A stretch of DNA of 31,265 nt, taken from a virus. How positions within the stretch are numbered: position 1 is the first letter of the stretch; every line of letters starts with the position of its first letter. A model generated the notes under the pieces. It was not told the origin of the DNA. It saw only the letters and a program-made list of their open reading frames with translations, and did not search any database. The translations under genes and the position numbers were made by a program. The stretch covers positions 1 through 31,265 of the IMG/VR virus record IMGVR_UViG_3300009537_000107; one strand, given 5' to 3'. This document shows positions 1 to 31,265 of this stretch, piece by piece.

Positions 1-1470
1 GCCGGCATAGTCGGCGTCGAACATCGCCGTGAAACCCATCGCGCCGTGCAACCGGGCGAGGCGGCGGTAGGCCCAGTTGTCCCAGGCATCGCTCAGGTGG
101 GTCGCCGTCTCCGGCCGGGTGCTATTGCGCTCAGAGCGCTTGTCTTTCTTCCCCTCGATGGTGACCCTGGCACCCTGCATCGACAGCAGGAGATGCTTGC
201 ACGTGTTCTGGTTGAACCGGGCCGACGGCCAACGCGGATTGTCCTCCCGGAGCAATTGGTTGAGCTTCTCATACTTGATGTGGTGGGCCGGATCGAGGCC
301 GCGCACATGCAGCTGGGAGCTCCACCCGGCCTTGTGCAGCCGGGCACGGATCTCCTCATAGAGGGTCAGGTGAGAGTTTGCCTGACGGTTATTGCCGTTG
401 CGGTCGCCGAATATGTCCGCGTGCTTCCGCTGGTGCATTCTATACTTCCCCGTGAACTGATCCACGAGGTCGTTCAGTATCTTCGGGTTGTCGGCCCACA
501 TCTCATCGACAGCACGCAGCTCCCTGCCGAACAGCTGCCCGACCACCAGGGAATTGAATGACCCGAAATCGAAGCCCAGCTCCAGCGGGAGGAGCGGGTC
601 AATGTCTGCGGCCCCGCGTGTGTAGATGCCATTCGGGCCCTCTGCATATTCGAAGGAATTCCAGTATGTATGCCGGGCCTCATCGAGACAGGCGTAGAAT
701 CCGTTTGGTATGCTCGTCATACGCCGGTTCAAAACCTCCACCTCCCATATCAGGGGCGGCAGATCACGCTTCAGGTCATCGAGGTATTTCTTTCCCAAGA
801 CGTGGATGTTGTCGAAAGCCGTGCTTTCGATGTAGAAGATGTCGTCCGGATAGCTCAGCGCGTCCTGGGCCATGTCCGGCACCCAGTTCCCCGACGGAAG
901 CCAGGACTGCGTGCTGGTGTAGAGGGAGCAGCCATGAAGCGGATGGCCGCGAAATCGGTCCATGTTTCCGCGAATCGCGATCTTCAGCTCCTTGTCGTGC
1001 TGCTCCTTTTTGATCAGGACCGCCTCGTCGTAGTCGCCCCCATCGTAGCTGCCGCCGCGGTCGGTGTTGGGCCTGTCCATGCTCAGCAGCTCGATGCAGC
1101 AGCCATTATAGAATGAGATCACATTCTCATACTTCCGGGGCGGCGAGTAGGGCAGATCCCAGCCCGATGGCGGCCGGCGTCCGATCACGAAGTGCCCCGG
1201 CCGCTTCGGCGATTCATATTCCTTGAGGCCGAGCCGGCCCCAGAAGTCGATCGCTGGCGGCAGGAACTTCGTGAGTATCTGATTGTATGTGAGGCCTGCC
1301 TTGAACCATTTAGCCCTTGGCAGGTGCATCAGGCGGCGGTAGTCGAGCATGCCCTGGACGGTGGTCTTTCCGGAGCCCCGCCCACCGATCCAAACCTTTA
1401 TCTTCTGCAGTGACTGATATATGGCCAGCTGCTTCAGATTGAGGTACACGGTTTTAGTCCGCCCCTTCAT
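1..1470 (-). CDS. terL: Terminase large subunit, C-terminus cut by window edge
   Basis: ATP-driven DNA-packaging motor and headful/cos nuclease that docks on the portal. The frame opens at an ATG at 1470, inside the end of terS (17-base overlap), and stays open for 490 codons to base 1 without a stop. Walker A is GGRGSGKTT at residues 29-37. A Walker B-like acidic pair is Asp148-Glu149 in GGDYDEA. The C-terminal RNase H-like nuclease is visible through its three acidic stations: GFDFGS (Asp301), FGDRNG (Asp356) and HLSDAWDN (Asp461/Asp464). All expected catalytic residues are therefore present, and only a short tail is likely missing. Placement directly after terS fits. The continuation is probably at the right end of the window if the genome is circular. 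Confidence 0.93.
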   Translation of the reverse strand, partial: MKGRTKTVYLNLKQLAIYQSLQKIKVWIGGRGSGKTTVQGMLDYRRLMHLPRAKWFKAGLTYNQILTKFLPPAIDFWGRLGLKEYESPKRPGHFVIGRRPPSGWDLPYSPPRKYENVISFYNGCCIELLSMDRPNTDRGGSYDGGDYDEAVLIKKEQHDKELKIAIRGNMDRFRGHPLHGCSLYTSTQSWLPSGNWVPDMAQDALSYPDDIFYIESTAFDNIHVLGKKYLDDLKRDLPPLIWEVEVLNRRMTSIPNGFYACLDEARHTYWNSFEYAEGPNGIYTRGAADIDPLLPLELGFDFGSFNSLVVGQLFGRELRAVDEMWADNPKILNDLVDQFTGKYRMHQRKHADIFGDRNGNNRQANSHLTLYEEIRARLHKAGWSSQLHVRGLDPAHHIKYEKLNQLLREDNPRWPSARFNQNTCKHLLLSMQGARVTIEGKKDKRSERNSTRPETATHLSDAWDNWAYRRLARLHGAMGFTAMFDADYAG

Positions 1471-1969
1471 AGGGCTTATCCTCTATTTGGGTTTGCACCA
1501 GCGCTCCAGGATCGCTGGTGATCACGATCACCGTGGGCAGCTTGATCTGCTCGGTGTCGTCGTCGTCCGGCTGATCGAGCCGGTTTAGCTTGGCGATCTC
1601 CGCGATCGCCTTGATGGCCTTGTCGTATTCCTGAGCCTTCTCGGCTTTCGAAGCCAGGCGCTCCAGCTTCATGCTGAGCATGGCGCGCTTGGCTTCCTTG
1701 CTTGTCTTTGTGACCTGCCCAAACAGCTCCTGACATTCGCGCACCATCTTGTACGCGGTCGGCTTGCTGATTTCGTGCTTCCGCAGCAGCAGCTTCACCG
1801 CGCCTGCCTGGCCGCGTGCGCGGAGCAGGTCCCAGGCTTCCTCCAGGAGCAGGCGCTTCGCCTCCAGCTCCGGAGTGAGCGCTCGGCCGCGATCATAGAA
1901 CCGGAGCAGCTTGTCCAGTTCGGTGACGCCCTTGCTCACCTTATTGGAGGGCGGGACGATCTGGCTCAT
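1454..1969 (-). CDS. terS: Terminase small subunit
   Basis: Predicted 171-residue DNA-recognition subunit of the packaging terminase. The N-terminal half contains a helix-turn-helix-like stretch (AVKLLLRKHEISKPTAYKMV, about residues 57-76). It is followed by a long Lys/Glu/Ala-rich helical region (about 90-130), as expected for an oligomerising small terminase, and an acidic linker (DQPDDDDTEQ). The stop overlaps the start of terL and its own ATG overlaps the stop of the upstream gene (ATGA), so translation is probably coupled. The assignment rests on position immediately before a clear terL plus HTH and coiled-coil architecture. Confidence 0.85.
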   Translation of the reverse strand: MSQIVPPSNKVSKGVTELDKLLRFYDRGRALTPELEAKRLLLEEAWDLLRARGQAGAVKLLLRKHEISKPTAYKMVRECQELFGQVTKTSKEAKRAMLSMKLERLASKAEKAQEYDKAIKAIAEIAKLNRLDQPDDDDTEQIKLPTVIVITSDPGALVQTQIEDKPYEGAD

Positions 1970-2706
1970 GCCAGCCTCCTCTCGATCTCGGCGATCCGCT
2001 CTTCCCAGGCCTCAAGCCTGGCTTTGAGCCGCCCGAAATTTTCGGTACCCGGCTCGGCCTTGCTGAGCTTGGTGCGGAGTTTTCCCCGGCTGGCGCGGGC
2101 ATTGTGCCGCGCCTTGTACAGCTCTCCGATCTCGGCGGGCAGCTCTGCGGCGCTGATCACCGTCGCGATGCGGGGCTCCGGCTTCTCACCCCGCTGCTCG
2201 AGGCGGATATCAGACATCAGGCGGGTGAGGCCTTTGATCTGATCCACCACCTCCTTCCGGCCGTCGTCATCGCCGATCGCGAAGCCGCGGAGGGAGTTGC
2301 TCAGTTTGGCGCGCTCCGAGAAGAGCCTCCGCTTCCTGCGGACGAGCTCATCGGCATCTGGAGCAAGATCGTCCGGCCACCGCTCTTCATCCGGAATCGC
2401 CAGGTCAGCGCCCTGGGGAGGCACTGCCTGGGATTCCTGCATTTGCACATCAGAAGAGCAGGCGGCAGGGGCAGCCTGATCCGCTGGGTGTAGCTGGTGT
2501 AGCTGGTGTGACTCCATTACCGTGTTGCGCCCGCAGAGCTTCCCGAGCTCATAGCGCAACTTGTTGCGGAGCCAGCTGGAGGGAGCTCTGCGGCTGAAGA
2601 TCTTCTTGAGCTGCCGGTTCCGGCCATGGCAGGTATAGAGGGCCACGCCTTCGGCGAGATCGGGCTCCAGGCAATTGAGCCAACTGTTGATTTCTTCTGT
2701 GTGCAT
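1966..2706 (-). CDS. Helical phage protein of unknown function upstream of terS
   Basis: A 246-residue protein; the start MHTEEINSWL at 2706 is chosen over an in-frame upstream ATG at 2742 because the extra residues overlap a strong hairpin. The N-terminal about 70 residues (INSWLNCLEP...GVALYTCHGRNRQLKKIF...LRNKLRYELGKL) look like a module I recall in proteins placed before terS in Bacteroidota phages, described there as hypothetical. The middle is low-complexity and rich in Pro/Gln/Asp; the C-terminal about 100 residues are strongly predicted coiled coil (Arg/Leu/Glu rich). A packaging or head-assembly role is inferred from position only. Its stop overlaps the terS start. Confidence 0.75.
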   Translation of the reverse strand: MHTEEINSWLNCLEPDLAEGVALYTCHGRNRQLKKIFSRRAPSSWLRNKLRYELGKLCGRNTVMESHQLHQLHPADQAAPAACSSDVQMQESQAVPPQGADLAIPDEERWPDDLAPDADELVRRKRRLFSERAKLSNSLRGFAIGDDDGRKEVVDQIKGLTRLMSDIRLEQRGEKPEPRIATVISAAELPAEIGELYKARHNARASRGKLRTKLSKAEPGTENFGRLKARLEAWEERIAEIERRLA

Positions 2707-2733
2707 AATCGTGCCCTCACTGGCGCGGGTTCT

Positions 2734-2757
2734 GAGGGGCACCCGAAGGTGCCCCTC
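2734..2757 (-). other. Very stable intra-operon hairpin with UUCG loop
   Basis: On the minus-strand transcript two perfect 10-base arms (GAGGGGCACC and GGTGCCCCTC) enclose a TTCG tetraloop closed by C-G, the exceptionally stable cUUCGg type. It lies in the 83-base gap between the gene ending at 2790 and the gene starting at 2706. No T-run follows, so it is not a standard intrinsic terminator. It could be an mRNA-processing or 3'-end-protecting element, or could slow read-through into the packaging genes. Confidence 0.7.
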
Positions 2758-2789
2758 GAACGCGCAATCCTGGTCGCTATGACCTTGTC

Positions 2790-2975
2790 TTATGCCTCCT
2801 CTGCGGGAGGCTTCTTCTGCTTCTTTTCCGCTTCGGGAATGAGCTCGAAGAGGGTGCAGCCTTTACCGATCAGCCGCGCGGCATCGCTATCCGACATGCG
2901 CGAGACCGTATATCGTTCAGCGCCGTAGCTGAAGGTCTTCATGGGGCGAACCGGACGGTATTTCCTCAGTGCCAT
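2790..2975 (-). CDS. Small protein with capsid-neighbour C-terminal module (61 aa)
   Basis: A 61-residue protein whose ATG overlaps the previous stop (TGATG). After a basic N-terminus (MALRKYRPVRPMKT) it carries FSYGAERYTVSR...DAARLIGKGCTLFEL. This resembles the C-terminal modules of the two larger proteins at 3496-3945 and 3949-4266 (F-x-G-x-x-Y-x-V-x-R, then a helix and a small-hydrophobic end). The tail is Lys/Glu/Pro rich. Function is unknown. Position between head genes and packaging genes suggests a minor head or head-tail component. Confidence 0.65.
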   Translation of the reverse strand: MALRKYRPVRPMKTFSYGAERYTVSRMSDSDAARLIGKGCTLFELIPEAEKKQKKPPAEEA

Positions 2976-3499
2976 CAGGATGTCGGGGCTGCGCCGGTAT
3001 AGATCGGCGGGTGAGCAAGCGAGTTCCGCGACTGGCTGAAGGCGCAGGCAAATGCCGCGCTGTCCGCGCCTTTCGCGCCCGAATCGTAATCAGCCTTCGT
3101 GAGGTAGCAGGGCCTCTTCAGGTCTCCCAGAAGAATGGGGGTCTCGTTCGCATCCTCAAACAGAACCAGCAGCTCCTGCCCCTCCAGCGAGGCCAGGGCC
3201 ACCAATACCTCATCGCGATACTTGTCCACGATGAAATCGAGACTGGGCTTGTAGCTGCCGTTCGTCGGGCCACCCTCCCTTGGACATTTATACTGCCCGC
3301 TCTCCACCGTAATGGAGTGCTGCGTCCAGAACTTTCCCACCGCCAGGTTGATGTCAGCGGTGATTGTCCGTGTGCCTGCCCCCACGGGCGGGATAGGCCC
3401 ATCTACGTCTGCGATGGGCACCGTTTTGAAATCCAGCGTGCCGCCTTGGTTCGTGCCGCAGCTCAGCCTGGTGATTGGGGTAATTGTTGCACAACTCAT
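2975..3499 (-). CDS. Putative tail tube-like or head-tail structural protein
   Basis: A 174-residue protein beginning MSCATITPITRLSCGTNQGG. The segment order is: a Thr/Val-rich beta stretch (GTRTITADINLAV), WTQHSITVESGQY, a helix-rich middle (SLDFIVDKYRDEVLVALASL), then a beta strand with an acidic turn (ELLVLFEDANETPILLGDLKRP) and a C-terminal Gly/Ala/Ser-rich end. This pattern is reminiscent of tail-tube-type proteins in Bacteroidota phages. The protein from 7073 to 6522 has the same order of elements, so the two may be distant paralogs. The start overlaps the previous stop by 4 bases. The functional name is an inference. Confidence 0.6.
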   Translation of the reverse strand: MSCATITPITRLSCGTNQGGTLDFKTVPIADVDGPIPPVGAGTRTITADINLAVGKFWTQHSITVESGQYKCPREGGPTNGSYKPSLDFIVDKYRDEVLVALASLEGQELLVLFEDANETPILLGDLKRPCYLTKADYDSGAKGADSAAFACAFSQSRNSLAHPPIYTGAAPTS

Positions 3500-3945
3500 A
3501 CTTCTTTTAGTCTGATACAGGTGGCACCGATTTCAATGAGCTCGGTGTGGAGCTCTGCATTTGATGCAATTTCAGCGGCGGTGATGACCTCGCCGCCGCG
3601 TTTGATTTTTTTCCGCACGACCTCGTAGGCAACCTGGCCCAGGGTGAATTCTGCAAACACATCCGACGGAGGCGTCGGGTGCTCGCACTCCGCGAGCTGC
3701 CGGGTGAGCGTGGCGATCTCCGCGTTGGCCGTGGCCAGGTCAGCGGTGAGCGTGGCGATCTCCGCGTTGGCCGTGGCCAGGTCAGCGGTGAGCGTGGCGA
3801 TCTCCGCGTTGGCCGTGGCCAGGTCAGCGGTGAGCGTGGCGAGGCTAGCGGTGAGCGGCGCGATTTGCGCATTGGCGGCATCCAGATCGATGACCAGTTG
3901 CGCATTGGCGTCTTGACAGGCTTGGAGATCTTCGGGGCATCCCAT
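3496..3945 (-). CDS. Capsid-neighbour coiled-coil protein with 14-residue tandem repeat
   Basis: A 149-residue protein. Residues about 20-85 are a coiled coil built from 14-residue units (ATLTADLATANAEI, two heptads each) repeated three times almost perfectly, followed by RQLAECEHPTPP as a hinge. The C-terminal about 50 residues (FAEFTLGQVAYEVVRKKI...GGEVITAAEIASN...LIEIGATCIR) match the C-terminus of the neighbouring 105-residue protein, so the two genes share a module with different coiled-coil stalks. Likely an oligomeric head-decoration or fibre-like element; this is inferred from position two genes after the capsid protein. The repeat lies on a 42-base DNA unit, so length can change without a frameshift. 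Confidence 0.7.
   Translation of the reverse strand: MGCPEDLQACQDANAQLVIDLDAANAQIAPLTASLATLTADLATANAEIATLTADLATANAEIATLTADLATANAEIATLTRQLAECEHPTPPSDVFAEFTLGQVAYEVVRKKIKRGGEVITAAEIASNAELHTELIEIGATCIRLKEV
3703..3842. repeat. 42-base tandem repeat inside the coiled-coil gene
   Basis: Three full units begin at 3703, 3745 and 3787, and a truncated fourth begins at 3829. The units are identical or nearly so, and 42 bases is exactly 14 codons or two coiled-coil heptads. A more diverged copy seems to continue to about 3870. Confidence 0.9.
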
Positions 3946-3948
3946 GGC

Positions 3949-4266
3949 TTACTTCTTTGGGGTTGGTTTTTCCTCGGCGACGGATGTCGCGCCGAGCTCA
4001 ACTAGACGCTTCTGGAGTTCGGGCTTCAGGGCGATCTCCGCTGCGAGTATCTCGCGGCCATCGAGGCGGATTTTCGGACGCAGAATGCCGTACCGCCTCC
4101 CGCCGTATTGAAAGCCGCCGAATCCTGGGCGCTCCTTCTGGGCGGCTGCACGCAGCGCCGTAATCTCGGCCGCCAGCTCTTTGATCTTGGCCTCGAGGGC
4201 AGGGATCTGCTTCTCAGGGGGCTCCGCGCCTGGCGCGGCCGGCCCATTGGGGTTCTCCTTCGCCAT
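3949..4266 (-). CDS. Capsid-neighbour small protein, paralog of the repeat-bearing one
   Basis: A 105-residue protein directly downstream of the capsid gene. The N-terminus is Pro/Ala/Gly rich, residues about 20-45 form a short coiled coil (ALEAKIKELAAEITALRAAA), and the C-terminus FGGFQYGGRRYGILRPKI...GREILAAEIAL...LQKRLVELGATSV aligns with the C-terminus of the 149-residue neighbour. Shared positions include the F/Y-rich strand, R-x-KI, the AAEIA helix and E-x-GAT. Probably arose by tandem duplication. A role in capsid decoration or head-tail joining is inferred from position; no known enzyme motif is present. Confidence 0.7.
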   Translation of the reverse strand: MAKENPNGPAAPGAEPPEKQIPALEAKIKELAAEITALRAAAQKERPGFGGFQYGGRRYGILRPKIRLDGREILAAEIALKPELQKRLVELGATSVAEEKPTPKK

Positions 4267-4269
4267 AGC

Positions 4270-5205
4270 TTAAGGCTGATCGTTAGTCACCACAACTTCG
4301 TCATTGACCATCACCATCTGCACGCCGAATACATAGTCCAGGGCAAATTGCAGTACGCGAAGAAGGCGCTGGTAGTTCACCTTGTTTGTGTCACCAATCT
4401 GATCGGTGCCGACCACCATGTTCCACTGCGGCGTGAGGATCATCCGCTGGCTGCCACCGAATGAGGGGAGCGGTGTGATCTGGCAGCGGTTTCCGCTGCC
4501 GTCGACAAATGCCTTCTCATATTGATTGTTGTAGGGCAGCGCGCCGTGCGTGCTCTGATAATCTTCGCAGTACATCGCATAGACCTCGTCGCTTAGGTAG
4601 AGCCTGCTTTTTGTCCGCTTAAGGCGCGGGGATGCGCTCCTCCACATCTCACGGAATGCGTCAATTGCATTGCTGTTGGTGATCACCCCAGTGGCCGTCT
4701 CTGTGAGGTTGGTTGCCGCGATCTCATCGGCCACGATTTTGCCGAAACCGTCGAAGAGCTCCCCGGCATTGGTCGGTGTTCCCACTGAGCGAACGCCGTG
4801 GAACAAGCCTTCGAGTTCCAGTTCCTCGTTGATCTTCTCGCCGACCATCTTGAGGATGAAGCGCTCGAAGGGCATGTCCTCCTGGTTGACGCCAGGCTTC
4901 ATCATCATGCCGAGCCAGGTGGCTCGCAGCTCTTCCGGGACGATCTCGACATCGGTCTTTCCCATTTGCACATGCAGCACACGCGGGATGAGTTCGATCG
5001 TGCCGGCATCCGGCGTGAATTGCTTGGTCCAGCCTTTCACGAGGCTTCCAAGCACCATGCTGGTGAGCACCAGCTTGTCTTTGATATTCGGCAAAAGATT
5101 CATCACGGCCACGCTCTCCATCATCACCAGTGCCTCGGTGAAGAGTTCCTGGCGGTATTCCTTGAGCTCCTGATCGAGGGCTGCGAAATTGATGCTTCCG
5201 GACAT
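4270..5205 (-). CDS. Major capsid protein (HK97-fold type)
   Basis: A 311-residue protein two bases downstream of the prohead protease gene, the classical protease-capsid order. Sequence features fit capsid proteins of Bacteroidota phages: an N-terminal helical stretch (FAALDQELKEYRQELFTEALVMME), a beta-rich segment (LIPRVLHVQMGKTDVEIVPEELRATWLG), a long spine-like helix (PFERFILKMVGEKINEELELEGLF) and a C-terminal domain with LYLSDEVYAMYCEDYQ and NMVVGTD. No N-terminal delta domain is evident, which agrees with the scaffold function residing in the protease gene. Confidence 0.85.
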   Translation of the reverse strand: MSGSINFAALDQELKEYRQELFTEALVMMESVAVMNLLPNIKDKLVLTSMVLGSLVKGWTKQFTPDAGTIELIPRVLHVQMGKTDVEIVPEELRATWLGMMMKPGVNQEDMPFERFILKMVGEKINEELELEGLFHGVRSVGTPTNAGELFDGFGKIVADEIAATNLTETATGVITNSNAIDAFREMWRSASPRLKRTKSRLYLSDEVYAMYCEDYQSTHGALPYNNQYEKAFVDGSGNRCQITPLPSFGGSQRMILTPQWNMVVGTDQIGDTNKVNYQRLLRVLQFALDYVFGVQMVMVNDEVVVTNDQP

Positions 5206-5207
5206 AA

Positions 5208-6497
5208 TTATTTGGTTTTTTGGTTTTTGCGATTCTGAATTTCCTGGTGCTTCCGGAGGAATGCAGCCTCCGGGTTGGCAGCTGCGACGGCGGACTTTCC
5301 TCCGATGTCGGCAGCTGTTGTCTTTGTCGGGCTGGCGGCAGGGGCGTGGCCGAGCGCGGCGAGCTGCCTGGTGAGCTCCGAGGCCCTTCTCTGCTCAAAG
5401 GCGAGCTGTGTGTTGGCCGAGATCAGCTGATCGTGCATCTCACGCAGGAGCGCCACGGCCTCTGCCTGCTCTTCCTCAGCATACTCGCAGCCATCCGCCT
5501 CTGCGGCGGCTTGCAGCTCAGCCACGGTGGCCGTGAGGACCGTGGCGTAGCTGCTGAGCGTGGTGAGCGCCGGGCACTCATTGGTGCCATCGATGTCTTT
5601 GTTCACTTCCTCGGCCGTCTGGCCAGAGGCGGTGACCATATCGGCGATGATGTCGTCTCGCGTCTTCTCGTCGGTGACCATGCTGTCGATCGTCTCGTTG
5701 AGCTTCGCGCTCAGCTGCGTGCCGGCGCGGGGAGCGCTGTCGAGGCCCAGCAGCGCGCGGATCTGCGCGAGGATTCCGGCCTTTGCGGGCGTTGCCGGGG
5801 CCGCTTTGCCTTTGCCTTTCTTCCGGCAATCCGGGCAGTCAGCCCCGAGCTTTGCCCTTACATCGGCCGGGATCCCCACCCCCAGCCGCTCCAGGGCTTT
5901 GAAATTCGCCGCCGCCTTCACTGGCTCGCCGATGTTGGTGATGAAGCCCTTTTCCTTTGCGGCCGCGGCGTCGAGCCAGGTGGTCTCCATGACCAGGGCC
6001 GTGACGTCATCCTTCGACATGCCTGTCTCCTTCACATAGATGGAGATGAGCTTCTGCTCCACTTGCGCCAGCATGTCGGAGTGCTTCCTGAAGTCCTCGC
6101 TGATTCCGGCAAGGTCGTCGACGTTCCATCCCCAGCCCAGGGTGGGCCGATGGACCATGTAGAAGCTATTCTCGCTCATCGTGACCTCATCGCCGGAGAG
6201 GGCGATGATGCCCGCCATCGAGGCGGCGATGCCAGAGATGTATACCTTCACGGTGGCGGCGTGAGCCTTCAGCTGCTCATAGATGAAGATGCCGTCGAAG
6301 ACCTCCCCGCCAGGGGAGTTGAGGTGAAGGTGGATCGTCTCCACACTTCCGAGGGCCAGCAGGTCGGATGCGAAATCCTTCGCGCTCACGCCCCAATAGC
6401 CAATTTCGTCGAGGATGTAGATGTCTGCCGCCTTCGCGTCGGTGGCATTGGCCTCCATTCTATACCATCCCTTGTCAATCTTCTGCTTCACAGCCAT
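5208..6497 (-). CDS. ClpP-like prohead maturation protease fused to scaffold-like tail
   Basis: A 429-residue protein. Residues about 20-200 are a ClpP/S14-type serine peptidase: LNSPGGEVFDG (60-69), the nucleophile Ser93 in SGIAASMAG, and His116 in YMVHRP, followed by WLDAAAAKEKGFI. It should cleave scaffold and capsid proteins during head assembly. The C-terminal about 230 residues contain a CPDC pair (221-224), a predicted helical module (TRDDIIADMVTASG...ECPALTTLSSYATVL, about 279-321) of a kind I recall in other phage head proteases, and a Gln/Glu/Leu-rich coiled coil (about 345-385) consistent with a scaffold. The end is basic (QNRKNQKTK). Located immediately before the capsid gene. Confidence 0.88.
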   Translation of the reverse strand: MAVKQKIDKGWYRMEANATDAKAADIYILDEIGYWGVSAKDFASDLLALGSVETIHLHLNSPGGEVFDGIFIYEQLKAHAATVKVYISGIAASMAGIIALSGDEVTMSENSFYMVHRPTLGWGWNVDDLAGISEDFRKHSDMLAQVEQKLISIYVKETGMSKDDVTALVMETTWLDAAAAKEKGFITNIGEPVKAAANFKALERLGVGIPADVRAKLGADCPDCRKKGKGKAAPATPAKAGILAQIRALLGLDSAPRAGTQLSAKLNETIDSMVTDEKTRDDIIADMVTASGQTAEEVNKDIDGTNECPALTTLSSYATVLTATVAELQAAAEADGCEYAEEEQAEAVALLREMHDQLISANTQLAFEQRRASELTRQLAALGHAPAASPTKTTAADIGGKSAVAAANPEAAFLRKHQEIQNRKNQKTK

Positions 6498-6521
6498 ATT
6501 CTTAAGTTCAATGATTAAATT

Positions 6522-7073
6522 TTATCCCAGCGGGTCAGGATCCGGAGGCGGGACATCGGCAGGATCTTCCACCGGCATCTGGGCGGCGTAGCCCTTGGCA
6601 GCAAATGGGGCGCGGATGGCGCTCACCGCCTGGGCGGAGCACTGATATCCACTGAGACCTGGGGAGCCTTGCTCCACCAGGGCTGTGGTCAGGAGGCGTG
6701 CCGGTGCATCGGGCGTGCCTATACTGCGTATCTGCTCATGCTGATCCATTGTCAGGAAAATGAGCTCCGCCTGGCGGAGCCCGTCATAGATCCCCACCTT
6801 TTGGGGCTCATCCTGGGGAATCTGCCATTGCAGACTTTGCGTGAATTGCGGCCCGTGGCCGGTCTCACGCTCGGTTTCCTGGAAGCCCAGCGTCTCGGGG
6901 ATGAATCCCCAGAATGCCCAGCTGATTCCGGCATCGAGCGTGATGCTGCCGAGCAGCAGGCCGGCAGCGATGCGGGGAAAGAATGCCACGTGCTTCACTC
7001 GCACAACAAACAGCGCAAGCATGCCCGCTGGATTGGGGCCGCACATCTTCCGGACAGGGGAAATCTGTGACAT
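6522..7073 (-). CDS. Putative structural (tube/head-like) protein at start of head operon
   Basis: A 183-residue protein with N-terminal hydrophobic beta stretches (GMLALFVVRVKHVAFFP, GLLLGSITLDAGISWAFWGFIP). A turn (FTQSLQWQIPQDEPQKVGIYDGLRQAELIFLTMDQHEQIRSIG) and a Pro/Asp-rich end (PPPDPDPLG) follow. The middle-to-end layout resembles the 174-residue protein at 2975-3499 and related proteins of Bacteroidota phages. It is first in the head operon, followed after 24 bases by the protease. A tube or head-completion role is an inference; the protein could also be a membrane-associated one, but the hydrophobic stretches are short and beta-like. Confidence 0.6.
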   Translation of the reverse strand: MSQISPVRKMCGPNPAGMLALFVVRVKHVAFFPRIAAGLLLGSITLDAGISWAFWGFIPETLGFQETERETGHGPQFTQSLQWQIPQDEPQKVGIYDGLRQAELIFLTMDQHEQIRSIGTPDAPARLLTTALVEQGSPGLSGYQCSAQAVSAIRAPFAAKGYAAQMPVEDPADVPPPDPDPLG

Positions 7074-7285
7074 TCCGCAAAGTTGGCGGTGGCCGTCGGC
7101 CCTGCCTAGGAACGGAGCGCGACCGACCGGCAGACACGCGCGCGGGTATGACGCGCACGCGAGGGAAGCCAGGACTGCCCGCTTCCCTGTCTTACTCAGC
7201 CCATAAAAATATTACCCACCCAGAGCGAAACGTGCAGAATATCAGGATCAATCGCGCCAACTACATTGCGCGACCCCCCATTTTT

Positions 7286-7303
7286 TTTGTACTTTTGTAC
7301 TGA
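7286..7303. repeat. Two tandem TTTGTACT sites
   Basis: TTTGTACT at 7286-7293 is followed directly by TTTGTACTGA at 7294-7303. They belong to the same 10-base family (TTTGTACTGG) as the sites at 7348-7400, 8212-8252 and 8288-8304. Confidence 0.8.
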
Positions 7304-7347
7304 TGGCAATTTTCGGGCTCTTAGGAATTGATAGCCATCGAGTTACG

Positions 7348-7400
7348 CCAGTACAACTTTTTTTGAAAAGCCAGTACAAAGTACAAAAAGTTTGTACTGG
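7348..7400. repeat. Cluster of CCAGTACAAA sites including a 10-base inverted pair
   Basis: Sites on the plus strand read CCAGTACAAC (7348-7357), CCAGTACAAA (7371-7380), AGTACAAA-like (7379-7387) and TTTGTACTGG (7391-7400). The second and last form a perfect inverted repeat with 10-base arms and a 10-base spacer. This looks like a protein-binding cluster. Confidence 0.82.
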
Positions 7401-7407
7401 GAAATAG

Positions 7408-7434
7408 AAAAACGGGCCATTTGGCCCGCTTTTC
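7408..7434 (-). terminator. Intrinsic terminator after the 162-residue gene
   Basis: On the minus strand CGGGCC and GGCCCG arms with an AAAT loop are followed by TTTTT. It is 67 bases downstream of the stop at 7501, and is flanked by A/T runs on both sides, so it may work in both directions. Confidence 0.8.
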
Positions 7435-7500
7435 AAAACGGCTGGCTCCGGCCAGCCCGACATCACGTACTTTGACGGGGCGAATCTGCCCCAATATTTC

Positions 7501-7989
7501 TTACTCATTCACGACTAGGCGGGGGCTCTCCCCCACCCTGCAGGGGCGGTACTTCAGCCAATACCTGTAGGCGCTCTCTAGGCTATATTCCTCCTCGGTG
7601 ATGGCGTAGCTCTCCAGGAAGTCGCGCAGGCTTCCCCAGGCATCGCGCCCAGCCTGGGTCTGCGCGTCGACCCAGGTGATCATCGTCTGGGCGAAGAGCG
7701 CCCAGCAGAACTGCCCGCCGTGGAGGCGGCGCGGATCCTTGTGGTACTCGCGGCGCACATGCCTGAGGGCGAAACGGAATTTCACCGGCACCAGGCCGCC
7801 CTCCAACAGCGGCGGCAAGTCTGGGAGATCCAGGTCGAGCGCCAGAAGCAGCTGGCCGCAGGCATTTTTGCCGGAAATATGGATCGGCTCCTCGTAATGT
7901 GCGAGGAGGTACCTCCGGACCATCGGCTTCACCGGAATGAGGATCACGCCCTGGGCGCGCTCCTCCTTGGTGAGGAAGACCTGGCTCAC
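7501..7989 (-). CDS. Unknown 162-residue protein flanked by TTTGTACTGG sites
   Basis: The start is set at GTG 7989, not at an in-frame ATG further upstream, because AGGAGG sits 6 bases before it, one of the clearest Shine-Dalgarno sites in the window. GTG also overlaps the stop of the previous gene (GTGA), giving 162 residues. The sequence has a beta-rich N-terminal part (FLTKEERAQGVILIPVKPMVRRYLLAHY), a middle (PVKFRFALRHVRREYHKDPRR) and a C-terminal helical part with a pattern like a small DNA-binding or helix-turn-helix unit (FLESYAITEEEYSLESAYRYW). No enzyme motif is seen. Repeat clusters on both sides suggest it may bind them or be controlled by them; this is inference. Confidence 0.72.
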   Translation of the reverse strand: MSQVFLTKEERAQGVILIPVKPMVRRYLLAHYEEPIHISGKNACGQLLLALDLDLPDLPPLLEGGLVPVKFRFALRHVRREYHKDPRRLHGGQFCWALFAQTMITWVDAQTQAGRDAWGSLRDFLESYAITEEEYSLESAYRYWLKYRPCRVGESPRLVVNE

Positions 7990-8159
7990 CGGCGCCTCCT
8001 TTCCGGGGCGGGGGTGGAATTCTCGTGGAGCCACCGGCCGAGATCGCCGAGCCACTCAAACGGATGGGAGAGCATGCTCACCAGGAAGAGCAGCTCACAC
8101 AGCGGATGGACGATCACGTTATGCACCGACCAGGCAAGGAATATTAACAATTGTCTCAT
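7986..8159 (-). CDS. Small membrane protein (57 aa)
   Basis: Start ATG at 8159, which begins MRQLLIFLAWSVHNVIVHPL, is preferred over the longer ATG at 8276. That longer frame would translate the repeat array itself (KPVQ repeats), and a promoter-like element lies between the two starts. The 57 residues hold two hydrophobic stretches (about 2-13 and 16-31) and a C-terminus with WLGDLGRWLHENSTPAPERRRR. The motif HN-x-I-x-HPL...WLHE is one I associate with small uncharacterised phage membrane proteins. The stop overlaps the next start. Not clearly a holin; function unknown. Confidence 0.6.
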   Translation of the reverse strand: MRQLLIFLAWSVHNVIVHPLCELLFLVSMLSHPFEWLGDLGRWLHENSTPAPERRRR

Positions 8160-8180
8160 GTTGTGAACTGATGTGCCAGT

Positions 8181-8211
8181 CCAAATTAACACAATCGCCG
8201 GAATCTGCAAC
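8181..8211 (-). promoter_or_regulatory. Promoter-like element upstream of the 57-residue gene
   Basis: On the minus strand, GTTGC (8207-8211) is followed after 17 bases by TGTTAATTTGG, giving a -33-like TTG and a -7-like TTAATTTG, near the Bacteroidota pattern. The predicted start of transcription would be about 8175, with the first ATG at 8159. The repeat array at 8212-8252 begins directly upstream of the -33 element, an activator or repressor position. Confidence 0.42.
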
Positions 8212-8252
8212 TTTGTACTGGTTTGTACTGGTTTGTACTGGCTTTGTACTGG
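8212..8252. repeat. Four direct TTTGTACTGG repeats at 10-11 base spacing
   Basis: Copies at 8212-8221, 8222-8231, 8232-8241 and 8243-8252 are identical. The period equals one helical turn, so all copies face the same side of DNA. Iteron-like or operator-like array. Confidence 0.93.
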
Positions 8253-8287
8253 CTTACCTTCCTTATCCTCAGCCATTTAGGACATGG

Positions 8288-8304
8288 CAGTACAGAAGTA
8301 CAAA
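8288..8304. repeat. Two further GTACA-type sites
   Basis: CAGTACAG (8288-8295) and AAGTACAAA (8296-8304), in the orientation opposite to the four tandem copies, extend the array. Confidence 0.65.
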
Positions 8305-8342
8305 TATTATTCTATAACTGAAGATCAGAAATCACAAAAGAC

Positions 8343-8374
8343 AAAGGGCCACCCCCTTCCGGAAGCGGCCCTTT
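8343..8374 (-). terminator. Terminator of the early/replication operon
   Basis: Perfect 8-base arms AAAGGGCC and GGCCCTTT enclose an inner palindrome CTTCCGGAAG. On the minus strand it is followed by GTCTTTTGTG. It lies just 15 bases after the stop of the gene at 8389 and separates the early operon from the array and the next operon. Confidence 0.72.
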
Positions 8375-8388
8375 CTCCTCAGCCCCCC

Positions 8389-8784
8389 TCAGCTGGCTGG
8401 ATTCGCATTCTTCTTCCCCGCACCGGCGCCGATCGACGCCTCCCTCTGCTTCACTGTCGCCAGCTCCTCCCCGTCGACGGTCACCATGACATAGGCCAGC
8501 ACAGGATGGTTCCAGTGCTCGATGAGCCGGTGGAGCTCCTTGAATTCCTCGAGGATCTCTTGGTCGATGTCGTCGATCATGTCAACGTCGAGCAGCCGTC
8601 GCATCAGCTCGTTCATCGTGACCATGCTCGCGAAGGGCTGGCCCCGCATGAGCCGGTACTGCGACAAGGCATAGAGGCCGCAGATGTCGATCTTGTTACG
8701 CTCGATCCAGTCGTAGACCACGGCGGGCATCTCCAGGCGATCGACAGGAGCGCTGGAGATGGGTTGCATAAATGAATTTGACAT
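8389..8784 (-). CDS. Unknown 131-residue early protein
   Basis: Start at ATG 8784 (MSNSFMQPISSAPVDRLEMP) after an AT-rich leader; the longer frame to 8853 runs into non-coding-looking sequence. The protein is acidic and helical (VVYDWIERNKIDICGLYALSQYRLMRG, MRRLLDVDMIDDIDQEILEEFKEL), with a basic Gly/Ala/Lys end. No known domain is recognised. It is the last gene before a terminator and is separated from the upstream genes by a hairpin, so it may have its own promoter. Confidence 0.62.
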   Translation of the reverse strand: MSNSFMQPISSAPVDRLEMPAVVYDWIERNKIDICGLYALSQYRLMRGQPFASMVTMNELMRRLLDVDMIDDIDQEILEEFKELHRLIEHWNHPVLAYVMVTVDGEELATVKQREASIGAGAGKKNANPAS

Positions 8785-9018
8785 AAAAAGTAAAAAAGCA
8801 GCCCGGCAAGCTGCAAAATTCTCCAAGAGAAGATTGATGGGTCTCCCTCCCACCTCTTACCGGACTATGTTCTACTTCCTAAATGGACGGGCATGGCTGC
8901 CCGCTTGGAAAATTTTGCTCTCCAAAGATCGGGTGGCGGTTTGAATTTTCCGTTTACGAGATTGTTCAATTTTCGGGACATTCGGTTAAAAATACATGAC
9001 CAGTTGGCCCCAAATTAA

Positions 9019-9059
9019 CACCTCTCCGGACAACCGCAACTGCGGCCTCCGGAGAGGTG
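9019..9059 (-). terminator. Strong hairpin, probable terminator after the 92-residue gene
   Basis: Twelve-base perfect arms CACCTCTCCGGA (9019-9030) and TCCGGAGAGGTG (9048-9059), with a smaller inner stem CCGC/GCGG. On the minus strand it is followed by TTAATTTGG, a weak U-rich tail. Its loop and tail also carry the GTTGC-N17-TGTTAATTTGG motif seen at 8181-8211. Confidence 0.65.
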
Positions 9060-9075
9060 CAGTCTTGGCGGCATC

Positions 9076-9354
9076 TCAGATCGAGCCCTTCCAGCCTATC
9101 TCGTCGCGCGGGGCCTCTTCAAACGCGGCAATCATGCGGGCCTCGAAACTCTGGAGCATTGCCTCCGGCGGGGCATTATCCCCGGCCGGAATGGTATTCT
9201 CCTCCTGGTGGGTGAAGACTGGCGGGTCGTTGGCAACGTCAAACGCCCGCAGGGTGATGACTTTGTTGGAGCCGTTTCCGGCTTTTCTGGAGGTTTGAAC
9301 CTCCAGGAGCAGAATACCATTGTTTGTGGTGACTGTCTTGACCATCTTTTTCAT
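9076..9354 (-). CDS. Unknown 92-residue early protein
   Basis: Starts MKKMVKTVTTNNGILLLEVQ. A beta-rich N-terminus with a short basic segment (TSRKAGNGSNK), then an acidic, proline-containing middle (NDPPVFTHQEENTIPAGDN) and a C-terminal helix (LQSFEARMIAAFEEA). No recognisable domain. It is the last gene of the tightly packed early operon, 24 bases after the ASCH-like gene, and is followed by a strong hairpin. Confidence 0.62.
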   Translation of the reverse strand: MKKMVKTVTTNNGILLLEVQTSRKAGNGSNKVITLRAFDVANDPPVFTHQEENTIPAGDNAPPEAMLQSFEARMIAAFEEAPRDEIGWKGSI

Positions 9355-9378
9355 AAGTGCGTGTATAAGTGTGTGAAA

Positions 9379-9771
9379 TTATTGCGCATAGGGGCTTTCC
9401 ATGTTAGGGAACCAGGAACATCCTCGCCAGGATATCAGCTTTCCATCGACCTGTTTTGGAAAGAATTGTTTCATATCCTCCCAGCTGTCGAAGCCGTCGT
9501 CGATGGCGAACTGCTTCAATATTCCCGGACATATGATCTCGATTCCGAGCAAGGTGATCATATCTTCCTCCGGACAGATGGTCATCCGGGTGGCTTCGGC
9601 CACCTGGCCCGCGCCAAACTGGTACGACTGACGGTTGCGAGGTGAGCCCCTCCAGAACTGGATGGCCATGCCCACCTTCCAGCGGTCATGGATGTCTTGG
9701 CGGAAGGTGTGGATCTTAATTGCCCTGCGGATCCGCTCCTCGAATTGTGGTTTTGAAAATGTGAGTATCAT
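9379..9771 (-). CDS. ASCH/PUA-like domain protein
   Basis: A 130-residue protein with the arrangement MILTFSKPQFEERIRRAIKIHTFR...RWKVGMAIQFWRGSPRN, then FGAGQVAEATRMTI, then DGFDSWEDMKQFF. This looks like small phage proteins of the ASCH/PUA-like RNA-binding superfamily (beta-barrel with conserved K/R near the IHT-R motif and a C-terminal GF-x-SW). Such proteins are suspected of RNA or modified-nucleobase handling, but no activity is shown here. ATG overlaps the previous stop. The family call is by motif memory. Confidence 0.7.
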   Translation of the reverse strand: MILTFSKPQFEERIRRAIKIHTFRQDIHDRWKVGMAIQFWRGSPRNRQSYQFGAGQVAEATRMTICPEEDMITLLGIEIICPGILKQFAIDDGFDSWEDMKQFFPKQVDGKLISWRGCSWFPNMESPYAQ

Positions 9772-9947
9772 ATTTCTGAAATTGATCTGCTAAGCCTGAC
9801 ACTGAGCCTTCCCGCATATCCCTGGGCGCGCTTCAGGCGGCTGGCTTTTCTCCAGGCTTCCGGCAGGGATGCTGCCGGCACCACGATCGTGATCGGATCG
9901 CGCTGAGCGAAGCTGATAGTGCCCAGGTATGTCTTGTATTCGGTCAT
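9768..9947 (-). CDS. Unknown small basic protein (59 aa)
   Basis: Start at ATG 9947, overlapping the stop of the preceding gene (ATGA). The longer frame starting at 10010 is a read-through of that gene's coding region. The product MTEYKTYLGTISFAQRD... ends in a basic, Ser/Arg-rich stretch (LKRAQGYAGRLSVRLSRS). It is preserved by the overlap at both ends, which supports a real gene, but no function is recognisable. Confidence 0.55.
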   Translation of the reverse strand: MTEYKTYLGTISFAQRDPITIVVPAASLPEAWRKASRLKRAQGYAGRLSVRLSRSISEI

Positions 9948-10348
9948 GCTGATTGAGCCGCTGCAGGTTGCGCCTCCCGGAGCTCGGCGGGCCCGAACTC
10001 GGAGAGCCACCGGAAGGCGAAGTTCATTCCGGCGATCGCGGCCGAGGGATAGTCCTCGAGCAGCTCTGAATACTCATACTCCACGCCCTGCGACGTGATG
10101 ATGAAGACCTTCCAGGCCCCGACTGCCATTGGCTGCGTGCGGAGCCTAATATTATGCTCACAGAGCATGTAGACGGTCAGGTTAAAGAGGAACTCCCCTT
10201 CGGGGTGCACCATCTTCTTTTTGAGGCAGTTCGAAGCATAATCTGCCCATATTTTAGGGTAAATATTACGCCACTTTTCGAGCGTCTCCGGCTCGATGAT
10301 TATTATGTTCGACGGGTGATTCATCGGCGTAATGTTACTCTTGTTCAT
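9944..10348 (-). CDS. Unknown 134-residue early protein
   Basis: Begins MNKSNITPMNHPSNIIIIEPETLEKW; MNHPSN at 10324 is an alternative start. Contains a helical centre (YPKIWADYASNCLKKKM), FLFNLTVYMLCEHNIRL, and a beta segment (VGAWKVFIITSQGVEYEYSELLEDY), ending in an Ala/Gln-rich tail. It begins 13 bases inside the previous gene, another overlapping junction. Unknown function; likely an early phage protein. Confidence 0.62.
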   Translation of the reverse strand: MNKSNITPMNHPSNIIIIEPETLEKWRNIYPKIWADYASNCLKKKMVHPEGEFLFNLTVYMLCEHNIRLRTQPMAVGAWKVFIITSQGVEYEYSELLEDYPSAAIAGMNFAFRWLSEFGPAELREAQPAAAQSA

Positions 10349-10625
10349 AGCCGTCTGAGAGGCGCAATCTCCCGTCAGAACTGACGTAACAAGGGGAGCG
10401 ATCAGCGGTCACCTCAAGCCGGTATGATATCATTCCGCTCCCCGCTTCGGCCATTGAGAGCTTGACCTCGCGGAGATCGTGCGCCAGCAGCGTGAGGGGG
10501 GCAGCAATCGCCGCTGGTGCTGCACCCAGGAGTCCAATCTGGCAGGGCGATGTATCGCAGACGATGATCATGTGGATGAGGCCACGATAGATCATGTTGA
10601 GCTTTTCGCTGATCGAAGAGGTCAT
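10335..10625 (-). CDS. Unknown 96-residue early protein
   Basis: The frame is open from 10910, but the start at ATG 10625 (MTSSISEKLNMIYRGLIHMI) overlaps the previous stop, matching the operon's pattern. The rest is a mix of beta and Ala-rich segments (GLLGAAPAAIAAPLTLLAHDLREVKLSMAEAG) with a beta-rich end (ISYRLEVTADRSPCYVSSDGRLRLS). No family recognised. Confidence 0.58.
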   Translation of the reverse strand: MTSSISEKLNMIYRGLIHMIIVCDTSPCQIGLLGAAPAAIAAPLTLLAHDLREVKLSMAEAGSGMISYRLEVTADRSPCYVSSDGRLRLSDGYEQE

Positions 10626-10978
10626 AATTTGCGCCCTTTCGTCATCTGCCCTTCCGGGCGCGGTTCGCCAGGAGCCCATTTCTCTGCCCCCGGCGCGAAC
10701 AGGTAGTACCATTCCCAGTATTCGCCTGCGGATCTTCCTCGCCGGACCTTCTTTTGATTCCTTGTCCAGTAATCGATCGCCGAGCGCTCCGCCCAGTCGT
10801 GCGGGTATTTCCAATTGCCGAAGCGGATGAGTGAATGCTTCTTCCGCCCGCTGCGGTGGGTATACGAAGCGACGACTACCGCCTTGAACGTCGGGTGGCG
10901 GGGCGTCCATACCGGGACATTCACCCGGGGCACTCCCACCTCGAGCAGCAAGTTTTGAAGATCAGATGCTTTCATCAT
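10622..10978 (-). CDS. Unknown basic early protein (118 aa)
   Basis: Begins MMKASDLQNLLLEVGVPRVNVPVWTP. It is Trp/Tyr/Arg rich (FGNWKYPHDWAERSAIDYWTRNQKKVRRGRSAGEYWEWYY) and basic overall, which would suit nucleic-acid binding, but no family is recognised. Start overlaps the previous gene by 17 bases; stop overlaps the next start. Confidence 0.6.
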   Translation of the reverse strand: MMKASDLQNLLLEVGVPRVNVPVWTPRHPTFKAVVVASYTHRSGRKKHSLIRFGNWKYPHDWAERSAIDYWTRNQKKVRRGRSAGEYWEWYYLFAPGAEKWAPGEPRPEGQMTKGRKL

Positions 10979-11279
10979 TGTTCACTTTGAGTTCCCCCTG
11001 GCCACCCCATCCGGGGAGGCGTAAATCTTGTTCGCTGAAGCCATTTCGGATCGCCCATGTCGTGGCCGAAGTCCTGACAATTCTTGGGAATGTGGCCATC
11101 ACGATGGTGATGTGCTCGCGAACGAGCTGGCAATCTCGGACTTGAGTCACTATCGGCGCTTTCCCTCTGACCAAGCGGATGATGGTGTCGTTTTGCGGAC
11201 ATTCGCCATCGAGGAATATGGCAGCGATTGCGATTGTCGGTATGCCCATGGCCCTGAAGTAGTGCACGGATTTTCCCAT
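10962..11279 (-). CDS. Unknown 105-residue protein after primase-helicase
   Basis: ATG at 11279 is the first base after the stop of the primase gene. Sequence MGKSVHYFRAMGIPTIAIAAIFLDGECPQND... is mixed alpha/beta (IVTQVRDCQLVREHITIVMATFPRIV), with a Gly-rich C-terminal LPGWGGQGEL. No enzyme motif. Coupling to the primase suggests a role in replication, but this is inference. Confidence 0.6.
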   Translation of the reverse strand: MGKSVHYFRAMGIPTIAIAAIFLDGECPQNDTIIRLVRGKAPIVTQVRDCQLVREHITIVMATFPRIVRTSATTWAIRNGFSEQDLRLPGWGGQGELKVNNDESI

Positions 11280-14048
11280 TTATTCCGGATAGTTGGCTGT
11301 GCTGGGCAAATAGTCCCTGTCGGCGAAGGTGAAGAACTCGCGCGAGTTCCTTTTATCCATGGCACCCACATGGATGTGCCCCGACCGGCCGCGATCGAAG
11401 CTCTGGCCGCTCTCATCGGGGCGCTCAGGGTTGAAGTGCAATCCAGCATACCTGCAATAGGCTATGAATTTGCGTTTGATGGCGGCCGAGCTCCACATCT
11501 TTGCCGCCTTTACCTCCACCTCCACCTCATTCTGGAGCTCCTTCCGGTCAAGCCGTGTATTGAGCCGCGCGGCATCGCTGAAGTAGTGCTCCGCCCAGGC
11601 GAGGAAGTCCTCCCCCATCTCTTGGCGGTGCTTGCGGAGCTCGAGCCTGCCTGGCGGCATCTCGACGACTCCCTTCTCGAAGTACATCTGCAGGCAGCAC
11701 GCCATCAGGTTGAAGAAGTCATTCCAGTCCTCCGGCTCATAGTCGTCGAAGAACAGCCTGCCCGCGAGGCCGGCAGGCTTTCTTTCTTTATCAAAGTAGT
11801 CGGAGAAGCCGAGTAGAATTTGTCTGTCTGCGAAACTGTCACCATCGCCCAATATTGCGTGATTCGTGGACATGTAGAGCTTTATCACCTGCTCCGTGGC
11901 GAGCTTGTACTTCCCCTTCCCCTTCTTATTGATGGTGATCTTCCCCGTAACGACGGCGAAGAAGCTCTCGAAGTCGAAGTTTGCCCTAAGATCGTCCACC
12001 CAGATGACGCCCGTGCTTGGCTCCACCTCCTCGAAGAGGAATTGGTCATCTCCCATCTTCCTCTGCTTCCCATCGATGTAGACGGTGGGCACCATCTTCT
12101 CCAGGATGACGCCCAGGAGGGACTTCCCGGAGCGGCCCTGGCTTGTGCCGACCTCCGAGTTTCTCACGTCCATGGCTATTACCGCCTTCCTCATGGTCGC
12201 AGGGGAATAGCGATGCAGCATGTAGCCTATCGCCGTGAGCTTGGAGGCCAGGCTGAGCCTGTGCTCCTCTGCCTGCCAGGGCTTGTATTGCCATCCCGGC
12301 TTCTCCTCATTCTCCACGCGATCGCGCCAGTTGTACTCGCTCGCCAGATAGAGGAACTGCAGCAGGTCGAAGCGCTGCCCGCGCTCGCTGAATTCGAGCG
12401 CCCAGCCTCCTTCCCGGAGATCGCGGAAGCGCACCATCCGGTCGCCATGCCGCGTAACGTCGAAGTCGCGGATGTGGTCCTTCCATACATGGTGGGGAAG
12501 GTCTGCCTTCGCATGAATGGCGACACCTTCTTTCCGGACCTCCCATACCTGGTTCTGGAAGTAGAGAAACTGGCAATGCGGGTCGGGTTTGGCAAAATGA
12601 GTGTCGATGAACTTGAGATTGCCCAGGGCGTCTCCTCCCAGGTAGGTCTTTCCATGTCGGTACAGCATCTCCAGAACGCCCTTCTCCCCGATTCGCTCCG
12701 TGAAGTCGGTGACGTAGTCGCGGATCTGCCACGCCTCCACCTTGGAGACAATTCTGCCGTCGAGCTGAATGAAGCAATACTCCGCGAGATTGTGCGCGAA
12801 GCGGCCGTAGTCGCGGTTGCCCAGGAAGGTGATCAACCCGATGAACTGGAAATTCACCTTACCGGAGTCGTTGTAACTCCAATAGCGCTCTTCTGGAAGC
12901 ACTGGCTGCGCCAGCTCGATGGCCCCATGCGAATCAATTTTCCAGAGATCTTTCCAGAAAAGGAACTTCCCCATGGGAATGAGGATATCGCGATACTTCT
13001 TCGCGAATGCCTGTGCGTCGTGAAGTGCCCAGATCTTCTTTACTGCCGATTTTGAAGTGTCCGTCAGGGCGAATATTGTGGTCCAATCACCCTTTATCGG
13101 AGCGATGACTCCATCGTCCTTCCTGGTCTTCTCCATGGTGAGCCGCCGGAGCTCACCCTCGACCTGCGCCTCTTTGCTCTTCGCGCTGCCCGCAAGCAGG
13201 TCGTCTAGGCCCTTCTCCCTGCCGGGATTAATGTGGCCGAAGAAGAGCTCCAGATCGAGCCCTGTCTTCCCGAAGGCCGCGAAATACTCCCGGAAATTAT
13301 TTACAGCGGCAAAAAAATTGTAGGGCCGGCCATCCGCCCTCTTTCCTGGGCTCTCCGCGAGATCGTCGGATAGGTCAAAGCAGTCTGCATCGGTGAGGAA
13401 GACGATCTTCCTGACGCCGCAATTCCGGATGATCATCTCGAAGTCACGGGGCAGGCCGAGCTCCTTGTCGGCGAGGTTCTGAATTCCGCCGATTCCCACC
13501 ATGGGCATGCCGAATTTCGCGCCCATCTCGGCCTTCAGCTCTCCTTCGATGATGTATAGCGTGTCGAATTGCTTCTGAGTCTCATACATGCGAAGCGTCG
13601 CCTCCGGGTACCAGAGCCTGATTCCCGCCCCGGGCGGCGACTTGTATTTCACCGGCCTGTTGTATTTGTCCGGATGCAGGGCCGGGTTTGAATGCCTCAG
13701 CCGGTAGAACGTGCTGAGCCGCACGCCTCTCCCATCGCGCAGATAGGTTGCGCGCCTGCGGTCGAGGGTCACATAATGAAAGACCATGTCCGGCCCTTCA
13801 ACGATGTCCCAGCGCGGGCCGAACGACCCAGGCGTGATGCGCTGGATCGTCAGCTCCTCCAGAAGCTTCTCCTGCTCATAGGCGTCGACGCGGTAGATGC
13901 CCACCATGCTGCTGATGTCTCTGGAAGTCAGGCCCAGCTCACCGAGCCGCTGCTCTGTGTAGGAGAGTATCTTCTTTTTTTTCGTATTTCTCAGAGCAGA
14001 CACGGGTGGAGCTTCTAATTGTTGATTGGATTTGCCCGGCGTCGGCAC
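11280..14048 (-). CDS. Primase-helicase: TOPRIM (DUF3854-like) plus superfamily 3-type ATPase
   Basis: A 922-residue replication protein that should prime and unwind phage DNA. The start is GTG 14048; SYTEQRLGELGL (29-40) is the first conserved-looking stretch. A TOPRIM-like core is seen at residues 164-173 (LYIIEGELKA, Glu168 and Glu170) and at 216-222 (VFLTDAD), typical of metal-binding TOPRIM acids. The C-terminal ATPase has Walker A GTSQGRSGKS (634-643), Walker B VIWVDD (681-686) and a sensor STNH (727-730). The last about 130 residues carry helical DNA-binding-like segments. It is the longest gene of the early operon; the small genes after it overlap it or follow without a gap. Confidence 0.9.
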   Translation of the reverse strand: MPTPGKSNQQLEAPPVSALRNTKKKKILSYTEQRLGELGLTSRDISSMVGIYRVDAYEQEKLLEELTIQRITPGSFGPRWDIVEGPDMVFHYVTLDRRRATYLRDGRGVRLSTFYRLRHSNPALHPDKYNRPVKYKSPPGAGIRLWYPEATLRMYETQKQFDTLYIIEGELKAEMGAKFGMPMVGIGGIQNLADKELGLPRDFEMIIRNCGVRKIVFLTDADCFDLSDDLAESPGKRADGRPYNFFAAVNNFREYFAAFGKTGLDLELFFGHINPGREKGLDDLLAGSAKSKEAQVEGELRRLTMEKTRKDDGVIAPIKGDWTTIFALTDTSKSAVKKIWALHDAQAFAKKYRDILIPMGKFLFWKDLWKIDSHGAIELAQPVLPEERYWSYNDSGKVNFQFIGLITFLGNRDYGRFAHNLAEYCFIQLDGRIVSKVEAWQIRDYVTDFTERIGEKGVLEMLYRHGKTYLGGDALGNLKFIDTHFAKPDPHCQFLYFQNQVWEVRKEGVAIHAKADLPHHVWKDHIRDFDVTRHGDRMVRFRDLREGGWALEFSERGQRFDLLQFLYLASEYNWRDRVENEEKPGWQYKPWQAEEHRLSLASKLTAIGYMLHRYSPATMRKAVIAMDVRNSEVGTSQGRSGKSLLGVILEKMVPTVYIDGKQRKMGDDQFLFEEVEPSTGVIWVDDLRANFDFESFFAVVTGKITINKKGKGKYKLATEQVIKLYMSTNHAILGDGDSFADRQILLGFSDYFDKERKPAGLAGRLFFDDYEPEDWNDFFNLMACCLQMYFEKGVVEMPPGRLELRKHRQEMGEDFLAWAEHYFSDAARLNTRLDRKELQNEVEVEVKAAKMWSSAAIKRKFIAYCRYAGLHFNPERPDESGQSFDRGRSGHIHVGAMDKRNSREFFTFADRDYLPSTANYPE

Positions 14049-14155
14049 TTACACTTTGCCGCCGGAAGAATTGTGATATTCTGCTCAGCCGCAAGAGCGG
14101 CGAGGATGGCATCCCAGCGGTTGCTTCGTTGCGAGCCAATGAAAATCTTACTCAT
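14015..14155 (-). CDS. Possible 46-residue gene between Cro-like protein and primase
   Basis: ATG at 14155 overlaps the stop of the upstream gene (ATGAGTAA) and the frame runs 46 codons to a TAG at 14015. It overlaps the primase start by 34 bases. The product (MSKIFIGSQRSNRWDAILAA...) ends basic (CKCRRRAN). Its support is only the overlap pattern typical of this operon. If the primase truly starts later, the overlap disappears. Confidence 0.35.
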   Translation of the reverse strand: MSKIFIGSQRSNRWDAILAALAAEQNITILPAAKCKCRRRANPINN

Positions 14156-14390
14156 CCTCGTCGATGAGTTCGGTTACGTCCACGTCGAGCCACCTGGCGA
14201 AGTTGATCGCCTCCTCGAGGAACATTGGCAGCCGACCATAAACGAGGCTCCTGAAGCGGTATACGCTCATCGGGGGAGCCCCTTTCGCCTGGAGCTGCCG
14301 TAGGACAGAATGAGCAGGTTTCAGGTATCTCTTGTTCTGGACATTGTGGCCCCTCTCCTCTAGGAGCCGCTGTAGTGATTTCATGGACAT
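14148..14390 (-). CDS. Small Cro-like / early regulatory protein (80 aa)
   Basis: An 80-residue protein (MSMKSLQRLLEERGHNVQNKRYL...) whose C-terminal half (MSVYRFRSLVYGRLPMFLEEAINFARWLDVDVTELI) looks like a XRE/Cro helix-turn-helix with the usual closing INFARWL-x-V-x-VTEL. It heads the minus-strand early operon and lies back-to-back with a plus-strand repressor-like gene, the standard Cro/CI arrangement. Function as Cro-like switch protein is therefore a context-based inference; ATG at 14384 is an equally possible start. Confidence 0.65.
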   Translation of the reverse strand: MSMKSLQRLLEERGHNVQNKRYLKPAHSVLRQLQAKGAPPMSVYRFRSLVYGRLPMFLEEAINFARWLDVDVTELIDEDE

Positions 14391-14455
14391 ATAAATTTAC
14401 CAATTAGTGCAGGGCCGCGCCAAATGCGTTAGTGTTTTCGGCGAAAGTCGCAAAC

Positions 14456-14483
14456 TTTGAACTAAATGTTTTGAACTTTTAAC
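14456..14483. promoter_or_regulatory. Paired TTTGAACT / TTTTGAACTTTTAAC operator-like sites
   Basis: Two similar sites lie in the divergent intergenic region: TTTGAACT (14456-14463) and TTTTGAACTTTTAAC (14469-14483). A third and fourth version, GAACTTTTT (18166-18174) and GAACTTTTAAC (18187-18197), lie in the other regulatory region. They may be binding sites of one of the two regulators coded on either side. Confidence 0.45.
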
Positions 14484-14502
14484 CACATCGTCAATACCTT
14501 TG
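14470..14502 (+). promoter_or_regulatory. Bacteroidota-type promoter for the repressor gene
   Basis: TTTG (14470-14473), then 21 bases, then TACCTTTG (14495-14502), matching the TTTG and TAnnTTTG elements. Transcription should begin near 14508-14510, about 40 bases before the ATG at 14548. The operator-like repeat covers the upstream element. Confidence 0.68.
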
Positions 14503-14547
14503 TGGATAACAGGCAATAACTTTGGCGTTTCAATAACCTGAATTGAG

Positions 14548-14892
14548 ATGCACATAGGAAAAAGAATCAAGGAGGTCGTCGACCAGCGGGGCATGAGCAC
14601 GCAGGAGCTGGCGACACGGATCGGCAAGGTGCGCCAGACAGTATCTGGCTACTTCAAAAAGGAAGACCTCGAGACGGGGATGCTTCAGAAGATATCTGAA
14701 GCCCTCGATTACGACTTCTTCCAGTACTACAAGAACCCCACGCTCAAGAGCTCTCCGCCCAGGTCCGGCTCGGGCCTGTCTCTGGTGGTGAACATCCCCG
14801 CCGACAAGGCAGTCAGCGTTCTCTGCGAAGCATTCGGGGAGTATAATGGCAAGCTGCTCGCTAGCCACCTTCCAGATGCCGGTGCGTCCTGA
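14548..14892 (+). CDS. XRE-family repressor-like protein (114 aa)
   Basis: Residues 1-56 form a XRE helix-turn-helix: MHIGKRIKEVVDQRG, MSTQELATRIGKVRQTVSGYFK, then MLQKISEALDYDFFQYY. The C-terminal about 45 residues (LSLVVNIPADKAVSVLCEAFGEYNG) are mixed beta/alpha and may mediate dimerisation; there is no LexA-type peptidase domain. Divergent from a Cro-like gene with the integrase downstream on the same strand, so a CI-type role in lysogeny is likely. A good promoter and operator-like sites precede it. Confidence 0.8.
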   Translation: MHIGKRIKEVVDQRGMSTQELATRIGKVRQTVSGYFKKEDLETGMLQKISEALDYDFFQYYKNPTLKSSPPRSGSGLSLVVNIPADKAVSVLCEAFGEYNGKLLASHLPDAGAS

Positions 14893-14970
14893 TTTGGCTT
14901 CGAAGAGAAGCGTAACCGGCTGATTGTCTGAATCAGAAATGATTCCCGTCCGAACCGCTTTGACGTTTTT

Positions 14971-14993
14971 CTTGGGGCAAAACCCGCCCCAAG
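14971..14993. other. Hairpin with flanking T/A runs between repressor and integrase genes
   Basis: Perfect 8-base arms CTTGGGGC and GCCCCAAG. T-runs precede and A-runs follow on the plus strand (TTTTT before, AAAAA after CGGTCG), which is the reverse of a plus-strand terminator. A second pairing, ACCGCTT (14954-14960) with AAGCGGT further along, could form an alternative structure. This could be a regulatory RNA switch for integrase or part of a recombination site. Function unknown. Confidence 0.5.
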
Positions 14994-15066
14994 CGGTCGA
15001 AAAACGGCGAATTCGCATCCCTTGCATGGTTGTTGATTCGTCGTTTTCAATTAAAGTGCGTCAGAC

Positions 15067-16323
15067 ATGCTTCCCCCAATGTTCACGGAGATCACAATGA
15101 CCTGGAGCGCGAAGGTCGTTTTGCGAAAGGATCACATTTGCACGGATGGCACATGCCAGGTAGTGCTTCGCGTGCGCGTCAATCGTCTTCGCAAGCGCGA
15201 ATTTCCTTTCGGCCACCGCGTGCGAATGGTCGATTTCGATGAGGTCACCGGGCGTATGCGCCCGAATGCAGCCAGCGCGAAAGATTTGAACTTGCTTTTC
15301 GATCACGCACGCGCCAGGGCGACTGCGATCTTCGTGGAATTCCGCCTGGCCAGCCGCGAGCTCACCCTGGAGAAATTCGCGCATGAATACAAGCATCCGC
15401 ATTCTCGGCAGGATTTCCTCGCATTCTGGCGCGAGGAGAGCAAGCGCCGCTGGAATCGAGAGAACATCAGCGATGCCACCCGCACGATCGACAAGACGGT
15501 CATGCGGAAGGTGTCGGAGTTTCATCAGTTCTGGCTCCTGGAAAGCCGCCTCGACGATGACCGTCCACTATGCTTTACAGATGTGGACAAGCGCTGGATG
15601 GAAGACTTCGACGCCTGGCATTTGCGCAAGCTCCGGCGGCTCAAGGGGCGCGATTTGGTGAACCATGGCGCGGGGCCCCGCTGGAATGCCATAAAGGTGA
15701 TCAAGGTCTATTTGCGCATCGGAGCTGGCCAGCATGGCGCTGTGATAGCGAAGTCTGCTTTTGATTTCAAGACGGTTGCTCCGGTCGATCGCAGGTGTGC
15801 GCTCAGCATGCAGGAATTCTCCCGGCTTCGATCGCTTGAGAAGGAGGAGCGCACGCCTGCGCATCTGCGCAATGTGCTACGCTACTTCATCTTCGCATGT
15901 GTCACCGGCTTGCGGATATCTGACATCCGGCGCATCAGGTGGGAGCTGATCGAAGAAAATGTCCTAGAATTCGTGCCCTTCAAAACGCGGCGGTCCAAAC
16001 TGGCGCCGCTGCGGATCCCGCTCACCACCATCGCCCAGTCGATGCTTCCAGAGCAGCGGCCGCGCGGGCGCATATTCCCTGTATACTCGGATCCTGTCAC
16101 GAACAGACACCTGAAAGACATCGCGGATCGCGCAGCATTGTCTCCAAAGCTCAGCTTCAAATGGAGCAGGGACACATTCGCCACGCTCTTCCTTGAGCTG
16201 GGAGGGACGGTAGAGGTACTGCAGCAGATACTCGGGCACACCAAGATCCAGCAAACCATGAAGTATGTGACGATCACTGAGCAGCGGAAGGCTCAGCAGA
16301 TGACGGCCTGGGACCTGCTATAA
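15067..16323 (+). CDS. int: Tyrosine integrase with atypical box II
   Basis: A 418-residue tyrosine recombinase that should insert and excise the phage. Catalytic positions: Arg283 (TGLRISD), Lys306-311 region (FKTRRSK), Arg368 (KWSRDTFATL), His391 (ILGHTK) and Tyr400 (MKYVTI). The usual His of the HxxR motif is Lys365 here, and the residue after Arg368 is Asp instead of His; both depart from the common H-x-x-R-H. The N-terminal about 110 residues look like the arm-binding region of Bacteroidota integrases. The ATG at 15100 (MTWSAKVVLRKD) is an alternative start with GGAG 7 bases upstream. Confidence 0.93.
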   Translation: MLPPMFTEITMTWSAKVVLRKDHICTDGTCQVVLRVRVNRLRKREFPFGHRVRMVDFDEVTGRMRPNAASAKDLNLLFDHARARATAIFVEFRLASRELTLEKFAHEYKHPHSRQDFLAFWREESKRRWNRENISDATRTIDKTVMRKVSEFHQFWLLESRLDDDRPLCFTDVDKRWMEDFDAWHLRKLRRLKGRDLVNHGAGPRWNAIKVIKVYLRIGAGQHGAVIAKSAFDFKTVAPVDRRCALSMQEFSRLRSLEKEERTPAHLRNVLRYFIFACVTGLRISDIRRIRWELIEENVLEFVPFKTRRSKLAPLRIPLTTIAQSMLPEQRPRGRIFPVYSDPVTNRHLKDIADRAALSPKLSFKWSRDTFATLFLELGGTVEVLQQILGHTKIQQTMKYVTITEQRKAQQMTAWDLL

Positions 16324-16329
16324 AGCCGC

Positions 16330-16365
16330 GAGCGCCCGCCAGGCGGGGAGCCTGCGCGGACGCTC
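16330..16365. terminator. Hairpin between convergent integrase and HNH genes
   Basis: A nested structure of GAGCG/CGCTC outside and CCCGC/GCGGG inside lies just after the integrase stop, followed by a short hairpin (TCTG...CAGA) and ATTTTA on the plus strand. Convergent genes meet here (63-base gap), so it probably ends the integrase transcript. The T-run is short and delayed. Confidence 0.5.
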
Positions 16366-16386
16366 TGACCAACAGAGATTTTAGCC

Positions 16387-17643
16387 TTACTCCACGCCCT
16401 GCAGCTGCCGGGCATGGGGATATTTCTTCAAGAATTCGTCGACCTTGTGCGGCTGCACCAGGATGACTGTGCGTCGGTTGATTTCCCACTTTTGAGCGGT
16501 TGCCTTGAGGCGTTTCCCCGCAGACAGATCCACTGTGCGCTTGCCTTCCTCGATCACCCGCCAGGCTTGCTCACGCTCCTTTTGTTTTGCCAGTTTGCGT
16601 TTGGCGGCGGAAATGAGCTTGGTTTCTTCCCGGCGCTCCATTTTGCGCTTGCGCTCCAGCTCACGGCGTTGGGTGTAGTCTTCACGTTTGGTGGCCGGTA
16701 GTTTTTTCACAGCCATAGGTTTCGATTGCTTACGGACTTCCTTTTCCACAGCCACCTTCAGCTGTTTTTTGGCCTTCCGCACGACCTTCTTTTGTTCGCG
16801 ATGGTTGTCAGCTTCGTATTTCTGCACCCATTCCAAGAGTGTTCGCAGCAATTCCTCATCACCGACCATCGCACGGCCATCTTCGATGCGCTTGCTGATG
16901 ATGGAGATACGTCTTTTTGTGACGCGGTATTCGGGGTTGTTGTTGGCGGATCCCACGCTTGCATTTTCCGACCGGGTGCGCATCACCAGGTTGGAGATGT
17001 CGCAGTTGAGCGGGTCACGGTCTAGGTGGCAAATCAGCATACCCTTGGGGATGGGCCCATGGGCTTGTTCCCAATTCCACCTAGCCAAGAATTCCATGCC
17101 GCGCCCGGGTATCTTGATCTTACGGATGGGCCTGCCCGAATAGTCTGGCACGATCGACTCGGCAAAATCGGGAAGCGTGGTATGTGGGAGATGTCCTTTC
17201 TTGAATTGCGTTTCGGCTGCTCTGCCACCTGGCTTGAAACCGATCATTCCTTTGTTCCAGGAAAGATGGCCCTTCCCCCATTTGCCCATGTTGAATTCTC
17301 GGGCAATGCTTAGCTTCTCATCCTTGCTGCGTGTGAGCCCATTATCAAACAGAATGCGGGCCACAAACTGGGCATCCCTGCCAGGCAGGAAATCGATGAT
17401 TTTGTAGGCCGGCAAATCCTGGTAAAAAGCCCTGATGAGCATCACTTCACAGGGTCTTCGTGCGCCGGGAAACCTGACGTAATCATTATCCTTACAATGG
17501 CGACGTAGTCCCATCCGCTGCACGATGCTCTTGATATTATTGCGCGGCAAGCCAAAGCGCAAAGCAAGGCCAGCAATGGGTGTAATGTCGTACAGGTGGC
17601 TGAGCAGCTCTTTGTTTTCCTGGGTCCAGAAGGTTTTGGGCAT
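16387..17643 (-). CDS. HNH endonuclease with N-terminal HTH-like, NUMOD-like and basic coiled-coil regions
   Basis: A 418-residue protein with start ATG 17643 (MPKTFWTQENKELL), because the open frame upstream to 18006 crosses the tRNA-like element. N-terminal residues 1-50 and 60-105 look like DNA-binding helices (WTQENKELLSHLYDI, NIKSIVQRMGLRR). Two KGH motifs lie at 123-152 (GHLSWNKG, FKKGHLPH), reminiscent of NUMOD modules. The HNH centre is ICHLDRDPLNCDISNL at 204-219. The last about 160 residues are an unusually basic Lys/Arg/Glu coiled coil. Likely a homing-type or freestanding nicking nuclease; its place near the tRNA-like site and integrase is notable. Not a packaging-cluster HNH. Confidence 0.85.
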   Translation of the reverse strand: MPKTFWTQENKELLSHLYDITPIAGLALRFGLPRNNIKSIVQRMGLRRHCKDNDYVRFPGARRPCEVMLIRAFYQDLPAYKIIDFLPGRDAQFVARILFDNGLTRSKDEKLSIAREFNMGKWGKGHLSWNKGMIGFKPGGRAAETQFKKGHLPHTTLPDFAESIVPDYSGRPIRKIKIPGRGMEFLARWNWEQAHGPIPKGMLICHLDRDPLNCDISNLVMRTRSENASVGSANNNPEYRVTKRRISIISKRIEDGRAMVGDEELLRTLLEWVQKYEADNHREQKKVVRKAKKQLKVAVEKEVRKQSKPMAVKKLPATKREDYTQRRELERKRKMERREETKLISAAKRKLAKQKEREQAWRVIEEGKRTVDLSAGKRLKATAQKWEINRRTVILVQPHKVDEFLKKYPHARQLQGVE

Positions 17644-17747
17644 GGGGCTTCGGATAAAATCTCTCTGAGTCGGTAGTTGATGGCCAGGACATTGCCTGCC
17701 ATGTGAAAGAACTGCGGCCCTGGGTGGAATGATAATCCCCAGGCCTT

Positions 17748-17812
17748 TGGTGGAGCAAGGCGGAGTCGAACCACCGTGCCGACCGGACATTATCGGCGCG
17801 CCTCTTTGCCCC
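17748..17812 (-). other. tRNA-like element or tRNA-Ala/tmRNA 3' end (candidate attP)
   Basis: On the minus strand: 5' GGGGCAA (17812-17806), a 30-base middle, a T-arm with GGTGG/CCGCC stem and loop TTCGACT (17775-17759), then TTGCTCC and ACCA. GGGGCAA pairs with TTGCTCC over 7 positions, with a G-U at position 3-70, the alanine/tmRNA identity pair. The middle can only form a GCCGA/TCGGC hairpin and lacks a D-arm, so this is not a normal tRNA. A T-arm plus acceptor end is the usual identity segment of phage attP sites in tRNA or tmRNA genes. The 5' complement may be chance. Confidence 0.42.
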
Positions 17813-18088
17813 AAGTCCCCCGGCGCAGCTGCCGGGGGAGACCGAAAACCATTTCGGTTGCCCCTGCCGCAACTGGCTGGGAACCTGAATAATAAAACTC
17901 GAATGAGTACAAAACAAAGAACGCAGTTACCATTGACGCCGGGTGCAGGTATCGGGCCTGCGCACCCCTTCAAATCTCTTCTCCATTCCCCGGCTCCTCC
18001 CCTCATATCCCCCTTCTATCGGATCGATAGCAGCCTGGCCTCTCTTCCTCAACAGGCTGCCGCTGTAGCCTTTCCTTTCCAAAAATTC

Positions 18089-18135
18089 GGGAGGGGGCGA
18101 ATGGTTATGGACTTTTGAGAAACGAACCCCCTCCC
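18089..18135. other. Long inverted repeat with 9-base GC arms
   Basis: GGGAGGGGG (18089-18097) and CCCCCTCCC (18127-18135), loop 29 bases. No T-run of a terminator follows on either strand. It lies between the tRNA-like element and the promoter of the plus-strand cassette. Possible cruciform or integrase/excisionase binding region; unproven. Confidence 0.65.
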
Positions 18136-18321
18136 TTGCTCAATCAATCAATGACCAAAAGTGCCGAACTTTTTGCAAAATGTCAAGAACTTTTAACGAA
18201 ATGTCTTTGCATTTTCACCTAATCGCTCAGAATAGAGCTTTCAGCATTGCAATTCATGGCGTCAATGGAATTGGGCAGGGTTTTTGAAAAAAAAAAGGTT
18301 CAGAAAAAAAAAGTATGACAA

Positions 18322-18341
18322 TATTTGCATAGGTGCAAATA
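18322..18341. promoter_or_regulatory. Palindromic operator on the cassette promoter
   Basis: TATTTGCA, TAGG spacer, TGCAAATA: perfect 8-base arms (18322-18329 and 18334-18341). The left arm contains the -33 TTTG of the promoter at 18324-18355, so a dimeric repressor bound here should block transcription of the 18377-19501 genes. The XRE protein ending this cassette is the natural candidate ligand. Confidence 0.72.
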
Positions 18342-18355
18342 ACATCATACATTTG
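18324..18355 (+). promoter_or_regulatory. Bacteroidota-type promoter of the plus-strand cassette
   Basis: TTTG (18324-18327), 20 bases, TACATTTG (18348-18355): an exact match to the two-element pattern. Transcription would begin about 18361, 16 bases before the ATG at 18377, which supports that start over upstream in-frame ATGs. Confidence 0.75.
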
Positions 18356-18376
18356 GGTATGCAATTGTATGAGACA

Positions 18377-18775
18377 ATGGGAAAAAAAAGCACATACCTC
18401 CGCAAGATCATGACAGCCGCCTGGACAATCCGCCGCAAGGAGCGCGGGACGATGAGCGCGGCTCTGAAAAAGGCCTGGGCATGGATCAAGAAGGCAGCCA
18501 CCACCGCCCCGCGTCTATGGAGCCCGAATGGCGAGATGTTCCGCGTGTACCAGGGCGACGCCTACGTGCAGATAAGTGTGAAGCGCAGCCGCATGAGCGG
18601 TTATGGCATGAGCCACCGCATCTGCAAGGGTGAGAGCTTCGCCACCGGATGGGTCAAGGCAGTCGGCATGAATGCCGATGCCGCGATGGGGCTGGCTGAG
18701 CAATTCTCCCGCGACATCGCCCATGAATTCGGTGGCCTGGGTTGCAATCTGGATCTCCTTATGAGCAAATTTTGA
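18377..18775 (+). CDS. Unknown 132-residue protein, first gene of plus-strand cassette
   Basis: Start ATG 18377 is chosen from the promoter position; an in-frame frame extends to 18284 but covers the promoter. N-terminal part (YLRKIMTAAWTIRRKERGTMSAALKKAWAWIKKA) looks like a basic helical module I recall in several small phage proteins, and the middle (MFRVYQGDAYVQISVKRSRMSGYGMSHRICKG) is beta rich. C-terminal: GLAEQFSRDIAHEFGGLGCNLDLLMSKF. No enzyme motif. Followed by two more plus-strand genes under the same promoter. Confidence 0.68.
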   Translation: MGKKSTYLRKIMTAAWTIRRKERGTMSAALKKAWAWIKKAATTAPRLWSPNGEMFRVYQGDAYVQISVKRSRMSGYGMSHRICKGESFATGWVKAVGMNADAAMGLAEQFSRDIAHEFGGLGCNLDLLMSKF

Positions 18776-18803
18776 AGCGTAAATAATTAAATTTCAATAT
18801 ATT

Positions 18804-19223
18804 ATGTCACACAAAATTATCATTACAAAAACACGGGCCGGTGCTGCCCGGCCCGACATGACCTGGGAGACTGGCATCCGCGTTGATGCGGCTCCAGCTA
18901 CTGAGCACTGGAACATCGGGTTGCTGGACTTCCACAAATTCTTCATGAGCCACATGCACGAGGGCACGGGCGGCGGATGGAATAGCCACACCTTCAAAAC
19001 CCATGGCGAGGCCCTCGAAGAGCAGGACGATGAGGGAAATGAGCTCACCTTCACCGGGGAGACGGGCTGGTACGACTGCGATGGAGATATGAAGTACCCC
19101 GCCTCCAGCTACCCATACGAAGCCGCTGATTGGGCGAGGAAAGGTGTGAGCAGCTTTCGCGACGATGTGTGGACCTACGCGCTCGAAGTGGTGAAAGAAG
19201 AGGTGGAGGAAGAGCTCGCATGA
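18804..19223 (+). CDS. Unknown acidic 139-residue protein
   Basis: ATG at 18804 after an AT-rich leader (AAATTTCAATATATT). MSHKIIITKTRAGAARPDMTWETGIRVDAAPATEHWNIG... is rich in Trp, His and Asp/Glu, with GETGWYDCDGDMKYP and a very acidic C-terminus (EVVKEEVEEELA). No known motif. It shares the last 4 bases with the XRE gene start (ATGA), so the two are translated together; a toxin-antitoxin or regulator-effector pairing is possible but not supported by any motif. Confidence 0.62.
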   Translation: MSHKIIITKTRAGAARPDMTWETGIRVDAAPATEHWNIGLLDFHKFFMSHMHEGTGGGWNSHTFKTHGEALEEQDDEGNELTFTGETGWYDCDGDMKYPASSYPYEAADWARKGVSSFRDDVWTYALEVVKEEVEEELA

Positions 19224-19501
19224 ACATCGATGAGAAAGTATTGGAGCTGGCCCGGCAGAAGCTGGGCCAGCTTCTCGCTGCCCAGCGCGAGGAGCTGGGC
19301 ATGAGCAAATATCAGGTATCGAAAGTCAGCGGGTTGTCCATGACCCAGCTACTTTCGATCGAGCGCGGCAGCAAGCGCTATACAATCGATAGCCTGTTTG
19401 CCTATGCAATGGGCCTCGACTGCTACCTGCAAATCGCGCTTGCGGCCAGGGAGGGGAAGCACCTCGACCTGGATGACCTGATCTCGAAGATGAAGCGCTG
19501 A
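19220..19501 (+). CDS. XRE-family regulator (93 aa)
   Basis: MNIDEKVLELARQKLGQLLAAQREELGMSKYQVSKVSGLSMTQLLSIERGSKRYTIDSLFAYAMGLDCYLQIAL: a single XRE helix-turn-helix at about residues 15-70 with the typical S-x-x-Q-V-S-x-x-SGLS-x-x-Q-x-x-S-I-E-R-G pattern, plus a short acidic tail. Small size and final place in a cassette with a palindrome on its promoter suggest autoregulation. HipB-type antitoxin-like proteins look like this, but no clear toxin partner is seen. The intergenic terminator follows 17 bases after the stop. Confidence 0.8.
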   Translation: MNIDEKVLELARQKLGQLLAAQREELGMSKYQVSKVSGLSMTQLLSIERGSKRYTIDSLFAYAMGLDCYLQIALAAREGKHLDLDDLISKMKR

Positions 19502-19518
19502 GTCTCTTCAGTCAATGG

Positions 19519-19544
19519 AAAAAGCCCCGAAAACGGGGCTTTTT
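19519..19544. terminator. Bidirectional intrinsic terminator
   Basis: AAAAA, stem GCCCCG, loop AAAA, stem CGGGGC, TTTTT. It lies between the plus-strand XRE gene and the minus-strand lipoprotein gene, so it can end both transcripts. Confidence 0.92.
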
Positions 19545-19568
19545 CGTTGATTCAGTGGCGAAGTAGCG

Positions 19569-19973
19569 TCATCTGCGGAAGGTTTTCACAGAAAACTCTC
19601 CATCTGTGTCTGTGCCGTGCCACGCCTGTAAGCATAGGGACAATCCATCCGTAACGACCGCCCATCCGACGTCTGAGTATAATAGGCTGTCAGGGGAGTG
19701 TTTCCATCCACATCCCGTAACGTGGGCATCCTGGCCCGGATTAATCGTGAGGATGGTGGCTGTGAAGTTCCAGATTGCTCCGGGGGCATCGGTAGTGATG
19801 CCAGTGGTGCCCTGGCTGAAGTCGTAGACGGTGCTGCTGGTGAGCTCCCAGTCTCCGGTGACGGTGCTGATGAGATCACCAGCAACACCGTAATCAGGGG
19901 GCGGCGCGGCCTGGCAGCCGACAGAGAGCATAAGTAGGGCGCAAATCAGTGAGAATGTGGCGAACCTTTTCAT
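19569..19973 (-). CDS. Small lipoprotein of unknown function (possible moron)
   Basis: A 134-residue protein with an N-terminal signal (MKRFATFSLICALLMLSVGC) ending in a near-lipobox (LSVGC, Cys20; Ser at -3 is unusual). The mature part is beta rich (GDLISTVTGDWELTSSTVYDF..., AIWNFTATILTI), contains two further Cys (TGCGW, LSLCLQ) and has the look of small lipocalin-like or immunoglobulin-like lipoproteins of Bacteroidota. Exported to the host envelope. It has its own promoter-like sequence and lies after the tape measure gene, a usual place for a lysogenic-conversion or superinfection-exclusion gene; this is inference. Confidence 0.7.
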   Translation of the reverse strand: MKRFATFSLICALLMLSVGCQAAPPPDYGVAGDLISTVTGDWELTSSTVYDFSQGTTGITTDAPGAIWNFTATILTINPGQDAHVTGCGWKHSPDSLLYSDVGWAVVTDGLSLCLQAWHGTDTDGEFSVKTFRR

Positions 19974-20006
19974 AGATAGTTATTATGTGACTTGATATTG
20001 AAAATA

Positions 20007-20014
20007 CAAATATA
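20007..20014 (-). promoter_or_regulatory. Probable -7 element of the lipoprotein promoter
   Basis: TATATTTG on the minus strand, an exact TAnnTTTG. The predicted start is about 20000, 27 bases before the ATG at 19973. No good TTTG is found about 20 bases upstream, so support is partial. Confidence 0.45.
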
Positions 20015-20045
20015 GCAGAAGCCCCGAATATACGACAGGAACTCT

Positions 20046-23000
20046 TCAGCCTATGCGTGAATCGCTCCTGACCCGCCGATCCGTCGCCTCCGCCTCCTTG
20101 AGGTCGGAGTATGAGACGACTGCCTTAAGCACGGTTTGCCAGCTGGCGACATCGGAGCGCAATCCGCTGACCTCCCGGAGCAGGGCCTCGAAGAGCGCCT
20201 GGCTTCCGGCAGCGCCCTGCTGACCCTGTGGCGGCGAAGATGTGGTGGATCCGGACGGTCCTGCGATTACCGCCCCGGAGGCGAAGATAGGAGCTCCATT
20301 CTGGTACAGCGATGAGCTGATTAGCCTGTCGACCACATCTCTGTTGTTCTGATACACATTCCTGGACAGGATCATGATGGGCTCACCGCCCTCCATCTCG
20401 CCGATGGGGCGGCCTGTCTGCCCATCGGTGAGGCGGATGCCTCCATGTCCATGGCGTGGTCCCTCGGGAATGCCCGCGACAAAGCGGCCCATGGATCTTC
20501 CGGGGATGATCGAGCCCCGCTCGAACTGCTGGTTTTGAACTTTGGCCACCGCGACGGCCGTCCTGGCAAGCGCGAGCGCGCTGAGAATCGCGCCGACCGA
20601 ACCTGCGGATGCGACGCTGGCCGGGCTGGCCATATAGCCTGCTATTTCCTGCGCCACATCCACGTAAATCTTTCCGATTGTGAAGGCCTTCGCGATGGCG
20701 GCATTCTTTTTCCGTGCCTCGCCGTCTCTGCCCAGGGCCTCGATTCCGATGTCAATAGCCTGGTTCACCCAGTCTATGCCATTCTCGGAGACAGCCTTCT
20801 TCATCTCGGCTGTCTTCTTCTCCTGGGCGATGCTTTTTTTGTTGAACTCAATCTGATTGCTGAGCTTCTCCTGCTCCAGCTGGCGGGCCAGATCTCCCTC
20901 CAGCTGGCCATTTGCTGCGAGGAGTTGCAAGCGCTCATTGAGGGCTTGCTGGCGAATCTCGTAAAGCTGCGTTTCGAGCTCCGATTCGGCATCGAGCCTG
21001 GTGGAGAATTCCAATTCCAGCTGAAGCTCGCGCTCTCTCTGGCTCAACTGCATTTGGCTCATCGCTTTCTCCAGTGTCGCCTGCTCTTTCTGAGCACGCG
21101 CCTCCTCCAGCTTGTCGAACTCCGCATCTTCTGCCATGCGGATTTCGGCCAGGCCTTTGAGCAGCTCCAAATTCAGGAGAGCGGTTTGCATTTTGATCTG
21201 CTCGGGCGTGCCGACAAGAGCGGCGATCTTGCGCTGGGTGCTCAGCTGAAGCTGAGCCCTCTTCTGCTCCCATGGATCCTCAAGCAGACCGATCTGCAGG
21301 TCCTGGATCGCCGCTGCCGCAGTCTTCATGTCCTGGGCGAATTTCTCCTCTGCGCGTTTGGCATCCTCCAGCGCCTTTTCTCTCGCTTTCTGCGCTTTAT
21401 CAGCTGCCTTCTTCTCAGCCTCGGCCGCCTCAGCGACCTTTTTGGCCTTGTCCATCGCAGCGTCGCCGCCCGAATTCATGAGGGCATTCGCATCGCCCAT
21501 CGAGATCGCGAGGTTTTTGACCAGCTCATCGTAATTCTGGGTCTCTGCCGCAAGCTCCCTGGTGCTGCCCTCATATTCGCCCGTCTTCCCGATAAGCATG
21601 GTAATGCCCCCCTCTATCTTTGCGAATGCGGCAGCCCACTGCTGCTCGGTTGAGCTCGGAAATTTCGCAAGCAGCTCACCGGAGTTCTTGAACTGCTCAT
21701 TGAATTGCTTATACTGCTCGAACTGCTTTTCAAGCGGCGCGGAGAGATCGACATCCGCGCCGAGCTGTTTCATTTCCATAAAGCCCTTGTTGACGGTCCG
21801 CTGAGCTCCTGCCATGGATTGCAGGGCCGTTTTTTGCTTTTCCAAAACGTCCTTGACGATCTCGTCCTGCGTAGCGAGGAGCACCTTTTTTCTATACTCA
21901 TCATTGACCTCAGCCAGCCGCGCCGAGAGCTGCTGATTGGTCACCTTCTCCGCGTCCAGGTTCCCCAGGAACGCCGGATATTGAGCCTGAAGCTCGCCTA
22001 TGAGCTTCTTACGCAGGGCGTTGTCCTCATTCTGCTGCGTAATCGAACGCACGAGCGCGTTCACGCCGACGCGCTCCGCCTCCAGCTTCTCGCTGTACCT
22101 CTGCTCGCCGAGGCCCTTGTAGGCACCAGTGAGCCGCCCGAACCAGTTGACGATGTCGACGACTGCCGGGGCCAGCTTCGCGACCAGGTTCTCCGCGATC
22201 TGCAAGATTTGAGCCTTCGCGACCGACAGCTTCTGCGCCAGGCTGCCCGCCCCATTCTCGAAAGAATTCTGAGCGTCTTTCGACTTCTCCATTATCAGCT
22301 CATTCGTGGCGAGCGCCTTTGCCTGGTCGAGCATCGTGCCGGTGAGCTTGCTCTGCCCCCTCTCCAGGAGCTTGGTCGATATCTCCGCCTCGGAGATCGA
22401 TATTCCCAGTGACTTGAGACCGTCGCGCTCGCCGAGGAGCGCCTTGCGGAGAATCTCATTCACCTCCGTGGTCGTGCGGGTGCCGTTACTCCACTGGCTG
22501 AGCGCGCCGGCGAGCTTGAGCGATTCATTGCTCATCTCGGCAGCCTCCTGTCGGGTGAAGCCCATCGGTACCAGCAGGTCCCCGGTATCCGAGGCCAGTT
22601 GCTTGAATGCGTTGCTGGTGAGGCCAAGCTTCGTCGCATTGTGCCGGGCGAAGTCGTCGACGATGCCGGCCGCGTTGCCAAACACAGTTCTGTATTTATT
22701 CTCAACCAGCTCCGCATTCACGACTATGTCCTTCACCTTCAGCGCAAACCCGACGACCGATGCCGCCACAGCCGCGAATGCAATCACGATCGCGGCCTTC
22801 ATCTTGCCTCCGACCTTCTCCATCCGGCTGAGGCCGTCGGAGGTGCCATCCACTTCCTGGCGAACCTCCGCCATGCGGGCACGGGCGGCACGAAGCTCAG
22901 CAGCCTTCTTATTGAACTCCTCCGTCCCCGGAGAAAGGTGGGCAATTTCCCGGCTTAACTGGGCCGTCTGGTTTCGCAACTCCTGTAGAGTCTGGCCTGC

Positions 23001-23057
23001 CCTCTTGCCATTTATCTCGACCTCGACCTCGACCTTGTCTTTTCTAACGGATGCCAT
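20046..23057 (-). CDS. Tail tape measure protein
   Basis: A 1003-residue protein; the start MASVRKDKVEVEVEING at 23057 follows the upstream stop by 5 bases, and an earlier in-frame ATG (23144) lies within the upstream gene. Features: N-terminal helix (GQTLQELRNQTAQLSREIAH), a hydrophobic segment (about 89-107, AIVIAFAAVAASVVGFAL), a region of Ala/Lys/Glu/Gln-rich coiled coil (about 560-800) and Gly-rich turns near the C-terminus. This is the longest gene of the tail operon, as expected for the ruler of a siphovirus tail; about 1000 residues would suggest a tail of roughly 150 nm by the usual 0.15 nm per residue rule. Confidence 0.88.
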   Translation of the reverse strand: MASVRKDKVEVEVEINGKRAGQTLQELRNQTAQLSREIAHLSPGTEEFNKKAAELRAARARMAEVRQEVDGTSDGLSRMEKVGGKMKAAIVIAFAAVAASVVGFALKVKDIVVNAELVENKYRTVFGNAAGIVDDFARHNATKLGLTSNAFKQLASDTGDLLVPMGFTRQEAAEMSNESLKLAGALSQWSNGTRTTTEVNEILRKALLGERDGLKSLGISISEAEISTKLLERGQSKLTGTMLDQAKALATNELIMEKSKDAQNSFENGAGSLAQKLSVAKAQILQIAENLVAKLAPAVVDIVNWFGRLTGAYKGLGEQRYSEKLEAERVGVNALVRSITQQNEDNALRKKLIGELQAQYPAFLGNLDAEKVTNQQLSARLAEVNDEYRKKVLLATQDEIVKDVLEKQKTALQSMAGAQRTVNKGFMEMKQLGADVDLSAPLEKQFEQYKQFNEQFKNSGELLAKFPSSTEQQWAAAFAKIEGGITMLIGKTGEYEGSTRELAAETQNYDELVKNLAISMGDANALMNSGGDAAMDKAKKVAEAAEAEKKAADKAQKAREKALEDAKRAEEKFAQDMKTAAAAIQDLQIGLLEDPWEQKRAQLQLSTQRKIAALVGTPEQIKMQTALLNLELLKGLAEIRMAEDAEFDKLEEARAQKEQATLEKAMSQMQLSQRERELQLELEFSTRLDAESELETQLYEIRQQALNERLQLLAANGQLEGDLARQLEQEKLSNQIEFNKKSIAQEKKTAEMKKAVSENGIDWVNQAIDIGIEALGRDGEARKKNAAIAKAFTIGKIYVDVAQEIAGYMASPASVASAGSVGAILSALALARTAVAVAKVQNQQFERGSIIPGRSMGRFVAGIPEGPRHGHGGIRLTDGQTGRPIGEMEGGEPIMILSRNVYQNNRDVVDRLISSSLYQNGAPIFASGAVIAGPSGSTTSSPPQGQQGAAGSQALFEALLREVSGLRSDVASWQTVLKAVVSYSDLKEAEATDRRVRSDSRIG

Positions 23058-23061
23058 AGTG

Positions 23062-23571
23062 TCAGATGTTATCGGTGATTGCCTCAGCCGCCGACGTGGC
23101 GTAGCCCTGGAGCAGGCTGTCGATGAGGTGATGAATCGTGCCATAGAATGGCTTGGCGAACCACTTCTTCGGTTTGTGCTTGCCGGATTTCAGCTGACCG
23201 CGCACGATGCCCCAGGCGATCCGATTGATGGCCTGGCTCTCGGTCGGCACGCGCCCGGCTTTGTATCCGGGCACCCGGCGGAATTTGCCAATTCCCACTT
23301 TCTTGACGAACTCCTCCATAGCCTCCACCGGGGCCTGCTTCCTTCTGCTGATCGCCCTCATGTCCTTGATGCGGCCTGATGGCTCGAATGCCAGATAGAG
23401 CTTTGCGGTCGCCTCGCCGCTGGCCTTCACCACCTCGAACTGAAGCGACCTGAGCAGCTCGCCGCTCAGCACCAGCTTGCGCTGTCGTATCTTGTCCGCC
23501 AGGATCGCAAGCACCAGGCTGCCCCATTGCTGGATGGCCTCGTTAATGAATTGGTTTTGCTTCTCGGCCAT
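23062..23571 (-). CDS. Probable tail-completion / HK97-gp10-like protein
   Basis: A 169-residue protein directly before the tape measure gene. GELLRSLQFEVVKASGEATAKLYLAFEPSGRIKDM and the basic C-terminal SGKHKPKKWFAKPFYGTIHHLIDSLLQGY match the general layout of HK97-gp10-like tail-completion proteins (helix, beta sheet with long basic loops, final helix). The call is by layout and position, not by a firm motif. One base shared with the previous gene's stop. Confidence 0.5.
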   Translation of the reverse strand: MAEKQNQFINEAIQQWGSLVLAILADKIRQRKLVLSGELLRSLQFEVVKASGEATAKLYLAFEPSGRIKDMRAISRRKQAPVEAMEEFVKKVGIGKFRRVPGYKAGRVPTESQAINRIAWGIVRGQLKSGKHKPKKWFAKPFYGTIHHLIDSLLQGYATSAAEAITDNI

Positions 23572-25349
23572 CAGTCTTTCAATAAAGTGAGCTCGGCCGC
23601 CTCGATGCCGCTCATGGATATCTGCACCTCCATCTTCTCAATGAAGTAGTTCACCCCGTCGATGCGCTTGCGCCTGGTCATATCTAGGCTCAGCAGCTCA
23701 GAGATGGTGAGACGCGCCCGGCGATTGACCCGCTGCGTGGCGCGCATCATTTCGGCCCACTGTCTCCACCAGACATTGTACAGGCCATCATCTCCGCCCC
23801 AGCGGAGAGAATACTCAGCGATGCGTGTGCCATCCCATGCGTAATTGTCTGAGCTGCCCATTGGGTAGTCATCGCCATTGCTGTCGGGGACCAGGCCCCG
23901 ATAGAACAGCAAGCGCAACCCATGGGGAGCGACGATGTTATGGGCGATCACATAGTTCCCCTCCTGCTCAATTGATGGTATCTTCCAGAAGGCAGGCGGC
24001 GCCGGTGGGGACGTCCATTCGAAGTCGTCCGGGATTGTGTCATAACCCCGGAACATGGCCAGGGGGCAGAAGCCAGTCTCGATGGTGATGCCGCCCTTGA
24101 TTGGGCCGTAATCGTGGAGCAGGTGTGAAGCGAAAGTCCATGCCCGAATTGGCTGGTCATTGACGCTATAAGCGCGGAATTCGTCCAGGACGATCCGCAC
24201 GTCGCCCGGATCGTCGCCCCCCGGCAGCATAGAGAAATCGATCACCTCCGGATTCTCCTGCTGCCCGCGCAGATCGTGCGTTTCCTCCGACAGGTTCTGG
24301 TCGGCCGTGTCTCGTGTGAATTTGAAACTAATGTCCCTTGCTGGCTCATGCGTGAGCTCGTATGCCGGACTGGCAAGGTCTGTCCAGTCGTCGATGGCGG
24401 TGGAAGAGTAGATGTCCCTGAATGGCCGCAGTTCGACCATCTTCCGCGTGGCATCGAAAAACATGCCCAGGCAAAACATCTTTCTAAGGGCGATCAGAAA
24501 CTCCACGACGGTGGCGTCCGGCATTCCCTCGTTTACTATGACCGGCCGCGCCTGTGCGCTATTATCATGAAGCCACGCCTTAAGCGTGTTCAGCACAAGC
24601 GTGCCGAGCTCCGGATCCGCAAACCAGGAGCCCGCCATCGTGTAGCCTCCACGAGAAAATATCTGGTTCAGAATGTAATTGACGTACAGCAATGGCACGG
24701 TGTACACGCGGTTCCAGCCCCAGCTTTGCCCGAACGCCCGGAACCAGTCCCAATAGAAGCCCCCGCCATGCCAGTAGTTCTGCACCGGACAGATCTCCGT
24801 GATGCCAGGAAAGTTGCCGAAGCCATGGAATTCCATGGTTATTGACTCATCCGCCGCGCCGAAGCTGTAGTTCCGGACCGGAAAAAATACCCAATCACTG
24901 GCTGGCCATGGGCCAGCAGTGACGGTGTCGAGCATCACCTGCGTCCAGAAGCTTCCTGGCGGGTGCATGTCCCTGGGGCCCCCCAGGTCGAGATCTCTCA
25001 GCTGCAGGTCCTGTATGTCGGGACCGAAGTCCCCGCTGGCGGAGGCGAAATGCGCCTGATAATCGCGGTTGGTGGACTTGTTCACATAAAGCTTCCCGGC
25101 CAGAAAGGGCAGACCGCCCAGCCGGAGCTCGGCGTCGAGCATCACGACCGGCTCGCCATGCCTCAAGATCACCTTTGCATATCTCAGCAGGCCGCGATTC
25201 CGGTCTGTATCCGGAAGCTGGAAGGGGAAGATGAGGGTGCCGGGGATGCTTTCAAAGTCCCAGATCGGGTTGCTCCACTCCAGGCGAAGCGTGGTGGACG
25301 GCAGCAGATCCAGACTATCGCCAGTCGACGTGATGCGGAAGTCGATCAT
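23571..25349 (-). CDS. Tail/baseplate protein, 592 aa
   Basis: Start ATG 25349 (MIDFRITSTGDSLDLLPST) overlaps the previous stop (ATGA). The opening (LDLLPSTTLRLEWSNPIWDFESIPGTLIFPFQLPDTDRNRGLLRY) is a pattern I recall in long proteins of the tail gene cluster of Bacteroidota phages and probably a hub/distal-tail module. The rest is Trp/Tyr/Asp rich and beta-like, ending EKMEVQISMSGIEAAELTLLKD. Position between the previous tail gene and the tail-completion gene fits a baseplate hub. Not a clearly enzymatic protein; the role is inferred. Confidence 0.6.
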   Translation of the reverse strand: MIDFRITSTGDSLDLLPSTTLRLEWSNPIWDFESIPGTLIFPFQLPDTDRNRGLLRYAKVILRHGEPVVMLDAELRLGGLPFLAGKLYVNKSTNRDYQAHFASASGDFGPDIQDLQLRDLDLGGPRDMHPPGSFWTQVMLDTVTAGPWPASDWVFFPVRNYSFGAADESITMEFHGFGNFPGITEICPVQNYWHGGGFYWDWFRAFGQSWGWNRVYTVPLLYVNYILNQIFSRGGYTMAGSWFADPELGTLVLNTLKAWLHDNSAQARPVIVNEGMPDATVVEFLIALRKMFCLGMFFDATRKMVELRPFRDIYSSTAIDDWTDLASPAYELTHEPARDISFKFTRDTADQNLSEETHDLRGQQENPEVIDFSMLPGGDDPGDVRIVLDEFRAYSVNDQPIRAWTFASHLLHDYGPIKGGITIETGFCPLAMFRGYDTIPDDFEWTSPPAPPAFWKIPSIEQEGNYVIAHNIVAPHGLRLLFYRGLVPDSNGDDYPMGSSDNYAWDGTRIAEYSLRWGGDDGLYNVWWRQWAEMMRATQRVNRRARLTISELLSLDMTRRKRIDGVNYFIEKMEVQISMSGIEAAELTLLKD

Positions 25350-26899
25350 GGCGTGACCCTGGGAGTGAAGCTGTGCACGTTGAATGCGTGGTACCACTCG
25401 AGCTCGAGTGCCCACAGGTCTTGAAGGTCGTCGGCAATCTTCAGCTTGCTGTTGGTGATGATCACCGGAACATAGCGGTCAGGCCAGACCTCCCAGGCCT
25501 CTGCCCGGAGGATGGCGTCCGCCCAGGTCTCCGCTTCCTGGCGGAAGTGGTAGCCGCTGCGCCCTGTCACCCGCAGCTCACCCTTGCGCGTCTCCTGGAA
25601 ATATTGGCCCTCAGTGGACGGGTAATTCCGCGACAGCGTTCGTTCGCTCACCAGTCGCTCCGCGACGCTCTCTCTCTCCTCTGTGCCCGTAAGGGTCAGT
25701 GTCTCAGTTCCGCCAAGCGAGTTGCGGATGAGAAGATGGCGCACACGCGGATACTCGTGGTAATCGATCCGGTAACGCCGGATCTCTGAGATGCCCACCG
25801 CGCCGGGGTCCGGGGTCGTCAGCTGCAGCGTATAGCTCTCCAGTGTCTTGAGCGGCTCCAGGTTGGGCAGGCCCAGCTGCTCCGGCCCTGCTGGCCAGAT
25901 GTGCAGGTCAAAGCGCGTGATCAGGGGCTGGGACAGCGCCGCGGCCAGCGTCGTGGACGAGCCGTCGGTCCATTGCACCACCGCCTTCATGTCGAGATTG
26001 GCGACTGTTGCGCCTTCGACGAGAAAGAAGAGATATTCATGCTGCCCGGGCGTGAGCATTTTCTCGCGTCCCGCTGGCCACCAGCTCAAGAACTGCTTCT
26101 TGATCGGATAGTCGAATCCTGGCCACTGCGCCGGATCGATCCCTGCGAGAACAGCGTGGAATGGAACTGTGACGAATATACCCTGATAAGCAGGCGGCGA
26201 GCCGTGGCTCTCCGTTACTCGCACCCGCCACCGCCGATTCATTGCTGTGGCCAGCGAGGTTGCCGTCTGGTTGAATAAAGGAAGCTCCGGTGCCAGTTTG
26301 CTCCGAAGAACTTCCGAGAATTCGAAATCCGCCGACATGTCTGCGGCGGGAGATGAGTCAATCGTGAGAATTGTCGAGAAGACATCACTTCGGTAACCGA
26401 CCTCAAGTTGAAGATCAATAACAACGCGGTAGCGCGGAAGAAATACGGCGGCAGCTCCACCTTGGGAGGCCTCCAGGAAATATTGAGGCGGCACTGTTCC
26501 TGTGGTCAGATCGAATGCGGGAGAGGCCTGTTTTGCCTCAAACAAAAGTGAGGGGCCGGAGGCCATCACTCCCGCGAAGGTGATATTGAAATCCCGGCTC
26601 AGCAGGTAGTTCCGGTTGAAGTAGGTTATTTGGTCGATAACCCAGTCGGTCAGTGGCCCGGCAGTATATTCGCGGAGCTGCCGTCCGGAGTTATCCGGCA
26701 GCGCCACAAAGGTGAACACAATGGAATGCGGCCCCCACGCGATCTCGAAGGTAGAGCCACCGCTGACTCCGCCGCTGAATCCGAAATGAAGCTGAGACAG
26801 CTCCTCCGGGGTTACGAGGCCGCCGTCAGTGAGCAGATATAAATGCACGGGATTCCGCGCCGGGGAAACTGCCGGCGGCCCAGTCCCTGCGATGATCAT
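25346..26899 (-). CDS. Large tail protein of unknown function (517 aa)
   Basis: Start MIIAGTGPPAVSPARNPVHLYLLTDGG at ATG 26899 overlaps the previous stop by 4 bases; an earlier in-frame start (26938) falls in the upstream gene. The sequence is rich in short beta strands (FGFSGGVSGGSTFEIAWGP, YRVVIDLQLEVGYRSDV, LDMKAVVQWTDGSSTTL, TLTGTEERES). It ends with a WP-rich region (EAWEVWPDRYVPVIITNSKLK) and has no enzyme motif. It may be part of the tail tip or receptor-binding apparatus, together with the 592-residue protein. Confidence 0.58.
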   Translation of the reverse strand: MIIAGTGPPAVSPARNPVHLYLLTDGGLVTPEELSQLHFGFSGGVSGGSTFEIAWGPHSIVFTFVALPDNSGRQLREYTAGPLTDWVIDQITYFNRNYLLSRDFNITFAGVMASGPSLLFEAKQASPAFDLTTGTVPPQYFLEASQGGAAAVFLPRYRVVIDLQLEVGYRSDVFSTILTIDSSPAADMSADFEFSEVLRSKLAPELPLFNQTATSLATAMNRRWRVRVTESHGSPPAYQGIFVTVPFHAVLAGIDPAQWPGFDYPIKKQFLSWWPAGREKMLTPGQHEYLFFLVEGATVANLDMKAVVQWTDGSSTTLAAALSQPLITRFDLHIWPAGPEQLGLPNLEPLKTLESYTLQLTTPDPGAVGISEIRRYRIDYHEYPRVRHLLIRNSLGGTETLTLTGTEERESVAERLVSERTLSRNYPSTEGQYFQETRKGELRVTGRSGYHFRQEAETWADAILRAEAWEVWPDRYVPVIITNSKLKIADDLQDLWALELEWYHAFNVHSFTPRVTP

Positions 26900-27366
26900 T
26901 CCTCCACCTCCTCTCCGAACTTCTCCCCATAATAGCACCAGGCTACGGGCGCATCGGACGTGAACTCCACGCGCCAGCCGTGGAGGTTATCGGCAAGATG
27001 CCGGAGCACCTTGTCGTAGGCCAACGAATCGGCCAGGATGCTTGTCAGGCGGTTGTCGATGTCGTGTTTAATCTTTCCGAGGAGATCATGCACGATCTCC
27101 TCCATAGCTGCCATGGTGGCCAGCTCGGCGATGTCGTTGACTTCGATCGAAGTGTAGATCACGAAAGCGCCCTGATGCATAATGCGGCCGCGCGTCAGGA
27201 TGGCATCGATGCTGGGATACTCAAGCCACATGCAAGGGTAAGGCAATGTGGCGCGGGTCGCGTTGAGTATCATCTCCAAATCGCCCATGACGAAGCCGTT
27301 GATGGCGACATGATTCTCCGCCATCCATTTGAAATAATCGCGGTATGTGGTGATGTCGGTGATCAT
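26896..27366 (-). CDS. Putative tail terminator/head-tail joining protein (156 aa)
   Basis: MITDITTYRDYFKWMAENHVAINGFVMGDLEMILNATRATLPYPCMWLEYPSID... is an alpha/beta protein with a long helical segment (VNDIAELATMAAMEEIVHDLLGKIKHDIDNRL) followed by YDKVLRHLADNLHGWRVEFTSDAPVAWCYYG. The size and fold-like pattern suit a tail terminator or head-tail joiner. Adjacent overlaps (ATGA) on both sides. Function inferred from order only. Confidence 0.55.
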   Translation of the reverse strand: MITDITTYRDYFKWMAENHVAINGFVMGDLEMILNATRATLPYPCMWLEYPSIDAILTRGRIMHQGAFVIYTSIEVNDIAELATMAAMEEIVHDLLGKIKHDIDNRLTSILADSLAYDKVLRHLADNLHGWRVEFTSDAPVAWCYYGEKFGEEVEE

Positions 27367-28244
27367 CCGCCCTGATTTTGGTTACGCGCGAACTCGGCCT
27401 CCTGATGGGACAGAAGTCGCTGTGTGAGGTAGGTGAGCAAGGTCTTGGCGTTCGAGTAGCAGACCTTTTCCCAATCACCGAATGTCCCCGCATCGGCGAG
27501 GTCCATCAGCACCTTCGTCAGCCCGAATGCAGCCAGCGCAGATTTGGTTTTCGCGCCGCGCCCCGGCCGTGGAGGCGGCCACACTACCGAGTAGTCCTCC
27601 TGTAGCTTGCGCACCTGCGCCAGGTACCATTGCAAGATCATCATGCGCATCCCGATGCTCATACAGCGGAACTCCACCGCACGGCGGCCGCAGATGTCGG
27701 CGTTGTACTTTTCGCGTGGATCCCCGTCATACTCCACGTCGTTAATGTCGAGCCGGGCCTTTTCAGGGCGGCAGATCGTCGCGATCAGCTGGTTGAGGGC
27801 GGACGGATCAGGTTTTTCAGGATCGCAGAGCGCACGCAGGTGCTGCTCAGCGTTGGCGAGCTCGATAGCGCACATGTTGTCGAGGCCCTGGCGGGGGAGA
27901 TGGTAGAGCCGGTCCTTGAAAAGGAACCGCCCGCTCTGGATGAACTCGGGTGGCGCTTTCCACAGCCACGAGAGAACAGCCAGCATGTCGGCTATCTGCT
28001 CGGCAGTCAGCTTCTGCCAAACACGCTCCGGCAACTGGGTGAGATTGCGAAGGACGGTCAGCTTTTGTCGGGTTGCGTCTCCGCCCATATAGAGCTGTGG
28101 GACGATGCGCATAATCTGGCAGTCAGTCATCTCGGACCATCGGGCTGGCAGGTCGAGTTCTCCACGAAAAAACCGGGGCCGCATCAACATCAAAATGAAC
28201 TCGATGAACCCGGCAGGGCGAATACGATAGCTTACTTTATGCAT
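27363..28244 (-). CDS. Unknown 293-residue structural-region protein
   Basis: Mostly helical (GFIEFILMLMRPRFFRGELDLPARWSEMTDCQIMRIVPQLY..., LPERVWQKLTAEQIADMLAVLSWLW) and basic in its second half. It contains ICRPEKARLDINDVEYDGDPREKYNADIC, a pattern of two Cys 30 residues apart. Located among head-tail genes after a membrane protein and before the 156-residue protein. Could be an assembly chaperone or a tail-region protein; no domain recognised. Confidence 0.6.
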   Translation of the reverse strand: MHKVSYRIRPAGFIEFILMLMRPRFFRGELDLPARWSEMTDCQIMRIVPQLYMGGDATRQKLTVLRNLTQLPERVWQKLTAEQIADMLAVLSWLWKAPPEFIQSGRFLFKDRLYHLPRQGLDNMCAIELANAEQHLRALCDPEKPDPSALNQLIATICRPEKARLDINDVEYDGDPREKYNADICGRRAVEFRCMSIGMRMMILQWYLAQVRKLQEDYSVVWPPPRPGRGAKTKSALAAFGLTKVLMDLADAGTFGDWEKVCYSNAKTLLTYLTQRLLSHQEAEFARNQNQGG

Positions 28245-28245
28245 T

Positions 28246-28557
28246 TTAGCTTTTTTGTTGCGTCATTGAATTCAATTTTCGGTTGATCGCTTGCAGCTCG
28301 GTCTGCACCACTCCCCTTAGCGTGGTCTTCAGCTGCTCGTCTGCCAGGTCCTTGCCGTCGCCATCGAACTTGCTGGTGAAGGCCGAGATCACCTCAATAT
28401 TCCTGGCCAGCAGGTCCTTCAGGGCTTTGGTATTTTTCATGTTCTCGCGCCACAAAATCGTGACCGCGATCAGTAGCAGAAGAAGCAAGAGCCCATACAC
28501 CGTCGTCGGGCTTACGGCCCATGCCTGGTCAAGTGGAGATGATGTTGCTGTGTCCAT
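28246..28557 (-). CDS. Small single-TM protein (103 aa), possible holin-like or virion-membrane protein
   Basis: Residues about 19-36 are a strong transmembrane segment (TVYGLLLLLLLIAVTILW) after a short N-terminus; the remaining 65 residues are a soluble helical tail (LKDLLARNIEVISAFTSKFDG...TELQAINRKLNSMTQ). One TM with a cytoplasmic coiled helix resembles some class III holins and phage accessory proteins. Its presence within head/tail genes rather than next to an endolysin makes the lysis role uncertain. Confidence 0.6.
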   Translation of the reverse strand: MDTATSSPLDQAWAVSPTTVYGLLLLLLLIAVTILWRENMKNTKALKDLLARNIEVISAFTSKFDGDGKDLADEQLKTTLRGVVQTELQAINRKLNSMTQQKS

Positions 28558-28567
28558 TTACGTTGCA

Positions 28568-29566
28568 TTAAGTCATGAAGCTCGTCATCCCGGTCTGATC
28601 TCGTGGCTCATAGGGCTGGGACGACTTATGCACCGGGTTGCAGGGCGATGCGGCGATCAGCGGGTAATCGTCGATTTTCGTGTGGATGAACTTCTGAAGA
28701 TTGGTCTCGGCGGCTGCGGCGAGCGTGGAGATTTCCGCGCGGAAGGCTTCCCGCAGTTCCTGGTCGGCGGCTTTTGTCGGGGCTCCTGCGGAGTAGTTTC
28801 CCATGCTCGGCATCCGCAAGCCGTCTGGGGTGAGCCAAACGGAGCTCATCCGGCTCCAGCTTAGGATGGCGTGGTAAGCCACCACCGGGCGGATGCGCTC
28901 GAGCAGTGCCTGATTCGCCGGGCTTGCAGTTCCGGCCAGCAGCTCAGCCTTCAGCTCCGCGAACTGATCCTCGCAAATCCATGGAAGGACGCGGGCACGC
29001 TCGGCCTGCCCCATAGTCGGCCGCAGCGCTAGGTACAGACGGTGGCTCCCCCTCGCGTCGACGAACTCTCCGAGTTCCTTTGCGGAGCTGATGAAGAGGT
29101 CGCGGCTGCGGACGAACTCCGCAGACGACTCCCACGCGGGGAAGTCTCCCTGCGGGCTCTCGGCGAGAAAAAGAAGAAGGGCCTCCGCAGCCTCATCTGC
29201 TGCAAGCCAGGTGCGGCCCTGGAGCTCGAAGAATGTCCACTGGCGAATGCCGGCCGTGGTACCATCCTTGCTCTGAACCTCCTGCACTCCGATGTTGCTG
29301 AAGTGCACCATCATTGTGGGCAGGGCGATCAGCAGCATATACTGCGCGACCACGCGCTGGGCGTATGGGAGCAGGGCTTCCTGCTGCAGGCTGAGGTTGT
29401 TGCTCTCGTAAGCGCTGACCAGGTTGGCAAACTCGATGCTGCCGAGCAGGGGCTTCAGGTAGCGCTCCTGTGCCAGATCAACATGAGGCTCCAGGAGCTC
29501 CATGCTAGTGGAGTTGTTCGCGGTCACATACTTCCGCACGTCGCCGATGTCGCGGAGCAAGCTCAT
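28568..29566 (-). CDS. DUF6712-like head-tail protein
   Basis: A 332-residue protein with start MSLLRDIGDVRKYVTANN at 29566 overlapping the portal stop (ATGA). The segment MELLEPHVDLAQERYLKPLLGSIEFANLVSAYE, then QYMLLIALPTMMVHFSNIGVQEV, matches my memory of the DUF6712 family found next to portal genes in Bacteroidota phages. The C-terminal half has a second, similar domain (ALLERIRPVVAYHAILSWSRM). Likely connects portal and tail or completes the head; this is inference from position and family. Confidence 0.68.
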   Translation of the reverse strand: MSLLRDIGDVRKYVTANNSTSMELLEPHVDLAQERYLKPLLGSIEFANLVSAYESNNLSLQQEALLPYAQRVVAQYMLLIALPTMMVHFSNIGVQEVQSKDGTTAGIRQWTFFELQGRTWLAADEAAEALLLFLAESPQGDFPAWESSAEFVRSRDLFISSAKELGEFVDARGSHRLYLALRPTMGQAERARVLPWICEDQFAELKAELLAGTASPANQALLERIRPVVAYHAILSWSRMSSVWLTPDGLRMPSMGNYSAGAPTKAADQELREAFRAEISTLAAAAETNLQKFIHTKIDDYPLIAASPCNPVHKSSQPYEPRDQTGMTSFMT

Positions 29567-30846
29567 TGTGTTGTGATTACAGGCTGCATTCCGGATTTCA
29601 GCTGATCCAGCGTCGTGAGATCGTAATCCTGGAAGGCGTACCTCCACTCCGGGGGCCAGCGCTCGATCTTCTCAAACGCCTCCAGCATCTCCGTGAGCAC
29701 CTGGCGATCCAGCGTTGTGTTCAGGAGGATGTGAATCTGATAACTCAAACGCTTCTCGCTGCCCGATCCTGCGCCCATCTTCCCGGGAAACTGCACGCCC
29801 GCGAGCACTGGATCCATGCCACCACCAGCGGCCACGCTGGCCTCAGACTGCTCGAAGAGCTTGGTGAACGCCTCATCCTGAAGGTCAAAGGTTATCGGGG
29901 AGATCTGCCACCCGTCCACCTTCTTTCCCGTCTCATCAGCCTGGAAGAAGCTCACGAGGCTCTTCCCGACATTCTCCACCCCCGCCAGCCAGTCGCCCAT
30001 GGACTGCTGCAGGGCGGATTTCGCTCGCTCCTTCTCTGCATCGTCCTGGTAGCGGTCGAAATAAGACTCCGGGATCTGAATGTGCCATCGCACATTGTAT
30101 CCGTTCTTCATTCCCGCGAGATGCCAAAGCGGGATCTGGTTGCTCAGCTGCAACCAGTTCCTGGTGCCGTACCACGATGGAAACCCGTAATAATCGTTGC
30201 CGACAGTGGCATCTTTGAGATGCACGATGAACTTCCCATGTTGCCATGGGTTGTCCGGATCCCAGGCGGGCACGCGGAAAACGTTGCCTTCCTCCTCATT
30301 GCCCACAGCATACTTCGGCGACTTCCAATTGCCGCAGAGATAATAGGCCTCGATGCGGCCGCTCCTACCGATAATCTCGGCGCGGACCTTATTGAAATCG
30401 TGAATCTTGATGGTGTGGATGGCATTCTTCGTGCCATTAAGCACGACTTCCACAGCGACGTTGTTGAATGTTGCCAGGTTTTTCGCCGCCGACATCATTT
30501 TCTTAGGCAGCTGGTGACGCTTCTCGAACTCTGTCCACCGGGAATCGGTGACGAGCTCCGGAACAATCTCATTATTGACGATGCGGGGGATATAGGGATG
30601 AAACCCCTTGCCTACCATGAAGGCCGCGACCTTCTTGATCAGCTCTGGCTTCGTCGAATTGTCCCAAATCAGCCGGTTGAGCTCATCGGGAAGGAGGTTA
30701 TTGGTGCCGAAAGGATACCACGGGCGGCTCGGCGAGCCACCCGAATCTGCCGGCGGCGTCGTGCCGACAGAATCGTGCGTGGAGAAAGACACAATCACGC
30801 CCTCCTCCAGGCCACCCACCACGAAATGTCTGGTATCTTCCCGCAT
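29563..30846 (-). CDS. Portal protein
   Basis: A 427-residue portal-like protein: N-terminal WYPFGTNNLLPDELNRLI, then PELIKKVAAFMVGKGF, a central part (NNVAVEVVLNGTKNAIHTIKIHDFNKVRAEI, YYLCGNWKSPKYAVGN, HLKDATVGNDYYGFPSWYGT), and LVSFFQADETGKK...ITFDLQDEAFTKLFEQSEASVAAGGGMDPVLAGV, typical of portal proteins with a long stem and crown. It starts one base after the stop of the preceding short gene. The portal follows TerL plus a short gene in many Bacteroidota phages. Confidence 0.85.
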   Translation of the reverse strand: MREDTRHFVVGGLEEGVIVSFSTHDSVGTTPPADSGGSPSRPWYPFGTNNLLPDELNRLIWDNSTKPELIKKVAAFMVGKGFHPYIPRIVNNEIVPELVTDSRWTEFEKRHQLPKKMMSAAKNLATFNNVAVEVVLNGTKNAIHTIKIHDFNKVRAEIIGRSGRIEAYYLCGNWKSPKYAVGNEEEGNVFRVPAWDPDNPWQHGKFIVHLKDATVGNDYYGFPSWYGTRNWLQLSNQIPLWHLAGMKNGYNVRWHIQIPESYFDRYQDDAEKERAKSALQQSMGDWLAGVENVGKSLVSFFQADETGKKVDGWQISPITFDLQDEAFTKLFEQSEASVAAGGGMDPVLAGVQFPGKMGAGSGSEKRLSYQIHILLNTTLDRQVLTEMLEAFEKIERWPPEWRYAFQDYDLTTLDQLKSGMQPVITTQ

Positions 30847-31127
30847 CAGTGGTGGACGATCTCTTGGTTAAACCGGGTAATGAGGCAGATTGTGATCGAA
30901 ATCACCCGTCCAGTATCCAGGTCACTGACATGGATGAGGTTGTGTTGCTTCATATTGGTCACTTTCTTCGTTCCGGATCCGGAGCCGGGGCGGCGGGAAC
31001 CCCTCAGTCCCCTGGAAATGCGCCGCAATTCGCCCTTGCTGTTAATGAATTCCAACGCAAAAACTGGCGGCTCACCATCCGTGCCTGGCGTTTCCATCCG
31101 TTCCAACATGTGCAGCACCCGGATCAT
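30846..31127 (-). CDS. Short protein between TerL and portal (93 aa)
   Basis: The start MIRVLHMLERMETPGTDGEPPVFALEF at 31127 is preferred over 31160 and over the TTG-initiated frame from 31256, as MIRVL matches the start I recall for short proteins found before portal genes in Bacteroidota phages. The sequence is basic in the middle (LRRISRGLRGSRRPG) and ends LIHVSDLDTGRVISITICLITRFNQEIVHH. It overlaps the portal start by 1 base. Function unknown. Confidence 0.65.
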   Translation of the reverse strand: MIRVLHMLERMETPGTDGEPPVFALEFINSKGELRRISRGLRGSRRPGSGSGTKKVTNMKQHNLIHVSDLDTGRVISITICLITRFNQEIVHH

Positions 31128-31265
31128 ATGCAAATCTTCCCAGGATTCGCGCGCCCGCATAGGAACGAATCGCAGGCGGTCAGTTCCTGATGCCCCTAGC
31201 CGGCTGATTTCGCAGAATCTCGAAGAGTAATGGCCTGGCTGAGAGAACTGTTCCAAACAGAAAAG
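31128..31265. other. Right window end, likely 3' side of TerL or its joint
   Basis: The open minus-strand frame continues from the short gene to the window end without an ATG before 31160. If the ends are joined, the TerL frame at base 1 would continue into this stretch in the same frame and read on into the short gene. Two other minus-strand frames stop within 80 bases. I do not annotate a further gene here. Confidence 0.3.

Follow-up and report, generated by a model that had tools for sequence, protein, structure and literature searches.

Arrays of short repeated sites before the structural genes of Bacteroidota viruses, a candidate control region for late genes

The ribbon-helix-helix proteins MetJ, Arc and omega bind cooperatively to operators of tandem sites with steps of 7–11 bp. 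Ribbon-helix-helix proteins also bind centromeres composed of tandem repeats. The iteron origins of lambda, P4 and SPP1 are clustered direct repeats that adjoin replication genes, sometimes at two loci. The repressor of cluster A mycobacteriophages recognizes many short asymmetric stoperators, which are spread genome-wide and whose specificity is particular to the lineage (PMC6550527, PMC9283540). Arrays of operators or iterons are of a kind already known. The protein family and the diversification of sites at similar geometry reported here appear undescribed within the searched literature. No description of late-gene switching in these phages was found in the open-licence literature, and neither promoters nor a replication origin turned up in a search of two papers on phages carrying the family (PMC10367356 and PMC8776804).

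The locus of this study lies in a 31,265-base virus record, here called the window. Its gene P162 is comparable to BT-TP2 gp8, Leef_1 gp39 and proteins of Porphyromonas gingivalis phages, which share its size of about 160 residues, its place before the head operon and the possession of an array of tandem sites of their own. This phage differs from the BT-TP2 gp8/Leef_1 gp39 family in having another site, two arrays and an extra small gene. As in cluster A the sites are many, short, asymmetric and lineage-specific, with a single phage binder that is putative here; unlike the stoperators, they are packed into one or two arrays. The steps between sites recall MetJ, Arc and omega, as does the strand-helix-helix predicted for the N-terminus of the P162 family. 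The family departs from those proteins in its longer loop, its large helical C-terminal part and its lack of a significant fold or sequence match. Unlike the lambda, P4 and SPP1 origins, the present array goes with the late operon and is kept where the primase has changed.

Nearly all genes of the contig point leftward, the early genes coming first, then P57 and P162, then the structural genes, which also include terminase and portal. The features around the arrays are as follows.

4270–5205, minus strand: major capsid protein, late operon
5208–6497, minus strand: ClpP-type prohead protease, late operon
6522–7073, minus strand: first late-operon gene after the left array; its true start may be downstream of 7073
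7078–7085, minus strand: candidate -7 box CAACTTTG before the late operon, one mismatch, low information
7286–7400, minus strand: left array, in the gap separating P162 from the late operon (pairs 7286/7294 and 7371/7378, single 7348, inverted 7391)
7286–7302, plus strand: left arm of the inverted repeat (outer pair), 94% complementary to 8288–8304
7407–7434, minus strand: terminator after P162, directly before the left array (fold -21 kcal/mol, z -4.6)
7501–7989, minus strand: P162, candidate array binder, probable remote member of the BT-TP2 gp8/Leef_1 gp39 family
7986–8160, minus strand: P57, small hydrophobic protein matching phrog_36447 (annotated as unknown function)
8176–8304, minus strand: right array, upstream of the P57/P162 operon (pair 8287/8295, direct 8212/8222/8232/8243, inverted 8176)
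8182–8189, minus strand: candidate Bacteroidota -7 box TTAATTTG, one mismatch to TAnnTTTG, low information
8288–8304, minus strand: right arm of the inverted repeat (outer pair), partner of 7286–7302
8343–8374, minus strand: early-operon terminator, directly before the right array (fold -31.9 kcal/mol, z -6.2)
11280–14048: primase sharing a profile with DUF5906, early genes
7371 (-), 7391 (+), 8212 (+), 8222 (+), 8232 (+), 8243 (+): exact copies of TTTGTACTGG
7286 (+), 7294 (+), 7348 (-), 7378 (-), 8176 (-), 8287 (-), 8295 (-): the seven weaker copies of the site

The six exact copies of TTTGTACTGG are the only ones in the contig, and every one is inside the two clusters. Allowing one mismatch, the 8-base core CAGTACAA has 13 copies in the 1.03 kb of 7280–8310 and 16 in the remaining 30 kb. 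This is a density of 12.6 versus 0.53 per kb, about 24 times that of the rest of the contig, and the Poisson probability of the clustering is about 1e-10 for the left cluster and 2e-12 for the right. A preliminary description of this DNA had counted about eleven sites in two clusters flanking a gene; with up to one mismatch the count is now 13, at 7286–7400 and 8176–8304. The four direct copies at 10–11 base spacing (steps of 10, 10 and 11 bp) and the inverted pair at 7371–7400, both noted there, were found again. The pair 7371/7378 is spaced by 7 bp and the pair 8287/8295 by 8 bp. The steps of 7, 8, 10 and 11 bp within the contig are compatible with the family-wide spacing. The outermost site pairs form a 17-bp inverted repeat. 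The suggestion that the spacing equals one helical turn does not generalize: across the family, a same-strand spacing of 8 bp is by far the commonest (122 cases), followed by 10 bp (41 cases).

On the coding strand, a stable terminator hairpin immediately precedes each cluster, which is thus placed at a point from which transcription would need to begin anew. The candidate box at 8182–8189 comes directly after the four direct sites and has a TTG about 20 bp upstream. The small gene beside P162 had been described as a membrane partner, which holds only in part. The protein is small and hydrophobic, but the 96-residue frame (7986–8276) crosses the array, and its true start is probably at 8160, which gives 57 residues.

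Rfam gave no match within the window. A public-genome search with the exact tandem 10-mer returned 27 genome and three viral matches, which are unrelated and mostly 12-nt coding repeats. About seven degenerate TTTGTACTGG copies at 10-bp steps occur near position 632 of a Clostridia contig (L034), seemingly a simple repeat. Elsewhere in the window, a second repeated element, with the core GAACTTTTAAC beside AAATGT, is found at 14444–14488 and 18158–18223, left of the XRE-regulator and integrase genes and again right of an HNH gene; it may represent repressor operator sites. Coding tandem repeats of 21 bp occupy 3692–3888 in the gene at 3496–3945, whose repetitive product is possibly a coiled-coil protein. 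The 539-residue frame at 16387–18006, adjoining the integrase, has an HNH_3 domain, and its first part may be noncoding.

Direct searches with P162 in phages, plasmids, and viral and genome contigs found no relatives. Relatives were reached instead through TerL and the primase, which led to Bacteroidota siphophages of the same gene order. In these a gene of about 160 residues stands in the place of P162, before the protease, as Leef_1 gp39 and BT-TP2 gp8. Relatives of BT-TP2 gp8 occur in 24 other phage records, and scanning with an alignment yielded 64 viral loci. Leef_1 gp39 falls in the BT-TP2 gp8 family with an E of 5e-7 among 871 ORFs. A wide search of 395 genomes around a family-bearing Bacteroidales genome gave one match only for the family. 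The gene at 6522–7073 has weak similarity to the gene preceding the protease in Mea-Yong924-1.

P162 is about 20% identical to the family. By profile it scores an E of 0.07–0.3 among 871 ORFs, below significance, and it was missed by a profile of 50 members built without Leef_1. Its hhalign P is 0.012, versus 0.34–0.35 for two neighbouring control proteins. When P162 is compared with about 920 sequences, Leef_1 gp39 and the Mea-Yong homolog come out as its two best non-self matches, the latter itself weak by profile (E 0.01–0.07). AlphaFold models of P162 and of the member L056 have pLDDT of 70.5 and 85.8. The sole significant BFVD match of both is Leef_1 gp39, with E of 7.0e-4 and 6.7e-4 and moderate TM-scores of 0.47–0.60, an agreement that is not fully independent because the P162 model was built on the family alignment. 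The traits of the family are also seen at P162: clustered sites at 7–11 bp spacing near the gene, and a gene and array placed at the beginning of the protease/capsid operon. Weak sequence similarity, model similarity, size, gene order and the array together make it likely that P162 belongs to the BT-TP2 gp8/Leef_1 gp39 family.

No match in Pfam, NCBIfam, PHROG or PDB names the family, and no DNA-binding fold was recognized for it. Compared with ribbon-helix-helix proteins, the models have strand, helix and helix in order, with only weak matches (E 0.2 and 1.4) and none in PDB.

For 52 non-redundant members with enough upstream DNA, arrays were scored over the 450 bp in front of the gene against 100 dinucleotide shuffles. 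A clade-specific 8-mer array beats all 100 shuffles in 40 of the 52. The median is 12 sites per array versus five in 465 control windows, and at least nine sites occur in 41 of 52 arrays versus one of the 465 control windows. The AT-rich Leef_1, L037 and L064 do not rise above the 100 shuffles; when exact 8-mers were tested against 500 shuffles, 2, 23 and 5 of these reached them. In 23 genomes the exact sites occur almost only within the array and are rare elsewhere. In place of an ACA-type array, the distant member L049 has GGAACG sites at 11-bp steps, some inverted, upstream of 4001; they are not significant against shuffles.

The clade-specific sites are GTTACAAA, GTAACAAA, GTCACAAA, CGTACAAA, GTCCAACA, TCCTACAA, GTCATACA, AACTACA, ATCGTGCA and CCTACCACA, with CCAGTACAAA in this contig; most share ...ACA(A). 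The letters vary between clades and the layout stays alike. Several clades have a distal pair or triple at 8-bp steps, a middle block at 8–12 bp and a proximal triple at 8 bp. Among the arrays found in many Bacteroidota viruses, the clusters of the contig prove to be a highly divergent case. The preliminary description had taken absence of the site next to homologs as the mark of a random repeat. The 10-base site itself is indeed absent there, but almost all homologs have arrays of their own sites, spaced in a similar way.

The P. gingivalis phages have a second cluster, of three sites in each phage's own motif, beside the 3′ end of int and about 30 kb from the array. Two such mini-arrays (L127 40579–40602 and L128 46406–46431) share a similar flank and lie past a terminator-like hairpin, in a convergent gap beside the integrase gene.

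The position of the array is tied to the beginning of the structural operon rather than to the P162-family gene. In most phages it is upstream of that gene, and 48 of the 52 members have a protease-like gene no more than 3.5 kb downstream. In L080, L083, L090 and L095 there is no array upstream of the family gene; 11-bp repeats are found just downstream of it, directly before the head genes. In this contig, arrays stand on both sides of P162. Mea-Yong924-1 has its homolog among the early genes, at 8977 behind the primase, and its array about 2.3 kb further along; all eight TCGGACA copies of that genome are in one array before the operon of RadC, portal and DUF6712 (adaptor). Arrays co-occur with two unrelated primases, one in this contig, Leef_1 and BT-TP2, the other in the P. 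gingivalis phages and Mea-Yong924-1. In the BT clade a TAnCTTTG promoter box is conserved 20–41 bp before the start codon, and the nearest site is often 90–180 bp from the box, far for a simple activator.

The arrays are best read, with a probability of roughly 60%, as a control region for the late (structural) genes bound by a phage protein, P162 being the leading candidate. This operator-array reading is preferred because, however the genes are arranged, the array goes with the beginning of the structural operon. Since the motif differs among related phages, the binder is probably encoded by the phage. Such a protein, possibly P162, would bind the many short sites cooperatively at steps of 7–11 bp and build a nucleoprotein complex between the early terminator and the late promoter box, the latter conserved in the BT clade. 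The complex would set expression, the right array acting on P162's own operon and the left array on the head operon. In this phage a terminator separates the two operons, and accordingly an array stands in front of both. In a Mantel-type comparison, motif distance correlates with protease distance at rho 0.47 and with P162-family distance at 0.33 (partial correlations 0.39 and 0.17). The motif thus tracks the protease better than the P162 family, and the covariation does not single out the family as the binder.

The preliminary description had offered two readings. Of these, a cooperative operator array of a late regulator is the one preferred here, and iterons of an origin are its main rival, though we regard an origin as unlikely. 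The array would be a replication origin and the P162 family an initiator or replisome organiser; the two clusters of the contig and the extra cluster of the P. gingivalis phages would then resemble the paired origins of SPP1 or the ori and crr of P4. Dense iterons of mixed orientation, in about 300 bp of intergenic DNA at the end of the replication genes, suit an origin, as does the mini-array about 30 kb away with each phage's own motif. However, the position of the array follows the structural operon and not the replication genes, and the array persists where the primase is replaced by an unrelated type, the linkage to the P162 family itself remaining. GC skew does not switch at the array, which is uninformative as an origin test where nearly all genes point one way and so counts at most weakly against it. 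A partition centromere or a packaging site (cos or pac) is improbable. Tandem repeats of 8–11 bp do resemble those bound by ribbon-helix-helix proteins, but no partner NTPase was noticed near the array, and integrated prophages do not need partition. A cos site in particular is disfavoured, since Leef_1 has cos 3′ ends by PhageTerm (PMC8776804) and the first base of its record is next to TerL, with the array about 8 kb away.

Two readings that place the repeats at the end of an element were rejected, as the arrays are internal and syntenic in integrated prophages and lie neither at element ends nor at an att junction. It is very improbable that 7286–8304 is a small mobile element with the inverted repeat and subterminal sites as transposase-bound ends. 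The 17-bp repeat lies exactly at both outer ends, with further repeats subterminal to it, but the site pairs within each array explain it, and there is no transposase and no evident target duplication in the flanking bases. Gene and array also keep their synteny across dozens of phages, most of which have an array on just one side. There is hardly any chance that the sites are the arm-type integrase sites of an attP. Their tandem 10–11 bp spacing is like that of the lambda P′ arm, and a tyrosine integrase is encoded at 15067–16323; yet about 800 bp separate the clusters of the contig, int is about 7 kb away from them, and in P. gingivalis prophages the array is about 10 kb inside the integrated genome.

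Returning to the control of late genes, a wider proposal can be made tentatively, at somewhat less than even odds. Temperate Bacteroidota siphophages of gut, oral and marine origin may possess a late-gene switch made of a DNA-binding protein of new fold and an array of 8–16 sites that are fixed in layout and whose recognition sequence diversifies as a set between lineages. If so, the switch would be a late-step counterpart of heteroimmunity, and the divergence of its sites would perhaps keep a phage from being cross-activated by prophages in the same host or pirated by satellites. The array would mark the late-gene control region (or origin) in many gut Bacteroides and Porphyromonas prophages, and its ten or so or more natural site variants at similar geometry may provide a handle on how DNA recognition diverges among phages.
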